A stretch of DNA of 64,000 bases from Solidesulfovibrio sp. (lineage in GTDB: Bacteria; Desulfobacterota; Desulfovibrionia; Desulfovibrionales; Desulfovibrionaceae), in assembly GCF_038562415.1 (NCBI RefSeq), contig NZ_JBCFBA010000012.1, forward strand, positions 62,001-126,000, read 5' to 3'. The translations under genes and the position numbers were made by a program. This document shows positions 1 to 64,000 of this stretch, piece after piece. Position 1 is the stretch's first letter; each line of letters starts with the position of its first letter. The notes beneath the pieces are model-generated. The model saw only the letters and a program-made list of their open reading frames with translations, did no database searches and was not told the origin of the DNA.

Positions 1-1114
1 CGAAATGCGCCCGCCGGCCCATCTGCCGCCGCGCCCGCAGGATGAAGCCGAGCATGGCCAGGGCCTGGCCCAGGCTCTGGCCGGGCGGGTTCTTGAAGAA
101 GTTGTAGCTGACGTCGAAACAGCCCATGTCGCGCACCAGGGCGTAGCCGGCGTCGATCTCGGCCCGGGTCACGGCCTTGCCCAGGGCGCGCAGGGCGGTG
201 TCGCCGTAGGCGTCCGGGGAGAAGATGACCGTGTCGCAGCCGGCGTCGCGGGCCAGTTCCAGCAATTCCCGGGTCAGCCCCCGCTCGGTGAACCAGGCCG
301 ACCAGGCCATGGTCAGCCCCCGGTCGATCATGGCCCGCATGACCGCCGCCGCGTGCTCGGCCGGGGCGTTGAAGACCGAATCGAGAAAGGTGAAGCGCGT
401 GAGCCCCAAGGCTTGCAGGCCGGCCAGTTCCGCAGCCACGCGCCCGGGGGCCTTGCGGCGGTAGGCGCGGCCATTGAGAAATCCATACGGGCAGTAGAGG
501 CAGGCAAAGGCGCAGCCCCGCTTGGTCTCGACGCCCACCCCAAAGGGCACGGCCGCGTAGGGGGCCAGGGGCAGGACGGCGAAATCCGGCGCGGGCAGAT
601 CGGTGAAATCGGCCTTGGCCGCCGGTCCGGAAAAAAGGACGCGTCCCCCTTCCCGGCGGTAGACCGAGGGCACGGCGGCCACGTCGCCGCCCGACCCGGC
701 CAGGGCGGCGACCAAGGCGGCGAAGGTTGCCTCGCCTTCCAGGTACACGCCGTAATCGATGGCCGGATAGCGGTCCATGAGCGGCCCGGCGAACATGGAA
801 AAACCCGCGCCGCCGACGATGAGCGGCCCGGAAAATTCCCGGCGCGCCGTGTCCAGCACCGCCGCGAAGGGCGGCAGATAGGACACGGACCGGCGCGTGT
901 TGGTGGAATCGATGTTGCGCAGCGACACCCCGACCGCCTCGGGCCGGAACTCCCGGATCCGCGCGGCCAGCCCGCCCAGGGGATCGGCGGCCGTGTTGGG
1001 GTCGAAACAGGTCACCGCGTGGCCGGCCAGGGAGGCGGCCAGGCAGGCCAGGCCCACCGGATAGACCGGCGGCCCGTCGCCGCCCAGCCAGGATTGGACG
1101 AGCAGGACCTTCAC
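1..1114 (-). CDS. B12-binding radical SAM protein (C-terminus cut by window edge)
   Basis: About 371 residues are visible; the rest lies left of the window. The start is GTG at 1114, overlapping the TGA of the upstream gene (GTGA). Residues 1-150 look like a cobalamin-binding Rossmann domain (KVLLVQSW near the start, GGAGFSMFAGP at 101-111). The radical SAM cluster motif is C201-x3-C205-x2-C208 (KRGCAFACLYC), followed by a TIM-barrel-like stretch. Proteins of this architecture reductively cleave SAM and often methylate unactivated carbons or rearrange substrates; the substrate cannot be read from sequence. The overlap with the paralogous upstream gene implies translational coupling and perhaps consecutive steps on one glycan or lipid precursor. 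Confidence 0.88.
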   Translation of the reverse strand, partial: MKVLLVQSWLGGDGPPVYPVGLACLAASLAGHAVTCFDPNTAADPLGGLAARIREFRPEAVGVSLRNIDSTNTRRSVSYLPPFAAVLDTARREFSGPLIVGGAGFSMFAGPLMDRYPAIDYGVYLEGEATFAALVAALAGSGGDVAAVPSVYRREGGRVLFSGPAAKADFTDLPAPDFAVLPLAPYAAVPFGVGVETKRGCAFACLYCPYGFLNGRAYRRKAPGRVAAELAGLQALGLTRFTFLDSVFNAPAEHAAAVMRAMIDRGLTMAWSAWFTERGLTRELLELARDAGCDTVIFSPDAYGDTALRALGKAVTRAEIDAGYALVRDMGCFDVSYNFFKNPPGQSLGQALAMLGFILRARRQMGRRAHF

Positions 1115-2616
1115 GTCGGGCGCCCCAGCAGGCGTTTCAGGAACCGCCTGGCCGGCCCGGCCACGGCGAAGGCCAGCCGCCACAAGGGTTCCAGGGCCTT
1201 GGCCCCGAGCGCCCGCGCCACGGGGCCGGCGGCGCACAGGGTCAGCAGGGGCGCGGGAAACCGGCCGCCCTTGGCGAGAAGAATCAGGAAATTGACGTAG
1301 TCCGGCCGGCGCATGGTGTAGCTTTTGGTGTACACGTCGCGACGCTCGTCGGTGAGAAGGCCGTCGGCGGCGGCCATGGCCGCGAGCTTGGTGCCGGGAT
1401 AGAGCACCAGGGAAAAGGGCTGGAGCCGAAAGGGTTTCGGGATTTTGGCGATGAAGCGCACGGATTCGAGTCGGTCGTCGAGGGTCTCGTAGGGCGTATC
1501 CAGGATGAAATCGTAGCTCGGCGGCAACAGCCGGTCCTTGTACCCGTTGATGACGGCCATGGCGGCCAGCATTTTTTCGTTGCCCATGGCCTGGCGGTTA
1601 AACAGCGCCTGGATGCGCGGCGAGCCCGTCTGCACGCCCATCTGCAAATAGACCAGGCCGGCGTCCACCAGCGCGTCCAGCTTGTCCCGGGCGATCGTGG
1701 CCGGGCTGCCCAGGCAGCTAAACGGCAGGCCGACACGGGCCTTGTACTGGCGGCAGAACTCCCGGATGTCGCCCAGGGGCCTGGCGAAAAAGGCGTCGTC
1801 GGAAATCCAGACGTAGCCGATAAAGGGCATAGCCGCCCGGGCCGCCTCCAATTCGGCCATGACGTGGGCAACGCTTCGCCAGCGCAAATAGCCCTTGGCG
1901 CCGTAGAGGGACTTGATGGCGTCGTTGACGCAGTAGGCGCAGCGGTGCGGGCAGCCTCGGCCGGTCATGGTCTGATAGCCCACGCGACCGAGCAGCCGCG
2001 AAACCGTGCCGCCGGCCAGGAAGCGTCGGGTCACGGCCGGGGTGAGCGGGACCAGGCCGGCCGCGCCGTCCCAGATGTGATGGTCCTCGTGGGACCAGTC
2101 CGGCGCGGGAAAGGCGTCGAGATCGGGAGGCAGGGGCCGCACCGGGTTCCGGGCCACGGTGCCGTCCGGCCGCCGGGACCAGATGTTGGGGATGTCCGCC
2201 ACGGACCGCCCGTCGGCCAGGGCCCGCACCACGTCGAAGATGGCCTCCTCGCCGTCGCCGACGCAGACCATGTCCGCCACCTCCAGGCATTCGGCCGGCC
2301 GGATGGTCGGGTGCACGCCGCCCCACAGGACGGGCGCGGTGACGCGGCCGCGTAGCGCCCCGGTGATTTGCGCCGCGTTGTCGGCGTAGTTGGTCATCAG
2401 CGACACGCCGATCAGGTCGGCGTCGGCGCACAACGGCGCCAGGGCGTCGAGCACGGCCGACGGATAGCGGTCGGGTTCGTCTGTCAGGGTGTCGCCCAGG
2501 GGGTCGGGCAGGAAGATCAGGCGCGTGGCCACGCCCTTTTCCCGCAGAAAGGCGGAAATGGCCCGCACGCCAAAGGCCGTGATGTCCGGGTAGGGAGAGA
2601 TGAGGCTGACACGCAT
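1111..2616 (-). CDS. B12-binding radical SAM protein
   Basis: This 501-residue protein has an N-terminal cobalamin-binding-like domain (RVSLISPYPD at the start, VLWGGVHPTIRPAE near 96-109, VCVGDGEEAIFD near 117-128) and a radical SAM domain with C222-x3-C226-x2-C229 (GRGCPHRCAYC). This is the usual architecture of cobalamin-dependent radical SAM enzymes. The B12 His of the DxHxxG motif is not obvious, so cobalamin use is inferred from overall layout. The C-terminus has a short hydrophobic and basic tail (ending FLKRLLGRPT). Its stop overlaps the GTG of the next gene, and 45 nt separate it from the CheC-like gene upstream. Function and substrate are unknown. Confidence 0.9.
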   Translation of the reverse strand: MRVSLISPYPDITAFGVRAISAFLREKGVATRLIFLPDPLGDTLTDEPDRYPSAVLDALAPLCADADLIGVSLMTNYADNAAQITGALRGRVTAPVLWGGVHPTIRPAECLEVADMVCVGDGEEAIFDVVRALADGRSVADIPNIWSRRPDGTVARNPVRPLPPDLDAFPAPDWSHEDHHIWDGAAGLVPLTPAVTRRFLAGGTVSRLLGRVGYQTMTGRGCPHRCAYCVNDAIKSLYGAKGYLRWRSVAHVMAELEAARAAMPFIGYVWISDDAFFARPLGDIREFCRQYKARVGLPFSCLGSPATIARDKLDALVDAGLVYLQMGVQTGSPRIQALFNRQAMGNEKMLAAMAVINGYKDRLLPPSYDFILDTPYETLDDRLESVRFIAKIPKPFRLQPFSLVLYPGTKLAAMAAADGLLTDERRDVYTKSYTMRRPDYVNFLILLAKGGRFPAPLLTLCAAGPVARALGAKALEPLWRLAFAVAGPARRFLKRLLGRPT

Positions 2617-2661
2617 GGGTTTGGGGCGAATCCTCGGGCACTGGGGTTGTACGGCGCGGCC

Positions 2662-3273
2662 CTAGCCGATGTTTTCGCGAATCTTGGCGTCCAAAGCCGT
2701 GTTCAGGGCCGCGTAGCCTTCCGGGGCCAGGAGGACGAGGATGTCCCCGGTGGCCATGTAACGGGCCAGGGAGAAATTGGCCCGCACATAGAGGGTCACC
2801 GAACTCAGGGCGTCGGCCACGGCCAGAAGCGGCCCCAGGTTCTTGGCCGTGGACAGGGGCTGGTAGTCCACGTGCAGCCCGAGCATGCTGCCCATGGCCC
2901 CGAGCACGCCGACCAGGACCACGTTGCCGACCTCGCGCAGGGTGTCCTCGCGCATCTGTTCCGAATCTTCCAGGATGCCCATGGCTTCGGTGAGGCCCTT
3001 GACCAGGTTGCCGGCATCGTCGTGGGCGAAGGCCAGGGCGGTCATGCCGCGGATGACGCCGGTGAAGGGCAGAAAAACGCCTTCGCAGGCCGCCGGGCAG
3101 CAACCGGTGGCGGCCCTGGTCAGGTTGGCCCGAGTCAGGATGTGGATCTCCGGGGCCGAAAGGGCCACGTGGGTCAGGCACATGCGGTTGAGCGCCTCGG
3201 CGGCGCGGCCAAGGCCGATATTGACGCATTCGCTCAAGAGGTCCATGCGGGATTCGTGGCTTATTTCCATCAT
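2662..3273 (-). CDS. CheC/CheX-type CheY-P phosphatase-like protein
   Basis: A 203-residue protein with two copies of the CheC active-site signature [D/S]x3Ex2N(x22)P. The first reads D-LLS-E-CV-N and has exactly 22 residues before its Pro. The second reads D-TLR-E-VG-N with 21 residues before its Pro. Both helices therefore look catalytically competent. In the family, CheC dephosphorylates CheY-P and so modulates flagellar switching. I placed the start at the first of two adjacent ATGs (3273/3270) because AGGGAAA lies about 6 nt upstream; an in-frame start at 3312 lacks this. No other chemotaxis gene is visible, so it is an orphan inside a glycan locus, possibly acting on another response regulator. 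Confidence 0.85.
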   Translation of the reverse strand: MMEISHESRMDLLSECVNIGLGRAAEALNRMCLTHVALSAPEIHILTRANLTRAATGCCPAACEGVFLPFTGVIRGMTALAFAHDDAGNLVKGLTEAMGILEDSEQMREDTLREVGNVVLVGVLGAMGSMLGLHVDYQPLSTAKNLGPLLAVADALSSVTLYVRANFSLARYMATGDILVLLAPEGYAALNTALDAKIRENIG

Positions 3274-3368
3274 GCGGCGTTTCCCTGTTGCAACGCGGCC
3301 GCTTGCGGCCAACGCGAAGCGGCGGCTTGGTATGCCATGTCAGGCGGCCCCGTTGCCGGAGGCGCTCC

Positions 3369-4430
3369 TCATTTTCCGCCCCGGGTAACGGGGCAACGGC
3401 CGCACAGGATGCCGGCACGCAGGGCCTCGTTGCGGGGATCGGCCAGAAGCGCCCGGGCCGCCTGATACTTGGCGTTGTTCCAGACCTCGGGAAAGGGGGT
3501 CTCCAGCACATTGCCGAAATCCACGGCCGGATCGCGCGGGTCGCGGCAGCAGGGGATGAGGCCGCCGTCCCAATTGACGTAGGCCGAGCGGTACAGCCAC
3601 GAACAGCCGGGCGAAGGCTCGGTCGCAGCATGGCCCACGGTCTGGCGGGGAAAGCGGCTGGAAAACCATTCGTCGGGCGCGTCCTCGGGGAAAAAGGGCT
3701 TGATGAAGCGCACCTGGTCCACGCCGAGCTCCCTGGCCCGGCGCGTGGCCGCCCCGATTTCGTGTTCGTTGAAACCGGTGACGCAGTATTGCCAGTCGAT
3801 GAAGGGCGTGTCGCGGCCGGCCTGGCGCCGGGCTTCGATGACGGCACGCAGGGCGCGCAGGGCCAGGTCGGGGTTGCCGCCGCGCATGAAGCGATTGCTG
3901 GTCTCCTGGCTCAGGCCGTGACAGGAGAAAATCAGCACTTCCAAGCCGGAATCCACGATGCGCCGGGGCAGTTCCGGATCCTGGTGATTGAGGTTGGAGG
4001 AGACGCCGACGCCGATGTTGCGGGACGCGGCCAGCCGGATCATGTCCAGGGTTTCGGGGAAAAGAAAGGGTTCGCCAAAGCCGTACAGATTGATCTTGAA
4101 GAGCGCGTCGCCGACGGCATCGAGAAGAAAACGGAATTGCTCCAGGCGCATTCTGCCGTAGGGCCGTTCGGTTTCGCGCGGGGGGCGCCGGTCGTCGTAG
4201 CAATAGGCGCAGCGCAGGTTGCAGATGTTGGTCGTCTCGATCTTGAGGATGTAGGGCAGGGAATCGAGGACCGTTCGTTTCTGCAGGCGATTGCGCTCGG
4301 CCTTGTAGAAATTGTACAACCGTTTCGGGGTGGCGTGGCGCCAGAAAGCCTGGGCATGGCGCCTCAGGATCTTGAGGCGTTCCGTGGCCCCGGCCCCCTT
4401 GGTGGCCAGGGCGGATTCCAGAAGTCCCAT
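3369..4430 (-). CDS. Radical SAM protein with SPASM-like C-terminus
   Basis: A 353-residue radical SAM protein. C70-x3-C74-x2-C77 (CNLRCAYC) binds the SAM-cleaving [4Fe-4S] cluster, and GFGEP downstream is the expected glycine-rich SAM contact. The C-terminal part has a cysteine set (SPGCSWLYRS, LIPCCRDP, LCGRCP at the very end) typical of SPASM/twitch domains that carry auxiliary clusters. Such proteins in glycan loci are usually annotated as oxidoreductases or epimerases of unknown substrate. The ATG at 4430 was chosen because conserved sequence starts just after it; the frame stays open further upstream but that part has antisense-like composition. It sits 92 nt downstream of the flavoprotein gene. 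Confidence 0.88.
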   Translation of the reverse strand: MGLLESALATKGAGATERLKILRRHAQAFWRHATPKRLYNFYKAERNRLQKRTVLDSLPYILKIETTNICNLRCAYCYDDRRPPRETERPYGRMRLEQFRFLLDAVGDALFKINLYGFGEPFLFPETLDMIRLAASRNIGVGVSSNLNHQDPELPRRIVDSGLEVLIFSCHGLSQETSNRFMRGGNPDLALRALRAVIEARRQAGRDTPFIDWQYCVTGFNEHEIGAATRRARELGVDQVRFIKPFFPEDAPDEWFSSRFPRQTVGHAATEPSPGCSWLYRSAYVNWDGGLIPCCRDPRDPAVDFGNVLETPFPEVWNNAKYQAARALLADPRNEALRAGILCGRCPVTRGGK

Positions 4431-4522
4431 GATTCGATTCGCTCCGGTCCGGCGTCCTGCGGGCGGCCCGTCGCCGCCCGTGTCCGACGCCTCTAGCATG
4501 TGTTGGGGAAAAAGGCTCCCTG

Positions 4523-5869
4523 TTACGGGTGGCGGGAGGCCGAGTCCCTTTCCAGCAGATGGACGGCCATTTTGAGCCCCTGGTGCACGGCGGCCGGGGT
4601 CAGGCAGAAATAAAACCCGCCCTGGCGGCCCACGGCATGGGCGTTGGCCAGGCCCCGCACCGGCGCGGCGGCCGCTTCCAGGCGGGCGGCGTAGTCCAGG
4701 GGATAGACGGGCATGGCCGCCGGCAAGGTCACCACCCGGGATTCCCGCAACGCCGCGGCCGGATACAGGCCAAGCCGTTCCACGTCGGCCACGGCCCGGG
4801 CCAGGGTTTGCGCTTCGTCGGGCAGGGCGCCGTCGCCCGTGGCCACGTTGCTTTCCAGGCACAGCCCCTCCCGATCGGCCGGGCCCAGCTCACGAAAGAT
4901 CGATTCCGGGTAGGAGACGCGATTGGCGGCAAGGGCCGGATCGGGATGGTAGGTGTAGACGTAGGGCCGGGGCTGCCGCTTCGCGCGGGCGTAGGTCAGC
5001 ATGACCAGGCGCATGGTCACCGTGGGCAGGGCGGGGACAGCGGCGCCAAGGGCCGCGTTGAGGGCGTTTAAGGGCGCCGTCCAGACCAGATGGCGCACCG
5101 GGAGCTCCCGGCCGCCGGCCCGCACCGAAACGATGCGCGCGCCGCGGCGGTCAAGGACAATGTCGCGGGCGTTGGTGAGGATCTCGCCGCCGGCGCGCCG
5201 GATGCGCGCGGCCAGGAGTTCCGGCAGGTCGCCCAGGCCGCCGGCGGGATAGGTATAGCGCTGCCGCAGGCGGGAGATGGCGCCGAGCACGGCCGCCGCC
5301 TTGCCGCGCCGGGCAAAGGGCTCCAGGCGGTTGTCGATGGTGCGGTCGGCCCGGGCCAGCCAGTGGTGGTGCAGGGCCTCGGGCGGCAGGAGGGCTTTTT
5401 TGGCGAACAGGTCGGCGAAAAGGAGGCCATAGAGGCTGGGTCCGCTTTTTTCGGACAGCTCCAGGGCGGCGGTGATGGGTTCGGGCGGCGGTGCGCCCCG
5501 GCGCTTGAGGGCCGCGCCCAGGATCTCGAGCTTGTAGCGCAGCGGATAGCGCAGAAAATCGAAATGGTTGGGGAAGCGCCACATCCGGGATCCGGCGGCG
5601 ATGGCAAAGGCGAAGGGCCGGCGGATGACCGGGTGTCCGGCGAGTGCCTCGCGCAAAAAGGCTTCCCCGGGACCGGGCTGGTCGAGAAACAGGACGTGGG
5701 GGCCGAGGTCGAAGACCACGCCGTCCAGGACGAACGAACGGAGCAAGCCGCCGATGGCGGCTTCGCGTTCGATGACGACCACCGGCCGGCCGGCTTCGGC
5801 CAGGCGCATGGCGCAGGTCAGGCCGGCCGCACCGGCACCGACAACCACGTACGGAGTGCGGGGGGTCAT
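4523..5869 (-). CDS. FAD-dependent oxidoreductase, protoporphyrinogen oxidase/UGM-like
   Basis: This 448-residue flavoprotein begins with a dinucleotide-binding fold (VVVGAGAAGLTCAMRLAEAG) followed by the acidic strand end VVVIERE and the second motif IGGLLRSF. This is the layout of amine-oxidase-like and UDP-galactopyranose-mutase-like flavoproteins. In polysaccharide loci such genes often act as sugar mutases or desaturases on lipid-linked or nucleotide-linked sugars; the exact reaction is not determinable here. The ATG at 5869 is preferred because the FAD motif begins seven residues later; a GTG at 5905 would add twelve unremarkable residues. It is the first gene of a five-gene minus-strand run. 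Confidence 0.85.
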   Translation of the reverse strand: MTPRTPYVVVGAGAAGLTCAMRLAEAGRPVVVIEREAAIGGLLRSFVLDGVVFDLGPHVLFLDQPGPGEAFLREALAGHPVIRRPFAFAIAAGSRMWRFPNHFDFLRYPLRYKLEILGAALKRRGAPPPEPITAALELSEKSGPSLYGLLFADLFAKKALLPPEALHHHWLARADRTIDNRLEPFARRGKAAAVLGAISRLRQRYTYPAGGLGDLPELLAARIRRAGGEILTNARDIVLDRRGARIVSVRAGGRELPVRHLVWTAPLNALNAALGAAVPALPTVTMRLVMLTYARAKRQPRPYVYTYHPDPALAANRVSYPESIFRELGPADREGLCLESNVATGDGALPDEAQTLARAVADVERLGLYPAAALRESRVVTLPAAMPVYPLDYAARLEAAAAPVRGLANAHAVGRQGGFYFCLTPAAVHQGLKMAVHLLERDSASRHP

Positions 5870-6207
5870 ATGGTGTTGCGTTTTTCCGGAGGAAAAAAGT
5901 GGCACATTTCGCCCATGAGCAAGACCTTGTCGGAAAAGATTCGATGGCAGCCTGGCATGGAATGCGGCAAACCGTTCTCAGCTTCTCGAGTCACGAACAC
6001 AAGAAGATACATAATAAAAAACTAAAACTCATTTCTACTACAACCGCCTTCTTGCCGCCCTTGTTCATAAGCTTCCTCGCTTTCTGGCCATGAATGAGAC
6101 GCTCATGCCCAGCAAAAGCGACTCCTCCGATGCGCAGCTTCTCGGTCAATGGCCAGCGCCGTCGCTGGACCATGTGCACCGTCGCGACCGTGGCGAACTC
6201 GTGAGTT
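5870..6207. other. Intergenic stretch, no gene recognised
   Basis: This 338-bp stretch lies between the flavoprotein gene and the end of the Asp-Pro-Thr repeat gene. It becomes AT-rich around 6000-6060. Short open frames exist on both strands (62-64 codons), but none has a convincing ribosome site or recognisable protein features. It marks the boundary between the glycan locus and the mobile island. Confidence 0.5.
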
Positions 6208-7494
6208 CTATTTATGCGTTTTCTTCCACATTGATTTCAACCACGCATCCTTCGGCCCACCGGGATGGCCGCGCATGGCCTCGGCGAACTTCTCCGGCGA
6301 GAGCCCATCCCGCCATGCCTCGAATTGCGCTTGCTCGGCCGCTTGCTTTGCGGCGGTGACCGCCTTTGCTTCGGCCTCGGCATCCTTGGCGGCCTGCTCC
6401 TCGGAGCTGACGTAGCCTTTCGGGCGGCGGTAGTAGCCGGTTCGGGCCAAGGAACGAAATACCCAGGAACACGGGTCGGCCACGGGCTGACCGTCCTTGT
6501 CGGTCATCTGCCCCTGTTCAAGTTCCCATTCGGCATGATCGAGGCTTTGCATGATCTTGTCGGCTGGCTTGCCCAGCTCGGTCAGCGCCTGGCTGATCTG
6601 CGCGAGCTGATCCGGGCCGAAGCCAGACCGGAACAGGTTGGGCCAAGTCAACGCGATCCGTTCGGAGGAAAGAGAGAGAGATAGATTTTCTATCTTTCTA
6701 TCTACATTATGAATGGTCGGATCATGGGTCGGTGCTTTTTTCGGATCAATGGTTGGGTCATGAGTCGGATCTTTTTTTATTGTTGGGTCAACTGTCGGAT
6801 CATGGGTCGGATCACATTGCTTGAACGCTTGACATCGGGATCGGACAAGAAACAATCGGACCCCCTGACAGATACCATGCCGATATGTTTCCTTACGGAA
6901 AAATCCGAGGTCAGCGAACTCGGCGAAGTATCTTTTTACTGAAATTTCAGTAAATTTAAGGGCATTGGCTACAGCTTGCCGACTGATAATATAATCATCG
7001 CCGGCGGGTTCGTTGTCGATGATGAAATGCAGGAATCGACGCTTATTCACAGGCAAGCTGCGGATCAATTTCCGTATTGTCGGATCACTAGTCGGGTCAT
7101 GGGTCGGATCAGCCTTGACTGTCGGCTCATGGGTTGGCTCAAGCGTTGGGTCAGGGGTCGAGGCATCTGTCAGGACACCTGTCGGGACACCTGTCGGGAC
7201 ACCTGTCGGGACACCTGTCGGGACACCTGTCGGGACACCTGTCGGATCATGAAGCGACTGCCTTGTCGGATCAAGAGTCGGTTCTTTTGTCGGTTCATGG
7301 GTTGGATCAATAGTCGGTTCATATGTCAGGTCAATAGTTGGGTCATATGCTGGATCAAGAGTCGGCTCATGCTTTTTTTTGGGGAAAACACTGATCTTGT
7401 CCGCCATGCGCGCGGCCTCGGCCAGGCCAAGTCGGCCGTCCGCTGATTTTTTCAGCGTGTCGAAAATGGATCGCCTGGGCTTTGGCTCGGGCAT
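6208..7494 (-). CDS. Plasmid-type HTH protein with Asp-Pro-Thr tetrapeptide repeats
   Basis: A 428-residue protein, second gene after parA (23 nt gap). Residues 43-140 and 228-261 are low-complexity arrays of a four-residue unit, mostly (D/E)PTx, including five perfect GVPT units. Between them, residues 145-210 form a plausible winged helix-turn-helix (ISRQAVANALKFTEISVKRYF), the kind of DNA-binding module found in plasmid replication and partition proteins. The C-terminal 150 residues are charged and helical. Each tetrapeptide is encoded by a 12-bp DNA unit that also occurs outside the gene, upstream of parA, so the repeats may serve at DNA level as binding sites. Best guess is a replication initiator or a centromere-binding partner of ParA; no family could be named with certainty. 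Confidence 0.75.
   Translation of the reverse strand: MPEPKPRRSIFDTLKKSADGRLGLAEAARMADKISVFPKKKHEPTLDPAYDPTIDLTYEPTIDPTHEPTKEPTLDPTRQSLHDPTGVPTGVPTGVPTGVPTGVPTGVLTDASTPDPTLEPTHEPTVKADPTHDPTSDPTIRKLIRSLPVNKRRFLHFIIDNEPAGDDYIISRQAVANALKFTEISVKRYFAEFADLGFFRKETYRHGICQGVRLFLVRSRCQAFKQCDPTHDPTVDPTIKKDPTHDPTIDPKKAPTHDPTIHNVDRKIENLSLSLSSERIALTWPNLFRSGFGPDQLAQISQALTELGKPADKIMQSLDHAEWELEQGQMTDKDGQPVADPCSWVFRSLARTGYYRRPKGYVSSEEQAAKDAEAEAKAVTAAKQAAEQAQFEAWRDGLSPEKFAEAMRGHPGGPKDAWLKSMWKKTHK
6712..6813. repeat. 12-bp repeat array B (within HTH gene)
   Basis: Degenerate tandem units of about 12 bp on the plus strand (for example GTCGGATCATGG, GTTGGGTCATGA). They encode DPT-type tetrapeptides at residues 228-261 on the minus strand. 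Period and core (GTCGGATCA) match array A and the non-coding units at 8439-8474. Confidence 0.85.
7075..7368. repeat. 12-bp repeat array A (within HTH gene)
   Basis: About 24 tandem units of 12 bp, encoding residues 43-140. Positions 7181-7240 hold five perfect copies of GTCGGGACACCT, with a one-mismatch copy at 7169-7180. The flanking units are of the GTCGGATCAnnn type. The perfect block suggests recent tandem duplication. Confidence 0.92.
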
Positions 7495-7517
7495 AGGATC
7501 CCCCGATGTCTTGTTGC

Positions 7518-8303
7518 CTATTCAGGGCTTCCGAGAATTTGCTTTAATTCGGTTGCAAGCTCGCGATACGCCTTTGCGCCGTATGTTGTCGCATGATTTC
7601 CGAACACGGTTGATTTCGTATATTCAGCCTGTTCAAAAACCGTGCTTCGTGGAATATGCGTCTCAAACATTTTCCCCTTAAAATTATCTTCAAGCTCGGA
7701 AACGATAACTCTTCCCATGGCTGTTCTACGGTCAATGTTGTTAACGAGAAGTCGTAAAAACCGAAGATCCTGGTTGCCGTCCTCTTGAATTTTTTCGATA
7801 ATTGCTAAAACTCGCAAAAGGCCTTCTATGCTGTATGCAGAACCAGCCGAAATAGGAACGATACAAAAATCAGCGGCAAACAGAGATGAGAGGGAAAAAT
7901 AACCAAGGTTTGGAGGTGTATCTATCAAAATATACTGATAGGTTTCTTTGGCATAGTCTCGAATTTTTGATCGCAGGATGGAATAATTTTCAGGAAGGTT
8001 TTGCGATAAATCATATTCTAAAACTGCTGTGTCTGAAATGTTCGGCAATAAATCAATTTTTTTTATTGAGGATTCAATGATTGCCTTTTTTACAATCAAA
8101 TCACGAGAAGTGAGGATATCATATAAAGAGTTTTGGAACGAAATATTTCCGCCGGTCAAAAGACTTGTTGAATTGCATTGCGAATCTGTGTCGATGACCA
8201 GGGCGCGCCCCCCCTTTAAAGTCAGGGCGTGAGCCAGGTTACACGTGAGTGTCGTTTTTCCGACGCCGCCCTTGTTGTTGGCTATCGTGATGATAATTCC
8301 CAC
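7518..8303 (-). CDS. parA: ParA family partition ATPase
   Basis: A 261-residue deviant-Walker ATPase. The N-terminus carries KGGVGKTT (Walker A with the signature lysine) at about residues 11-18, then VIDTDSQCNSTSLL and ILIDTPPNLGY (Walker B region), all typical of ParA/Soj/IncC. Members of this family bind non-specific DNA as ATP dimers and move plasmid or chromosomal cargo together with a ParB-like centromere binder. No N-terminal DNA-binding domain is present, so it is the short (type Ib or chromosomal-like) form. The start is GTG at 8303 with AGGTG upstream. No canonical ParB is encoded next to it; the repeat protein 23 nt downstream is the candidate partner. The gene is AT-richer than the glycan genes, consistent with transfer. 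Confidence 0.93.
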   Translation of the reverse strand: MGIIITIANNKGGVGKTTLTCNLAHALTLKGGRALVIDTDSQCNSTSLLTGGNISFQNSLYDILTSRDLIVKKAIIESSIKKIDLLPNISDTAVLEYDLSQNLPENYSILRSKIRDYAKETYQYILIDTPPNLGYFSLSSLFAADFCIVPISAGSAYSIEGLLRVLAIIEKIQEDGNQDLRFLRLLVNNIDRRTAMGRVIVSELEDNFKGKMFETHIPRSTVFEQAEYTKSTVFGNHATTYGAKAYRELATELKQILGSPE

Positions 8304-8606
8304 GGGAGCACCTGCTTTTATGTGGATTGAGGCTTGCTTTTTCCTAAAAAAATCTCCTTATGTCAATGTGTTTGATTTGAACTTGCAAAAAACTGATGGT
8401 TTTTTGTGTGACTCTTCCTGGTAAAATCAAGTGTCCTGGTTGGATCATCCGTCGGATCATGTGTCGGATCATTTTGCTCGCGCGGAAAAGTCTTTCTGCT
8501 TTGTAATAGTATGATTTGTTTAATGATTTTTCCGGTTGTTTGAAGTGTCGCGGAAAATGGGACCGCCGGCTAAGCGAGAGCCCTCACGCGAGGAGGACGG
8601 TTTTTG
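8304..8606. other. Upstream region of parA with repeat units and IS edge
   Basis: This stretch holds the likely parA promoter area (AT-rich, 8304-8420), three 12-bp repeat units at 8439-8474, and from about 8545 sequence that looks like the left end and leader of an IS3-type element preceding the OrfA start at 8607. No open frame is credible here. Confidence 0.6.
8439..8474. repeat. Three non-coding copies of the 12-bp unit upstream of parA
   Basis: Three head-to-tail 12-bp units: GTTGGATCATCC, GTCGGATCATGT, GTCGGATCATTT. They match the units inside the HTH gene in period, orientation and core, but lie 136-171 bp upstream of parA, outside any recognised gene. Plausible partition site or iteron cluster; alternatively a leftover piece of a duplicated repeat gene. 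Confidence 0.8.
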
Positions 8607-8768
8607 ATGGACAAGCGACGGAAACGCACCGCACAGTTCAAGGCCAAAGTGGCGCTCGAGGCCCTGTTCGGCGAGTTGACCTTGCCCGAGCTGGCCAGCA
8701 CGTATGGTGTGCATCCGACGCAAATCGCCCCGGCGATTTCTGCGTCGCTGCCTTGGAAGAGGCCATGA
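8607..8768 (+). pseudogene. Truncated IS3-family transposase OrfA
   Basis: ATG at 8607, with GGAGG about ten bases upstream, opens a 53-codon frame. Its first 40 residues are a standard IS3/IS911 OrfA N-terminus (KRRKRTAQFKAKVALEAL, then LPELASTYGVHPTQI, the helix-turn-helix). After HPTQI the sequence departs from the family and stops. OrfB is absent, so this is a deletion remnant. It ends 25 bp from the FkbM gene, marking the junction between the parA island and the glycan genes. Confidence 0.85.
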
Positions 8769-8793
8769 GCGGACCGTGCTCCGCGTTCGCCGA

Positions 8794-9726
8794 TTACACG
8801 GCGACCAGGGCTTTGATCAAATCCGCGTGCCGTTCGTGGTGCAGGAAGAAGAAGTTTGTTTCCAGCGTTCCCTCGTCCATGAACGCGAAACGCCGCAGCT
8901 GTTGCCCGGCCAAGGCAAAGCAGCCGTAACCAAGCTCCTTGAAGAGGGCGATTATTTCGTTGGGATGGTAATCGAACTTGCTGGCCCACTTGCGCAACAT
9001 TTCCGAAAAGACGATGGGCTTGTGTTCGGCCAGGGTCTTGAGACCTCCGCGATAGACAAAGAATTCTGCTCCTTCCACGTCGCACTTAAGAAAATCCACG
9101 CTGAAGGGTTTGTCGGCCATGAACTCATCCAGGGGCATGACGCGGCAGTCGATGCGTTCAATGTCCGCCCGGTCGGCCACGTTGCGGCTGGAGGCGTTCA
9201 TGGAGCATTCGGGCGCGAAGTAGAATGTCAGTGTCTCGTTGACGTCGGAAAAGCCGAATGGGTACGTCTTTACCTGCTCGTCCAGGCCGTTTAGGGCGAC
9301 GTGTTGCGCCAGGCGGGCGAAGGTTTTGGGGATGGGCTCGAAGCTGTGGATGGTCAAGGACGGTTTTTTTCGGGCCAGCCACAAGGCGTACCAGCCTACG
9401 TTGGCCCCGATGTCCAGAAGGCAGGCACCGTCCGGCACCAGCCGTTCCACCATGGTCAGCTCCTCGCGCTCATGTCCGCCAAAGTTAATGATTTCCAGTA
9501 GGATATCGCGCTTGTCCTGGGCCGTTGGCAGCATCTTGATGTCCATGCCGCGAATGGTCATGCAGATTTCCCCATCTTTGATTTCAATGCGGGAAATGTC
9601 CGTCTGAGGCAGTCGTTGCGCATACTGGAAAAGTGTGCTGTGAAAGGCGTACATCTCATCGATGAATCGAGCCTTTGGCAGGCTACCCGTGGCATATGCA
9701 TCCAGAATTTCTTTCATGGTGTTCAT
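8794..9726 (-). CDS. FkbM family methyltransferase
   Basis: A 310-residue SAM-dependent methyltransferase of the FkbM type, which usually O-methylates sugars or polyketide hydroxyls. Motif I is LLDIGANVGWYA at residues 103-114. The acidic post-motif (IHSFEPIPKTF) and the FkbM signature VDFLKCDVEGAEF follow. It is translationally coupled to the SDR gene (ATGA overlap at 9723-9726) and is the last gene of the dehydrase/ThDP/SDR run, so it probably methylates the sugar made there. Confidence 0.9.
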   Translation of the reverse strand: MNTMKEILDAYATGSLPKARFIDEMYAFHSTLFQYAQRLPQTDISRIEIKDGEICMTIRGMDIKMLPTAQDKRDILLEIINFGGHEREELTMVERLVPDGACLLDIGANVGWYALWLARKKPSLTIHSFEPIPKTFARLAQHVALNGLDEQVKTYPFGFSDVNETLTFYFAPECSMNASSRNVADRADIERIDCRVMPLDEFMADKPFSVDFLKCDVEGAEFFVYRGGLKTLAEHKPIVFSEMLRKWASKFDYHPNEIIALFKELGYGCFALAGQQLRRFAFMDEGTLETNFFFLHHERHADLIKALVAV

Positions 9727-10778
9727 AGATAACTCTCTATAGTGCGTTTAAATCCATTGGGAATGGAGATCTGAGGGATCCAGCCAAGGGCGCGCAGCCG
9801 GGATACATCGGCATGCTGTCTTGTTATGGTGCTTTGCAGATAGCCTTTAGGATGTCCATCGCCAGGAAGGTTCTGGTCGGCGAGCACAACCTTGAGGCAA
9901 AGTTCCGGGTATAGGGAAGCGACAAGTTGGGCGAGCGCCTTAATGCTGATTTCCCCACCGTCATCACTGACGTTGTACGCCACACCCGGCTCCCCTCGCA
10001 GCAGAACCGTGAAGAAACCACGCACGGCGTCGGACAAGTAACAGAAGCTGCGGGTGGCTTCGCCCGAGCTCTTCAGTTGGATGTCGCGCCGGGCCACCAC
10101 ATTGGCCACGAATTCCGAAAAGACGCGCACATCGTGCAGGTCCATGCCGGGGCCATAGGTATGGAAGGGGCGCACGATGCGCGCCGGCACGCCGTACTGC
10201 TTGTGGTAGGCCACGCACAGGGTTTCGCCAAGGCGTTTGGATTCGGCATAGCAACTCCGCGGAGCCGTGGGGTCGAGCCAACCGTAGTCGGTTTCGGCAA
10301 TAGGCAGGCGGGTCACCTCGCCGTAGACTTCGCTACTGGAAAAGAACAAAAAGCCCCGGTTGTGACGCTCACGGGCCAGTTCCAGCAGGAGGCGCGTGCC
10401 CTGCACGTTGGGCAGGATGACGCCCACGGGATTGGTGCCGTAATGGTTGGGCGAAGCCAGGCTCGCGGCGTGGAAGATGTACTCCAGCGGCCCGTCCCAG
10501 GGCGGGGGCTCGCAGACGTCTCCCTGGAGGAAGGTCAGGTCGCCGGCATCGAGTTCGGCCTGAAACAGGCGGCGCACCTTGGCTTCGCTACGGGCGAAGG
10601 CCAGGATGGTCATGTTCAGATGGCGGGTGGCGTTGAGGTGCAGCAGCACCCGCACCACGGCCGAGGCCAGAAAGCCCGCCGCGCCGGTCACAAGCACCGT
10701 GCTTCCTGCCATGTTGCACCAGGGCAGATCCGCGGTAGTCGCGGCTTCCAAGTCCTGATGTCGAATCGCTTCCTTCAC
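9723..10778 (-). CDS. NAD-dependent epimerase/dehydratase (extended SDR)
   Basis: A 351-residue extended SDR. The nucleotide-binding motif is VTGAAGFLAS and the catalytic pair is YAESK (YxxxK), with a Ser-rich strand (FFSSSEVYGE) before it, as in UDP-glucuronate decarboxylase and dTDP-glucose dehydratase relatives. The start is placed at GTG 10778 because GGAGG lies 7 nt upstream; a TTG at 10853 would overlap the upstream gene. Sitting between the ThDP enzyme (37 nt gap) and FkbM, it is a reasonable candidate for the ketoreductase that finishes a branched-chain sugar, a role played by YerF in yersiniose synthesis. That assignment is by position only. Confidence 0.85.
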   Translation of the reverse strand: MKEAIRHQDLEAATTADLPWCNMAGSTVLVTGAAGFLASAVVRVLLHLNATRHLNMTILAFARSEAKVRRLFQAELDAGDLTFLQGDVCEPPPWDGPLEYIFHAASLASPNHYGTNPVGVILPNVQGTRLLLELARERHNRGFLFFSSSEVYGEVTRLPIAETDYGWLDPTAPRSCYAESKRLGETLCVAYHKQYGVPARIVRPFHTYGPGMDLHDVRVFSEFVANVVARRDIQLKSSGEATRSFCYLSDAVRGFFTVLLRGEPGVAYNVSDDGGEISIKALAQLVASLYPELCLKVVLADQNLPGDGHPKGYLQSTITRQHADVSRLRALGWIPQISIPNGFKRTIESYL

Positions 10779-10815
10779 TTCATCCTCCAGATCGGGCGGC
10801 CCGGATGGCGGCGGA

Positions 10816-12534
10816 TCATCGGGGTGGATCCATACTGGCCAAGGTGCTGCCAAAGGACATCCTTGGCGCTACCCCTACCGTCGGCGGCAGCTTCACCTGC
10901 AGCAGAAAGGGAAGGTCGGGCTCGGCAAAGAGGGCGTCAAAGGCCGCTGGCAGGTCGCCGGACCGAGAGACTTCGGCAGCGGGAATGCCATAGGCCCGAC
11001 TCAGGGCCACAAAATCCGGCGCGCTGTAGCCCCACTGCGTGGCCACAGCCCGGCCTTCAAACAGAGTATCCTGAAAATGGCGCACCATGCCAAGGCTGTT
11101 GTTGTGAAAAATAACCATCTTGATGGGCAGACGCAGCCGGGCCACGGTTTCCATTTCTTGCAGGTTGCATTGCATGCCGCCATCGCCGGAGATCATGACC
11201 ACCTGGCCGGGCGCATTTCCAGCAGCCAGGCTGGCCCCGATGGCCGCAGGCAAGGAAAAGCCCATGGCCCCCATGCCGCCGGAGAACAGCAGCCGCTGCC
11301 CCGGCCAGAGCCGCAGGGATTGGGCGGTCCACATTTGATTGTTGCCCACGTCCCCGGTGCAGGCGACGGCCTGTCGGGTGTGGGCGCTCAGCAAGCACAG
11401 GAATTGATTTGGATTGATTGTCCCGTCGCCGGGGGGCAATTCCTCGGTGTCGGGATAGGCGGCCATCCAGTCCGCGATCTGCCCCCGCCAGGCTGCCTCC
11501 ACGCCGAAGCTCCCCTTGACGGTTTGCGGCCGCTGGAGTGCCGCCAGCAGAAACGATTCCACGTCCGCCAGGATGTTTTGGCCGGAAACGACGTGGCCGG
11601 CCAGTTCGCAAGGATCGCAGTCCACGCGGAGGATGGTTCGCTCCCGCAGGAACTGTGGCCCGCCCACACCCAGTTGGCGTACATCCAGCCGGGAGCCGAA
11701 CACGGCCAGCAGATCGCAGGCCGCCAGGGCCAGATTGGCGTATCGGTTGCCGTAGGTGCCCACCATGCCCACCCGGTTCGGGTGGCCTTGCGGGAGCACA
11801 TCCACCCCCATGAGCGTATGCACGACGGGCACGTCGAGGCGCTCCGCCAATTGGCGAAAGAGCCCTGCCGCATGGCCCGCCGTCACGCCGCCGCCAGCCA
11901 TGAGCAGGGGGCGCTTGGCCTGGGCGATGGCCTGGAGGAAGCTGTCCAGCGTGGCTGCGTCCGTAAAGAGGGGACTGCGCCGTCGAATGGGAAAGGTGTG
12001 GGTGTCCAGGGCAGGGGCGGGGGCCCGCTGCACATCCATGGGTATATCAACCAGCACCGGACCCGGACGGCCGGAGACGGCCGTTTCCAGGGCTTCGGCA
12101 AGCACCGTGTGCGCGGCCTCGGGATCGGTCAGGCAGGTTGCGTACTTGCACAAGGGCCGTGCGACGTCCACGATGGCAGTTTCCTGAAAACCCCGCTGCC
12201 GCATGCCGCGGACGTGACGCATTTCGTGGCGGTTCACCTGCCCCGTGAGAAACAGCATGGGCACGGAATCGAAGTAGCAACTGCCGATGCCGGTCAAGAG
12301 GTTCGTCGCTCCCGGGCCACTGGTAGCCAGGGCCACGCAGGGCTGTCCGGTCATGCGCGTCTCGGCTTCCGCGGCAAAAGCGGCACCTTGCTCATGCTGC
12401 ATGCAGACAAGCTGCGTCTCCGCCAGCCGGTAGATGGCGTCCGCCAAGAAGGTGACCATGCCCCCGGTCAGTAGGTAGGCATGCCGCACCCCCTGACGCG
12501 CCAGGATGAGGGCGATGCTTTCTGCGATGTTCAT
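10816..12534 (-). CDS. ThDP-dependent enzyme, acetolactate synthase/YerE-like
   Basis: A 572-residue thiamine-diphosphate enzyme of the acetolactate synthase superfamily. The catalytic glutamate is in the N-terminal Pyr domain (CMQHEQGAAFAAEA, E48), and the Mg-ThDP motif runs from GDGGMQCN to HNNSLGM in the C-terminal domain. GAGGAG upstream supports ATG 12534. A housekeeping IlvB role is possible, but no small subunit is present, and the gene is 32 nt downstream of an RfbH-type dehydrase. In Yersinia the related enzyme YerE adds a two-carbon unit from pyruvate to C4 of CDP-3,6-dideoxy-4-keto-hexose; the same role is inferred here. Confidence 0.88.
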   Translation of the reverse strand: MNIAESIALILARQGVRHAYLLTGGMVTFLADAIYRLAETQLVCMQHEQGAAFAAEAETRMTGQPCVALATSGPGATNLLTGIGSCYFDSVPMLFLTGQVNRHEMRHVRGMRQRGFQETAIVDVARPLCKYATCLTDPEAAHTVLAEALETAVSGRPGPVLVDIPMDVQRAPAPALDTHTFPIRRRSPLFTDAATLDSFLQAIAQAKRPLLMAGGGVTAGHAAGLFRQLAERLDVPVVHTLMGVDVLPQGHPNRVGMVGTYGNRYANLALAACDLLAVFGSRLDVRQLGVGGPQFLRERTILRVDCDPCELAGHVVSGQNILADVESFLLAALQRPQTVKGSFGVEAAWRGQIADWMAAYPDTEELPPGDGTINPNQFLCLLSAHTRQAVACTGDVGNNQMWTAQSLRLWPGQRLLFSGGMGAMGFSLPAAIGASLAAGNAPGQVVMISGDGGMQCNLQEMETVARLRLPIKMVIFHNNSLGMVRHFQDTLFEGRAVATQWGYSAPDFVALSRAYGIPAAEVSRSGDLPAAFDALFAEPDLPFLLQVKLPPTVGVAPRMSFGSTLASMDPPR

Positions 12535-12566
12535 GGGCTCTCCTCGTTGCGCGGCATGGCGAGGCA

Positions 12567-14171
12567 CTACCGCCGCCCGAAAAAATCCCGCAACGCCTGT
12601 GCGGCGTGCTGAATGCGCTCCTTGTCCAGGGCCGGGTACACGCCCAGCCAGAAGGTGCGCAGCATGACGCTGTCCGTGTTCTCCAAGGAGCCAGCCACCC
12701 GGTAGGGATGATGGGTAAAATAGGGCTGCCGGATCAGGTTGCCCCCGAAGAGCAGGCGTGTGGCGATGCGCCGGTCGTTTAAGTAGCGCATCAACTCCTC
12801 GCGCAGGCCGGGGACGGTGGAAACGAGGGTCACCGGCAGGCCAAACCAACTCGGGCGCCCGCCGGCGGTGGGTCGGGTCAGCAGGCAATCCCCTTCCAGG
12901 CCGGCCAGGGCCTCGGTCCACAATGCGTAGTTTTCCCGGCGGCGTTCCACAAACTCGGGCAGCCGGCGCAGTTGGGCCGCACCTACGGCGGCTTGCATGT
13001 CCGAAATCTTCAGATTGTAGCCGGCGTGGGAATAGATGTACTTGTGATCGTAGCCCTCGGGCAACTCACCCAGCTTCCAGCCAAAGCGGCGGCGGCAGGT
13101 GTTGTCGTGGCCAGGGGGACACCAGCAGTCGCGGCCCCAGTCGCGCATGGACTCCAGAATTTTCCGCAGCAGCGGATCGGCTGTGGCCACGGCGCCGCCC
13201 TCGCCCATGGTAATGTGATGGGCCGGATAAAAAGAGTATGTGGCGATGTGGCCGAAGGTGCCGCACCGCAGGGGGCGCTCCACCCGAGAAAGCGCGGCCT
13301 GACCCGCAGGCAGGACGTATTCCGAACCCAGGGCGTCGCAGCAATCTTCCACCAGCCACAATCCATGCCGGCGGCAGATAGCCATCACGGTGGCCAGATT
13401 GAAGGGGTTGCCCAAGGTGTGCGCCAGGATCACGGCCTTTGTGCGTTCCGTGATCGCTGTCTCGATGCGTTCGGCTATGACGTTGAGCGTCTCCAGGTCC
13501 ACATCCACAAAGACGGGGATCAACCCGTTTTGCAAAATGGGATTCACCGTGGTGGGGAAACCGGCGGCCACGGTGACGACCTCATCGCCCGGCCGCAAGG
13601 CCCGCTCGCCCAGCAGGTGGGACATGAGGGCCGAGACGGCCAGCAAATTGGCCGAGGAGCCTGAATTCACGGTCAGCACGTATTTCAGGTCAAGAAATTC
13701 GGACAATCCCCGCTCAAACGCGTGGTTGAAGCGCCCGGAGGTCAGCCAGAAGTCGAGGCCGGCCTGCAGCACGGCGTCTATTTCTTCGCTGCCGTAGACC
13801 CGGCCTGCCACAGGCACGGCGCTCCGGTCGGGGTCGAAGGCGGCCTGGGTTTTCGGAGCGTGGGCCAGGGCATAATGCTCTTGGGCCAGTGCGGTGGCCT
13901 TGCGGCGCAGCACGCGCTCGAGCACCGAAAGGGCCACGGCGCCGACGGGCCGCAGGCCGGCCGGATCCTGCCAGCCCTCCTCGGCCACCAATACATACAT
14001 GACGCCGGCAGCGAGGGCCACGTCGGTCCAGACGAGTTCATCCGACGGAACCGGGACCGCAAGATCCTCCGCGTGCTGCGCAAGCGGAGCCAGCCGCACG
14101 CGCGCATCCGCGACGGCGGTAATCACAAAAAAACGAGTGGCGGAGGCAAGAATAGTTCCCAGCGTATGCAT
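12567..14171 (-). CDS. rfbH: CDP-6-deoxy-hexulose 3-dehydrase (RfbH/DdhC-like)
   Basis: This DegT-fold enzyme removes the C3 hydroxyl of CDP-4-keto-6-deoxyglucose with PMP and a [2Fe-2S] cluster. The diagnostic change is His for the PLP lysine in SFYPAHHITMGEGG (H318/H319). The E1 cluster cysteines are present as C278, C349, C351 and C359, with the CxC(x7)C spacing intact; a 13-residue insertion lengthens the loop after C278 (x70, where the family has x57). At 534 residues it is about 90 longer than the usual roughly 440. The extra N-terminus (1-90) is unrelated to RfbH, while homology starts near residue 95 (LAQEHYALAHAPK). The reductase partner (E3/DdhD) is not in the window. Confidence 0.92.
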   Translation of the reverse strand: MHTLGTILASATRFFVITAVADARVRLAPLAQHAEDLAVPVPSDELVWTDVALAAGVMYVLVAEEGWQDPAGLRPVGAVALSVLERVLRRKATALAQEHYALAHAPKTQAAFDPDRSAVPVAGRVYGSEEIDAVLQAGLDFWLTSGRFNHAFERGLSEFLDLKYVLTVNSGSSANLLAVSALMSHLLGERALRPGDEVVTVAAGFPTTVNPILQNGLIPVFVDVDLETLNVIAERIETAITERTKAVILAHTLGNPFNLATVMAICRRHGLWLVEDCCDALGSEYVLPAGQAALSRVERPLRCGTFGHIATYSFYPAHHITMGEGGAVATADPLLRKILESMRDWGRDCWCPPGHDNTCRRRFGWKLGELPEGYDHKYIYSHAGYNLKISDMQAAVGAAQLRRLPEFVERRRENYALWTEALAGLEGDCLLTRPTAGGRPSWFGLPVTLVSTVPGLREELMRYLNDRRIATRLLFGGNLIRQPYFTHHPYRVAGSLENTDSVMLRTFWLGVYPALDKERIQHAAQALRDFFGRR

Positions 14172-14732
14172 GGACGGACCTGCGTTGCGCTAAAGTTTGG
14201 CACCGGGGAACGGGCCAGAAAGGATAGCTGCCATAAGCCAGAAGGAGCCGCGGATCAAACTCCCGGCAACATGGCGAGCAATATCAGAATACTTGAGTCA
14301 TCTCAACGTGCGGGGCAGCCTGGTTTGCGATGGCCAAGGAAAACGCGCGTAAGGACAAAGGCGCCACGAGCCCCCGCCCGGCGGAATTCACGACCGCAGT
14401 TTCGAGTAGCAGCGCAACCGGGCCAGCGGCCGCCATCGTGTTGTGGGTGATCTCGCCTCTCGCGGTGCTCGCCGGACTGTACCGAGTGGAATACGCCTGC
14501 GAGCATGACTCGGGAGCAGGCCGTTGAACACGAGGCGCATAAAGGATTCGCTTGTGTGAAGGAACCGATGGACTGGCGGGCTCGTTTGTTGCGTGATGTT
14601 GGGAATTGAGCTCTGTAGCGGCGCTGTGTCCCGACGGGATGAGCCCGCCTCTTCTCAACCGGGGGAGGGACGATGCACCGGGCAAGCCTCCCTGGGGCGG
14701 TCCTCCCAGGACGGCGTTTCCGGCACGGTCGC
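14172..14732. other. 561-bp stretch without a recognisable gene
   Basis: Located between the 3-dehydrase gene and the next minus-strand gene. Frames of 65-200 codons exist on both strands but have scrambled composition and no recognisable motif. It may hold the promoter of the dehydrase/ThDP operon, but no clear -35/-10 pair is visible. Confidence 0.5.
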
Positions 14733-15662
14733 CTATTCCCGTGACACCAGATCGGCGACGGTGCCGTCGAGATCGGGCAAGGCGAAATTCTCGCCATGCA
14801 CAACGACGGACAGTCTGGACTGGAGTCCCTTGGCCAGGAGGGCGTCGCGGGGAACGGGGATGCGGAAGACGCCGCCGGCGTCGGGATCCGAGAAGGCGAT
14901 GGCCAGAAGGTCGTCATCGGCTTGAACGGCCAGAGGCACGGACGCGTTCAGGTCATCGATGCGCCGGACGGTCCCCTGGAACAGGCAAAGCCAGCCGCGC
15001 GCGGCATCGTAATGCTTGGCAATGGGCTCGCATTGGCCGACGTAGGGAGAATACCGCCAGGCGGCGGTGCGCCCGCGAAGGGGTTGGCCGAGCGGCAGGC
15101 CGTTGGGGGTGCGGGCCGTGAAGGTATGCTCCTCGCCGTCGCACAAATGCCGGGGGACGGGCCAGGAGAAGCCCCATTTGCCATGGCCGAGGCCGGCGGC
15201 CTCGAGGTCGGGCCGGTATTGATCGGCCATGGCCGAGGCCTCTTCCCGGCCATCCACGCCAATGACCACCCGGGCCGGCCAAAGCGCGTCGCCGGGTCGG
15301 TACCAGCCCTGGAGCTCCTCGTCGCGTAGGATATCCAGATTGCCACGGACCGTGTCGTGGGGAACTGTAATCCGCAGCAATTCTTTGCACAGCGGTTGCC
15401 ATGTTGGTTCGACCACCACCAGGGCGCGTAATTCCCTCCGGGAATCTTGGATGTCGGCCAGGTCGATCCGAAAGCCATAACACCCGTCGTGATGCCCCGC
15501 CGCCGCGACATCGGGCCGGAATTGCCCGGCAACGGCCTTGGCCAGCACCGTAAAGGCTTCGTCGATGAGCATGACAGTCGGCCGCACGGTGGGCGTGGCC
15601 GGGCACCAGGCCCAGCCCTGCACCGATGCGGCGTCGACAAGATCCACAAATCCCTCAAACAT
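14733..15662 (-). CDS. Glycan-locus protein with repeated GW...RPD modules
   Basis: About 309 residues if started at ATG 15662 (FEGFVDL follows at once); an in-frame ATG at 15746 would give 337 residues with an atypical N-terminus. At least two copies of a module of roughly 100 residues are visible: GWAWCP ... FRPDVAAAG ... GCYGF, then GWYRPGD ... YRPDLEAAG ... GKWGF. No catalytic motif was recognised. Similar modules appear in the next gene (N-terminus) and in the middle of the 1364-residue glycosyltransferase, so this looks like a stand-alone carbohydrate-associated beta domain protein. Function unknown. Confidence 0.7.
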   Translation of the reverse strand: MFEGFVDLVDAASVQGWAWCPATPTVRPTVMLIDEAFTVLAKAVAGQFRPDVAAAGHHDGCYGFRIDLADIQDSRRELRALVVVEPTWQPLCKELLRITVPHDTVRGNLDILRDEELQGWYRPGDALWPARVVIGVDGREEASAMADQYRPDLEAAGLGHGKWGFSWPVPRHLCDGEEHTFTARTPNGLPLGQPLRGRTAAWRYSPYVGQCEPIAKHYDAARGWLCLFQGTVRRIDDLNASVPLAVQADDDLLAIAFSDPDAGGVFRIPVPRDALLAKGLQSRLSVVVHGENFALPDLDGTVADLVSRE

Positions 15663-15752
15663 ACTGGCCGCCGCCTTTGTTTGATCGTTTGCCTGAATCG
15701 CCGTGAATGACGTTTGGCGCAACCCGGCACGTCGCAACGACTGCATTTCCCG

Positions 15753-16919
15753 TTACGCGAACTCGTTGGTTTTCACGACAACGAGGGAGAAGGGAAAGCC
15801 TCCGGGAATCTCCGCATGATTTTCATAATATTCTATGGCGAAATCGGCGTAGGGGGACAGCGGCCGGACGAAATCTTCGTACAGGGATTTCGGTGAAATG
15901 AATTTTTCCTGCCGCTGGCAGACCTGCTCATTAAACATGAGGGCTGCCGTTTTCGAGAAGAGCGGCGGCAGGGTCTTGCCCCGATATTTCGATGTCCAGA
16001 CATGGGGCGAGGTGATGACGACATCCTGAACATCCATGTACAGTGGACCGATCCACAGGGTTCCGCCTTTTTTGAGCAGACGGAGGGCTTCATGGAGGAA
16101 CAACATGTCCGCATCGTTTTCAAAATGCTCCCAGGAACAATGCAGGCTCATGAAATCCAAAGAATTACTTTCCAGAGGAATCGATACAGCGTCGCAGCCT
16201 ATAGTGTCGTCCTTGATTCCCGTAGGATAAGTTTGATCCTGACGGGAGGTTTTGGCTCCATACAGGCGCCGCACGATATCCCAAAAAGGGGAATTGCTGC
16301 TCGCCACATCCAGGCAGACGCTGTCCTTGGGAATGGATCTGCCGGTCAACGAGAGGTAATGCTGAAGGGCCTTTGGCATCAGAAACGATCCAAATTCCTT
16401 GCAGTATTTGGGATAATTCACCATATAGTCGGCCTTGGCCAACCAGTTCTCCCATTCCTTTTGGTCGATGGATTTATAGCGGATCGGTATGCCGTAGGAG
16501 GAAAGCAGATACATCAGGAATGCCGGAGGAACCACGCCAGGCTTGACAACGGTGACGGCATGTCTCCGGTTGAGCCACTGGATATGCGTGTCGATCAAGG
16601 GATCACGCTTGACCGTATAGGGAAGACGGTGAAGTTCTTTGTTCCCTCTGTAGAACACGATGAATATATTGCAGTCAAATCCCGTCCCGGCATCTCCTGA
16701 AAACGACCAGCCGGAATTGCGGTCCTTGTATTTCGGATAACGATTGAAGACATCGATCCGCGATATATTCGTTGTGCCCTGGGCTATCACCTTGCCATCC
16801 TTATTCTGGATGACAACCTTGTCACATTTCTCCGGTCCGAGAAACCAGCCACGGATATAAAGATAATTTGTGTTTTCAATATAATAATGCACGCTGACAG
16901 CGCTTAGATAGTTGCTCAT
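15753..16919 (-). CDS. SAM-dependent methyltransferase with N-terminal GW module
   Basis: A 388-residue protein. Residues 1-100 resemble the GW...R-D-V module of the neighbouring gene (YIRGWFLGPEKC, then SRIDVFNRYP and NSGWSFSG). Residues about 185-340 form a class I methyltransferase: motif I is altered (VCLDVASSNSPFWD), and SLHCSWEHFENDADMLFLHE followed by LLKKGGTLWIG is the typical Methyltransf_11 pattern. GGAG precedes ATG 16919. It probably methylates a sugar of the locus glycan. The composition is AT-richer than the flanks. Confidence 0.8.
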   Translation of the reverse strand: MSNYLSAVSVHYYIENTNYLYIRGWFLGPEKCDKVVIQNKDGKVIAQGTTNISRIDVFNRYPKYKDRNSGWSFSGDAGTGFDCNIFIVFYRGNKELHRLPYTVKRDPLIDTHIQWLNRRHAVTVVKPGVVPPAFLMYLLSSYGIPIRYKSIDQKEWENWLAKADYMVNYPKYCKEFGSFLMPKALQHYLSLTGRSIPKDSVCLDVASSNSPFWDIVRRLYGAKTSRQDQTYPTGIKDDTIGCDAVSIPLESNSLDFMSLHCSWEHFENDADMLFLHEALRLLKKGGTLWIGPLYMDVQDVVITSPHVWTSKYRGKTLPPLFSKTAALMFNEQVCQRQEKFISPKSLYEDFVRPLSPYADFAIEYYENHAEIPGGFPFSLVVVKTNEFA

Positions 16920-17014
16920 CGTGTTTCTCCGGCTGGAAGTGAAACAAGGTTCGAAGCGTAACTAAACGAGAAGGACAATCCTTTTTGACTTATTTGAAGG
17001 CAGCTTGGCAGTAC

Positions 17015-19759
17015 TCAAGGGAATAACAGTTTCAAATCCTGCCGTATTCTGTTGGGCCAAACCCGAATCTTCTGGCCGTACCGCTCCCGGAGGACCCGGT
17101 AGACACACCATGCGGCGGCGCAAAGATACTGCGCGCAGAGCAGTGCCTGGGCGTTGCGCGTCCAAGCCACATAGCCGGCCGACAAGGCGATGAAGGAAAA
17201 GAGGCGCAGTTGTTGTCTTTTGACGTTCTGGGACGTGCCCCTGACCCGGTAGATGACGTAATTGATGGTCTGGCGCAGGATCTGGGACACCAAAATGATG
17301 GACCCGATGGGATTGATGGGCAGGACGGCGGCATACGAGAAGGTCTTGCCGACCTGCAAGCCGGTGAAGGTCGGAATGCGCCAGTTCGGCGAAAAGACGT
17401 TGTGCAGCCGGAAAACGATGCGAACGGCCACCAGGCAGGCCAGCCAGGCGCCCAGGACCCACGGAAACCGCGGCAAAGGGGCCACCAGGGCACTCCCGGC
17501 CGCCCCCAGGCAGATGGACCACAGCCAGCCCTGGCTGCGGATGGGGTAATCGGCGAACCGGGACGCCTCCGGCGAGACGGAGGGCTTTGCTTCCCTCCGG
17601 GCGGCCAGGAAGTCATTCTCATGATAGCCGATCTCATACACCGCGAAAAAGGAGACAAAAAGGAGCAACAGTCCGAGCAGGGCGGCCGGGGTCGGGGCCA
17701 GGAAGGCATAACCCAGCAACACGACGACGAGGTCTTCCCCAAACTGTTGGTTGATCAGGATGCGCTTGCCCGGATATTTTCCCTCGTTGGTGTAGCGAAA
17801 CGGATAATAAAACAAGCGCTTGCCCGGGGTCGTTTTCACTTCCTCCCAGCGCGTGAGCAGGGGGGCCTTCACCGCGTTGAGCAGCGGTGCGTCCTCCAGG
17901 GAGTCGGTGACGGCCACGGCTTCCCGCAGGGCCTCCTCGCCGATGGCCTTGGCCAGGGCGGCTTCCTTGCCCTTGCGGCGGATGTTGCGCGGCCAGGGCA
18001 GCAGGCGCGAGCAGACGAGTCGGCGGCTCCGGAAGGGCGAACCGCGCAGCAAGGGTCGCAGGATGTGTGAAAACCCGTAGCTGACGATGACGATGTCGCG
18101 CAGCGGCGCGGCCAGCAACCGATCGACCAGTTCCTGGTTGCAATGGCGCCGCCACAACCGGGGTCCCTGGGCCAGCCAGGTCAGGAGCGTCCAGGGCATG
18201 CACAGGCTCACCACCGTCACGCGCAGGACATCCTGGTACAGGAACACCCCGTTTTCCCGGTCGAGCCAGAGCCACGGCTTCCATCGGCCCAGGAGGCCGA
18301 GGAGCAGGGCCGCCAGGAACGACGGCCTGGCATGGTCCAGGAACTGTTCCGTGGAGTTGGCAAAAAAAAGCGTGTGGTCGAAATCGACCAAGGCCGTTGC
18401 CTCGGGGTTCTCCCGCAACACGGCGGTCAGCCGTTCCGGACCTTCCAGCACGCGCGGGGACAAGCCTTCGTCGGGGATGCGCACCGGGACTCGGGGCGCC
18501 TGGGATTCCCCCGGTGGTGAGTCCAGGTAGGCGGCGTGAAGCTCGTTTACGACCATGGCCGGCGTGCGGGCCGGGGCCGGGGTCGCGGGATGCCACACCA
18601 GATAGTCCCGCAGGAGATAGCCGCAAAATATATGGAAATGCCGATGCCGCGCGTCAAGGTCATCCCGTTGGGCGGCGGCCTCCAGGGCCTGGGGCAGGGC
18701 ATCCGCGTCCAGGGCCTCGTAAAACACGCCCTTGCCCTGCCAGATATCCCTGGACATGAGCACGACCGGTTTGCCCGCGAGCCAGGCCACGAGGCCGAGT
18801 CCCGAGCCCGTGGTCGCCACGATGTCGGCCCAGGCGATCAGTTCGTGGAAATTGTGGTCCACCACCAGCAACCCCGGCAGTCCGGCCGTGTCGAACTTCC
18901 GTTCCTTAAACGAGGGATGCGGCTTGAAGACCGTCAGGCCGTCCGGGTTGGCGCGTGCCATGGCCTTGGCCGCCTCAAAGCTGTCGGCGAAGCCGGGCAT
19001 GGTTTTTTTACGGTCATCATGGTCGACGGGCACAAAGGCCAGGGAGGTGTCGTCGGGCGGCAAGAAAACGATCTTGCGGCCGCTTTTCCCCTCCAAACGG
19101 GCGTCCAGGCCTTGGATGAGAGCGCCGTCGTTGCGCTGGGCATAGCGGGAGTAGGCGGCGAGGTTGAGGGATCGCAGCAGGGCGCGACCGCTGGCGGCGT
19201 AGTCGTCGCGGCGTTCCCGCGCGACCAGGTCCTCCAGCGGCAACCCGGCGATGACGGAGTGGCCGAGCAGTCCGCCGCGCTCCAGATACCATGAGGAGGG
19301 CAGGAAGCCGCGTTCAATCATCAGCGAGGGAATGCCCCGGGCCAGGCACAGGTCATGGGCAATGCCGGTATGCGGGCACAGGGTGTTCCAGCTGAGGAAC
19401 AGGTCCGGCCGGAGCTCTTCGATGAGATAATCGCTGGTTCCGGCCACGATCTCCAGCAGCCGGAAGCGGTCCTTCGGGGGGGTCTCCTGCCCCGTCAGGA
19501 CGGTGATGCGGGCCAGCCACTTGTCCGTGTCGATCTGTCCCAAGGCCCGGGCCAGGTTTTCCGGGCGGTACAGGAAGCGCTGCGGCCAGTCGCGGATGCG
19601 CCAGTTCATGGGGACGTTGTAGAGATGCAACAAGGGATGCGCGATGCAGGACCAGAAATGAACGGTGTGGCCTTTTCGTTCGAATGCCCTGAAAAGATAA
19701 AGGAAAAATTCAGCCTCCCGTTCCGGGATCGGTGCGAGGTTGGTTATCAGAACGTGCAA
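17015..19759 (-). CDS. Capsule GT-B / HAD / UbiA-like membrane triple fusion
   Basis: 914 residues if started at TTG 19759, which has AAGGAG 7 nt upstream and gives the natural N-terminus HVLITNLAPIPERE. Residues 1-395 look like a capsule-polysaccharide or CDP-glycerol GT-B domain (FKPHPSF near 280, TTGSGLGLVAWLAGKPVV near 317). Residues 455-640 form a HAD-like phosphatase domain (VDFDHTLFFANS near 458, TDSLEDAPLL near 618). Residues 675-890 are multi-helical and membrane-like, with YEIGYHEND where UbiA prenyltransferases carry an Asp-rich motif. HAD-UbiA pairing is known for polyprenyl-phosphate pentose synthesis; adding a capsule GT to the same chain is unusual. Likely role: making or transferring a lipid-linked sugar at the membrane. 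Confidence 0.8.
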   Translation of the reverse strand: MHVLITNLAPIPEREAEFFLYLFRAFERKGHTVHFWSCIAHPLLHLYNVPMNWRIRDWPQRFLYRPENLARALGQIDTDKWLARITVLTGQETPPKDRFRLLEIVAGTSDYLIEELRPDLFLSWNTLCPHTGIAHDLCLARGIPSLMIERGFLPSSWYLERGGLLGHSVIAGLPLEDLVARERRDDYAASGRALLRSLNLAAYSRYAQRNDGALIQGLDARLEGKSGRKIVFLPPDDTSLAFVPVDHDDRKKTMPGFADSFEAAKAMARANPDGLTVFKPHPSFKERKFDTAGLPGLLVVDHNFHELIAWADIVATTGSGLGLVAWLAGKPVVLMSRDIWQGKGVFYEALDADALPQALEAAAQRDDLDARHRHFHIFCGYLLRDYLVWHPATPAPARTPAMVVNELHAAYLDSPPGESQAPRVPVRIPDEGLSPRVLEGPERLTAVLRENPEATALVDFDHTLFFANSTEQFLDHARPSFLAALLLGLLGRWKPWLWLDRENGVFLYQDVLRVTVVSLCMPWTLLTWLAQGPRLWRRHCNQELVDRLLAAPLRDIVIVSYGFSHILRPLLRGSPFRSRRLVCSRLLPWPRNIRRKGKEAALAKAIGEEALREAVAVTDSLEDAPLLNAVKAPLLTRWEEVKTTPGKRLFYYPFRYTNEGKYPGKRILINQQFGEDLVVVLLGYAFLAPTPAALLGLLLLFVSFFAVYEIGYHENDFLAARREAKPSVSPEASRFADYPIRSQGWLWSICLGAAGSALVAPLPRFPWVLGAWLACLVAVRIVFRLHNVFSPNWRIPTFTGLQVGKTFSYAAVLPINPIGSIILVSQILRQTINYVIYRVRGTSQNVKRQQLRLFSFIALSAGYVAWTRNAQALLCAQYLCAAAWCVYRVLRERYGQKIRVWPNRIRQDLKLLFP

Positions 19760-19799
19760 CGGGAGCTCCTTGGCGGTTGTGCTTGCAACACGGCGAACC

Positions 19800-22700
19800 T
19801 CAGACAATTCCCCTCAAGGGGGGCTGTGGCGCTTGGTGCGATGCCTGCGTCGTATGGAGCGCCAACGTTTCCGCCAACTGATGATACACGAAATCCGGTT
19901 CGAGGTAGCGCCGGGCATAGGCCGTGGCTTCGCGCTCGACGTCGTGCCGGTAGGCGACGTTGACCAGCAATTCGGCCACGGCGTCGGCGAAGAGCGGCCA
20001 CGTATCGGCCACGACAAAGGCACGGTGGCCGTGGGCGCCGATCCCCTCGAGGCCCACGGATGTGGAGACCAGGGCTCGGCCACGGGCCAGGGTTTCCACG
20101 CTCTTGATCTTCAAGCCGGTCCCCATGGTGACGGGGTTGATGCACACGGCGGCGTTTTCATACTCGCCGTCGAGGCTGTCGAGAAGGCCCAGGCATTCGA
20201 CGCCGGGCGCCGCGAACCCTTCCTCCTGCCCGATCCTGCCGGCCAGGCGCAGCCGGGCGTCCGGAACACGCTGCCGCACCCTGGGCCAACAGTGTTCGAG
20301 AAACTGCTTGAGCCCCGCGACATTGAACGGGTTGCCCGAGGCGGCGATGAAGACCGAGCGGGACGGCTCCGGGCTTGGCGGCAGCGGTTCCCCGAAGGCG
20401 TCACGGGATACGCCCACGGTGATGGCCTGCTTTTCGGGCACGAGGTTGGCGAAGAGTCTGCGCTCATGGTGTTGGATGGCGATGATGACCTTGGCGCAAC
20501 GCAGCAGCTTTTTTTCTTCCTCCGCGCTGCAGTTTCGGAAAGCCTGGTCGATGGTGATGCCCTTGGCCTTGAAGGCCTGCAAGCGAAACAAGGCGTCGTG
20601 GGTCTGGACGGCGCTCAAGGTGGTGGCGGGCAGGTCCGTGAGGGCGGCGGCGAAGTGCACGTACTCGGCGATGGCCAAGCGCAGGTCATGGCGGGAGGCG
20701 ATGTCGTGCAGGCAGCGTTTGGTGTTGATATGGGTGAGGTCGGCCTTGTTGAGGGCGACAGTGCCCGGGGTTTTTACTTCCGGATTGACGATGAAAATCC
20801 GTTCCGCCATCGCCTGGTAGGCCGCCTGATGCTCCACGAGGAACCGGGGGTGGATTTGCAGGACCAGGAAGACGCGGTAGCCCTGGCTACGAAGCCACCG
20901 CAGCAACTGGTCGATGACGATATGGTTGCCCTGGCGCACCGGCAGGAAGGGCACATGGGTGATGACGGCCGCCACCGGCCCGTCGGCCGCCGGTGCGGCC
21001 AAGCCCCGCCATACCATGATGGGCGTGTCGGCATCCTTGACATTCAGGCGGCGCCTGGCCAGCAGCCTGCCGTCCAACAGCATTTCCACGGCAAGGGGTT
21101 CTTCCGGCGTGAGCGCCCCGTCGTAACTCCAGCCGTGCTGACGCATCCCCAGGCCGTACCGGCCGGCGATGTCCGGACGGGGCAGGTTGAGCCGGGCATA
21201 GCCGGGTTCCTGGTTCCGCTGGGTGACACGGATGCTGTACCCGCCAGCGGGCCCCTGAGCCCAGCCGATCAGCCGCACCCGGTTCATGCAGAGGTCGAAA
21301 TCCAGGTTTTCGATGAAAAGAGCGGCCGGCGACCGTTCCCCGCCGGCGCGAAGCTGGATGACGACCTCGTGGGACACCGTCGCCTCCTTCTGGATTGTGA
21401 CGGTGCAGGCTTCGGGTGGTTCGACCAGGGCTTGTGGGGGCAAGATGCGCCGCACCAGCAAGGCCTTGCCGGCGATGTCCCGGGACAGGTCGCCGGACGT
21501 GAAATATGCGACCTCCACGCCGTTGACCGATACCCGGATCGAGGCGGCCGCCGCGACGACGATGGCGGCCAGGGAAAGCACGCAGCCGTCGTGCAGGCTG
21601 GCGTCCTGGACCGTCAGCCACGCGGCCGGCAGCGCCGGGGGCCTGTCGCCGGCCTGCAGAAGTTGTCTGTATTGTGTGCAAAAATCCTTGTAGGACGGCA
21701 TGGCCCGAGTCCAAATGGCATTACTGAGGGGAATGGTGCACATGTCGTACAGTGCCCGTCCCAGCCTGTCGCCGAAGGTGATCATGCGGATCGAATCGGC
21801 ATCGAAGGCGGCTTCCCGCGCGTTGTCGAAGGGCGCGGCGAGCCGTTCGGCCAGTTGGGCCTTGAAGGCGGCCCAGTCGCCCAGAGGTGCGTAGTGCGGC
21901 AAATCCCCGCAGGTTTCCCGCAGGGGTTCGAGGTCGAAAGACAGGCACGGCGTGCCGCAATACAGGGCTTCCAGGGGGGGGTAGCCGTAGCCTTCGAACT
22001 GGGACATGAAAAGCAGCAGTTTGGCCCGGGAAAGCTGCCTGAATTTTTCCTGGTCGTTGAGGCGATCGAGAAATTCCAGGGTCACGCCGTGCGCCGCTGC
22101 CCGGGCCTCGATCGCTCGAACGAACGCCTCGGGCCGCTTCTCATGGCCGACGAGCAGGGCCAAGACATGTCCCCGCATGGGCTCGTCGATCAGTTCGAGC
22201 AGGCTGGACACGCCCTTGTGCTCGGCCAGGTCGAAGCGGATGATGGCCACGATGCGGTCTTCGCGCGGGAAGACGGGAACGATGTCCGCGGCCATGTCGT
22301 TGATGGGCGGCGGCGCGACGAGATAGCGGCATTCCGCGTTATAGAGGCTATAATACCGTTGGGCATGGTCGCTGTTCACCTCCAGGGCGGAAATGATCAT
22401 GGAACAGTGCTGCGCGGTCCGGGCCCAGTCGGCCCAGCCCAGGGCGTCCCGCACAACAGGGGACAGGGCGTTGAACCAATTGGGGCTTTCGAAATTGAGC
22501 AGGCAGGCATGGGCGCGGTGCTGTTTGGAAAACGAGACGGCGTTTTCGTAAAAGTAATGCGAGCCGAACATGGCTGGAACGATGATGACGCAGTCCACCG
22601 CACAGCGCAAGCGGCGGACGTTGTAGGTCGAGGTCAGGATGACCTTGAGCCGGTGTTGCGCCGGGGAGAGCGCGAAATCCCGGGAAAAAAGGGGTTCTAC

Positions 22701-23894
22701 GTTTGTGACAAAGGTTACGTCGTGACCGGCCAGGGCCAGCGACTCGGCCATGATCCAGGCGTGATAGCGGCCGCCAGAATACATTCCCCGCGGGTTGGTC
22801 CCGAACACGAACACCGACAGGGCCGGCTGGTCCGCGACGGTCTTGTATCCGGCCATGTCGGGCAGCCCCGCCAGCGTGCGCGCCTCGGCCTCACCCAGGG
22901 CCGCGAGGAGGCGGGGGAAGCTTTGTCGTGGATCGCGGTGGCCGCCATGGCTTGCTTTGTACCGTTCACGGTCACCCGGAAAGGCCGCGCCGGCCTCGAT
23001 CTCCCGGAGGCTCTCGGCGAGGCCGTCTGCGTCGAGCACCGTGGGCAGGGCCCGGGAGGGGGCGGCGTTGCGGAACACGGAGAGCATCACGTGCTGCCGC
23101 GGCAGTAAAACGGCCGATCGCCCCATGGCAACCGTCGTATGGGCGGCCCTTGGGCAAGCCGTGACAAGGGCCCGGGCGTAGCCGAGCGCCTCGGCCAGGA
23201 TCGAGAGGGATTCGTCGTCTGGGCGGGCTCCGGGGTAGTCGGGAGCCCCGGGCGCCGTGAGGAAGTCAACTTCCCAGCCCGTCGATTCAGCCGCCTCCCG
23301 AACCAGATCCACCCATTCGTCGATCTCCAAGGAGGGATTGCCGTCCCCGTGCCCCAGGTAGGCGACCAATCGCTTGTTCCCGCCGGGAGCTGGAGGCGGC
23401 TCGTCCCGCATCAGATCGAAGTTGCCGATCAGACTGAAATATTTCGGGCGCAGGCCGTTGAGCGCGCTGGGGCCGGGCAGAAGGAAGACGGAGCCGGGCG
23501 CGGCCGTGTGCTCATCGGCCTCCAGGATCTGAACACCCGGGGGGACAGCCGGCCTGGTTTCTCGCAGCCAGGGCCACATCGCGGTATTCTCCCGCACGGC
23601 CAGCACCAGTGAGCGAGACATGGCGTTTTCAACCAGGGTGAGGCCGGAAAGCGGAAAGCAGTTGTCGGGAAGGGGACGGGGGATGGCCTCCAGAAACGGC
23701 TCATGTACGAAGACTTGCTGGTATCGCCGGCAGAGGGCATCGAGTTCATCCGCCAATACCGCTTGGCCGTCCGGACAGCACAAGGCAAAATCAGCGGGAT
23801 AGCCATCGGTTTGCGGAGAGGGGAAAAATGGCGGTACAACAAGAACCCGGCTGTAAGCGGTCGACATCGATGGAGGCAAGGATTGGTTTTTCAT
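19800..23894 (-). CDS. Giant glycosyltransferase with two GT4-type domains
   Basis: 1364 residues. An N-terminal region of about 340 residues resembles a degenerate GT-B fold. A first GT4 domain follows at about 350-720 (TNPRGMYSGGRYHAW acceptor side, FEGYGYPPLEALYCGTPCLS donor-side E-x7-E region). A GW...RPD module lies near 870-960 (RLIGWAQGPAG, LPRPDIAGRYG). A second GT4 domain is at 965-1350 (ECLGLLDSLDGEYENAAVC, MGTGLKIKSVETLARG). Two donor sites in one chain suggest it adds two sugars in succession. ATG 23894 has no obvious ribosome site; ATG 23867 is an alternative. It ends 40 nt before the next gene. Confidence 0.88.
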   Translation of the reverse strand: MKNQSLPPSMSTAYSRVLVVPPFFPSPQTDGYPADFALCCPDGQAVLADELDALCRRYQQVFVHEPFLEAIPRPLPDNCFPLSGLTLVENAMSRSLVLAVRENTAMWPWLRETRPAVPPGVQILEADEHTAAPGSVFLLPGPSALNGLRPKYFSLIGNFDLMRDEPPPAPGGNKRLVAYLGHGDGNPSLEIDEWVDLVREAAESTGWEVDFLTAPGAPDYPGARPDDESLSILAEALGYARALVTACPRAAHTTVAMGRSAVLLPRQHVMLSVFRNAAPSRALPTVLDADGLAESLREIEAGAAFPGDRERYKASHGGHRDPRQSFPRLLAALGEAEARTLAGLPDMAGYKTVADQPALSVFVFGTNPRGMYSGGRYHAWIMAESLALAGHDVTFVTNVEPLFSRDFALSPAQHRLKVILTSTYNVRRLRCAVDCVIIVPAMFGSHYFYENAVSFSKQHRAHACLLNFESPNWFNALSPVVRDALGWADWARTAQHCSMIISALEVNSDHAQRYYSLYNAECRYLVAPPPINDMAADIVPVFPREDRIVAIIRFDLAEHKGVSSLLELIDEPMRGHVLALLVGHEKRPEAFVRAIEARAAAHGVTLEFLDRLNDQEKFRQLSRAKLLLFMSQFEGYGYPPLEALYCGTPCLSFDLEPLRETCGDLPHYAPLGDWAAFKAQLAERLAAPFDNAREAAFDADSIRMITFGDRLGRALYDMCTIPLSNAIWTRAMPSYKDFCTQYRQLLQAGDRPPALPAAWLTVQDASLHDGCVLSLAAIVVAAAASIRVSVNGVEVAYFTSGDLSRDIAGKALLVRRILPPQALVEPPEACTVTIQKEATVSHEVVIQLRAGGERSPAALFIENLDFDLCMNRVRLIGWAQGPAGGYSIRVTQRNQEPGYARLNLPRPDIAGRYGLGMRQHGWSYDGALTPEEPLAVEMLLDGRLLARRRLNVKDADTPIMVWRGLAAPAADGPVAAVITHVPFLPVRQGNHIVIDQLLRWLRSQGYRVFLVLQIHPRFLVEHQAAYQAMAERIFIVNPEVKTPGTVALNKADLTHINTKRCLHDIASRHDLRLAIAEYVHFAAALTDLPATTLSAVQTHDALFRLQAFKAKGITIDQAFRNCSAEEEKKLLRCAKVIIAIQHHERRLFANLVPEKQAITVGVSRDAFGEPLPPSPEPSRSVFIAASGNPFNVAGLKQFLEHCWPRVRQRVPDARLRLAGRIGQEEGFAAPGVECLGLLDSLDGEYENAAVCINPVTMGTGLKIKSVETLARGRALVSTSVGLEGIGAHGHRAFVVADTWPLFADAVAELLVNVAYRHDVEREATAYARRYLEPDFVYHQLAETLALHTTQASHQAPQPPLRGIV

Positions 23895-24065
23895 AAAAGG
23901 ACAATGGTGTTTTCGTAGAAACGACCTGTTCTCCGGGTTCTTGCCTTACCAGGGCAGCACAAAAACTGAATCAAAGTTGCTAAAAGAAAGCCGGCGCCAA
24001 CTTTGTCAGGCCTCAGCCATTCCTTACATGAGTGTCGCCAGGGAGAGTTTGAAAGCGTGTGCGTC

Positions 24066-25286
24066 TTATTGAATTTCCTGGCAACCCTTGCCAAGCTGGA
24101 GGATGAATTGCAAGTTCAAGTCGAGCAGTTGCAATTCTATGTCGTCACTGTGCGGATATAAGTAGTCACGACACAACAGAAAATCATCTTTGTGAAAGAG
24201 ATAGCCGGCGATATCGGCGGAAGACTTCAAATAAACCATACCCGTGCCTTGATCCAATATTGCCCTTAGGGATTTGGCCAGCAAGTCTGTCTGAAATTTG
24301 GAATCTTTCATAAAGAGAACGTGCTTGGCACACGTTGTATCAATTATGCTTGCCAAGTCCGTCGCTTGATGAAAAAGACATCTTGTCAAATGTTTTTGGT
24401 GTAAATCTGTTGCAAGATCCTTTATCTTTGCGAGATCATCAGTTTCAGGACCATGGATGCAATGGACTTCGAAAGCATTGCCGAAAGGAAATTCCTGGAA
24501 AAAAAGCATCAAATCAGGGAAAAGATGTGCCGTCTGATGGAAAAATATAAACGAAAGTAAACATTTTTCCTGAGAAGATGTGTTCGTTATTGCCTCTTGC
24601 GAAGATCTGCGTGAAATATTTTCTTTATGTGTGTCAAACACAAATCTGTTCCAGTTGACGGAGAAGAATTGATTGCCAGAGGTCTGCAAGAAATAATTTT
24701 TATTATCATATGAGCGTTGTGGAATATCAATAAAAGCAGTCTTTTTATTTAGCAGGGCATTCAATCTGAATGCAAAATCAGAAAATTCTAATCCGTTGTT
24801 GTAATTTTCACAAAAACCGCCAAGCAAATTGAAGTCTTCATGTTTACATAAAAAAATATCATCTGCAATTGCAGAAGGAGAGCAACTGACTGTTTTATCT
24901 TCTTTGTGGGTGGAGCAATCAGGTGTTTTCGATAAACCAACGGCGTGAAATTGGCTGTTCGAGAGCTTTTCGAGGGCAGACTTTATGAAAAGAGCAATAT
25001 CAACAATAATGGATTTTGCAAACAGTAAGGTGTCATGTTTTGCCTTCGTAGCTGCCAAATTGCATAGAGTCGCGTACGAAAGGTTTTCGTTTTTTGTAAT
25101 GACTCGACAAAATAGATAATTACTGAATTTTGAAATTTCTTCCAGAGACCCGTCCGATGAACACAGATCAATTACTACCAATTCTAGACGAAAGTCTCTA
25201 TGGCACTGCAAGAGCTCATTCAAGACGTGTCCAATAGTCTCTTTGCAGTTTCGAGTTACAAGTATAATGGAGATGGATTCTTGCAT
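24066..25286 (-). CDS. Glycosyltransferase family 2-like protein
   Basis: A 406-residue protein whose first 110 residues match a GT-A/GT2 start (SIILVTRNCKETIGHVLNELL, VVIDLCSSDGSLEEI, NENLSYATLCNLAA). The canonical DxD after the third strand is replaced by LLFAKSIIV, so donor-metal binding is doubtful. The rest shows a GGFCENYNNGLEFSDFAFRL segment like the acceptor part of GT2 enzymes, then a second unknown half. The gene is strikingly AT-rich compared with the giant gene before it, suggesting separate acquisition. AGGAAA precedes ATG 25286. Confidence 0.75.
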   Translation of the reverse strand: MQESISIILVTRNCKETIGHVLNELLQCHRDFRLELVVIDLCSSDGSLEEISKFSNYLFCRVITKNENLSYATLCNLAATKAKHDTLLFAKSIIVDIALFIKSALEKLSNSQFHAVGLSKTPDCSTHKEDKTVSCSPSAIADDIFLCKHEDFNLLGGFCENYNNGLEFSDFAFRLNALLNKKTAFIDIPQRSYDNKNYFLQTSGNQFFSVNWNRFVFDTHKENISRRSSQEAITNTSSQEKCLLSFIFFHQTAHLFPDLMLFFQEFPFGNAFEVHCIHGPETDDLAKIKDLATDLHQKHLTRCLFHQATDLASIIDTTCAKHVLFMKDSKFQTDLLAKSLRAILDQGTGMVYLKSSADIAGYLFHKDDFLLCRDYLYPHSDDIELQLLDLNLQFILQLGKGCQEIQ

Positions 25287-25358
25287 ATGTTTCCTAGCTG
25301 AATAAGTTCCGGGCCTTATTCATATGGTAGCATGATGTATATATTTCCCCGGGCCGGA

Positions 25359-28300
25359 CTAAGCACGTTGACCGGTTGACGTACGAACTCGCGACGAGAA
25401 GATGGCTTTTTTGATAACATTGTGGAACGCACTTGGTGGCTGGCCGAATGACAGGTGTTTCGGGGTTAAATCATCATAGAGGTGGTCTCTCAACAGCAAT
25501 GCTACGTGATTTTTGAATTTTTCTTTCATGTCCACAGTGAGGCCAAATTCCAGGGCTTTGTTGATTTCACGCTCGATGTCATCCTTGTCAAAGGCATTGT
25601 ACGTACAGCCAGCATGTCGAAGTTGCGTATAACCCAGCATGACTACAGGTTTTTCCCTAATCAACGCAATATACGAAACCTGCGATAAAATCGTCAGGAC
25701 CACGTCGGAAACATCGATAATGTCGTTGATGTCAATGTCATCGATAAGAGTGACATGCTTCAGGGGGGTGTATTTTTTTCCGAAGTTTCGCATGATCGGA
25801 TGCGGCTTGAAAAGAAGGTTCCAGTTGTTTGTGGCGGCCATTTGGCTTAAACAATGCAGAGGTTCTATACTGGTTTTGAAGTTTGGCGAATGGAACTTTT
25901 GTGATGTCTCCGTGTACGGCTGCAAGCCAGACTCACAGTCATTTTGGCCTGCGTAAAAAACGGTAGGTCTTTTCAGAAGATTAAAATTTTTCAAATTCGA
26001 ATTTACAGGTTGTATATTACGATTTAATTTACTTTCCCTGAGATATGATAAAACTTTCTCAGCCAAGCATAATTCATCAGCGTCTGGAAGAAAATTGGTT
26101 GCGATTGTTTTTGAGCAAGCCAAATCGCTTTCTCCCATCTGGCCTTTTTGATCGAGTGAAAAAGTACCTGGGAGCAAGCCAAATTCAATATACAATGTAG
26201 GAATATCGAATTGCTTGCAAACGGCCGCGACGACATGATGGTAGGCGGAAAATTTGTTCCACAGCAGAACGGCTTTCGGCCGAAAGCGCTTGATGAGGAC
26301 TTGCGCGAAAATATACGCTGCGAACGCCACTAATTCCGGATAATTATTTGGAAAATCTGGGTGCCGGATGCGAAGGTTTTGTGCCGCGACAGATAGATAA
26401 TCAAGAGACTGAATTTTTTGTAGAATTGTATCAGATAGAACAACAGGAGATGTTGCCATGCATGTATTTTGAAATAGCAGGCGAGGTGTATTGAAATAGT
26501 CGCATTGCAAAGCAATTTTGTTTTTAACAGGAATCACTTTTGCTTCATTAATAATGCAAATTTTGTAGTCATCAGAAAGCTTGTTCAGTGTATTTAGATA
26601 ATTGATTGTACCTTTGTCAAACCCTAAAATTGGTCCTATAACAAAAACATTTGGCGTATCAGAGTCGTTTCGAGGACAAACCAACTGGAGATCGGTGTAG
26701 AATTGCTTCAGGAGAGAACCGTGAAGCGCAAGATCCCGATCACTGGCCGTGTGGATAAATGTACGATAAACATCTTGGATGTTCTGGGTTCCTAAAAAAG
26801 AACTGTCCTTGAAAGAAAAATCCTTGAGCGCCAGGGCATCCTTAAGCGTAGTATGGTACATATAATTCAAGAATAAATTATAGAAAACTTCTCTGTCGAG
26901 AAACATGTTGATTACATAGTCTTTAAAAATAGACGAAAAGTCCATTGCGAATTGTATGACATTGCGCTGTATCAAATTTATAGAATTTACTGATGTTTCA
27001 TCGAGAGTGTTGGGATCTCTAGTTAATGATATATCATTTCCTGTCTGATTTACATATGTCACCGAGCCCTCGGTTGAGGCAAATACATCTTCCGTTAAGT
27101 GGACAAAAATGGTTTTAACTCTGTGTTCCGGAGGGAGTACGATGAATGGTCTTATTTTGTTAGCAGGAATATCCGGATATACGTTTTTATAGCCAATAAA
27201 ATGATAGACAGGGATAGACACGTTGTAGTGCTTGCTAAAAAAACTGGAAACAGTTCCTTTGTATCCAATGTCCCAAAACGCAATTTCAGTATCAAAGTCG
27301 ATAACCTTCTTTATGTAGGTATCCACAGGGATTAATTTTTTAGACAGATATTTTTGTATAATGCTGAAGGAGGCGCAAACAGCTGGCAATATTGCTTCAA
27401 GCGACCCGATTCTGTCGTTTTCAGAAGAGTATCCATTCTTACGAAATATGGACACAATAGCATTATATGTCTCGTCGTCATCGACATGAAGCCTTTTCCT
27501 GATAAAATTTGAAATCGTTATCTCAGAATTTATCCCATAATAATACAAATAGTTGACAAATGTTTGAAAGTCTTTTGCCTCGAATAAGCTTCGCATGCTC
27601 CGCGTCATATGCAATGCTGTCGGAGTGGCAAGGCTCATTGTCTTCAGATGCTGTGCTATAATATTGTAAACTTTTGATGGTAAAAAGCCATCTCGCCATA
27701 TGAAACAGATTTTCTTAACACCTTCACTCGACAATTCTCGCATCATCCACAGACACATCATGAAGATCAATGGCCCAAAAAGCACATACCCGATGCATCC
27801 CGTGTCACCATTAAACAATGTTTTCTGATCGAATTTTGTAAATGGATCATCAAAAATTTTGTTTGCTAAAAATCCAATAATAGTGTCCGTTTCATTCAAA
27901 TCCGACAGCCAGCTCATGACGACACTTAAACGTGTCTTCCTGAGGCAGTCGATGGTTTTTGGTATGAAAATAGGGAATATTCCTTTCTCCGCAGGTTTCG
28001 CTATGTCGGCTTGAAGGTTGTCTCCCAAGTGCACTATTTGACTTGGAATGATCCCATCCTTTTTGTATGTTTCAATTATAAAGTCAAAGAGCCGACCGCT
28101 GCCTTTAGAAAGCTTCAACTCCGAGGAGACATAAAGCGCATCGTAACCAGTAAAACCATTGATTCTCAGAAGTTTTGCAAGCACATCGCGGGGCAAATAC
28201 ATGTCGCTTATTATGATGATTTTCTTTCCAAGGCCCTGGGCATGGTCATAGATATCCTTGACAGAAAGCCTCGGTCTCAGGATGTTGAGTTCAGTCTCTA

Positions 28301-28625
28301 TCTCTAGTTGTTTTACCTTTTCAATTTCTTCGTCATCAAGCCCAGTCATTTTTTGTACTTCGTTATATATACTATCAAGCGTGATATCATCCTCGCCCGC
28401 AGGTCTTTTCTTCCTTGCAGCGCTTTCCGCATTTATGCGTATTTTACAAAAATTATACCCGAACACACTCTTTTTGCCGATTATTTTAAAAATGCTGGAC
28501 GGCGTTACGCATGGCCGCAGCAGCATCGTATCGAATATGTCAAAGCTTACGATTTTTATCTCGTCATTGGAAATATGCTCTTTTATTTGTTTGATGCTTT
28601 TGAATGTTTGCGTATAACTAGACAT
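25359..28625 (-). CDS. HAD hydrolase fused to capsule-type GT-B
   Basis: 1088 residues from ATG 28625 (AAGGAG 11 nt upstream; a further in-frame start at 28670 lacks this). Residues 20-230 form a HAD domain: SFDIFDTMLLR (nucleophile Asp), ISDMYLP, and HLGDNLQADI (metal-binding Asp). Residues about 240-620 are unknown. Residues 640-1060 look like a capsule polysaccharide/CDP-glycerol GT-B (FVIGPILGFDKGTINYLN, FKPHPIMRNFGKKY, LTILSQVSYIALIREKPVVM). HAD plus glycosyltransferase chains occur in capsule and O-antigen loci; the HAD part may dephosphorylate the growing chain. The gene is AT-rich. Confidence 0.82.
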   Translation of the reverse strand: MSSYTQTFKSIKQIKEHISNDEIKIVSFDIFDTMLLRPCVTPSSIFKIIGKKSVFGYNFCKIRINAESAARKKRPAGEDDITLDSIYNEVQKMTGLDDEEIEKVKQLEIETELNILRPRLSVKDIYDHAQGLGKKIIIISDMYLPRDVLAKLLRINGFTGYDALYVSSELKLSKGSGRLFDFIIETYKKDGIIPSQIVHLGDNLQADIAKPAEKGIFPIFIPKTIDCLRKTRLSVVMSWLSDLNETDTIIGFLANKIFDDPFTKFDQKTLFNGDTGCIGYVLFGPLIFMMCLWMMRELSSEGVKKICFIWRDGFLPSKVYNIIAQHLKTMSLATPTALHMTRSMRSLFEAKDFQTFVNYLYYYGINSEITISNFIRKRLHVDDDETYNAIVSIFRKNGYSSENDRIGSLEAILPAVCASFSIIQKYLSKKLIPVDTYIKKVIDFDTEIAFWDIGYKGTVSSFFSKHYNVSIPVYHFIGYKNVYPDIPANKIRPFIVLPPEHRVKTIFVHLTEDVFASTEGSVTYVNQTGNDISLTRDPNTLDETSVNSINLIQRNVIQFAMDFSSIFKDYVINMFLDREVFYNLFLNYMYHTTLKDALALKDFSFKDSSFLGTQNIQDVYRTFIHTASDRDLALHGSLLKQFYTDLQLVCPRNDSDTPNVFVIGPILGFDKGTINYLNTLNKLSDDYKICIINEAKVIPVKNKIALQCDYFNTPRLLFQNTCMATSPVVLSDTILQKIQSLDYLSVAAQNLRIRHPDFPNNYPELVAFAAYIFAQVLIKRFRPKAVLLWNKFSAYHHVVAAVCKQFDIPTLYIEFGLLPGTFSLDQKGQMGESDLACSKTIATNFLPDADELCLAEKVLSYLRESKLNRNIQPVNSNLKNFNLLKRPTVFYAGQNDCESGLQPYTETSQKFHSPNFKTSIEPLHCLSQMAATNNWNLLFKPHPIMRNFGKKYTPLKHVTLIDDIDINDIIDVSDVVLTILSQVSYIALIREKPVVMLGYTQLRHAGCTYNAFDKDDIEREINKALEFGLTVDMKEKFKNHVALLLRDHLYDDLTPKHLSFGQPPSAFHNVIKKAIFSSRVRTSTGQRA

Positions 28626-28975
28626 AGAACGTTGATCTCCTTGCCTTATAAAGAACGCATTCTCTTTCAAGCTTGCGGGTGTTTTTGACTTTTCTCATTG
28701 GAACAGCCTTCGCAATGCCGTCGCTTCCATTGCATTGATATCGGCCGTCTGAATACAACCAACGCGAAAAGTTTTGGCAAGAATAGCCACCCCGCTCATC
28801 TCCCTGGCAGTGCGGCGATCCTTGCGGGAAAGATCATGCAAAAACTTCGTCGTTAAGAGATGACTGGCATCACCAACGTGGTGAATTTGTCCATGTCCCG
28901 GCTCAGGTCTCCGAGTTCCTGCCGCATCGATCGCCGACACGTCCCGGTATGCGCAAGCATCCGCCACGCCTCGGA
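28626..28975. other. Short stretch without a firm gene
   Basis: 350 bp between the HAD/GT gene and the CDP-glucose dehydratase gene. On the minus strand the last 55 codons of a frame ending at 28695 (KFLHDLSRKDRRTAREMSG...) look protein-like, but there is no convincing start and no recognisable family. It could be the tail of a lost gene. Confidence 0.45.
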
Positions 28976-30034
28976 TCAGTGCGCGCAATAGGCCTCGATT
29001 TGCGCCATGGTCAAGGCGTGAAGCGCGCAAGCGCTTTCTCCCCTGGCGTGGGCCTTGTGCCAGTCCATGGTCATGGCAATGGCCTCTGCGACGCTGAGCC
29101 GCGGACGCCAGCCCAGTTCCAACACAGCTCGGCTGGCGTCCAGCCGCAGCCAATGGGCCTCATGGAGCTTTTCTCCGGCATCCACGCAGTATTCCCCGCG
29201 TCCAAAGCAGGCGGCGACTTGGCGCACCACTTGCTCCACCGTCCAGGAATCGGGGTCGACGGGACCGAAGTTCCAGCCCGTGGCCAGACGCGGTTCATCC
29301 CACAACCGCTTGGCAAGGAGCAAATAGCCGGAAACGGCCTCAAGCACATGCTGCCAGGGTCGGACGGCCTGGGGCGAGCGAATGCGGAGTGTTTCCCCGG
29401 CGCCAAAAGCCCGTACGCAATCGGGGACCAGCCGGTCGGCGCCCCAATCGCCGCCGCCAATGACGTTGCCGGCCCGGGCCGAGGCGAGGCGCGGTGCGCC
29501 TGGGCCTTGGAAAAACGACCGGCGCCACGCGTTGACCAGCAACTCGCAACACCCCTTGGAGGCGCTGTACGGATCATGGCCGCCCATGGGATCGTTTTCC
29601 CGATACGCCCAGGGCCATTCACGGTTTTCGTAGCATTTGTCCGACGTGACGACGACCACCACCCGCACGGAAGGCGTGGCCCGCACAGCCTCGAGAATCC
29701 GGGCTGTCCCCATGACGTTGGTATCAAACGTTTCGACTGCCTCGGCATAGGAACGGCGCACAAGAGGTTGGGCAGCCAAGTGAAAGACGATTTCCGGCTC
29801 GAAAGAGGCCAAGGCCGCCGAAACGGCCTTGGCCTCACAGATGTCGATCCGCGCATCGATCACTCTGTCGGCGAGTCCGACTGCGTTGAAGTAGTTGGGG
29901 GAACTGGGCGGGTCCAGGGATATCCCCTGGACCCGGGCGCCCAGGAACGTGAGCCAGTCGGATAGCCAGCCCCCCTTGAACCCGGTATGCCCGGTGACGC
30001 AAACGCGACGGCCTCGATAAAAAGAGTCCAGCAT
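28976..30034 (-). CDS. rfbG: CDP-glucose 4,6-dehydratase
   Basis: A 352-residue extended SDR. The N-terminal motif VTGHTGFKGGWLSDWL is characteristic of RfbG/DdhB rather than of dTDP- or UDP-sugar dehydratases. HLAAQPLVRRSYAEAVET, VTSDKCYEN and YSASKGCCELL (catalytic YxxxK) follow in the expected order. It converts CDP-glucose to CDP-4-keto-6-deoxyglucose, the substrate of the RfbH-type enzyme at 12567-14171. It lies 38 nt downstream of the cytidylyltransferase that makes CDP-glucose, so the two first steps are co-transcribed, although the third-step gene is about 15 kb away. Confidence 0.95.
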   Translation of the reverse strand: MLDSFYRGRRVCVTGHTGFKGGWLSDWLTFLGARVQGISLDPPSSPNYFNAVGLADRVIDARIDICEAKAVSAALASFEPEIVFHLAAQPLVRRSYAEAVETFDTNVMGTARILEAVRATPSVRVVVVVTSDKCYENREWPWAYRENDPMGGHDPYSASKGCCELLVNAWRRSFFQGPGAPRLASARAGNVIGGGDWGADRLVPDCVRAFGAGETLRIRSPQAVRPWQHVLEAVSGYLLLAKRLWDEPRLATGWNFGPVDPDSWTVEQVVRQVAACFGRGEYCVDAGEKLHEAHWLRLDASRAVLELGWRPRLSVAEAIAMTMDWHKAHARGESACALHALTMAQIEAYCAH

Positions 30035-30072
30035 GGTAGTGATCCCATTTCAGACCACCTGAGGGAGGCGGC

Positions 30073-30840
30073 TTACCAAACCTTCCAGGGGGCCTTGCCC
30101 GAGGCCCACAAATCCTCAAGGCGGATCTTGTCGCGCAAGGTATCCATGGCGTACCAGAAGCCCTCATGCTTGAACGCCCCGAGTTGGCCGACATTCGCGA
30201 GGGTCTCCAGGGGGGTGCGCTCCCAGATGGACTGATCCCCGTCGATATACTCGACGACTTTTGGCGAAAGGACGAAGAATCCGCCGTTGATCCAGCCGCC
30301 GTCGCCCAGCGGCTTTTCCTGAAAACGATGGACGAGATTGTCTCGAAGAACCAGAGCCCCAAAACGTCCCGGAGGTTGGACGGCCGTCATGGTCGCCAGC
30401 AGTCCCGAGCGTTGATGCTGACTGATCAATTGTGGGATGTTCACGTCGGCGAGCCCGTCGCCATAGGTGAAGCAGAAATCCTCGTCTCCCAGATACGGGG
30501 CGACGCGTTTCAATCTGCCCCCGGTCATCGTGGATTCGCCCGTCTCGATAAGGGTCACCAACCACGGTTCGCATTTTTTTTCGTGAACGTTCATGGTGTT
30601 GTTGCTCATGTCGAACGTCACGTCAGAAAAATGGAGAAAATAGTTGGCGAAGTATTCTTTTATGACATATCCCCGATACCCCAGGCAAATGATGAATTCA
30701 TTGATACCCTGGGCCGAGAAAATTTTCATGATGTGCCAGATGATGGGCTTGCCACCGATCTCGATCATGGGTTTGGGCCTGAGGGATGTTTCTTCACTGA
30801 TCCGTGTGCCAAGACCACCGGCGAGAATGACTGCTTTCAT
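30073..30840 (-). CDS. rfbF: Glucose-1-phosphate cytidylyltransferase
   Basis: A 255-residue nucleotidyltransferase with the signature [19 protein letters not shown]. The RfbF-specific segments [35 protein letters not shown] and [14 protein letters not shown] follow. The length is typical of DdhA/RfbF. It forms CDP-glucose from CTP and glucose-1-phosphate, the entry step to CDP-3,6-dideoxyhexoses. It is the first gene of a pair with the 4,6-dehydratase; about 240 bp of AT-rich DNA upstream may carry the promoter. Confidence 0.96.
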
Positions 30841-31082
30841 CGTTGCGCCGCCTGCCTGTTTGTTTTCGAGGTCCTCGAGGTCGAATTAAACGCTTGAACG
30901 GGATGGTGAGCAATCCCCATGGCGCTTCCCTGTGTTGCCTTAAAATACATTCATGGATGAAACAAACCGCGCGGGAAAATGATACCATCCCTCACCGCAC
31001 TTTTCAAACGGTCCCCGCCAGTATGAATTCACCCGGATTGCTAAAATAGTGATGCGTTTTCAGTCTGCGGAATCCTTGCGGT

Positions 31083-32597
31083 TTAGAGCGACTCCAATAT
31101 GCTCGTGGGCGTCATAAGTTGTGGGTCCTCTAGGAGCACGCAAATCTGTTTCATCTCCTCGGGACGGTTTCTTTTCTTGAATTCATTGTAAATGCGGACA
31201 AGATGGAAGGAACGCCTTGGCGTATTTTTAATGATATACCTGTATATATTGTCAAGCTCTTCCTTGTCGTTGTTCTTTTCGAGAATGCTGGCAAGTAGAA
31301 ATCCTGCTTCAAAATTTCTCGTATCAAATTCTATAGCCTTTCGTAGCCATTGCGCTGCTTCTTCATCGTTGTTTTGATTAAGAATTTGGATGCCAAAAAT
31401 TTGAGCGAATAACGATTTTATGATGTTTTCAGACAATACCTCGGGGACGTGCTTATGAATAAGCCAGACCAATTCCAGTTTTTCTTCCAATGGCAAATCA
31501 AAGCAGAAAATAAAATTTTGAACCAACATCCATCTTCGAAAATTCTTGAAGGCTAATTGCATGCTTTCTTCATCGCAACAGCCTGTTGCCAATTTAGTAA
31601 ACAACTTACATCTGTAAAGATATTGGTCAATAAGATTGGTTGGATGGTTAAAATGCCGTCCTTTGCATGGCGATATAAAGCTTTTCTCACTTTTTCCGCG
31701 CTTTGTCACTATCGGTGCATACAAACAAAGGCAGGCATCCCGAATATTGCTCCAAAGAAGAATCTCAAAAGGATAGAGGAACGCCGGATTGTCGTATTCC
31801 GGAAAAAGAAAATCCAGGACGAGTGCGCTTCTCTTGAAGAAAAAACCTCCAAGATACGTGATTCCCACCGCCGCGCGAAGAAGGGACGCCTTGCCTTTGT
31901 CAAAGACTTTTGTCGCGGGGAACCTATGGGCACCCATGACAGACGCTATACCTGCGCCGATTTCAGGATGTTCGTTCAAAAAACCAATGAAGTTGGGCAG
32001 TTCTTCAGTTGCAATGGTATCTTCGTCCGAATGGAGATAGACGAATTGGCCGCGTCCATGCGCCATGGCCATATGAAGATTCCGTACGGCTCCATAGTTT
32101 CGGCTATTTGAAAAGACTTTCAGGCGGGGATCCGTAATCGTGCTGAGCAATGAAATCGTGTCATCCGTCGAGCAATTGTCGCTTACGACGACTTCTATAT
32201 CCTGGCGTTCACTTGCCAAAATACTTTCTACCGCTTCACGGACCCGTTGTCCTCGATTGTATGTAGGAATACAAAATGACAGGTTTATCTCCGGATCTGG
32301 TGTCACGGGCCCTGGCGTTCGCTCGAATTGAATGCGCTCCTCGTAAACCTCCGTGACTTGATCGGCACCTGTTTTTTCAAAAAAAATGCGCAGAATAAAA
32401 AAGTCAAATATATTACAATTATGAGGAACTTCGCCATGCAGTTCGGATGGATTGTGTGATCCATTTGCCTGAAGGACAAAACATCGCCCCTCTTGATAGA
32501 GTTCGCCATATGATGGAATGAATTCCGACTGTACAGCGACACATATAGCCCCAGTAATGCAATTTATTGTTCGTTTAATGACACGACAATCAGTCAT
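31083..32597 (-). CDS. GT2 glycosyltransferase with TPR-like C-terminus
   Basis: A 504-residue protein. Residues 1-100 are an unassigned N-terminal domain. Residues about 105-330 form a GT2 domain (NLSFCIPTYNRGQRVREAV, VVSDNCSTDDT, and YLHSDEDTIA where the DxD-type metal site is expected). The last 170 residues are helical and include NNDEEAAQWLRKAIEFDTRN, a TPR-like repeat. AAAGGA is 6 nt upstream of ATG 32597. It is AT-rich like 24066-28625. Probable inverting transferase in glycan assembly; donor unknown. Confidence 0.82.
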   Translation of the reverse strand: MTDCRVIKRTINCITGAICVAVQSEFIPSYGELYQEGRCFVLQANGSHNPSELHGEVPHNCNIFDFFILRIFFEKTGADQVTEVYEERIQFERTPGPVTPDPEINLSFCIPTYNRGQRVREAVESILASERQDIEVVVSDNCSTDDTISLLSTITDPRLKVFSNSRNYGAVRNLHMAMAHGRGQFVYLHSDEDTIATEELPNFIGFLNEHPEIGAGIASVMGAHRFPATKVFDKGKASLLRAAVGITYLGGFFFKRSALVLDFLFPEYDNPAFLYPFEILLWSNIRDACLCLYAPIVTKRGKSEKSFISPCKGRHFNHPTNLIDQYLYRCKLFTKLATGCCDEESMQLAFKNFRRWMLVQNFIFCFDLPLEEKLELVWLIHKHVPEVLSENIIKSLFAQIFGIQILNQNNDEEAAQWLRKAIEFDTRNFEAGFLLASILEKNNDKEELDNIYRYIIKNTPRRSFHLVRIYNEFKKRNRPEEMKQICVLLEDPQLMTPTSILESL

Positions 32598-33045
32598 TTT
32601 TTATCCTTTGCGCGGCTATGGATTGCGTATCGCAACTCCGCGACACGGCCCCTTCCCTTGTGGTCTTCAGGCCTCCGAAACGCGGGCGGCCATCCCAAGC
32701 CGAAAAGCCCGCATCCTGGTCGCGCGTAGCCTCAAATAGCGGTCGATGGCGCTCGTTGGAATGTTGCGAAAGGGCCGGCGGAGTCGTCCGCGAGTCGCGC
32801 GAACCATCTGGACTGGCGCCGGTTGAGGGATAGGCCTTACCTGGCCAGGTGCACATTCGCTTGAGCATCCCACCAAAGTTGCGCGTCGCAAACGCGACAG
32901 GTAACGGATTTGACTATTATTAACAGGCCACAATACACGTGCACGCATACTGCAACACGCCGGAACTGTCAAATGCTCACCGCACCCTCCTTCGGCGTTC
33001 ATCAGCAGTGCCACGGCCAAAGAAAACCTCCGTCACAGGCCACAT
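32598..33045. other. 448-bp stretch without a recognised gene
   Basis: Between the GT2 gene and the long sulfotransferase-like gene. Short arginine-rich frames occur on the minus strand but show no motif. It may contain a decayed gene and the GT2 promoter; nothing specific is visible. Confidence 0.5.
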
Positions 33046-36000
33046 CTACGCGGTCGGCAGCGGCTGCCTGCCCTCGGCTCGGCCGAATCGAACATAGTGC
33101 TCCAACGCCGACAGGCCCGATGCGGCGACATCGGCGTAGACGGCATAATAGGCGGCGGGGTCGAAATCCGGTCCGGGGCGGCGGCCTTCTGGCTGCCCGT
33201 AAAGCAGGTAGTGGGCGAGTGGTGAAAGCTCGGAAGCGACAACATCGGGGTAGTGCCCGACATACCAACGGCTCTTGAAAAACGGGCCCGGATCGTTGCC
33301 CCGTTCCTCGCCGAGGAGAATGAAGTGCACAAGGGGGTTGAGGCCGGACTGTGCGGCGTCGGGACAGTGGCGCACGTACCATTCGAGATCGATGAGAGGA
33401 TGCGGATTGCGTCCCTCCGCGCCCCCGTAAAGCAAAAAATGGGCGAGCGGATTCTGTCCGGCTTCAGCGACATCGGGATTTGTTTCCAGATAATAGCGCG
33501 TCGAGAAGAAGGGGTGGGGGTCGCGCTGCTCGATATGCCCCGCGCTCAGGTAGTGCAACAGGGGGTTGTGTCCGCTAATGGCCACGTCGGGATTCTGTTG
33601 AAGATAATACACCGTGGAGAAGAGCGGGTGCGGATCAAGGCCCATGGCGGCGCCTTGCGTCACATAGTGCCTCAATGGGTCGACGTCGGCGGCGATGTTC
33701 GCCTGCTGCGGATACCAGTTGCCGTCGAACAAGGCGGATTGTGCGATCACGTGGATCTGCTCAGCCAATTGCGACGCCGTGGCCTGATCCAGCTGACCTT
33801 GCCGCTTTTGCCCATTGGAAAACAGGGCCAGCGCCGTGGCGCGTCGCGATATTTCCTGCTGGCAACAACGCCGGCGCAAGGATTCGATGAAATTTTGCTG
33901 GGAATCCAACGTCGCTTGCTTTGAATCAAACTCCTCTTGTTGCGCGCGCAAGGCCGCTTGCAAGGAAGCCACGGTCTCTTGCCTGTCCTGTCCCTGCTTT
34001 TCGCATTCCCGGAGGCGGGTCAGGATGTTCATTCGCTCCCGTTCCGCCGCGGTGCCGCTTGCCCGCAACTGTTTGTCGTGTTCCGCGCGAAGCTGCCGCA
34101 AGGCCAGTTCATGTCCCTGGGCCAAGCTTTCCGCCTGCCGGGTCCGCTGTTGCGTTTCGGACAGCGCGACATCCAACTGGTTTTGGAGACCGGCGGCGTT
34201 TTTCCGTTCCAGGAGCAACGCCCCCAGAGCCACCTTCAGTTCCTCCTCGCTTGCCGCCAAGGCCGAGGCCGCTTCGGCCCTTTCCGCATCCGCCGCCAGC
34301 TTGGCGGCGTGCGATTCCCGTTGCAGGGCCGCGAGGCGTTCGGACGCCTCGGCGAGTGCCATCCGGGTTTCCGCCAGTTCCCGGTCACGCGTGGTGAGCG
34401 CCGTCTCGGTCTCGCTCAACAGCGTTTCCGCCTTGCTCAGGGCGGTGTGGTACTCCCGGACCAGCGCTTCCTGGTTTTCCTTGCGTTGCGTGGCCACCCC
34501 GGCCTGCTGTTGCACCTGGGCGAGTTCGGCGACGAGTTGCTCCCGCTCTTTTTCGTACTGCTGTCGCGCTTGGGCCACATCGGCTTTGCATTGCCGAATC
34601 ACGTTTTGTTGTTCTTGGGCGTGTGCGGCGAGCAGATTGTCTACCGCAGTGCGGGCATCCTGTACCTGACTGTGGCAAACGAGTATGTGCTCCTGCAGGA
34701 TCGTCTGGCTTGTCGTGGCCTTGATCCACAGATGCAGTTCCAGGGGGCCGTCGGGCAAATCGGGCAGGGGGGGGATGTCGAGCCGAGGATCATCATCCAC
34801 GGACGTGACGACCTGGATATCTTGGTCGGAAAAGCAAATGGTCTTTTCGCCCTTGGCGATGATGCTGAAATCACTTGGTTTTTCAGCAGAAAACAAGGCT
34901 TCCCCCGTGGCGGGGTTGAGGAGCTTGAGGCCCGATATCCAGGCCGTGCCCCGGCCTTGGAACGGTAGCAAGCGGAACCCGTGCACGGCCAGACGCAACG
35001 GATGCGGGACAGGAAAAACCAGCTCCTGCCATTGATCGGAAACCAAGGCCGCTTCGTGGGAAGGGGCCTCCGTAAAAAAAGGCGGCGCCTCCAGGGGAAA
35101 AAACACCCGGACGCGAAGGCCGCCCCTTGCTTCCGGCTCGGCCGGGTCCGGGCAACTTCGGGCTGGGGCGGCCTGTTTCGCCCAGGCGCGTTCATGATCG
35201 CCCACATAGGACAGCATGGTGTCCAGCAAACGGGCCGGGAGCGCCTCGAGGCCCCTCCCGTCGTCGGCCTGCCCGTCCGTTTCCCGGTCCAGGCCCAACA
35301 TGGCGCGCAACAGATCGTTGGGGGCCGCGCCCTCACCCATCAGGCCGACCCGGCAAAGCCGCTCGTACATGGCGGTGAAGCAGCACTCCTCGTCCCCCGC
35401 CGGGCCGGCCTCGGCCCGTTCGTGCCTGAGGTCCGAACGCATTTGCCCCCGGAGGGTGACAGCTTCCTGCTGGGGCTGCAGCGGAAAATGGATGGCGCAC
35501 GCTGTTTCGATCTGGTGCAAGGCGGCCAGGGGATCGGCCAGCAACTGGTCATAGGTGAGGATGGCGCACGGCAGCGCGCGGCTCGCGACGAGGGCCTCGC
35601 GCGTATAGGCCAGCCAGAGCAGCAGCCCCTGGCGTTCGGGGATGCCCTTGCATTTGCGCAGGGAGCGGGCCACCTCCAGGGGGTGGCGCAGGGCGAGCAC
35701 GCAGACGGCGGCGACGTCTTTCTCTTTCAGGACAGAAAGCCAGAGGGGCAAGGTCCGGCACACGAGCGGGTCCCTGACGGCAAAGGTGGCGGGCAGGGGG
35801 AATTTACGCCGCAGCAGGCCGGCAATGGCCTTGCCGGCCTTTGTTGCGGCATCGGTATGGACCCAGCCTTTCGGCAAGGGGTCGACCGTGTCCCAGGTCC
35901 GGTCGATGTCCTGGAGCAACTGGCCATGGATTCGCGCAAGCTCCTGCCCGAAGGCGTCCACGCCTTTCGGGGAAACGGCAGTATGGTTTTCCAGCAGCGG

Positions 36001-36087
36001 CATGCCGAGCAAGCGAAAACAGCCGGCCAGGGCGGATGCCCCGCTGCGATACATGTCGAGAATCAGCACTGCGGTGGCTTTGGGCAT
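33046..36087 (-). CDS. Sulfotransferase-like / coiled-coil / six-repeat protein
   Basis: 1013 residues from ATG 36087 (GGAGAGG just upstream; a GTG at 36099 lies inside that ribosome site). Residues 1-260 resemble the sulfotransferase family: LILDMYRSGASALAGCF is the PAPS-loop-like start and LRHPLEVARSLRKC the 3'-phosphate site region. Residues about 440-740 are a long heptad-rich coiled coil (many Gln, Glu, Ala, Arg). Residues 787-1013 are six tandem repeats of about 38 residues with core YY...NPDVA.SG.NPL.HYL..G..EGR.PHP. The protein probably forms an elongated oligomer, possibly attached to the glycan machinery. Whether the sulfotransferase part is active is uncertain. Confidence 0.78.
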   Translation of the reverse strand: MPKATAVLILDMYRSGASALAGCFRLLGMPLLENHTAVSPKGVDAFGQELARIHGQLLQDIDRTWDTVDPLPKGWVHTDAATKAGKAIAGLLRRKFPLPATFAVRDPLVCRTLPLWLSVLKEKDVAAVCVLALRHPLEVARSLRKCKGIPERQGLLLWLAYTREALVASRALPCAILTYDQLLADPLAALHQIETACAIHFPLQPQQEAVTLRGQMRSDLRHERAEAGPAGDEECCFTAMYERLCRVGLMGEGAAPNDLLRAMLGLDRETDGQADDGRGLEALPARLLDTMLSYVGDHERAWAKQAAPARSCPDPAEPEARGGLRVRVFFPLEAPPFFTEAPSHEAALVSDQWQELVFPVPHPLRLAVHGFRLLPFQGRGTAWISGLKLLNPATGEALFSAEKPSDFSIIAKGEKTICFSDQDIQVVTSVDDDPRLDIPPLPDLPDGPLELHLWIKATTSQTILQEHILVCHSQVQDARTAVDNLLAAHAQEQQNVIRQCKADVAQARQQYEKEREQLVAELAQVQQQAGVATQRKENQEALVREYHTALSKAETLLSETETALTTRDRELAETRMALAEASERLAALQRESHAAKLAADAERAEAASALAASEEELKVALGALLLERKNAAGLQNQLDVALSETQQRTRQAESLAQGHELALRQLRAEHDKQLRASGTAAERERMNILTRLRECEKQGQDRQETVASLQAALRAQQEEFDSKQATLDSQQNFIESLRRRCCQQEISRRATALALFSNGQKRQGQLDQATASQLAEQIHVIAQSALFDGNWYPQQANIAADVDPLRHYVTQGAAMGLDPHPLFSTVYYLQQNPDVAISGHNPLLHYLSAGHIEQRDPHPFFSTRYYLETNPDVAEAGQNPLAHFLLYGGAEGRNPHPLIDLEWYVRHCPDAAQSGLNPLVHFILLGEERGNDPGPFFKSRWYVGHYPDVVASELSPLAHYLLYGQPEGRRPGPDFDPAAYYAVYADVAASGLSALEHYVRFGRAEGRQPLPTA
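33049..33729 (-). repeat. Six tandem 38-residue repeats (coding)
   Basis: Six imperfect units at the C-terminus of the sulfotransferase-like protein, each near 38 residues, with recurring YYL, NPDVA, NPL.HYL and EGR.PHP. Such repeats are seen appended to glycosyltransferases in other bacteria; their function is not established. Confidence 0.85.
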
Positions 36088-36169
36088 GGTCCTCTCCACA
36101 ATATCCGGAAAGTCTCGCGCGGAGGATCTCCAGTGTGATGGTTGCCGAAATTATGGGACCGGGCACTGC

Positions 36170-36197
36170 GGCGTCCTGTCCTGGGCGCCAGGACGCC
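36170..36197. other. Perfect 9-bp inverted repeat
   Basis: GGCGTCCTG and CAGGACGCC separated by 10 nt. It lies downstream of the FkbM gene on its strand, but no T-run follows on either strand, so a terminator role is doubtful. Confidence 0.4.
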
Positions 36198-36358
36198 AAA
36201 ATGACGCGTCCTCAGCGACCACATTTGTTCATTTCACTTCTAGAACACTTGAAAAGACGGCCACCACGTTCAATGGCATGGATTTCGTCTGACTTCATTG
36301 AACGTATGCGAGCCATCATGATAGAATAGTGTGGACATGGCACCGCCCGGACGCGACA

Positions 36359-37081
36359 CTAGGCCAAGCTTGCCTCCAGAAAGATCAGGTTTACACTCGT
36401 CTGGGCAATCAGCTTGTAGCCCTTTTCGACAAGGAAATGAATTATTTCTTCGGAATTGTTTGGGATGTGTCGATCGGACGGCTCGATCTGGATAACCCAG
36501 GGGCGGTAGAGCATAAAATCCAGATCGCTTAAGACGAACAAATCGTATCCTTCGATATCGATGGACAAAAAGACAATGTCCCTGCCCTGCCCATGTTCTT
36601 GCAAAAGCGTGTTGATCCTCAGCGCCGGCACCTCGATTCGCTCGACTTCCCTGCTCAGCCCATTGCCCCAACTCGTTACGAACGATTGATCCAAAAAAGA
36701 TATTTCCGACAGGTTCGAGATTGAAAACAATGTTGTTTCTACATCCTTTTCTTGTACTGCGCCATAAACTACGATATCATAGGGCCTCAATCGCTTGAGG
36801 GCACCGACAAGTGCTTTGTTCGCCTCCACAAGAAGGCCATTGATCTTCAATTGGGAATGCATCATGAAGGTGGCGCTGGTGGCGAATGGATGGTTTGCCC
36901 CAATCTCCACATACATCTTATTTGCAAAGCTGCACTTCTTTTTTCTGGCCACGACTCTCACCATCGATAACACGATGATATCCTCGCCGCATTGGCCATA
37001 GGTTTCCACAGCTTGCACGGGGATATCGGGAAAGGCCGCGCCAGTCTCCAGGCATTTATTGTAAATAAAATCGTTCAGCAT
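36359..37081 (-). CDS. FkbM-like methyltransferase
   Basis: 240 residues from ATG 37081 (GAGGAA 4 nt upstream; the longer open frame upstream is antisense-like and arginine-rich). The chain runs YGQCGEDIIVLSMV, MYVEIGANHPFATSATFMM (motif I region), GLLVEANKALV (acidic strand end) and FLSIDIEGYDLFVL (FkbM signature). This is the common FkbM layout, though shorter than the paralog at 8794. It probably O-methylates a sugar. The next 500 bp upstream contain no clear gene. Confidence 0.82.
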   Translation of the reverse strand: MLNDFIYNKCLETGAAFPDIPVQAVETYGQCGEDIIVLSMVRVVARKKKCSFANKMYVEIGANHPFATSATFMMHSQLKINGLLVEANKALVGALKRLRPYDIVVYGAVQEKDVETTLFSISNLSEISFLDQSFVTSWGNGLSREVERIEVPALRINTLLQEHGQGRDIVFLSIDIEGYDLFVLSDLDFMLYRPWVIQIEPSDRHIPNNSEEIIHFLVEKGYKLIAQTSVNLIFLEASLA

Positions 37082-37579
37082 GGGTTCCTCGCGCATGCAC
37101 GCCGGAAACGGCGCGCGCAGCGGTCGTGGGATTACAACAAGCATCGTCGGCCAACCGGACGGCCTCGGGTTCGCCGGCGCGAGGCCGTGGCCAGCGCATC
37201 GCCGTCTACTGCCCTCCACGCCAGCAGTGCCGATCTGGCCCGGCAGGGCCAACCCCAGCACTATCCGCAGGAAAATGTCTCGATAATACAGGGAGGAGAA
37301 AGGCGTCAATCGGGCATTCGCCAACTCATGCGCAACATGCGCCCAGCACCTTCCGGTCGCTGTCCTGGTGCTTCATGGGCCTGATCCTGTCGCGTCCTTC
37401 CCGGGCCACGGCTCGTACGTTGCGGGAATCAACGCGGCGATCGCGCCGCATTGCTTTCCGGCGCCATTCCGCGCGGTTCGCGACCATGCGCCAGAGAACG
37501 GAGCGCATTGCGCCAGCCAGACGATACAGCGTCCAAAACACCCACCAACGGCAATGCCCTTCTCCGGAAGGCTACCGGT
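37082..37579. other. 498-bp gap, possible decayed insertion
   Basis: No intact gene. On the plus strand around 37361-37560 a frame with LSWCFMGLILSRPSRATARTL vaguely recalls the N-terminus of transposases of the IS701/ISNCY kind, but no catalytic residues are present and the resemblance is weak. The region adjoins a serine recombinase, so an insertion scar is plausible. Confidence 0.35.
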
Positions 37580-38218
37580 TCAAGGCTGCCGCGGCCCGGC
37601 CTCGCCGCTGGCCTTGGCCGCCAGCGCCCGAGTGGCGACATAGCGGCTCACGGTCGCCGGGCTGCATCCGACCAGACGGGCGATGACGGCATACGGCGCC
37701 TTGGCCGCCAGCAGTCGCAGCACTTCCTCCTTGTGGTTGTCGAGTTTCGATTTTCCCGTGGCGCCCTTGGGACGCCCGATCTTCTTGCCCGAGGCTCGCG
37801 CCCGGTCGAGCCCCATCTTCGTTCTTTCGGAAATGAAGTCGCGTTCCAGTTCCGCAGCGAGGCCCAGAACCGTCAGCATGACCTTGGTCGTCAGGTCCTG
37901 CCTGGCGAAGTCCAGGCCTTGCCTGACGGCAACCAGCCGCGTTTGCCGCCGGGACAGTTCCTCGCAGATCAGCAGGACCTCCACCGTGGACCGCCCAAGC
38001 CTGGAAAGTTCCGACACGATGAGGGTATCGCCCGGGGCCACGAGATCGAGGATCTCGTCGATTCTCCTGGTTCGGGTGTCGCGGCGGGAGCTGGTTTCGA
38101 CTTCCACGAAGGCGTCCACGGTCAGGGCCTCCCTGTTCGCGTATTCAAGGATGGCCAATTTTTGCGTCATGATATCCTGGCGGGGGGTCGATATCCGAAT
38201 ATAAGCGATGTTGGCCAT
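37580..38218 (-). CDS. Serine recombinase (resolvase/invertase family)
   Basis: A 212-residue small serine recombinase. AYIRIST carries the nucleophile Ser10, SELSRLGRS is the conserved active-site arginine segment, and GLDFARQDLTTKVMLTVLGLAAELERDFISERTKMGL is the E-helix dimer region (shown in parts). The C-terminal helix-turn-helix is KAPYAVIARLVGCSPATVSRYV. ATG 38218 starts the conserved domain; the longer frame upstream is spurious. Family members resolve cointegrates or invert DNA at sites near their own gene. Its site is probably upstream (38230-38300). With no transposase attached, it is likely a remnant of a transposon or plasmid. Confidence 0.93.
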   Translation of the reverse strand: MANIAYIRISTPRQDIMTQKLAILEYANREALTVDAFVEVETSSRRDTRTRRIDEILDLVAPGDTLIVSELSRLGRSTVEVLLICEELSRRQTRLVAVRQGLDFARQDLTTKVMLTVLGLAAELERDFISERTKMGLDRARASGKKIGRPKGATGKSKLDNHKEEVLRLLAAKAPYAVIARLVGCSPATVSRYVATRALAAKASGEAGPRQP

Positions 38219-38854
38219 GTTGCATAAAACCCGCTGTGTTAATTTTTTAGCGATATAACAGGGCCAAAAAAGTGTCCAGACAGTTATCGCGTTGACGCAC
38301 AAGCAAAACGACCGATTTTCCGCTTCGCGGGGAGGCCTCCCCGCCCACAACGGCTTCGGTCGCGTCGGGGCGCGGCTCGGGTCTCCGGAAGAGGGCCGCA
38401 CCCGGCATGGCGAGCGAGCCGCTTCCGGGTCAGGGCCATGACCGCCGTGTTCCTGTCGCCGGCCGGCACGGGCAGCGCTGCTTCCAGGCGCGGCTGGGGT
38501 CGAAAAGCGATTCCTCCCACCGGAAGCCCCTTAACAAAGGATACGGAACAAGATACACAAAGCCGAAAATTTTCGGCGAGACGGAAAAGCGTACTTTCCT
38601 GGCCCCTGGGGCTCTCTGCGCAGGGTCGTCGGCGAAGGCGGCCAGTTCGCGACGTCCAAGCCAAGATGCGATAGCAACAACACCTGGGATGAAGCGCCGC
38701 GCCTTCGTTACGATCGCGTGCACTGCCCGTCGGCGCGGTGTGCTTCAAGGGAGAAGAAGCACGGATTCCCCCCGGTATTGCTGGAGGCAACGGATTCGGC
38801 ATGCAAGGACGATTGGTGCTGCCCAAGAAACCCTAGATCGCTGCAGGTGCTGGC
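38219..38854. other. 636-bp region upstream of the recombinase, no clear gene
   Basis: The first 80 bp are AT-rich and contain short inverted repeats (TGTTA...TAACA at about 38236-38259; GCGATATAACAG against CAGTTATCGC), the kind of arrangement expected of a recombinase binding site, but not diagnostic. From about 38300 to 38760 the DNA is GC-rich with scrambled short frames and no motif. The divergent SGNH gene starts at 38855. Confidence 0.4.
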
Positions 38855-40405
38855 ATGGATATTATCAGAGGACAGGATGATTGGCTTTTTTTCGGTACAG
38901 AAAAAATCGTCGGCACCTTCTCCAATCCCCTGCCACGGCAATACGAAAAGAACATTGCGCAATGGCTTGAGGTGTTCCAGTACCGGTCAAAGCGCTGCTC
39001 CGATCACGGCAGCAAGTATGCTTTTGTCATCGCGCCTGAAAAAAGCTGTATTTATCCGGAAAAACTCCCTTTTTCCGTGAAGCCTGCCGACGGGAGGCTG
39101 GCCAGCAAGCTTGTCCAAGCGACGAACGGGGAAGTTGTTTACCCTTATGACGAACTGATTCATGCGAAACAATTGTATGACGTCTATTATAATACCGACT
39201 ACCATTGGAATATGCTTGGGGCAGCTACGGCATTTAACGCCATGGCAAAGGCCTTGGGTATTGACCATAAAATCGATATCGACAAAAGTAAAATTACAAA
39301 AACAATCGGATGGGGCGATTTATGCTCACAACTTTCTCCGGCAGTATACAATAATATCAAACTAGAAATCCCTGTTGACTACTCGGCAAACGTAATATGG
39401 TCGAACGAATTGATTCGTGCAACAAACGTTCAAGTTTTTGAGAATTCGAATAAAAATTTGCCCACGGCCTTGTTTTTCGGTGACAGTTTTTTTTGGTGTT
39501 TTTCAAATCTCTTGGCCACTTATTTTTCAAAGCTGATATTTGTCAGAGTTATTTCAGCAGAGTCGGTATTTTTTAGCAAACTGGCATTCAGGCAAAAATT
39601 TGATTTTGTCATTTCCGAGTTGGTTGAAACGTGGATCCTGAGACATGTTTTGGATGCGGATATAACGAAGGAGCCGTCCCATAATATTGTCGATTATACA
39701 ATGCAAAAAATTCGTTCTGGAATAGACGAGATCAAGATAATAGGACAATTCGTCGATTCGCTTGGGCAAGAACATTCAATATACGACGAGGACGAAACAA
39801 CCAAATTGCGACAATGTGCTGTAGATTTTATTCATTCAACAAGAAGAAATCACGTTTTCGAAAGCCCCGCGCTCAAAAGTGAACTCGTTCGGTTGAACCT
39901 GTTCAAAAAATTCAGCAACGATGGTGACGCCGGGGCCGTTGTGATGAATTGCAATCCTTTTACAAGCGGCCACATGCATCTTGTCGAGTACGCTTCAAGA
40001 CAAGTGAAGACATTGTTTTTGTTTTTACTGCAAGAAGACAAGTCTTTTTTCCCTTTTGCCGATAGATTTATTTTGGTGCTAAAGGGGACAAGGTATCTTA
40101 AAAATGTCATCGTCATTCCAAGTGGAAAGTTTATAATTTCATCAGCAACATTTAGAGACTATTTTGACAAAGAGATAAACCAGAATATCGTGATAGACGC
40201 CTCTGTAGACCTTGATGTTTTTGGAAAATACATCGCGCCAACATTAAATATCAAAAAAAATTCGTTGGCCGGGAGCCTTTTTGTCAAATCACCAACCAAT
40301 ACAACGAGCAGATGCAGAAATTATTGCCCGAACACGGCATACATGTCTTTGAAATTGAAAGGAAAAAAAGTGAAAACGACATTGCTATCAGCGCTTCACT
40401 TGTAA
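38855..40405 (+). CDS. AlgX/AlgJ-like SGNH domain fused to CitC-like nucleotidyltransferase (frame breaks)
   Basis: Residues 1-230 look like an alginate-acetylation AlgJ/AlgX type SGNH domain: DDWLFFG at the start, TDYHWNMLGA (the DxH pair) and FFGDSFFW (nucleophile block GDSF). Residues about 355-468 match the cytidylyl/adenylyltransferase-like domain of citrate lyase ligase (GAVVMNCNPFTSGHMHLVEYA with the HxGH-type site as SGHMH, then EDKSFFPFADRFILV). At a run of eight A (40253-40260) the reading frame ceases to follow the family and the last 48 codons are junk. The rest of the domain continues in the -1 frame to 40689. The gene is AT-rich. Either a pseudogene, a sequencing error, or a slippage-expressed 612-residue protein. 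Confidence 0.8.
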   Translation: MDIIRGQDDWLFFGTEKIVGTFSNPLPRQYEKNIAQWLEVFQYRSKRCSDHGSKYAFVIAPEKSCIYPEKLPFSVKPADGRLASKLVQATNGEVVYPYDELIHAKQLYDVYYNTDYHWNMLGAATAFNAMAKALGIDHKIDIDKSKITKTIGWGDLCSQLSPAVYNNIKLEIPVDYSANVIWSNELIRATNVQVFENSNKNLPTALFFGDSFFWCFSNLLATYFSKLIFVRVISAESVFFSKLAFRQKFDFVISELVETWILRHVLDADITKEPSHNIVDYTMQKIRSGIDEIKIIGQFVDSLGQEHSIYDEDETTKLRQCAVDFIHSTRRNHVFESPALKSELVRLNLFKKFSNDGDAGAVVMNCNPFTSGHMHLVEYASRQVKTLFLFLLQEDKSFFPFADRFILVLKGTRYLKNVIVIPSGKFIISSATFRDYFDKEINQNIVIDASVDLDVFGKYIAPTLNIKKNSLAGSLFVKSPTNTTSRCRNYCPNTAYMSLKLKGKKVKTTLLSALHL

Positions 40406-40689
40406 GAAAATTGCTCAAGGAAAAGGACCTTGAAGGGATTAAATCGATAACCCCGCCGTCTACGTATGAATATCTGTTGAAATTTCACGATATCCGAAAG
40501 CTTGACCTTTCCATGGACAAAGTTCCCGCGGCTGCGACATCGTTTGTCGCATTTTTTGCGGAGTTCTACAAAGAATTGCTTGCGTACGATCGCCAAGACG
40601 ATGCGACTGTACTGTATGATTATGTGAAAAGCATTTGCGATGCGCAAGAGTTCACGCTATTCACCGCGCATCAGGCCAGCAGCTCCTAG
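40261..40689 (+). pseudogene. C-terminal part of the CitC-like domain in the -1 frame
   Basis: Starting right after the A8 run, this frame reads KFVGREPFCQITNQYNEQM, then LLPEHGIHVFEIERK and ISASLVRKLL, which is the exact continuation of the citrate lyase ligase C-terminal domain (ISxSxxR motif included). A 60-90-residue helical tail follows. An ATG at 40312 could in principle start it alone, but it would lack half the fold. It should be read as one gene with 38855-40405. Confidence 0.82.
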
Positions 40690-40880
40690 GCGCCGTAGGT
40701 AGTTGGTCTGGCTCGTGTGAGGAATGTAAGGAGGCGTCGACAAACCGGCCATCACTTTTCTGGTGTTTCTACATGTGGTGGCCATGGCCGTTTGGTTTAG
40801 GCAACTGTCTAGACAGCCTGAATTGTTGCTGCGGAGACTATTGAAAAAGCAGCATCATAAAAATCTGCAAAGGATATCCC

Positions 40881-41135
40881 ATGCAGGAAGACAAAAAAAA
40901 TGATAGCATTGATCTCGAATATAAACAAACATCAAGCACGGAGACATCAGTCAAACGAGATCATGGAGATGTCGGTCCGTCTAGTCTCTGTGGCCGAGTT
41001 GGAGATAATATAACCTTTCATGTCCCTGGCTGTAGTGTGCATGGCATGCGTGAAAGATTATGGTCCTGGGCTTGGAAGGATTTATTTAGAGCGTTTTTTT
41101 CATTTTTTCGCTTGTTTTTTTCACGCGAAAAATAG
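40881..41135 (+). CDS. Small orphan protein, 84 residues
   Basis: ATG 40881 is preceded by AAAGGA. The first 45 residues are polar and charged. The end (ERLWSWAWKDLFRAFFSFFRLFF) is strongly aromatic and hydrophobic, like an amphipathic or membrane-associated helix. The last codons overlap an 8-bp inverted repeat (TTTTTCGC/GCGAAAAA, 41104-41132) that could form a hairpin in the mRNA. No family recognised; AT-rich, between the frameshifted gene and an IS remnant. It may not be a real gene. Confidence 0.45.
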   Translation: MQEDKKNDSIDLEYKQTSSTETSVKRDHGDVGPSSLCGRVGDNITFHVPGCSVHGMRERLWSWAWKDLFRAFFSFFRLFFSREK

Positions 41136-41179
41136 TTCAATAACTATAATAAGTCCTCCAGGGTTTCCTGTGGGGAATT

Positions 41180-41440
41180 GATCATTTTTCGATTCCGTGC
41201 GGCCTTGTGCATGATGCCGTCGCCAAGCCCTCGAACGTAGAGGACCTACCAGTTCCGTTGACCGCTGTAGCCCTTGTCCGCGTAGACACTCTCGCCAGCC
41301 CTCGCTTCGACGTCATCCGGAACGTTTCCGCCCATCCCAGCCAACTCCTTTGTTCTGTTTGCCGGGCGCTGTATGTACTCCTGTTGGCCCAAGTCATGCA
41401 TAGGCCTTCTGACGACCAGGGAATGGCCTGGTTGAAGCGG
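41180..41440 (-). pseudogene. IS5-family transposase remnant
   Basis: On the minus strand a single frame reads VYADKGYSGQRNW, then an in-frame TAG, then LYVRGLGDGIMHKAARNRK. Both halves match the conserved C-terminal region of IS5-type DDE transposases (ADKGY...N, GIMxKAxRN). The N-terminus and the rest are missing. A nonsense mutation plus truncation makes this a dead fragment. Confidence 0.82.
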
Positions 41441-41550
41441 ACATGACGAGATACGGTCGGTAAATAACGCCGAGATCGTCAAGTGTTTGACTCAGAACAT
41501 GCGGCGGATCGCGATTCATGTTCGGCGATCCGTTCTTGCGGACAAAACCG

Positions 41551-42678
41551 ATGCTGCGACAAGTGCTCATCTTGGCCGGTGGGCGCGGCACGCGCTTGGG
41601 CGCGTTGACGGACACCGTGCCCAAACCCATGCTGGACGTGGGCGGCAGGCCGTTTCTCGAATACCTGTTGTGGAACCTGCGCCGCTTCGGCCTGGACAAC
41701 ATCGTCCTGTCCACGGGCTACCGCGCCGAAGCCATCGAGTCCCATTTCGGGGATGGCCGGGAGTGGGGCGTTGCCGTCGCCTGCAGCCGCGAAGCGCGCC
41801 CGTTGGGCACGGGCGGCGGCGTGCGGCAGGCCTTGCCGCTTCTGGACGAGGCCTTTTTCGTGCTCAACGGCGACACGCTTTTCGACTGCAACTACCTCGA
41901 TCTGGCCCTGCTGCTGGAGGGCGGCGCAAAGGCCGCCCTGGCCCTGCGCCAGGTGGGCGACGCCTCCCGCTACGGCAGTGTCAGCTGTGACGGCGTCCGG
42001 GTGACGCGCTTTGGCGAAAAGCGCCAGGGCGGCCCGGGCCTGATCAGCGCCGGCGTCTACGCCCTGACGCGGCAGGCGGCGGCGCTTTTGCCCCCTGGGG
42101 AAAGTTCCATCGAGCAGTTCCTCTTTCCCGCCCTGGCCGCGCGCGGGGAACTGGCGGCCAAGGCCTATCCGGGGTTTTTCCTGGATATCGGCCTGCCGGA
42201 GACACTGGCCCAGGCCGGACGCGTGCTGCCCGCCTGGCGGCGCAAGCCCGGCGTCTTTTTCGATTGCGCGGTCTTGCTGCCCGGGGATGCCGGGTCATCG
42301 CCCCGGCCGGAAGGCGACCCCTTTGCCCCGGGGGCCGTGGAGGCCGTGAAGTGGTGCAACGATGGCGGCTATCTGGTCATGGCCGTGGACAGCCGGCCAG
42401 GGCAGGGCGAGAGGGCGGGGTTTTCGCCTTGGATGCGGGAGGCGTTGCGGCGACGGGGCGCCCACCTGGACGCGGTGTATCGCGCAAGGGAAGCGTCCGG
42501 GGGGGGCGGCCCGGTGCGGCAGGCCCTGGAGGAATGGGGCATGGCGGCGGCGGCAAGCCTGCTGGTGGCCGGCGATGCGGCCGGCCTTGCCGGCGCGGCT
42601 TCGTGCGGCGTGTCCGGCCGGGTGTTCGCCGGCGGCAGCCTGCTGGATTGCGTGCGGGAAGGCCTTGCCCCGTCGTGA
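41551..42678 (+). CDS. Heptose/mannose-1-phosphate nucleotidyltransferase fused to degenerate GmhB-like HAD
   Basis: 375 residues from ATG 41551 (LRQVLILAGGRGTRLGAL follows); ATG 41518 is an alternative. Residues 1-230 form a sugar-1-phosphate nucleotidyltransferase of the HddC kind (GGRGTRL, PKPMLDVGGRPFLEYLL, LNGDTLFDCNY with the metal Asp, FLDIGLPETL). Residues 235-375 align in layout with heptose bisphosphate phosphatase GmhB, but FLDRDG is FFDCAVLL, TNQSG is VDSRPG and the zinc-loop cysteines are missing, so this half looks catalytically dead. With the HddA-like kinase downstream it points to a GDP- or other NDP-heptose. It is the first gene of the plus-strand operon. Confidence 0.82.
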   Translation: MLRQVLILAGGRGTRLGALTDTVPKPMLDVGGRPFLEYLLWNLRRFGLDNIVLSTGYRAEAIESHFGDGREWGVAVACSREARPLGTGGGVRQALPLLDEAFFVLNGDTLFDCNYLDLALLLEGGAKAALALRQVGDASRYGSVSCDGVRVTRFGEKRQGGPGLISAGVYALTRQAAALLPPGESSIEQFLFPALAARGELAAKAYPGFFLDIGLPETLAQAGRVLPAWRRKPGVFFDCAVLLPGDAGSSPRPEGDPFAPGAVEAVKWCNDGGYLVMAVDSRPGQGERAGFSPWMREALRRRGAHLDAVYRAREASGGGGPVRQALEEWGMAAAASLLVAGDAAGLAGAASCGVSGRVFAGGSLLDCVREGLAPS

Positions 42679-42724
42679 GGCGGCCGGCCGGAAAACAACC
42701 CAGGCGCGAACGGGGAGGACCGGA

Positions 42725-44257
42725 ATGCAAGCGTTGCTGCGTCTCGATATAACGAACAATTGCAACCTGCGCTGCAAATCGTGCCAGGCCTATGCCGCCG
42801 TGGCCAAAGGGGCGATCGACTGCCTCGATTTCGACTTGTTCCGACGGCAAACCCAGGGACAGCTCGACGACTGGCGGTCCGTGCAATTGGGGAATACCGC
42901 CGAGCCGACCATCCATCCGGAGTTCGCTCGATTCATCACGTATTTTCAAGAAGCGTATTCGGGAAAACTGACCATTATCACCAACGGGACGACGCTAAAG
43001 AAGTACGCGCCCCTCCTGAACAGGAAGAAGTGTGCGGTCGGTGTGTCGTTGGATTCTGTCGTTCCGGAAACATATGCGAAAATTCGTCGCGGTGCGTCGC
43101 TGGGCCATGTCCTGGAGGGCCTGGCGCTGCTGGATAGAAGCGTCGTCGATGTGTCGGCCTCGTTCACGTTGATGCGCTCGAACATCGAAGAATTTGAGTC
43201 CATGCTGGAATTTTGCAAGCATAACGATATCACGATGCATTTTCAGCCGATGTCCATGCGGCGATTCGTTGCGCCGCAGGGTGATTTCATCTCGCTGGAC
43301 CATATGCTGGAATGTCTTTTGTTTTATCCGGAGACAGTGAGGGCTTGGCTGGAAAAATATAAAGAATACCCGGAAGACGCCATGCCAAGCAACGCCGGGG
43401 CAAGAAGCCGATCCTGCCAAGCGCATTACGACGATCTCCTGATGTTTTCCGATGGGTCAGCAATGCTGTGCTTCAAAAAGAAGCATCCCGGCCTTGCGCA
43501 GTCTTCCTTGCGGGATATATTCTTCAGCGAAGAATATGAAGCTTTCCGTGGCGAGATCGATAAAAACCGAATCCATTGCCGGTATTGCATTTACAATATC
43601 CAATGTCGCCATTCTTTCATGGATCAGGTGGAAGCCTATTTTGATGCGACAATAATGGGTTGCTTGAAACAAGCTGGCGCCGGTTTTCTTGATATTCACC
43701 ACAAGGCTACGACTGCGGAACGCATCCCGCGGTTCATCGATGTGGTGAGCCGGGACATAAGTTGCATCCATGTCGAAAGAAATGGTTCTGAATTTCATGG
43801 TTTTGAAGCCGGACGCCTGGATGCGGGGTCCGCCCGCGCCTTGAACCACGAAAGCAATTTGCTGGAATCGATCGATGAAGGCGCGTTGATACGGGCGGAC
43901 ACGGTTTCAGGCTTCTACCAGCAGATAAGCGAAGAGGCGTCTTTTAATAAAATTGCAAGCTATATCCGCAACAATGGGAAGAAAACCGTCATCTGGGGCA
44001 CCAGTGGAAAATTCAAGATGAAATGGGAACAATTCCATCTGGACAATCCGTTCGGCTTGGAGTTCCTGTATTTCATCGATTCCGACATGCGCAAATGGAA
44101 GGCCACCGTTCATGGCCTACCGGTCTGCGGCCCGGACCACCTCCGAACGGATGTTCCGGACATCATCATCATCGCCTCGACCTATGTTTCCGAAATTTCG
44201 AAACAAATCCAAGATGTCCTGCCCAAGGACGCGCACAGGATCCTCCGCGTCGCCTAG
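42725..44257 (+). CDS. Radical SAM/SPASM-like protein with C-terminal Rossmann-like domain
   Basis: 510 residues; GGGAGG is about 8 nt before ATG 42725. The radical SAM cluster is C13-x3-C17-x2-C20 (CNLRCKSC). Further cysteines near 220-300 (SRSCQAHYDD, AMLCFKKKH, IHCRYCIYNIQCRHSF) fit SPASM-type auxiliary clusters. The last 110 residues (KTVIWGTSGKFKMK, YFIDSDMRKWKA, DIIIIASTYVSEIS) look like the small nucleotide-binding domain found at the ends of some sugar-modifying enzymes. Likely a radical oxidoreductase or epimerase acting on a sugar nucleotide; substrate unknown. Confidence 0.85.
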   Translation: MQALLRLDITNNCNLRCKSCQAYAAVAKGAIDCLDFDLFRRQTQGQLDDWRSVQLGNTAEPTIHPEFARFITYFQEAYSGKLTIITNGTTLKKYAPLLNRKKCAVGVSLDSVVPETYAKIRRGASLGHVLEGLALLDRSVVDVSASFTLMRSNIEEFESMLEFCKHNDITMHFQPMSMRRFVAPQGDFISLDHMLECLLFYPETVRAWLEKYKEYPEDAMPSNAGARSRSCQAHYDDLLMFSDGSAMLCFKKKHPGLAQSSLRDIFFSEEYEAFRGEIDKNRIHCRYCIYNIQCRHSFMDQVEAYFDATIMGCLKQAGAGFLDIHHKATTAERIPRFIDVVSRDISCIHVERNGSEFHGFEAGRLDAGSARALNHESNLLESIDEGALIRADTVSGFYQQISEEASFNKIASYIRNNGKKTVIWGTSGKFKMKWEQFHLDNPFGLEFLYFIDSDMRKWKATVHGLPVCGPDHLRTDVPDIIIIASTYVSEISKQIQDVLPKDAHRILRVA

Positions 44258-44430
44258 CCGAGGAGCCGGGCCCCTGAGGCGTGTTGCCCGTCAGCCCCGG
44301 CCGTGCCGGGGACCTCGTGACTGGCCTGGATTGTTGCATAAAACGCGTGCATAGTGGGGCGGTCCCTTTCCCGGGACGCCGGGAAAAGGCCGGCGCCGAC
44401 CAGCCGGGCGCGCGCCAAGGAAGGATGCCG

Positions 44431-45936
44431 ATGGGCCACGATATCGCCTTGCTCAAGCCGGGCAGCCAGAAGCAATTGTACGGCAACCTGTCCGATTTCG
44501 AACTGACCGCCATCGAGCCTCCGCTGTGGGCGGCCTTGCTGGCCGCCTATTTGCGGCAGAAAGGCTTTTCCGTGGCCCTGCTCGACGCCGAGGCCGAAGG
44601 CTGGACCCGGGAGCAGGCCGCCGCCGCCCTGGCCGAGGCCGCGCCGCGCCTGGCCGTGCTGGTGGCCTCGGGCACCAACCCGTCCGCCTCCACCATGAAC
44701 ATGCTGGGGGCCGGGGAGCTCATGGCCCGGGTCAAGGAACTGGCCCCGGGCACGGCCACCATGCTGCTCGGCCTGCATCCCAGCGCCTTGCCCGAGCGCA
44801 CGCTCCTTGAGGAAAAAACGGATTTCGTCTGCCAGGGCGAGGGCTTTCACACCCTGCCGCCGCTTCTGGCCGCCCTGGCCGCCGGCGGGGAACTGCCCGA
44901 AATTCCCGGCCTGTGGCGCCTCGATGCCTCCGGGCGCGTGGCGGCCGGCCCCAGGCCGCCGGTTTTCGCCGACCTGGGCGAGCTGCCCAGGCCGGCCTGG
45001 GACCTGCTGCCCATGGACCGCTATCGGGCCCACAACTGGCACTGCTTCGACGACATCGCCCGCCGCCAGCCCTATGCCGTCATCTACACCAGCCTGGGCT
45101 GCCCGTTTCGCTGCTCGTTTTGCTGCATAAGCGCCCTGTTCGGCCGCCCCGGCATCCGCTACCGGCCCATCGCCGACGTGGTCGCGGAAATCGACTGGCT
45201 GGTGGCCAACCACGGCGTGCGCAACATCAAGATCCTCGACGAGATGTTCGCCCTGGACGAGCAGCGCGTGGTCGCCCTGTGCCGGGCCATCGCCGAGCGG
45301 GGCCACGACCTCAACATCTGGGCCTACGCCCGGGTCAACACCGTCACCCGGCCCATGCTCGAGGCCATGAAGGGGGCCGGGGTCAACTGGCTGGCCTACG
45401 GCTTCGAAACGGCCAGCCGCCGGGTACTGGCCGCCAACGCCAAGGGCTACGACCTCGGCCAGGTGGACGCCGTGGTGGCCATGACCCGCCAGGCCGGCAT
45501 CCACATCTGCGCCAATTTCATCTTCGGTCTGCCCGAGGACGACTACGACAGCCTGCAGGAAACCCTGGCGCGCATGCAGGACATCAACGCCGAATGGGCC
45601 AACATCTATTCGGTCATGGCCTATCCCGGCTCCCGGCTCCACGCCACGGCCGTGGAGCGGGGCTGGCCCCTGCCGGAAACCTGGGACGGCTATTCCCAGT
45701 ATTCGCCGCGGTGCCGCCCCCTGCCGACCGATTCCCTGACCGGCGGCCAGGTGCTGGCCTTTCGGGACTATGCCTTCGAGGCCTATTACCGAAATCCCCG
45801 CTACCTGGACATGATCCGCCGCACCTTTGGCCTGCCGACCGTGCGGCACATCCAACGCATGGCCGAAAAACCCCTGGCCCGCCTGCATGCCGAACCCTAC
45901 GCCGGCTGCGCTGGCCCGCAGGGACCCACACCTTGA
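44431..45936 (+). CDS. B12-binding radical SAM protein
   Basis: 501 residues. AAGGAAGG ends at 44424; ATG 44431 has better spacing than ATG 44425, in the same frame. The N-terminus (IALLKPGSQKQLYG, then ATMLLGLHPSALPERTL and DFVCQGEGFHTLPPLL) is a cobalamin-binding-like domain. The cluster motif is C224-x3-C228-x2-C231 (LGCPFRCSFC), and MTRQAGIHICANFIFGLPEDD is a typical radical SAM barrel segment. Best annotated as a possible cobalamin-dependent methyltransferase. It lies 187 bp upstream of the GHMP kinase. Confidence 0.88.
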   Translation: MGHDIALLKPGSQKQLYGNLSDFELTAIEPPLWAALLAAYLRQKGFSVALLDAEAEGWTREQAAAALAEAAPRLAVLVASGTNPSASTMNMLGAGELMARVKELAPGTATMLLGLHPSALPERTLLEEKTDFVCQGEGFHTLPPLLAALAAGGELPEIPGLWRLDASGRVAAGPRPPVFADLGELPRPAWDLLPMDRYRAHNWHCFDDIARRQPYAVIYTSLGCPFRCSFCCISALFGRPGIRYRPIADVVAEIDWLVANHGVRNIKILDEMFALDEQRVVALCRAIAERGHDLNIWAYARVNTVTRPMLEAMKGAGVNWLAYGFETASRRVLAANAKGYDLGQVDAVVAMTRQAGIHICANFIFGLPEDDYDSLQETLARMQDINAEWANIYSVMAYPGSRLHATAVERGWPLPETWDGYSQYSPRCRPLPTDSLTGGQVLAFRDYAFEAYYRNPRYLDMIRRTFGLPTVRHIQRMAEKPLARLHAEPYAGCAGPQGPTP

Positions 45937-46123
45937 AAAAACCCGCAAGGGCGGCCCCGGGCGGCGCGGCCTGTCCCGGGGAATGGCCGGGATGGGCCGC
46001 CCGCGCGGAAAAAAACCTTATGCTCCCGGGAAAACTGCCGAAAGGGAAGTGAGCCCTGGTAGGCGCCGCCCGGGAAGGCGGGCCAACGGGAGGGCGAAAC
46101 GCGTTGCCAAGGCAGGAGCGGCC

Positions 46124-47206
46124 ATGATCATCAGCAGAACGCCGTACCGGATCTCGTTTTTCGGCGGGGGCACGGATTACCCGGCCTGGTACCGCAGACA
46201 CGGCGGCCAGGTGCTTTCCGCCACCATCGACAAGTATTGCTACATCACCTTGCGCTATCTGCCGCCGTTTTTCGAACACAAGATCCGGGTGGTCTACTCC
46301 AGGATCGAATCCGTCACCGGCATCGACGAGATCAAGCACCCGGCCGTGCGCGAGGTGCTGCGCCACATGCGCTTCGACCGGGGTCTGGAAATCCACCATG
46401 ACGGCGACCTGCCGGCCCGAAGCGGCATGGGGTCGAGCTCCACCTTCACCGTGGGCCTGCTCAACGCCCTCTACGCCCTCAAGGGGAGCCTGCGCAGCAA
46501 GCGCCAACTGGCCGAGGAGAGCATCCACATCGAGCAGGAGATGATCGGCGAGACCGTGGGCTCCCAGGACCAGACCGCCGCCGCCTTCGGCGGCCTCAAC
46601 CACATCGTTTTCCACCGCAGCGGCGACATCGAGGTGCGCCCCGTCATCGTAAGCCGCGAGCGCCGCCAGGAACTGTCCGACCACCTGATGCTCTTTTACA
46701 CCGGCATCACCCGCACGGCCTCGGACGTGGCCCAAAGCTACGTCGCCGGCATCTGCGACAAGCACGAGCTGCTGTGCCGCATGGGGGCCATGGTCGAGCA
46801 GGGGGTGGACATCCTGCAGGGCGACCGCTGCATCTGCCATTTCGGCGAACTCCTCGACGCCGCCTGGGCGGCCAAGCGCTGCCTGGGGGGCAAGGTCAGC
46901 AACCCGGTGGTCGACGGCCTCGTTGCGCGGGCCAAGGCCGGCGGCGCCATCGGCGGCAAGATCGCCGGCGCCGGCGGTGGCGGCTTCCTGCTGCTGTTCG
47001 TGCCGCCCTCGGCCCAAAAACGGGTCCGCGAAGCCCTGGGCGAGCTGCTCCACGTGCCCTTTTCCCTGGCCGCCGACGGCAGCCAGATCATCTTCTACGA
47101 TCCGGTGGTGGACGACTTCCGCGACATCGAGGACGAACGGTCCCGGCGCGACATCCAATGCCTGCGCGAACTGGCCAGGCTCAAGGCCGACGGGGAACCC
47201 GCGTGA
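46124..47206 (+). CDS. GHMP sugar kinase, HddA-like
   Basis: 360 residues; AGGAG is 5 nt upstream of ATG 46124. Its N-terminus ISRTPYRISFFGGGTDYPAW is the sugar-kinase signature of D-glycero-D-manno-heptose 7-phosphate kinase (HddA) and LmbP. The ATP loop is PARSGMGSSSTFTVG, and GGKIAGAGGGGFLLLF is the third GHMP motif. It phosphorylates C1 of a heptose-7-phosphate or related sugar; together with the nucleotidyltransferase at 41551 it would provide an NDP-heptose. Its TGA overlaps the GTG of the E1-alpha gene, so the two are coupled. Confidence 0.92.
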   Translation: MIISRTPYRISFFGGGTDYPAWYRRHGGQVLSATIDKYCYITLRYLPPFFEHKIRVVYSRIESVTGIDEIKHPAVREVLRHMRFDRGLEIHHDGDLPARSGMGSSSTFTVGLLNALYALKGSLRSKRQLAEESIHIEQEMIGETVGSQDQTAAAFGGLNHIVFHRSGDIEVRPVIVSRERRQELSDHLMLFYTGITRTASDVAQSYVAGICDKHELLCRMGAMVEQGVDILQGDRCICHFGELLDAAWAAKRCLGGKVSNPVVDGLVARAKAGGAIGGKIAGAGGGGFLLLFVPPSAQKRVREALGELLHVPFSLAADGSQIIFYDPVVDDFRDIEDERSRRDIQCLRELARLKADGEPA

Positions 47207-48168
47207 ACGACGTGAAACTCGCCCTGTACCGCGTGATGCTGCGCATCCGGCGCGTCCAGGAGCGCATCGAGGCCCGCTACCTCGAAGACCACATGAAAAC
47301 GCCGGTGCACCTGTGCATCGGCCAGGAAGCCATCGCCGCCGGGGTCTGCCTGGCGCTCGGGCCGGGCGACAGCGTCCAGAGCAACCACCGGGGCCACGGC
47401 CACTACCTGGCCAAGGGCGGCGACCTCAAGGCGCTCATTGCCGAACTGCACTGCAAGGCCGGCGGCTGTTCCGGCGGCTTCGGCGGCTCCATGCACCTGG
47501 TGGACACGGCGGTCGGGTTTTTGGGCAGCTCCTCCATTGTCGGCGGCGGCATCCCCATCGCCACGGGCATCGGCCTGGCCATGCGCCTGCGCCGGGCCGA
47601 CCGGGTCAGCGTGGTCTTTTTCGGCGACGGCGCGGCCGACGAGGGCGTGTTGTACGAAAGCCTCAATTTCGCCATGCTGCGCCGCCTGCCCGTGGTCTAC
47701 GTTCTGGAGGACAACCAGTGGGCGGTGTGTTCGCCCCGCCAGGGCCGGCAGTGCGGGGACAACGTGTTTTTGCGCGGGGCCGACCCGGACAGGCTGTTTG
47801 CGGCCCGCCTCGACGGCAACGACGCCGTGCTCGTCCATGCCGCCGCCCAAACCGCCGTGACCCGGGCCAGGTCCGGGGCCGGCCCGTCGTTGCTGGTCTG
47901 CGACACCTACCGCATCCTGGGGCATTCCGGCTGCAAGTCCCAGGACCCGGCCGGCTACCGCCAGGACAGTGAAATCGAGGACTGGGCGCGGCGCTGCCCG
48001 GTGGCCCGGCTGCGGCAGTCCCTCGTGGCCGAGGGGCTCCTGGCCCCGGCGGCCGAGGCCGCCCTGGAAGCGGCCATCGCCCGGGAAATCGACGAGGCCT
48101 TCGCCTTTGCCGCGGCCAGCCCCTTGCCCGACGCCGCCAACCTCTCCCGGCACCTTTTTTGCGAGTAG
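47203..48168 (+). CDS. ThDP-dependent dehydrogenase E1-alpha subunit
   Basis: 321 residues, GTG start at 47203 (GTGA overlap with the kinase). This is the alpha subunit of a two-chain pyruvate/acetoin dehydrogenase E1: HLCIGQEAIAAGV, NHRGHGHYLAKGGD, SMHLVDTAVGFLGSSSIVGGG, and the ThDP motif GDGAADEGVLYESLNFA ending at EDNQWAV. No E2 or E3 gene accompanies it, so a metabolic dehydrogenase complex is unlikely. In avilamycin biosynthesis the PDH-E1-like pair AviB1/AviB2 supplies a two-carbon branch to a sugar; a similar carboligase role is inferred here from the neighbours. Confidence 0.92.
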   Translation: MNDVKLALYRVMLRIRRVQERIEARYLEDHMKTPVHLCIGQEAIAAGVCLALGPGDSVQSNHRGHGHYLAKGGDLKALIAELHCKAGGCSGGFGGSMHLVDTAVGFLGSSSIVGGGIPIATGIGLAMRLRRADRVSVVFFGDGAADEGVLYESLNFAMLRRLPVVYVLEDNQWAVCSPRQGRQCGDNVFLRGADPDRLFAARLDGNDAVLVHAAAQTAVTRARSGAGPSLLVCDTYRILGHSGCKSQDPAGYRQDSEIEDWARRCPVARLRQSLVAEGLLAPAAEAALEAAIAREIDEAFAFAAASPLPDAANLSRHLFCE

Positions 48169-48171
48169 CCC

Positions 48172-49221
48172 ATGCCCTGGACCAAAATCAGACCCGATGC
48201 CGACGAACCCGATTACGGCCTGGACGCGGCTGGCCACGGCCGGCGCCTCGGCCATGCCGCCGCCCTGCGCGAGGCCCTGTCCCTGGCCCTGACCCTGGAC
48301 GAGCGCGTCTTCGTCATGGGCCAGGGCGTGGACGACCCGGGCGGCATGTTCGGCGCCACGCGCGGCTTGCACCAGCAGTTCGGCGGCGAGCGTGTCTTCG
48401 ACACGCCCCTGGCCGAGACGGCCCTGACCGGCGTGGCCGTGGGCGCGGCCCTTGCCGGCATGCGCCCGGTCTACCTGCACAACCGGCCGGATTTCCTCTT
48501 TCTGGCCCTGGACCAGCTAGCCAACCACGCGGCCAAGTGGCGCTTCATGTTCGGCGGCGCCGCCCCGCCCGTGCCCCTGGTCGTCTGGGCCTGCATCGGC
48601 CGGGGCTGGGGCTCGGCCGCCCAGCATTCCCAGGCCCTGCAGGGGATCTTCCAGCACATCCCGGGGCTCAAGCTGGTCATGCCCTCGACCTGCCACGACG
48701 CCAAGGGGCTGCTGCTGGCGGCGATCGGGGACGACAACCCGGTGGTGGTCATCGACCACCGCTTCAATTTCCGCAACAAGGGCCCGGTGCCCGAGGGGCC
48801 CTACTACGTGCCCCTGGGCCAGGGCGTGGTGCGCCGGCCCGGGCGGGACGTGACCGTGGCCGGGTTTTCCCACCTGGTCAACGACGCCTTTGTCGCGGCC
48901 GAGGAACTGGCCCGGGAGGAGGGCATCGAGGCCGAGGTCGTGGACCTGCGCACCATCCGCCCCCTGGACGAGGCCTTGCTGCTGGCCTCCCTGGCCCGGA
49001 CCGGCCGGCTGGTGGCCGTGGACACCGGCTGGAAGACTGGCGGCGTGGCTGCGGAACTGGCCGCCGTGGCCGTGGAGAAGGGGTTTGCCCACTTGCGGGC
49101 CCCGGTTGTCCGGGTGACCTGCCCGGACCTGCCCACCCCGGCCGGCTACAGCCTGGAAGCCGCCTATTACGTGGGCAAGCAACAGATCAAGGACGCCATC
49201 CGCCGCCTGGCCGCGTCCTGA
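48172..49221 (+). CDS. ThDP-dependent dehydrogenase E1-beta subunit
   Basis: 349 residues, 3 nt after the alpha subunit. It has the transketolase-like pyrimidine domain (ALREALSLALTLDERVFVMGQGVDD, DTPLAETALTGVAVGAAL with the catalytic Glu) and the C-terminal domain (VVDLRTIRPLDEALLLASLARTG, shown in parts). It forms the heterotetrameric E1 with the gene before it. The 50 nt to the next gene carry GAGAGGAAG, a good ribosome site for the dehydrase. Confidence 0.93.
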   Translation: MPWTKIRPDADEPDYGLDAAGHGRRLGHAAALREALSLALTLDERVFVMGQGVDDPGGMFGATRGLHQQFGGERVFDTPLAETALTGVAVGAALAGMRPVYLHNRPDFLFLALDQLANHAAKWRFMFGGAAPPVPLVVWACIGRGWGSAAQHSQALQGIFQHIPGLKLVMPSTCHDAKGLLLAAIGDDNPVVVIDHRFNFRNKGPVPEGPYYVPLGQGVVRRPGRDVTVAGFSHLVNDAFVAAEELAREEGIEAEVVDLRTIRPLDEALLLASLARTGRLVAVDTGWKTGGVAAELAAVAVEKGFAHLRAPVVRVTCPDLPTPAGYSLEAAYYVGKQQIKDAIRRLAAS

Positions 49222-49270
49222 GCCCCGCGACAGCCTGTGAAAACGGCCCCCCGGGCCGCGAGAGGAAGCC

Positions 49271-51456
<2,186 letters not shown>

Positions 51457-51468
51457 CGGCGCGACCGC

Positions 51469-52125
51469 TCAGGGCTGCCCGTCCATGGCCAGGGACTGTT
51501 CCTCGAAGAAGTCGTGGTAGCGCGGCTGGTAGGGGAGCAGTTCCCACCAGGGCGCGACGAGCGCCCGGGTCACGGTCAGGCCCAGCCGGGGCCGCAGGCC
51601 GTGGCTGATGGACACGCCGGCCCGGCGGTAGAGTTGGGGCATCTTCTGCCGGTCCAGGCCGGGATGGTCGAAGATTTGCGCCAGGCCCTCGCCCTGCTCC
51701 AGGTAGAGGTGAGGGTCGACGGTGTTGGCCAGCACCACCTCGTGGCAGTCGCCTTCCTCCAGCAGGCGGTCGAAAAGCCCTTCGACGGAGGCCGGCCGCA
51801 GCAGCAGATGGGCGGCGTCGACGGTCAGTTGCACGTTGCCCACGGAGCCGGCCGCCAGCTTGAGTTCCGCAGTCAGGCGCCCCTTGAAGTCCCCGGGCAA
51901 TTCCGGGCCGATCCGGCCGGCGGGCAAGCCGCCGGGCAGGCGCCGGTAGCCCGCCGCCTCGATGACCGGGGATACGGACTCGGCATTGGTGCACACGAAT
52001 CGCTGGTCCACGAAGGACAGCGCCGCCAGGCGGCCGAGCAGCCGCGCCAGCAGGGCGTCCGCCCGCCAGGTCAGCCATTCGTCGTGGCAGCACACGACCA
52101 TGACGCAGCACATGTCAACGGCCAC
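51469..52125 (-). CDS. Cytidylyltransferase-like protein lacking the nucleotide signature
   Basis: 218 residues, GTG 52125 with GGAGGA upstream. The C-terminal half (LLLRPASVEGLFDRLLE, VLANTVDPHLYLEQG, LDRQKMPQLYRRAGV) resembles CMP-acylneuraminate synthetases, but the N-terminal ARxGSxR CTP signature is missing. Possibly an inactive relative or a partner of the protein at 59322, which has the signature. It follows the giant gene at 52210 (84 nt gap) on the same strand. Confidence 0.55.
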   Translation of the reverse strand: MAVDMCCVMVVCCHDEWLTWRADALLARLLGRLAALSFVDQRFVCTNAESVSPVIEAAGYRRLPGGLPAGRIGPELPGDFKGRLTAELKLAAGSVGNVQLTVDAAHLLLRPASVEGLFDRLLEEGDCHEVVLANTVDPHLYLEQGEGLAQIFDHPGLDRQKMPQLYRRAGVSISHGLRPRLGLTVTRALVAPWWELLPYQPRYHDFFEEQSLAMDGQP

Positions 52126-52209
52126 GGCTTCCTCCCGTGCCGGAGGCCGACGCGGCCCCCGGGTGTAAACGCGTCCCTGTCGCCTCGAAGGCCCTGGCGG
52201 CCATGCCGG

Positions 52210-55200
52210 CTACGGTTTGCGGACCAGCAGCTGGATGCCGTGGTCCGTCAGTTCGCCGAAGGTGTAGGGCCAAAGCCGCGCCCGCCGCTTTTCCGGCAGC
52301 AGGTCCCGGCCCTCGTGGGACCGCTGGCTGCAAAGCACTTCCAGGCCGTGGCGCTCGACGACCGCGTCGAAGCCGAATTCCAGGGCCGTGAGCCCATTGA
52401 TATGATCCGGGCAGAGCATGCCCTTGATGTAGTGGCCGGCGCCGATGTGCAGCTCCGCTTCGATGGTCGCGGCCAGGCCGGTGCGGCCGGCGTATTCGAT
52501 CAGCTCGTCGGGCGTGTGCGTGAGGTGGGCCCAGGGCTCGCGGAAATAGGGCATGTGGTGGCCGAAGGGCGAGAAGTACAGGGGCGCCGTCTGCACGTAG
52601 CAGTAGCCGCCCGGCCGGGTCACCCGCAGCATTTCCTCGAAGGCCTTGTCCGGCTGCGGCACGTGCTCCATGACCGCGATGGAAAAGACGAGGTCGAAGG
52701 AGGCGTCGTCGAAGGGCAGGCGCTCGCACGAGGCCCGCGCCAGCTTCACGGCCGGCGATGTCGGCACCAGGTTGACCACGGCCGAGGTGTCGATGCCGCG
52801 CACCCTAGGCACGCCGAGCATGGCCACGAGCTCGCAGGCCAGCCCGTCGGAGCAGCCCACCTCCAGGGCCGAGGCGACGGCCTTCGGCCGGACGTGCCGG
52901 AACAGGGCGCACAGGTTGGCCTTGTTGTATTCCAGCCGCCGGGCGCATTCCCCGGAAAACGAGCGCCGGTTGCCCCGTTCGTCGAGCAGGATCACGTGGC
53001 CGCAGACCTGGGCGGCCAGGCGCTCGGCCAGGTTGTGTTCCCAGGTGTCGGGGTGGCGGGCGGGCAGCAGCACCGCGTCCAGCCCGCGCGCCGCGAATTC
53101 CCGGCGCCAGGCCTCGGTCACCCGGTTGACGTCGAAATCCGGATGCGTGCCGTCCCGGCAGGCCACCTCCAGGGTGTCGGCCCCGGCATAGGCCTGACGG
53201 TCGGCCGGCAGGTGCACGAGCAGCGCGCCCTCGCCGGCGGCGGCCCGAAACGGGGCCATGGCCGACGGCGGCAGGGTGCAAAAAAGGGCCAGGCGCGGCG
53301 GCTTGGCGGCCGCGCCCGAAGCCTGCCTGGCCGCGAAGGCGATGTCGTGGTGAATCTCCGACAGGGTGTAGGCCCGCAGGGCCTGGCGCACCCGGGGCGT
53401 GCCCTGGGCGAAATCCGCTTCGTCAAGCCCCGGGGCGGCGTAGTACATGTGGTGGAACTTGTAGATGGCCTGGCCCTTAAAGGGCTCGATAGGCTCGGGC
53501 CGCTCGCTGAACAGACAGCTGCGCGCCGCCTCCAGGGAGAAAAAGACCCCGCCCGGCACCACCGGCGCCAGGCCGTCGTGGAGGCTGTCCGGCACCTGGC
53601 CCGGGCAGGCCATGAAGCGGTTGTCGAAGGCGACGATGAAGCCCTGGGGGTGGGTTTCCGCCACCGTGCCCTGGCCGGGGGTCATGGGCCGGTGGGGGCC
53701 GGCCGCGTCCACGGCCGCGACCAGGGCCTCGTGGCTGGGCGCACGCAGGAGCCCCGGCCGGTTCATGCGCCGCAGGGAGCGGATGAACCGCGGCGCGTAG
53801 GCCTTGGGCACGGCCCAGAAGGCTTCCTCGAAAAAAAACGTGTTGTAGTCGCCGTGCTCCCCGGTGAAGACTTGGCGGCCGTAGAGGCTCGACAGGTAGG
53901 CCAGGGGCCAGCGGCCGTCTTCCAGGCCGTTGCCGATGCCGCCCCGGGCCTTCACGGCGTTCCAGACCCGGTCGATGAGGTACTGGTTCAGGGCGGGAAT
54001 GGGGGCCAGCTCCTCATAAACTGCTCTGGCCCGGCGGGAATAGGCCTCCCGGGTCTCGCCCGGCGCCATGGCCAGCAGGGGGTCGATGCGCCCAAGCAGC
54101 GCCCATTGCCGGCGAAGCGCCGGCTCGGCGGCGAAGGCCGTTTCGGCCAGGGCGTCGATGCGGCCGGTCTCGAACCATTTGGCGGCGAACACCCGGCGCT
54201 GCTCCTCCCATTGGCGCAGGTTCTCCTCCTGGCCGTAGGCCAGGGTGGCGCCGCCGATGTGGCACACCGGCACGGCCGGGGCCAGGGTCAGCCGGGCGCC
54301 GGATTCCCACACCCGCAGGCCGTAATCGAGGTCCAGGAAATATTTCGGCATGGTCTCGTCGAAGCGCAGCTGGCCGCAGCGCGCCCGGTCGACCAGAAAC
54401 ACGGCGCTGCTCATGGTCATGATGGGCGCGGGCGCGGCCGGGGGCGTGAACAGGTGGCCGTGATTGCCCGAGCGGTCCGGCCGGAAAAGGATGCCGGCGT
54501 AGGACACGTCGCCCTCGGCGTCGGTGAGCACCGGGCCGACCACGCCCGTGTCGCCCGTAAGGCCGCCGAGCAGCGCGTCCAGCCAGCCCGGGGCCACGAT
54601 GACGTCGTCGTCCATGAGCACCAGGTGGCGCGTGGCGCAGGCGTCCATGATGCGGTTCATGTCGGCGGCGTGGTTGAAGCGCGGGGAGAAGTTGTTGTCG
54701 AAAAGCACCAGCTCGTAGTTGGCCGTGTGGCGCTTGATGGCCTCCAGGCAGCGTGTGGGGACCTCCCGGCGGCTGTCGGCGCTCACCACGCCGATGGTCA
54801 CCCGGGTGTCGGCGCTTGTGGGCGGCGTGTCGCGGTGATGGATCTCGATGTAATCCGGGGTACGGATGCAGAAGGCGTCCTGCAGCGGTTCGAGCCTGGC
54901 CCGCAACTGGTCCGTTTTTTCGCGCTCCCGCCAGGCGCGGATATGGGCGGTCAGTTCCACGGCCTGCCGTTTGCGGCTGTCCAGGCTGGCCTCGAACAGG
55001 GCGATGTCCGGGCCGTGGATGTCGCCGTGCATGGCGTATTCGCGCCGGCCGTCCGGGGTGAGCACGTAATGCTCGTGCTCGAAGATCACATCGGGCAGGT
55101 AGATGGTCCGGGTTTCGCCGAGATAGGCGATCATGTTGAAAATGTTATAAATATGATCGTCGATGCGGTGGCGGTGGTAGCCCTCGGGGCAGATGCCGCC

Positions 55201-55629
55201 GACTTTCTCGCAAAAAAGCCGGGTCACGCAGGGGAAGGTGCACAGCCGTTCCCGGAAAAGCAGCTCGTTGACGTGCAGCAGGGCGATACCGTCGGGAAAC
55301 CGTCGGAATTCCGCGTCCATGCGCGTGTCCCAGCCGGGGGTGCGGGCCACCAGGTCGTCGTTGACCAGAAAGACGTACTCGCCCCGGCTGGCCAGGTAGC
55401 CGGCCTGGTTGAGCCGGCCCATGGGCTGGCCCGGGGCCACGTCCACGCGCCGCAGGGGGATGCCGCCGTGGGCATACCCCGCCATGCTCGCGTCGTCCGC
55501 GTCCACCACCAGCACCACTTCCACGGCCTCGGGCCGGTCGGTGGTCGCGGCCAGGCTGTCCAGGAAGCGGGTCAGCCGTTCGGGCCGGCCACGGGTGGGC
55601 AGGATCAGGGAAAAGCGTACGTTCGGCAC
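52210..55629 (-). CDS. Giant glycosyltransferase (two GT2-like domains) with C-terminal methyltransferase
   Basis: 1139 residues from GTG 55629 (GGAGGAA 7 nt upstream). Residues 1-190 form a GT2-like domain (FSLILPTRGRPERLTRFLDS, VFLVNDDLVA). Residues about 265-480 form a second GT2-like domain (VTIGVVSADSRREV, HLVLMDDDVIVAPGWL, DLDYGLRVWESG). A middle region carries the motif KFHHMYYAAP, shared with the B12 radical SAM protein at 56708. Residues 910-1040 are a class I methyltransferase (ALEVGCSDGLACEL, FDLVFSIAVMEHVPQPDKAFE). It probably adds two sugars and methylates the chain, perhaps to terminate it. It diverges from the 55881 operon across a 251-bp spacer. Confidence 0.86.
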   Translation of the reverse strand: MPNVRFSLILPTRGRPERLTRFLDSLAATTDRPEAVEVVLVVDADDASMAGYAHGGIPLRRVDVAPGQPMGRLNQAGYLASRGEYVFLVNDDLVARTPGWDTRMDAEFRRFPDGIALLHVNELLFRERLCTFPCVTRLFCEKVGGICPEGYHRHRIDDHIYNIFNMIAYLGETRTIYLPDVIFEHEHYVLTPDGRREYAMHGDIHGPDIALFEASLDSRKRQAVELTAHIRAWREREKTDQLRARLEPLQDAFCIRTPDYIEIHHRDTPPTSADTRVTIGVVSADSRREVPTRCLEAIKRHTANYELVLFDNNFSPRFNHAADMNRIMDACATRHLVLMDDDVIVAPGWLDALLGGLTGDTGVVGPVLTDAEGDVSYAGILFRPDRSGNHGHLFTPPAAPAPIMTMSSAVFLVDRARCGQLRFDETMPKYFLDLDYGLRVWESGARLTLAPAVPVCHIGGATLAYGQEENLRQWEEQRRVFAAKWFETGRIDALAETAFAAEPALRRQWALLGRIDPLLAMAPGETREAYSRRARAVYEELAPIPALNQYLIDRVWNAVKARGGIGNGLEDGRWPLAYLSSLYGRQVFTGEHGDYNTFFFEEAFWAVPKAYAPRFIRSLRRMNRPGLLRAPSHEALVAAVDAAGPHRPMTPGQGTVAETHPQGFIVAFDNRFMACPGQVPDSLHDGLAPVVPGGVFFSLEAARSCLFSERPEPIEPFKGQAIYKFHHMYYAAPGLDEADFAQGTPRVRQALRAYTLSEIHHDIAFAARQASGAAAKPPRLALFCTLPPSAMAPFRAAAGEGALLVHLPADRQAYAGADTLEVACRDGTHPDFDVNRVTEAWRREFAARGLDAVLLPARHPDTWEHNLAERLAAQVCGHVILLDERGNRRSFSGECARRLEYNKANLCALFRHVRPKAVASALEVGCSDGLACELVAMLGVPRVRGIDTSAVVNLVPTSPAVKLARASCERLPFDDASFDLVFSIAVMEHVPQPDKAFEEMLRVTRPGGYCYVQTAPLYFSPFGHHMPYFREPWAHLTHTPDELIEYAGRTGLAATIEAELHIGAGHYIKGMLCPDHINGLTALEFGFDAVVERHGLEVLCSQRSHEGRDLLPEKRRARLWPYTFGELTDHGIQLLVRKP

Positions 55630-55880
55630 GGGGGTATTCCTCCTCGGCGATGGCGACGGTGGCGGCCCGGGCCAAGGCCCGGGAAGCATGGGCAACCCGC
55701 CGGCAAAATAAGCAAAAACCGCGCCATGGGAAAGTGTCCGGCCCAAACCCCGCGGAAAAGCCTTCCGTCGCGGCCCGTTGCCGGGGCGGGCGATCCGCCT
55801 GGCCGGGTTTTTGCTTGGCGATTGGCCCAAGGCCCGGGCGTCCCCGCCGACGCCCCCGTTTTTCACCCCGCGAGGCCACA
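55630..55880. other. Divergent intergenic region
   Basis: 251 bp between the oppositely transcribed genes at 55629 and 55881; promoters for both directions should lie here. It is GC-rich with short GGCCCGGG palindromes, and no clear -35/-10 pair was recognised. Confidence 0.45.
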
Positions 55881-56711
55881 ATGGCCGGGAAACGTATGCG
55901 CACACCCCTCGTCTCCGTCGTCGTGCCCACCTACAACCAGGCCGAGCATGTCGGGGCCTGCCTGGACGCCCTGTGGTTCCAGGAATACGAGCCCTTGGAA
56001 ATCGTCGTGGTCAACGACGGAGCCACCGACGACACCGCCCGGGTGCTGGCCGACTACGCCCGGGGCCTGGCCGGGGACACCGCCTCCTACGCCGCCCGCT
56101 ACGAACCGGACACGGACGCCATCGCCCGCGTGACCCACGCCCGCTACCCGGCCCGGGGCCGGGCCATCACCTTCCTGTCGCACGGGCGAAACCGGGGGCT
56201 GGCCGCCGCGCTCAATACCGGCATCGCCGCCAGCACCGGGCGGTACTGCACCTACGTGCCCAGCGACGACCTGTGCTTTCCCCACATGATCGGAACGCTT
56301 GTCGGCGCCCTGGAAGAGGGGGGGGCGGATTTCGCCTATGCCGACATGTTCGTGCACGATGCCGGGGGCCGCATCCTGCGCCGCTTTTCCCTGCCGGACT
56401 ACTCCTTTGCCCGTTGCTTCGAGGACTGGTACCTGTGCGGCGTGGCCAAGCTCTACCGCCGGGAACTGCACGACCGCTTCGGCCTCTACGACGAGGCCTT
56501 GCTGGCCCACGACCATGCCCTGTTCCAGCGCTTCGCCCTGGGCGGGGCCGCCTTCGTCCATGTCCCCAAGGTGTTGATGACGTTGTTGGCCCACGAGGGC
56601 GACCGGGAACGGGACATCCACAGTACCGACAACTGGAACCGGCTGTTGCGCGAGTCGCGGGCCCTGGTGCTGGAAGCCCGCCGCGCCGCCGCCACGCGGG
56701 GGAGGTCATGA
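55881..56711 (+). CDS. GT2 family glycosyltransferase
   Basis: 276 residues. GAGG precedes ATG 55881. Classic GT2/GT-A: VSVVVPTYNQAEHVGACLDAL, VVVNDGATDD, GRNRGLAAALNTG, and YVPSDDLCFP as the metal-binding DD site. EALLAHDHALFQRF provides the likely catalytic acidic residues. Single domain, inverting mechanism expected. Its TGA overlaps the ATG of the radical SAM gene (ATGA). Confidence 0.92.
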   Translation: MAGKRMRTPLVSVVVPTYNQAEHVGACLDALWFQEYEPLEIVVVNDGATDDTARVLADYARGLAGDTASYAARYEPDTDAIARVTHARYPARGRAITFLSHGRNRGLAAALNTGIAASTGRYCTYVPSDDLCFPHMIGTLVGALEEGGADFAYADMFVHDAGGRILRRFSLPDYSFARCFEDWYLCGVAKLYRRELHDRFGLYDEALLAHDHALFQRFALGGAAFVHVPKVLMTLLAHEGDRERDIHSTDNWNRLLRESRALVLEARRAAATRGRS

Positions 56712-59200
56712 CCAGCGAAACGCATCTTTCCGGCACGGCCCGAGCCTGCGCCGCCCAGTTCGCCACGGCCCGGGCCGTCCGGTTCGACGGCTCGTCCGAG
56801 GACCTGCGCCTGGTCGCCGCCCTGAGCCGGGCCGTGCTGGGCGACGGGGGCGAGGTCGCCCTGTACGTCGGGGACGAAGCCCTGGCCGCTTATTGGCTGC
56901 GCCTGGACCCGGCCCTGGACGCGGCCGTGGAATATGTCCTCGGCGACGCCCCCGGGGAGACGTTCGAGGGGCGGGTGGTCCTCGCGCCCGAGGACCTGCC
57001 GGCGACGGTGGGCACGGTGCTGCTGGCCTCGGCCGGCTGGCGGCCAGTGGCGGCCATGCGGCGGCGGCTGCCGGCCGGGCTGCGCGCGGTCTGCCTGGCC
57101 GACCTGCCCAGCCTGGCCCCGGGGGCCATCCCCCCCTACGCCTGGGTTCCGCGCCCGCACAGCATCTATCCCTTCGCGGTCCCGGAAATCACCTTCAAGC
57201 CGGGCCAGGACCTCATTCTCCTCGACGTGCCGGCCCGCTCCCTGGCCCAGTTGCCCGTGGGCTTCGCCTACGTCCACGACGCCCTGGCCCGCGACGGCGG
57301 TGTCAAATTTCAGACGGTCGATGCCGACATCGTCATCTACCATCGCTACCATGCGGACCGCATCCTCGACGGCCTGCTCGAGGTCCACACGGCCACGGGC
57401 CGCCGCATGCCCGACGAGCCCTGGGACCCCAGCGGCTACCTGTTGTGGAAGGAACCGGACGTGCTGGATTTGTTCGAGGAGGACATCCGCGCCCTCGTCG
57501 ACGGGCTGGTGGTGGCGCGGCCGCGCATCCTGGGGTGTTCGCTCCAGGAAGTGAACATCGAATTCATGAAGCGGGTGGTCGGCCGGGTCAAGGCGGCCCT
57601 GCCGGAACTGATCGTGGTGGGCGGGGGCATGAGCTGCCTGCAGCCCGGGGCGGCCCGCATCGTCTTTCCCCTGGCCGACTACATCGTCGTGGGCGAGGCG
57701 GACCTGACCATGCCGCGCCTAATCCGGCGCCTCCTGGCCGGCGAGCGCGTCGTGGGCATGCCCGGGGTCTGGTCCAGGGACGACCCGGCCGATCGCCTGT
57801 TCGAGGACGGGGAACTCCCGGCCGACCTCGACGGCCTGGGCCATCCCCGCTACGAGTGGACCGACATCGGCCTGTACCGCTGCTTCAACGACTACCGGCT
57901 GGCGCCGGTGGTGGGCAGCCGGGGCTGCAGCTGGGCCCGCTGCCGGTTTTGCGCCGAGCGCTTCCACTGGCGGCCCCGCGACCCGGTCAAGGTGGCCGAT
58001 GACCTGGAATTTTTTTCCAAGGCCGGTTTCGGCGGCATGGTTTTCAACGAATCCGACTTCCACGGCGACGTGGGCATCATCGACACCTTGTGCGACGAGA
58101 TCCTGCGCCGGGGCATCAAGGCCCATTACACCGTGCAGCTGCGCTGCAACCGCCAGGCCGACGCCGCCTACTACCGCAAGCTGCGCCAGGCCGGCTTCGG
58201 CACCCTGCGCTTCGGCATCGACGCCTGCAGCGAACACACCCTGCGGCTGCAAAACAAGGGCTATACCGTCGCCACCCTGGAAAAAAGCCTGCGCCTGGCC
58301 ACCGAGGCCGGCCTTTTCACCGAGGTCAACATCGTCATCGGCGTGCCCGGGGAAACCGAGGAGGACATCGACGCCTCCATCGACCTGCTCGTGCGCTGCA
58401 AACCCTGCATCGGCCGCATCGCCTTCATCAACCCCCTGATGCTTTTTCGGGGCAGCGACTACTGGAACCGCCCCGAAAAGTACGGCATCGTCTTTCACGA
58501 GGACCGCGACAGCCTGTGCGGCCGGTATCCCGTGGCCCTGCCCAACGGGGCCTGGCACAGCGAAAACCCCTTCATCGACGAGGGCGTGCGCTACAAGCGT
58601 TTCCTGCGCATGGTCAAAAGCCTGCGCGAGGCCGGCTTCGACATGACGGCCTGGGTCGATTTCACCATCGACAAGGTCGAGGAAATGGCCCGCAGGATCG
58701 ATCGGACCCCGGAAGAGCAGGCCCTGGCCGCCGGGCGGATGCGTGCCGGGGAGGCCTACCGGGGCTTTCGGGTAAGCCCCGTGGACGGCGGCTTCGCGGC
58801 GGCCCGGCTGGGCAGCGGCGGCCTGCCCCTGCCCGCCGCCATCCAGGCCCGCACCGCCCAGGCCGTGCGCCGGGCCGTGGACCTGCAACACGCCATCGCC
58901 GCCGGTCAGACCCTGGCCGCCTTCCGCAGCAACGACACCCTGGTCGGCTTTTCCACCGACGGGCTGGAGTTGCGCGTGGACAGGGTCGCCATTCCCGGCG
59001 AAACCCCCAAGGGCTTTTTCGTCAAGCTGGTGGAAACCTACAAGGACTACAACATCTGCGGTTTCGACGGGCTTTATTATGCCGTGCCCCGCTCCCTGGG
59101 CCCGGTGAACCTGACCCAGGCCGCGCACCGGCGGCGGGAAGGCATCCTGGCCGCCCTGTCCCTGTCCCAGGCCAGGGAATTCGTGGACGCCGAGAATTGA
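56708..59200 (+). CDS. B12-binding radical SAM protein with CX4CX2C motif and extra C-terminal module
   Basis: 830 residues, ATGA-coupled to the glycosyltransferase. Residues 1-160 are unassigned. A cobalamin-binding-like domain follows (ILGCSLQEVNIEFM, LIVVGGGMSCLQPG, YIVVGEADLTMPRL), then a radical SAM domain with C407-x4-C412-x2-C415 (RGCSWARCRFC), one residue wider than the canonical CX3CX2C. VNIVIGVPGETEEDID is the usual barrel strand. The C-terminal 100 residues share the pattern YNICGFDGLYYAVP...LSLSQA with the middle of the 52210 giant. Function unknown; possibly modifies a carbohydrate or lipid carrier. Confidence 0.88.
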   Translation: MTSETHLSGTARACAAQFATARAVRFDGSSEDLRLVAALSRAVLGDGGEVALYVGDEALAAYWLRLDPALDAAVEYVLGDAPGETFEGRVVLAPEDLPATVGTVLLASAGWRPVAAMRRRLPAGLRAVCLADLPSLAPGAIPPYAWVPRPHSIYPFAVPEITFKPGQDLILLDVPARSLAQLPVGFAYVHDALARDGGVKFQTVDADIVIYHRYHADRILDGLLEVHTATGRRMPDEPWDPSGYLLWKEPDVLDLFEEDIRALVDGLVVARPRILGCSLQEVNIEFMKRVVGRVKAALPELIVVGGGMSCLQPGAARIVFPLADYIVVGEADLTMPRLIRRLLAGERVVGMPGVWSRDDPADRLFEDGELPADLDGLGHPRYEWTDIGLYRCFNDYRLAPVVGSRGCSWARCRFCAERFHWRPRDPVKVADDLEFFSKAGFGGMVFNESDFHGDVGIIDTLCDEILRRGIKAHYTVQLRCNRQADAAYYRKLRQAGFGTLRFGIDACSEHTLRLQNKGYTVATLEKSLRLATEAGLFTEVNIVIGVPGETEEDIDASIDLLVRCKPCIGRIAFINPLMLFRGSDYWNRPEKYGIVFHEDRDSLCGRYPVALPNGAWHSENPFIDEGVRYKRFLRMVKSLREAGFDMTAWVDFTIDKVEEMARRIDRTPEEQALAAGRMRAGEAYRGFRVSPVDGGFAAARLGSGGLPLPAAIQARTAQAVRRAVDLQHAIAAGQTLAAFRSNDTLVGFSTDGLELRVDRVAIPGETPKGFFVKLVETYKDYNICGFDGLYYAVPRSLGPVNLTQAAHRRREGILAALSLSQAREFVDAEN

Positions 59201-59321
59201 GGGCCTTGTGGATGGAACCGATTTTGCATAGTCTTTTGGCCAGGTTGCTTTTGCCCGATCCGGGCGGGGCGGCCGGCCCCGGGGCCATGTCCCGGGGCAG
59301 ACCACGCGGGAGCAGGTTTCG

Positions 59322-59990
59322 GTGAGCCACAAGCCCAGAAGCATCCTGGTCATTGCCGCCCGTGGGCGCGGATCGTCCCTGCGCGACAAGAACATCTATC
59401 CGCTCAACGGCAAGCCGCTGCTGGCCCATGTGATCGACGAGCTCGGCCGGGCCGGCTGCGTGGACGGCGTGGCCGTCTGGACGGACGCCGAGTCGGTCGC
59501 CGCCGTGGCCAGGGCCTGCGGGGCCATGGCCCTGCCCCGGCCCCGGGAGATGGTGCACTACCAGTCCGGCTTTTACCGCCTGGACGAGTGGCAAACCTTT
59601 CTCACCAATCAGGTGGACAGCCGGTTCGGCCAGGCGGACTATTGGATCAGCGTCAATTGCAATTATGCCCTGTTCCGGGCGGCGACGCTGGACGCCATGA
59701 TGGCGCGCATCGTCGCCACGCCGTCCCTGGGCATGATCTATGCGGTAAGCCCGGTGCGGCCCCCCATTTACCTCGAAAACCACATCTCCAGGACGATCAT
59801 GCCGCTGTTCCCAAGCCTTTGCGGCATGGTGCGTCGCATGGGCGTGTCCATCACGGAGATCCACACCGGCGCCACGGCCCGGGCGCATCACCGCGTCGAC
59901 TGGGAGGAAGGTCTGGATTTCCAGCACGAGGACGACATCCCCTTCGTTCAATACCTGCTGCGCAAGCGCGCCGGGACTGGCCCGGCTTGA
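59322..59990 (+). CDS. CMP-acylneuraminate synthetase-like cytidylyltransferase
   Basis: 222 residues, GTG 59322 with GGGAGCAGG upstream. The N-terminus IAARGRGSSLRDKNIYPLNG matches the CTP-binding signature of NeuA/PseF/KdsB relatives (ARGGSKRIPxKNI...NGKPL). The C-terminus ends DFQHEDDIPFVQYLL, in the usual position of the metal-binding Asp pair. In this cluster it would activate the nonulosonic-acid-like sugar made by NeuB as a CMP derivative. Overall divergence from sialic acid enzymes means the exact sugar is open. Confidence 0.8.
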   Translation: MSHKPRSILVIAARGRGSSLRDKNIYPLNGKPLLAHVIDELGRAGCVDGVAVWTDAESVAAVARACGAMALPRPREMVHYQSGFYRLDEWQTFLTNQVDSRFGQADYWISVNCNYALFRAATLDAMMARIVATPSLGMIYAVSPVRPPIYLENHISRTIMPLFPSLCGMVRRMGVSITEIHTGATARAHHRVDWEEGLDFQHEDDIPFVQYLLRKRAGTGPA

Positions 59991-60005
59991 GGCGGCGCGG
60001 CCGGG

Positions 60006-60032
60006 GCCGGCCCTTCTCGGCGGAGGGCCGGC
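60006..60032. other. Perfect 9-bp inverted repeat after the cytidylyltransferase gene
   Basis: GCCGGCCCT and AGGGCCGGC with a 9-nt loop, 16 bp past the stop at 59990. A strong hairpin is possible, but there is no T-run, so it may only stabilise or attenuate the transcript. Confidence 0.4.
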
Positions 60033-60095
60033 ATCGAGGCGCCACAACCGCCGCCGCCCGCCCGAGCGGACGGCGCCACGCAAAGGAAGAGCCCC

Positions 60096-60860
60096 TTGCC
60101 ACGGCCCGATTTTTCACTGCTTTTGCCCAGCCGGGCCAATACCGGCATGCTCCGGGACTTCCTGGACAGCCTGCGCCTGCGGGCCGACAGGCCCGACCGC
60201 CTGGAAGTGGTGCTGTGCCGGGATGCCGACGACGCCGAAACGGCCGCCTTCCGCTACGAGGGCCTGGCCCTGCGCCCCGTGGTCGCCCCGCCCGGCGCCA
60301 CCATGGGCCGCCTCAACAACCTCTGCCTGGAAGCGGCCACCGGCCGGTACGTCATGCTGGTCAACGACGACATCGTCGTGCGCACCCAGGGCTTTGACAG
60401 CCGCATCGCCGCCGTGCTGGAGCGGGAAGCCGACGGCCACGTGCTGGTGCACGTCAACGACGGCATTTTCGGCGCCTCGCTGTGCACCTTTCCCCTGCTG
60501 TCCCGCCGGACCGTGGAACGTATCGGCCTGTGCCCGGACGCCTACCGCCGCTATGCCATCGACGACCACATCATGCACGTGTTCCGCTTGCTGCGCGAAC
60601 TTGGCCATTCGCGCATCCGCTACCTGGAGGACGTGCTGTTCGAGCACCTCAATTACACGCTCAAGGAATGCGCCCAGGGCAAGCGGGCCTATGTGCCGCG
60701 CACGCCGCCCGAGGCGGACTGGGCGCTGTTTCACGCCCTGCGGCCCGAGCGCGAACAGGCCGCCTTGCGCCTGGCCCTGGAGATCGACGGCCACGACCGC
60801 CATTTGCCGCGCTATCGGGAGCGGCTGGCCCAGGACGGGGACGGCGGGGCGGCGTCCTGA
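60096..60860 (+). CDS. GT2-like protein, paralog of the N-terminus of the 52210 giant
   Basis: 254 residues, TTG start at 60096 supported by AAAGGAAGA 7 nt upstream. FSLLLPSRANTGMLRDFLDSL, PGATMGRLNNLCLEAATGRY and VMLVNDDIVVRTQGFDSR parallel the giant's first 190 residues, including the later AIDDHIMHVFRLL/RIDDHIYNIFNMI motif. The VNDD segment takes the DxD place. Probably a single-domain transferase derived from the same ancestor. Confidence 0.82.
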   Translation: MPRPDFSLLLPSRANTGMLRDFLDSLRLRADRPDRLEVVLCRDADDAETAAFRYEGLALRPVVAPPGATMGRLNNLCLEAATGRYVMLVNDDIVVRTQGFDSRIAAVLEREADGHVLVHVNDGIFGASLCTFPLLSRRTVERIGLCPDAYRRYAIDDHIMHVFRLLRELGHSRIRYLEDVLFEHLNYTLKECAQGKRAYVPRTPPEADWALFHALRPEREQAALRLALEIDGHDRHLPRYRERLAQDGDGGAAS

Positions 60861-60934
60861 CCGGCCCGGTTCCCCACGCGTTTTGCGACGGAAAGTCACG
60901 GCTTCGAAGTGCCATGGAAGGGGGCGGAAAGCGT

Positions 60935-61957
60935 ATGCGTGAAGCGAAATCGACGTACGTCATCGCCGAAGTCGGCGTGAATCACGACGGCGACCTGGGC
61001 AAGGCGGTCTATCTACTGGAACAGGCCGCCCAGGCCGGGGCCGATGCCGTGAAATTCCAGACCTTCAAGACGGAATTGCTGGTGCGGGCCCGCCAGGAGC
61101 GCATGCCCTACCAGGTGGCCAGCGACGGCGGCGACCGGACCCAGTTCGAGATGCTGCGCGCCCTGGAGCTCGGCCACCGGGAGCACGCCTTGCTGCGCGA
61201 CCGGGCCAAGGCCCTGGGCCTGGATTTCATTTCCACGCCCTACGACGCGCCAAGCGCCGCTTTTCTGGCCGCACTGCCGGTGGACGCCCTGAAAATCGCT
61301 TCCACCGACGCCGGCAACATCCCCTTGCTGCGCCAGGTGGCCGGTTACGGCCTGCCCGTGATCTATTCCACCGGCGTGTCCGCGCTGTGGGAGGTGGTCA
61401 AGGCCGTGGAAGAGGGGCTGGCCGGGCTCGATCGCCGCAAGCTCACGGTCCTGCACTGCGTTTCCAACTATCCCGCCCCGCAAGACGAGCTCAATTTGCG
61501 GGTCATGGCCCGATTCGCCGCGCTTTTCGATTGCCCGGTGGGCTTTTCCGACCACAGCGCCTCCCTGCTCATGGGGGCCTATGCCGTGTGCGCCGGGGCG
61601 AGCGTCCTGGAAAAGCATTTCACCCACGACAAGGCCGCCGCCGGCCCGGACCACCAGGCCTCCCTGGAGCCCGGCGAACTCCGGGAATATATCGCCCGGG
61701 TCCGGGAAGCCGAACGCGCCCTGGGCGATGGCGTCAAGCGCGTCCAGCCCTCGGAACGGGCCATCAAGCCGCACATGCAAAAAAGCCTGACCGCCGCTCG
61801 GCCTCTGCCCGCCGGGCGGCTGCTGGAGGCCGGGGACCTGTCCTCCATGCGCCCGGCCGACGGCATTTCCCCCCTGTTCGTGGACGAGGTCGTCGGGCGG
61901 CGGCTGGCCGTGGACAAGGCCCCGGGCGACCCCCTGTTCTGGAGGGACCTGGGATGA
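60935..61957 (+). CDS. neuB: N-acetylneuraminate synthase family (NeuB-like)
   Basis: 340 residues from ATG 60935 (GGAAAG upstream; ATG 60914 in the same frame is possible). Family motifs are all present: VIAEVGVNHDGDLGKA, DAVKFQTFKTE, STPYDAPSAAFL, HCVSNYPAP, GFSDHSAS and EKHFTHDK...GPDHQASLEP. The C-terminus has the SAF (antifreeze-like) domain (LLEAGDLSSMRP). It condenses phosphoenolpyruvate with an N-acylhexosamine to give a nonulosonic acid (sialic, legionaminic or pseudaminic type). No NeuC-like epimerase is in the window. ATGA overlap with the next gene. Confidence 0.94.
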   Translation: MREAKSTYVIAEVGVNHDGDLGKAVYLLEQAAQAGADAVKFQTFKTELLVRARQERMPYQVASDGGDRTQFEMLRALELGHREHALLRDRAKALGLDFISTPYDAPSAAFLAALPVDALKIASTDAGNIPLLRQVAGYGLPVIYSTGVSALWEVVKAVEEGLAGLDRRKLTVLHCVSNYPAPQDELNLRVMARFAALFDCPVGFSDHSASLLMGAYAVCAGASVLEKHFTHDKAAAGPDHQASLEPGELREYIARVREAERALGDGVKRVQPSERAIKPHMQKSLTAARPLPAGRLLEAGDLSSMRPADGISPLFVDEVVGRRLAVDKAPGDPLFWRDLG

Positions 61958-62619
61958 CCGGCACCCAGGTCATCCTGCTTGGCGGCGGCGGCCACGCCCA
62001 AAGCCTGCTGGCCGTCCTGCCCGAGGCCGGTGGCCGGGTCATCGGCTACGTCGACCAGGCGCCCACGGGCCTGGACGCGCCCTATCTGGGCACCGACGCC
62101 GCGGTGCTCGCCTCGGGGCTGGCCGCGACGGCCGGCTGCTGCGTCGCCGTGGGGCTCGACGTCCCCCTGCGCCGCACGCTCCACGAACGTTTCCGGGCCG
62201 CCGGGTTCTCCTTTCCGGCCTTCGCGCACCCCCGGGCCTTTGTCGCCGCCACGGCCCGCCTGGCCGCGGGCACGGTGCTCTATCCGGGCGTATTCCTGGG
62301 GACCGGCGTAGTGCTTGAGGAAAATGTCCATGTCTGCGCCGGAAGCGTCATCGAGCACGGCGCCCGCCTGGGGGCCCACACCTACGTCGCCCCCATGGCC
62401 GCCGTGGCGGGAAACGTCCGCCTCGGCCCGGCCTGCCTCGTCGGCATAAGCGCCACCATCCGCGACGGCCTGAGCGTGGCCGAGGCCACGACCGTGGGCG
62501 CGGCCGCCCTGCTCGCCCATTCCGTGTCCGAGCCCGGCGGCGTCTATGTGGGCGTGCCGGCCCGGCGCCGGGAAGCACAAGGCCGCCTCGGCGGGCCAGG
62601 AGAAACCCATGCCCGGTAA
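61954..62619 (+). CDS. NeuD/PglD-type sugar O/N-acyltransferase
   Basis: 221 residues. VILLGGGGHAQSLLAVL is the N-terminal nucleotide-sugar-binding motif of the PglD/NeuD family. A left-handed beta-helix of hexapeptide repeats follows (TVLYPGVFLGTGVVLEENVHV, HGARLGAHTYVAPMAAVAG, shown in parts), ending GVYVGVPARR. These enzymes acetylate aminosugars or sialic acids. Coupled to neuB by ATGA, and overlapping the next gene by 11 nt. Confidence 0.92.
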   Translation: MTGTQVILLGGGGHAQSLLAVLPEAGGRVIGYVDQAPTGLDAPYLGTDAAVLASGLAATAGCCVAVGLDVPLRRTLHERFRAAGFSFPAFAHPRAFVAATARLAAGTVLYPGVFLGTGVVLEENVHVCAGSVIEHGARLGAHTYVAPMAAVAGNVRLGPACLVGISATIRDGLSVAEATTVGAAALLAHSVSEPGGVYVGVPARRREAQGRLGGPGETHAR

Positions 62620-63577
62620 GTTTGCCGCCGGTTCGCCGGCGCGGCGGATTTTCGTCTCCTCCAACTGCCTGGCCGGGGGCCGGGACCTGTCCGTGGCCCT
62701 GGAGCGGCTGGCGGCCGCCGGCGTGTTCGAGGTGGAGCTTTCCGGCGGCCACGGCTTCGCCGACCCCGACGCCCTGCTGGCCCGGCTGCAGGCCTGGCGC
62801 GGGCGGGGCATGGCCTTTACGGTGCACAATTATTTTCCCCCGCCCCGCGAGGATTTCGTCCTCAACATCGCCAGCTTCGATCCGGCCGTGCGCGCCCAAA
62901 ACCTGCGGCTCATGAACCAGGCCCTGGATTTCGCCGGGCAATTGCAGGCCCCGTTCTACGGCGTCCATGCCGGCTACCTGGCCGACGCCACGGAGTCGCG
63001 GGGGCAATTCCATTTCCAGGCCGTCGGCCCCAACGGGGACGCGGCCTGTCAACGCCGGGCCGTGGACACGGTCCTGGAGGTGCTGCGGGAACGCGGCGAC
63101 CGGCTGCCCCCGGGGGGGCTGCTCGTGGAAAACCTTTTTCCGCCGTCCACGGGGCCCAATCACTCCTTGTGCACCACGCCGGGGGAGCTTATCAGTTTCT
63201 TCGAGGCCGTGGCCAAGGGGGGGGGAAGCCTGGGATTGCTCTTGGATCTGGCCCATTTGGATCTTGCCTGCCGCCGGTATGGCCGGGATTCGGACGCCGC
63301 CTTGGAGCAGCTTCTCGAGGTGTTCGGCGAGCGGCTGCGCGCGGTGCACCTTTCGGGGCACGACGGCCTGGAGGACGTGCATCGCCCGTTGCGGGCCGAT
63401 GACTGGCAGTTGCGGGCCGTCGGGCGCATCGCCCGCTCTCGCGGCGCGGCGCCGGGGCCCTGTTTCACCTTGGAATGCCGCTGGGTCGACGAGCCGACCG
63501 TGCTCGCCCAGCGCGAATTGCTTCGGCGGGCCTTGGATGAGGCCGAGGATGCCGGGGACGGGCACGCGGCGCGATGA
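62609..63577 (+). CDS. Sugar phosphate isomerase/epimerase-like TIM barrel
   Basis: 322 residues; CCAGGAG is about 6 nt upstream of ATG 62609. The AP-endonuclease-2/xylose-isomerase-like barrel is visible in FTVHNYFPPPREDFVLN (His ligand), YGVHAGYLADA, LLVENLFPP (Glu ligand), LLDLAHLDLACRRYG (Asp/His) and VHLSGHDG. A divalent metal isomerase or epimerase is expected. In nonulosonic-acid clusters such genes are often of unknown role; here it could supply the hexosamine epimerisation that NeuC would normally provide, but that is speculation. Confidence 0.85.
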   Translation: MPGKFAAGSPARRIFVSSNCLAGGRDLSVALERLAAAGVFEVELSGGHGFADPDALLARLQAWRGRGMAFTVHNYFPPPREDFVLNIASFDPAVRAQNLRLMNQALDFAGQLQAPFYGVHAGYLADATESRGQFHFQAVGPNGDAACQRRAVDTVLEVLRERGDRLPPGGLLVENLFPPSTGPNHSLCTTPGELISFFEAVAKGGGSLGLLLDLAHLDLACRRYGRDSDAALEQLLEVFGERLRAVHLSGHDGLEDVHRPLRADDWQLRAVGRIARSRGAAPGPCFTLECRWVDEPTVLAQRELLRRALDEAEDAGDGHAAR

Positions 63578-64000
63578 AAGACCCCACCAGCCTTCTGATC
63601 GGCGAGGATGCGACCATCCTTGAGGCCCTGGCCCAGCTCGACGCCTCCAAGCAGCGCCTGCTGCTGTGCGTGGACGCCAACCGAACCCTGCTCGGCGTCC
63701 TGGCCGACGGGGACATCCGGCGGGCGCTGATCGCCGGCCGCACCCTCGACGCGCCCATCGCCGGCTGCGTCAACCGCAACCCCATCTTCATCTCCAGCCG
63801 GGCGAAGCCGCGCGAAGTGGACCTGCTGCTCACCGACCGGGTGCAGATCCTGCCCGTGGTGGACGAGCGCCACCGCGTGGTCGGCTACCATTCCTACAAG
63901 CACCGCCTGGACAAGGGGCCGGACGGGCTGCAAAACGTGGCCATCTTCGGCCTGGGCTACGTGGGCCTGACTTTGGCCCTGCACCTGGCCAGCCGGGGGT
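63574..64000 (+). CDS. CBS-domain pair fused to nucleotide-sugar dehydrogenase (partial)
   Basis: 142 codons visible, ATGA-coupled to the barrel gene and cut by the window end. Residues 1-115 form a CBS domain pair (SLLIGEDATILEALAQLD, GVLADGDIRRALIAGRTLD, ILPVVDERHRVVGYHSY). From residue 122, NVAIFGLGYVGLTLALHLA is the start of a UDP-glucose/GDP-mannose dehydrogenase. In legionaminic-acid loci CBS pairs are usually attached to nucleotidyltransferases (PtmE type), so this partner is unusual. The CBS pair may sense adenosine nucleotides and control the dehydrogenase. Confidence 0.85.
   Translation, partial: MKDPTSLLIGEDATILEALAQLDASKQRLLLCVDANRTLLGVLADGDIRRALIAGRTLDAPIAGCVNRNPIFISSRAKPREVDLLLTDRVQILPVVDERHRVVGYHSYKHRLDKGPDGLQNVAIFGLGYVGLTLALHLASRG

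Follow-up and report, generated by a model that had tools for sequence, protein, structure and literature searches.

We consider it probable that the rep-like gene at 6208-7494 (minus strand) of the window, a 64,000-nucleotide stretch of a contig (NZ_JBCFBA010000012.1, hereafter C12) of Solidesulfovibrio sp., a sulfate reducer, encodes a plasmid replication initiator that carries its iterons, and with them the origin, inside its own gene and works like the initiators of pSK41 or lambda O. By sequence comparison, the family to which this gene belongs is defined by a conserved C-terminal domain. A sequence-only reading of the same DNA had described the gene, two arrays of a 12-bp repeat within it and three extra copies of the repeat upstream of the neighbouring parA, all of which were recovered here.

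Locus, plasmid setting and distribution of the family

According to the ORF list of the window, the 6208-7494 ORF (428 aa) lies downstream of parA (7518-8303, minus strand, GTG start codon), and the gene is flanked on its other side by a FAD-dependent oxidoreductase gene. It encodes a basic N-terminal peptide, array 1, a predicted winged helix, array 2 in a linker and the conserved C-terminal domain, in this order. The product of parA, presumably the first gene of the operon, is an AAA_31/ParA ATPase of 261 aa in which the Pfam match begins at residue 4; such a short ParA without N-terminal HTH is a feature of Type Ib partition. C12 also contains one tRNA-Arg. Both ends of C12 have 121 bases in common, and elsewhere in the assembly this end repeat has just one partial match of 29 bases, a pattern that a circular contig would show; C12 would then measure 133,295 bp as a circle. 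Given these shared ends and the presence of relatives on closed plasmids, C12 looks like a plasmid.

A search for relatives gave a match in 29 of 149 genomes, own genome included, some of the matches being weak, broken or confined to the repeats, and a phylum-wide search in 9 of 395, again with the own genome included. Plasmid-borne relatives, among 11 plasmid records, were found on S. magneticus pDMC1 and pDMC2, on a S. carbinolicus plasmid and on pDRET01. Searched with the C-terminal domain only, phage records held no relative at E<=0.01, and no relative was found in viral contigs. One genome (G515) has five family genes on five contigs, each with a different top 9-mer. In open-licence papers we found no description of the family, nor of initiators, origins or incompatibility groups of Desulfovibrio-type plasmids, for which the family suggests candidates; it might also serve as a vector tool in such hosts.

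The 12-bp unit and its arrays

On the DNA, the repeat unit is TGAYCCGACNNN, 12 bp long and mostly spaced 12 bp. Array 1 (7075-7371, minus strand) is made of this unit and its variants and encodes DPTx, EPTx and VPTG, and array 2 (6712-6813, minus strand) has seven xPT units, mostly in a predicted disordered stretch between winged helix and C-terminal domain. In total the protein has 26 xPT tetrapeptides, 19 at residues 43-140 (7075-7368) and 7 at residues 228-261 (6712-6813). The description of these as Asp-Pro-Thr arrays applies to 8 of the 19 N-terminal tetrapeptides, the remainder being 6 EPT and 5 VPT, while the placement of the HTH between the arrays agrees with the position of the predicted winged helix (6826-7053), which has one array on each side. 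Part of array 1 (7167-7245) is a 98% tandem encoding GVPT, which is likely recent.

The window holds 18 copies of the motif GTYGGRTCA, where 1.83 would be expected and 100 shuffles gave 5 at most; 13 of the copies are in the gene, three at 8439, 8451 and 8463, and two elsewhere (2025 and 12872). The units at 8439-8474 and those inside the rep-like gene are of the form TGATCCGACACA. All six matches of the tandem pattern TGAYCCRACNNNTGAYCCRAC in the 5.07-Mb genome fall at this locus, and the reversed control gave none. Copies in and outside the gene had been described as sharing orientation and phase; orientation and the basic 12-bp spacing are indeed common, but the clusters at 8439, 7079 and 6716 differ modulo 12, so there is no common register. 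There is a TGA within the unit of the window gene, and the in-gene sites from the motif scan all lie in the frame that hides it. We infer that this accounts for both the spacing of 12 bp and the simplicity of the tetrapeptide.

DNA or peptide as the selected object

Synonymous-codon shuffles (20 per gene), which preserve both the peptide and the codon usage, were compared with the natural genes, with motif seeds picked from the data. The most frequent 9-mer of the window gene has 22 copies, whereas its shuffles average 12.3 and reach 15 at most, and a second run gave the same result. Across 52 distinct genes, one 9-mer exceeds all 20 of the gene's own shuffles in 37, and 15 are without excess; the 52 include the partial genes L011, L019 and L041 and count near-identical sets apart (L023, L024, L042 and L043; L021 and L068; L033 and L049), with the identical genes L046 and L047 dropped and the C-terminal-domain fragments L083 and L088 as well as L027-L029, L090 and L091 left out. 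L083 and L088 had no excess in a separate shuffle test. Among type-B genes, three of seven were above their shuffles (L036, L037 and L038_2) and four were not (L039_2, L015, L017 and L040). L036 gave 9 against a shuffle maximum of 9 in one run and 9 against 8 in a repeat, therefore borderline cases are noisy. According to the sequence-only reading, a role of the DNA would be unlikely if homologs varied freely at synonymous positions; the excess in 37 of 52 genes is the opposite of such variation.

The way in which the unit is read points in the same direction. L087 has 25 copies of a single 12-mer (21 of them exact), distributed over the three frames as 8, 9 and 8 and read as STRP, LPDR and VYPT, and nine members (L050, L058, L031, L032, L033, L034, L010, L011 and L020) combine 13-bp spacing with reading of the unit in three frames. 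Units lie on both strands in L038 (+12/-8) and L039 (+13/-15); the HTH of these two is 81-82% identical to that of the window, yet part of their units are on the opposite strand, and such homologs keep the DNA unit on the other strand while the encoded peptides are different. Among the 18 members examined closely, 13 to 62 units per gene were counted, ahead of the HTH in all and also in the linker behind it in 17, and they are scarce in the HTH itself (0-2) and in the C-terminal domain (0-3).

It might be argued that the repeats were selected as a disordered linker and that the similarity of their DNA stems from tandem duplication. The Pfam PT disordered repeat is matched at E 1.4e-12, the linker is predicted to be disordered and the 98% tandem in array 1 would suit a duplication. 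We nevertheless find this reading scarcely credible, since homologs that share the HTH encode different peptides where they carry the unit on the opposite strand, since the spacing differs in the copies upstream of parA, and since the unit is coupled to the HTH among close pairs; a peptide-only explanation was rejected on three-frame use, two-strand use and synonymous excess.

Because of the synonymous excess, the three-frame and two-strand reading and the tracking of the winged helix by the unit among close pairs, the DNA is the selected object and the tetrapeptides are its by-products, which supports the original proposal that the DNA unit is a putative binding site. The family offers an extensive natural series (37 of 52 genes) of stretches that code for protein and at the same time hold a dense array of DNA sites, with the DNA prevailing and the unit being read in whichever frame or strand remains open.

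Protein domains and predicted fold

The AlphaFold2 model comprises a winged helix, a disordered linker (pLDDT below 50 at residues 232-272) and a helical C-terminal domain. The predicted winged-helix domain (residues 148-223; 6826-7053, minus strand) is the presumed binder of the unit, and is supported by the structure model and by weak PHROG matches to replication initiators. In Foldseek it resembles many regulators, including TubR and 4pt7 ('Structure of initiator'), none with a significant E-value. Pfam at E<=1 gave only the generic PT repeat for the window protein, with no match to RepC or RepA_N (PF06970), the latter being also absent from the 25 listed families, out of 33, that 13 members matched; NCBIfam gave nothing credible. 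A Pfam scan of the 13 members returned generic winged-helix families (MarR_2 in five, HTH_36 in two, and others). In a PHROG scan of the same 13 at E<=0.1, matches were mostly to replication initiators (best E 2.3e-5), led by the 'replication initiation O-like' phrog_678 (six members, best 1.5e-4) and followed by phrog_270 in four, phrog_391 in three, phrog_8102 in three and phrog_345 in two; the DnaD-like helicase loader phrog_186 was matched in two. The sole match of the window member is phrog_270 (E 0.0094).

The conserved C-terminal helical domain (residues 273-417; 6244-6678, minus strand) matched no Pfam family, and no convincing match to its fold was found in PDB or in viral models. The DnaD domain 2i5u aligned to its model with Z 3.0 and rmsd 3.3 over 63 residues, no higher than unrelated entries (RepA_N initiators are characterised by a DnaD-like C-terminal domain), and the sequence profile of the family domain gave a lone chance-level match in PDB (E 0.072). 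The N-terminal basic peptide (KPRRSIFDTLKK..., residues 1-41; 7372-7494, minus strand) shows a K/R-rich pattern that recurs in 26 of 43 family N-termini (shuffles: mean 9.3, maximum 17), a pattern that was composed after viewing the sequences; 11 of 54 entries had been left out by choice (duplicates, partial genes, uncertain starts and the L023 group). It is possible that this peptide contacts ParA.

Association of the unit with the winged helix and ParA

Among pairs of members with HTH identity of at least 78%, all eight have unit correlations of 0.76-0.90, whereas 14 listed pairs with similar C-terminal domains (74-90%) and HTH identity of at most 44% have correlations of 0.28-0.55. The extreme case is L045 and L058, with 90% identity in the C-terminal domain, 23% in the HTH and a unit correlation of 0.28; the unit of L050, another member with three-frame reading, is AAGCGGACA. 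Over all 153 pairs the rank correlations of the unit are low and do not favour the HTH (0.25, versus 0.32 with the C-terminal domain). It is the difference between pairs close in the HTH and pairs close in the C-terminal domain that carries the argument for coupling, similarity among distant pairs being taken as noise, and among close pairs the unit is coupled to the winged helix and not to the C-terminal domain. Each such gene would then spell out the DNA that its winged helix presumably recognises, and the family could serve as a training set for the DNA recognition code of winged helices.

ParA follows the same division, with 85-95% identity in the eight same-HTH pairs and 40-45% in the 14 listed pairs with different HTH and similar C-terminal domain (2 of 78 pairs gave no usable ParA alignment). 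Five pairs among L001, L045, L050 and L058 combine 82-90% identity in the C-terminal domain with 40-44% in ParA. The five genes of G515 share 74-97% in the C-terminal domain and 26-50% in the HTH, and the four ParA proteins compared share 46-55%, so that within this one host the C-terminal domain is retained across genes that diverge in HTH and ParA. Since both ParA identity and the unit follow the HTH, parA, HTH and array seem to form one block and the C-terminal domain another, and the identity patterns fit an exchange of the C-terminal domain against the parA-HTH-array block.

Copies upstream of parA

The three copies at 8439-8474 (minus strand) lie 136-171 bp from the parA GTG. They had been called non-coding, and they overlap no ORF of at least 60 aa in the window list. 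The frame that reads them as DPT lacks any ATG, GTG or TTG ahead of them within a translated stretch of 257 bases, and another same-strand frame has an ATG within the repeats and a run of 42 aa, with nothing suggestive of a gene. A -35-like TTGACA element (8361-8366, minus strand) is kept upstream of parA in the four same-HTH members (as TTGACT in L038), and a promoter scan of 8290-8600 recognised no sigma-70 site.

Upstream clusters are clear in three of these four members: L001 has three grouped units and an isolated weak match at 471, a scan of L044 gave three or four, and L039 has seven from two scans combined, between two divergent parA genes. The L039 units are spaced 11, 11 and 12 bp and then 11 and 33 bp; where three units that contain TGA follow one another at 11 bp, every frame of that strand acquires a stop. 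That the upstream copies are the tail of a duplicated coding repeat, an alternative raised at the outset, is disfavoured by this 11/12-bp spacing and these stops.

Upstream copies as a general feature of the family were rejected. Nine members offer 400 bp or more of sequence ahead of parA; of these, L001, L044 and L039 alone have clusters, L034 and L050 have single sites, and L038, L045, L031 and L032 have none. Units are also absent in L048 (108 bp available) and L020 (174 bp available), so that 11 of the 18 members were judged. The copies upstream of parA are thus accessory. The clusters in L001, L044 and L039 might still suggest that the units act as operator only, autorepressing the parA operon, with the in-gene copies as decoys or titration sites. 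This is very unlikely, as six of the nine members have no upstream unit or a single one, as every one of the 18 carries its units in the gene, and as L038 keeps the promoter-like element yet has no units upstream.

Origin or centromere

In the mechanism that we propose, the winged helix would bind the 12-bp unit, and the two arrays that flank its coding region would form the origin. The DPT/EPT/VPT repeats would be disordered linkers tolerating whatever the DNA repeats spell, the conserved C-terminal domain would contact a host replication factor, and ParA would be produced from the same operon as the initiator. Through the copies at 8439-8474 the protein probably feeds back on the operon, or else these copies serve as a minor partition site.

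The sequence-only reading had left the choice between centromere and iteron open. In the centromere reading, the protein would be a ParB analogue, that is a ParA adaptor, the arrays would be the partition site and replication would be run by something else. Of the 18 members, 13 have a ParA gene beside the family gene (L058 has one too), and ParA identity follows the HTH and the unit, as is also expected of a partition module. ParB_N gave 12 matches in 7 genomes, all of them on contigs that carry no family gene and none on C12, whose sole AAA_31 match is the ParA of this locus; because ParB_N is absent from these contigs, the protein may be the sole ParA partner. Dense short tandem repeats also recall known centromere arrays such as tubC and parC, which consist of many short tandem repeats, and the TubR resemblance and the frequent basic N-terminal peptide could be read in the same way. 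We nevertheless regard this reading as unlikely. The plasmid pDRET01 already encodes its own separate ParA-ParG, pDMC2 (8.9 kb) would be left without a recognised initiator (Pfam recognised no other in the 10 of 12 annotated proteins scanned), the PHROG matches are mostly to initiators, and the C-terminal domain does not track ParA in the five pairs described above. We therefore favour the origin as the role of the site.

In the complete pDMC2 and pDRET01 every cluster of at least three units lies in the family gene, each plasmid having a single pair of units at another place, and the same holds for the 5.3-kb contig of L050, with no pair elsewhere. Counting against the initiator reading, pDMC1, with an A-rich unit, has four extra clusters outside the gene at 12.9-16.7 kb, and another annotated initiator and a ParA are present on Desulfolutivibrio p1 (NZ_CP045507). 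Nor is the gene clearly marked by GC skew: the minimum falls inside it in pDMC2 and pDRET01, whereas in the remaining four plasmids the distance is 0.15-0.72 of the half-length (Fisher p 0.063 for the six; 0.087 with the gene masked, when both in-gene minima shift out), one gene each having been tested for pDMC1 and G010:C2, which carry two. One DnaA box, TTATTCACA, lies at 7043-7051, and the family total is 6 against 2.4 in shuffles, with 8 of 200 shuffles equally high and positions that vary.

A joint role, which overlaps the initiator reading, is a possibility that we hold tentatively: the arrays would be origin and centromere at once, bound by the same winged helix, with the N-terminal peptide activating ParA, the C-terminal domain recruiting the host replisome, and parA, N-terminus, HTH and array swapped as a block. 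If this were true, one recombination event would give a plasmid new specificity in both replication and partition with its host-adapted C-terminal domain retained.

Comparison with known systems

Origins inside initiator genes have been described for pAD1, pSX267, pAMbeta1, pLS32, pSK1, pSK41 and repABC (PMC3155836). In the RepA_N plasmid pSK41, as described in PMC5703833, origin boxes in the initiator gene encode a linker and are bound by the N-terminal winged helix, the C-terminal domain is conserved within the host group, and in pPR9 the N-terminal domain and origin have been exchanged as a block. The window family is like RepA_N plasmids (pSK41, pAD1) in its linker-coding repeats inside the gene, known here from sequence anatomy with binding putative, but it has an array on either side of the HTH, far more units than pSK41 with its four boxes, and an adjacent ParA, and it lacks a RepA_N match and has a C-terminal domain of different sequence.

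In lambda O the iterons are likewise in the middle of the initiator gene, four in lambda and six in Stx phages (PMC7466680). The window family shares this arrangement, and several members give weak O-like PHROG matches; on the other hand, the helicase-loader gene P is absent beside the window gene, whose neighbours are parA and the oxidoreductase gene, and phage records contain nothing that matches the family C-terminal domain at the threshold given above. Lambda O is not known to have a ParA neighbour.

The repABC plasmids have ParA and initiator in one operon with oriV inside repC, and the repC of p42d is free of iterons (PMC3155836). The window locus resembles them in its presumed ParA-initiator operon, whereas repABC has ParB and the window locus has neither a RepC match nor a ParB_N on C12. 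Similarly, the ParB_N/ParBc adaptor of Type Ia ParABS systems was found on none of the contigs with a family gene. In the ParA-ParT-parS system of SCP2, the DNA site of the ParA partner also lies inside its own coding sequence (PMC12260392); there it is one 18-bp inverted repeat and ParT is a partition protein, whereas the window gene has arrays. While embedded origins are already known, what is new here is the family itself, the arrays flanking the HTH, the density of units, the free use of frame and strand, and the link with ParA.

One and the same rep-like family gene (L031 = L046 = L047) was identified in three genomes of the genus (G010:C3, G012:C59 and G007:C37), on contigs of 18-21 kb, the pattern expected of a recently spread plasmid. 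A further member, L058, lies on contig JARKOY010000167.1, which is binned as Spirochaetia, and its C domain is 83% identical to that of the window member; either transfer or mis-binning may account for its presence in this bin.

A second parA and family gene were found on the same plasmid in L038, L039, the S. magneticus plasmid pDMC1 (L052/L055) and G008:C2, each carrying two maintenance cassettes. The second family gene is of type B, with QSxSQP-like arrays and a GTG start, and in L038 and L039 the type B parA and family gene adjoin the first cassette.

In the window, a terminator-like hairpin on the + strand (8482-8499; 0.5 expected in shuffles) lies directly outside the three 12-bp units upstream of parA, and the parA upstream region is bordered by what appears to be the remnant of a transposase start (8607-8741, +; HTH_Tnp_1 match, E 0.0044, below the Pfam cut-off). 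An FkbM-type methyltransferase gene (8794-9726) adjoins the parA/rep-like cassette, and genes for sugars or surface polysaccharides, among them epimerase, rfbF/rfbG and glycosyltransferase genes, are present on several family plasmids (NC_012797.1, NZ_CP045505.1 and NZ_CP045507.1).

The S. magneticus plasmid pDMC2 encodes DnaB-like helicase C-terminal domains in two genes (L051:3057-5169), which may be helicase components of the machinery that replicates the plasmid. On pDVUL01 of N. vulgaris DP4, the 1115-aa 'hypothetical protein' after ParA (L054:180-3527) is a member of the rep-like family, and its gene holds a 9-mer in excess, with 20 copies versus a maximum of 17 among 20 synonymous-codon shuffles.
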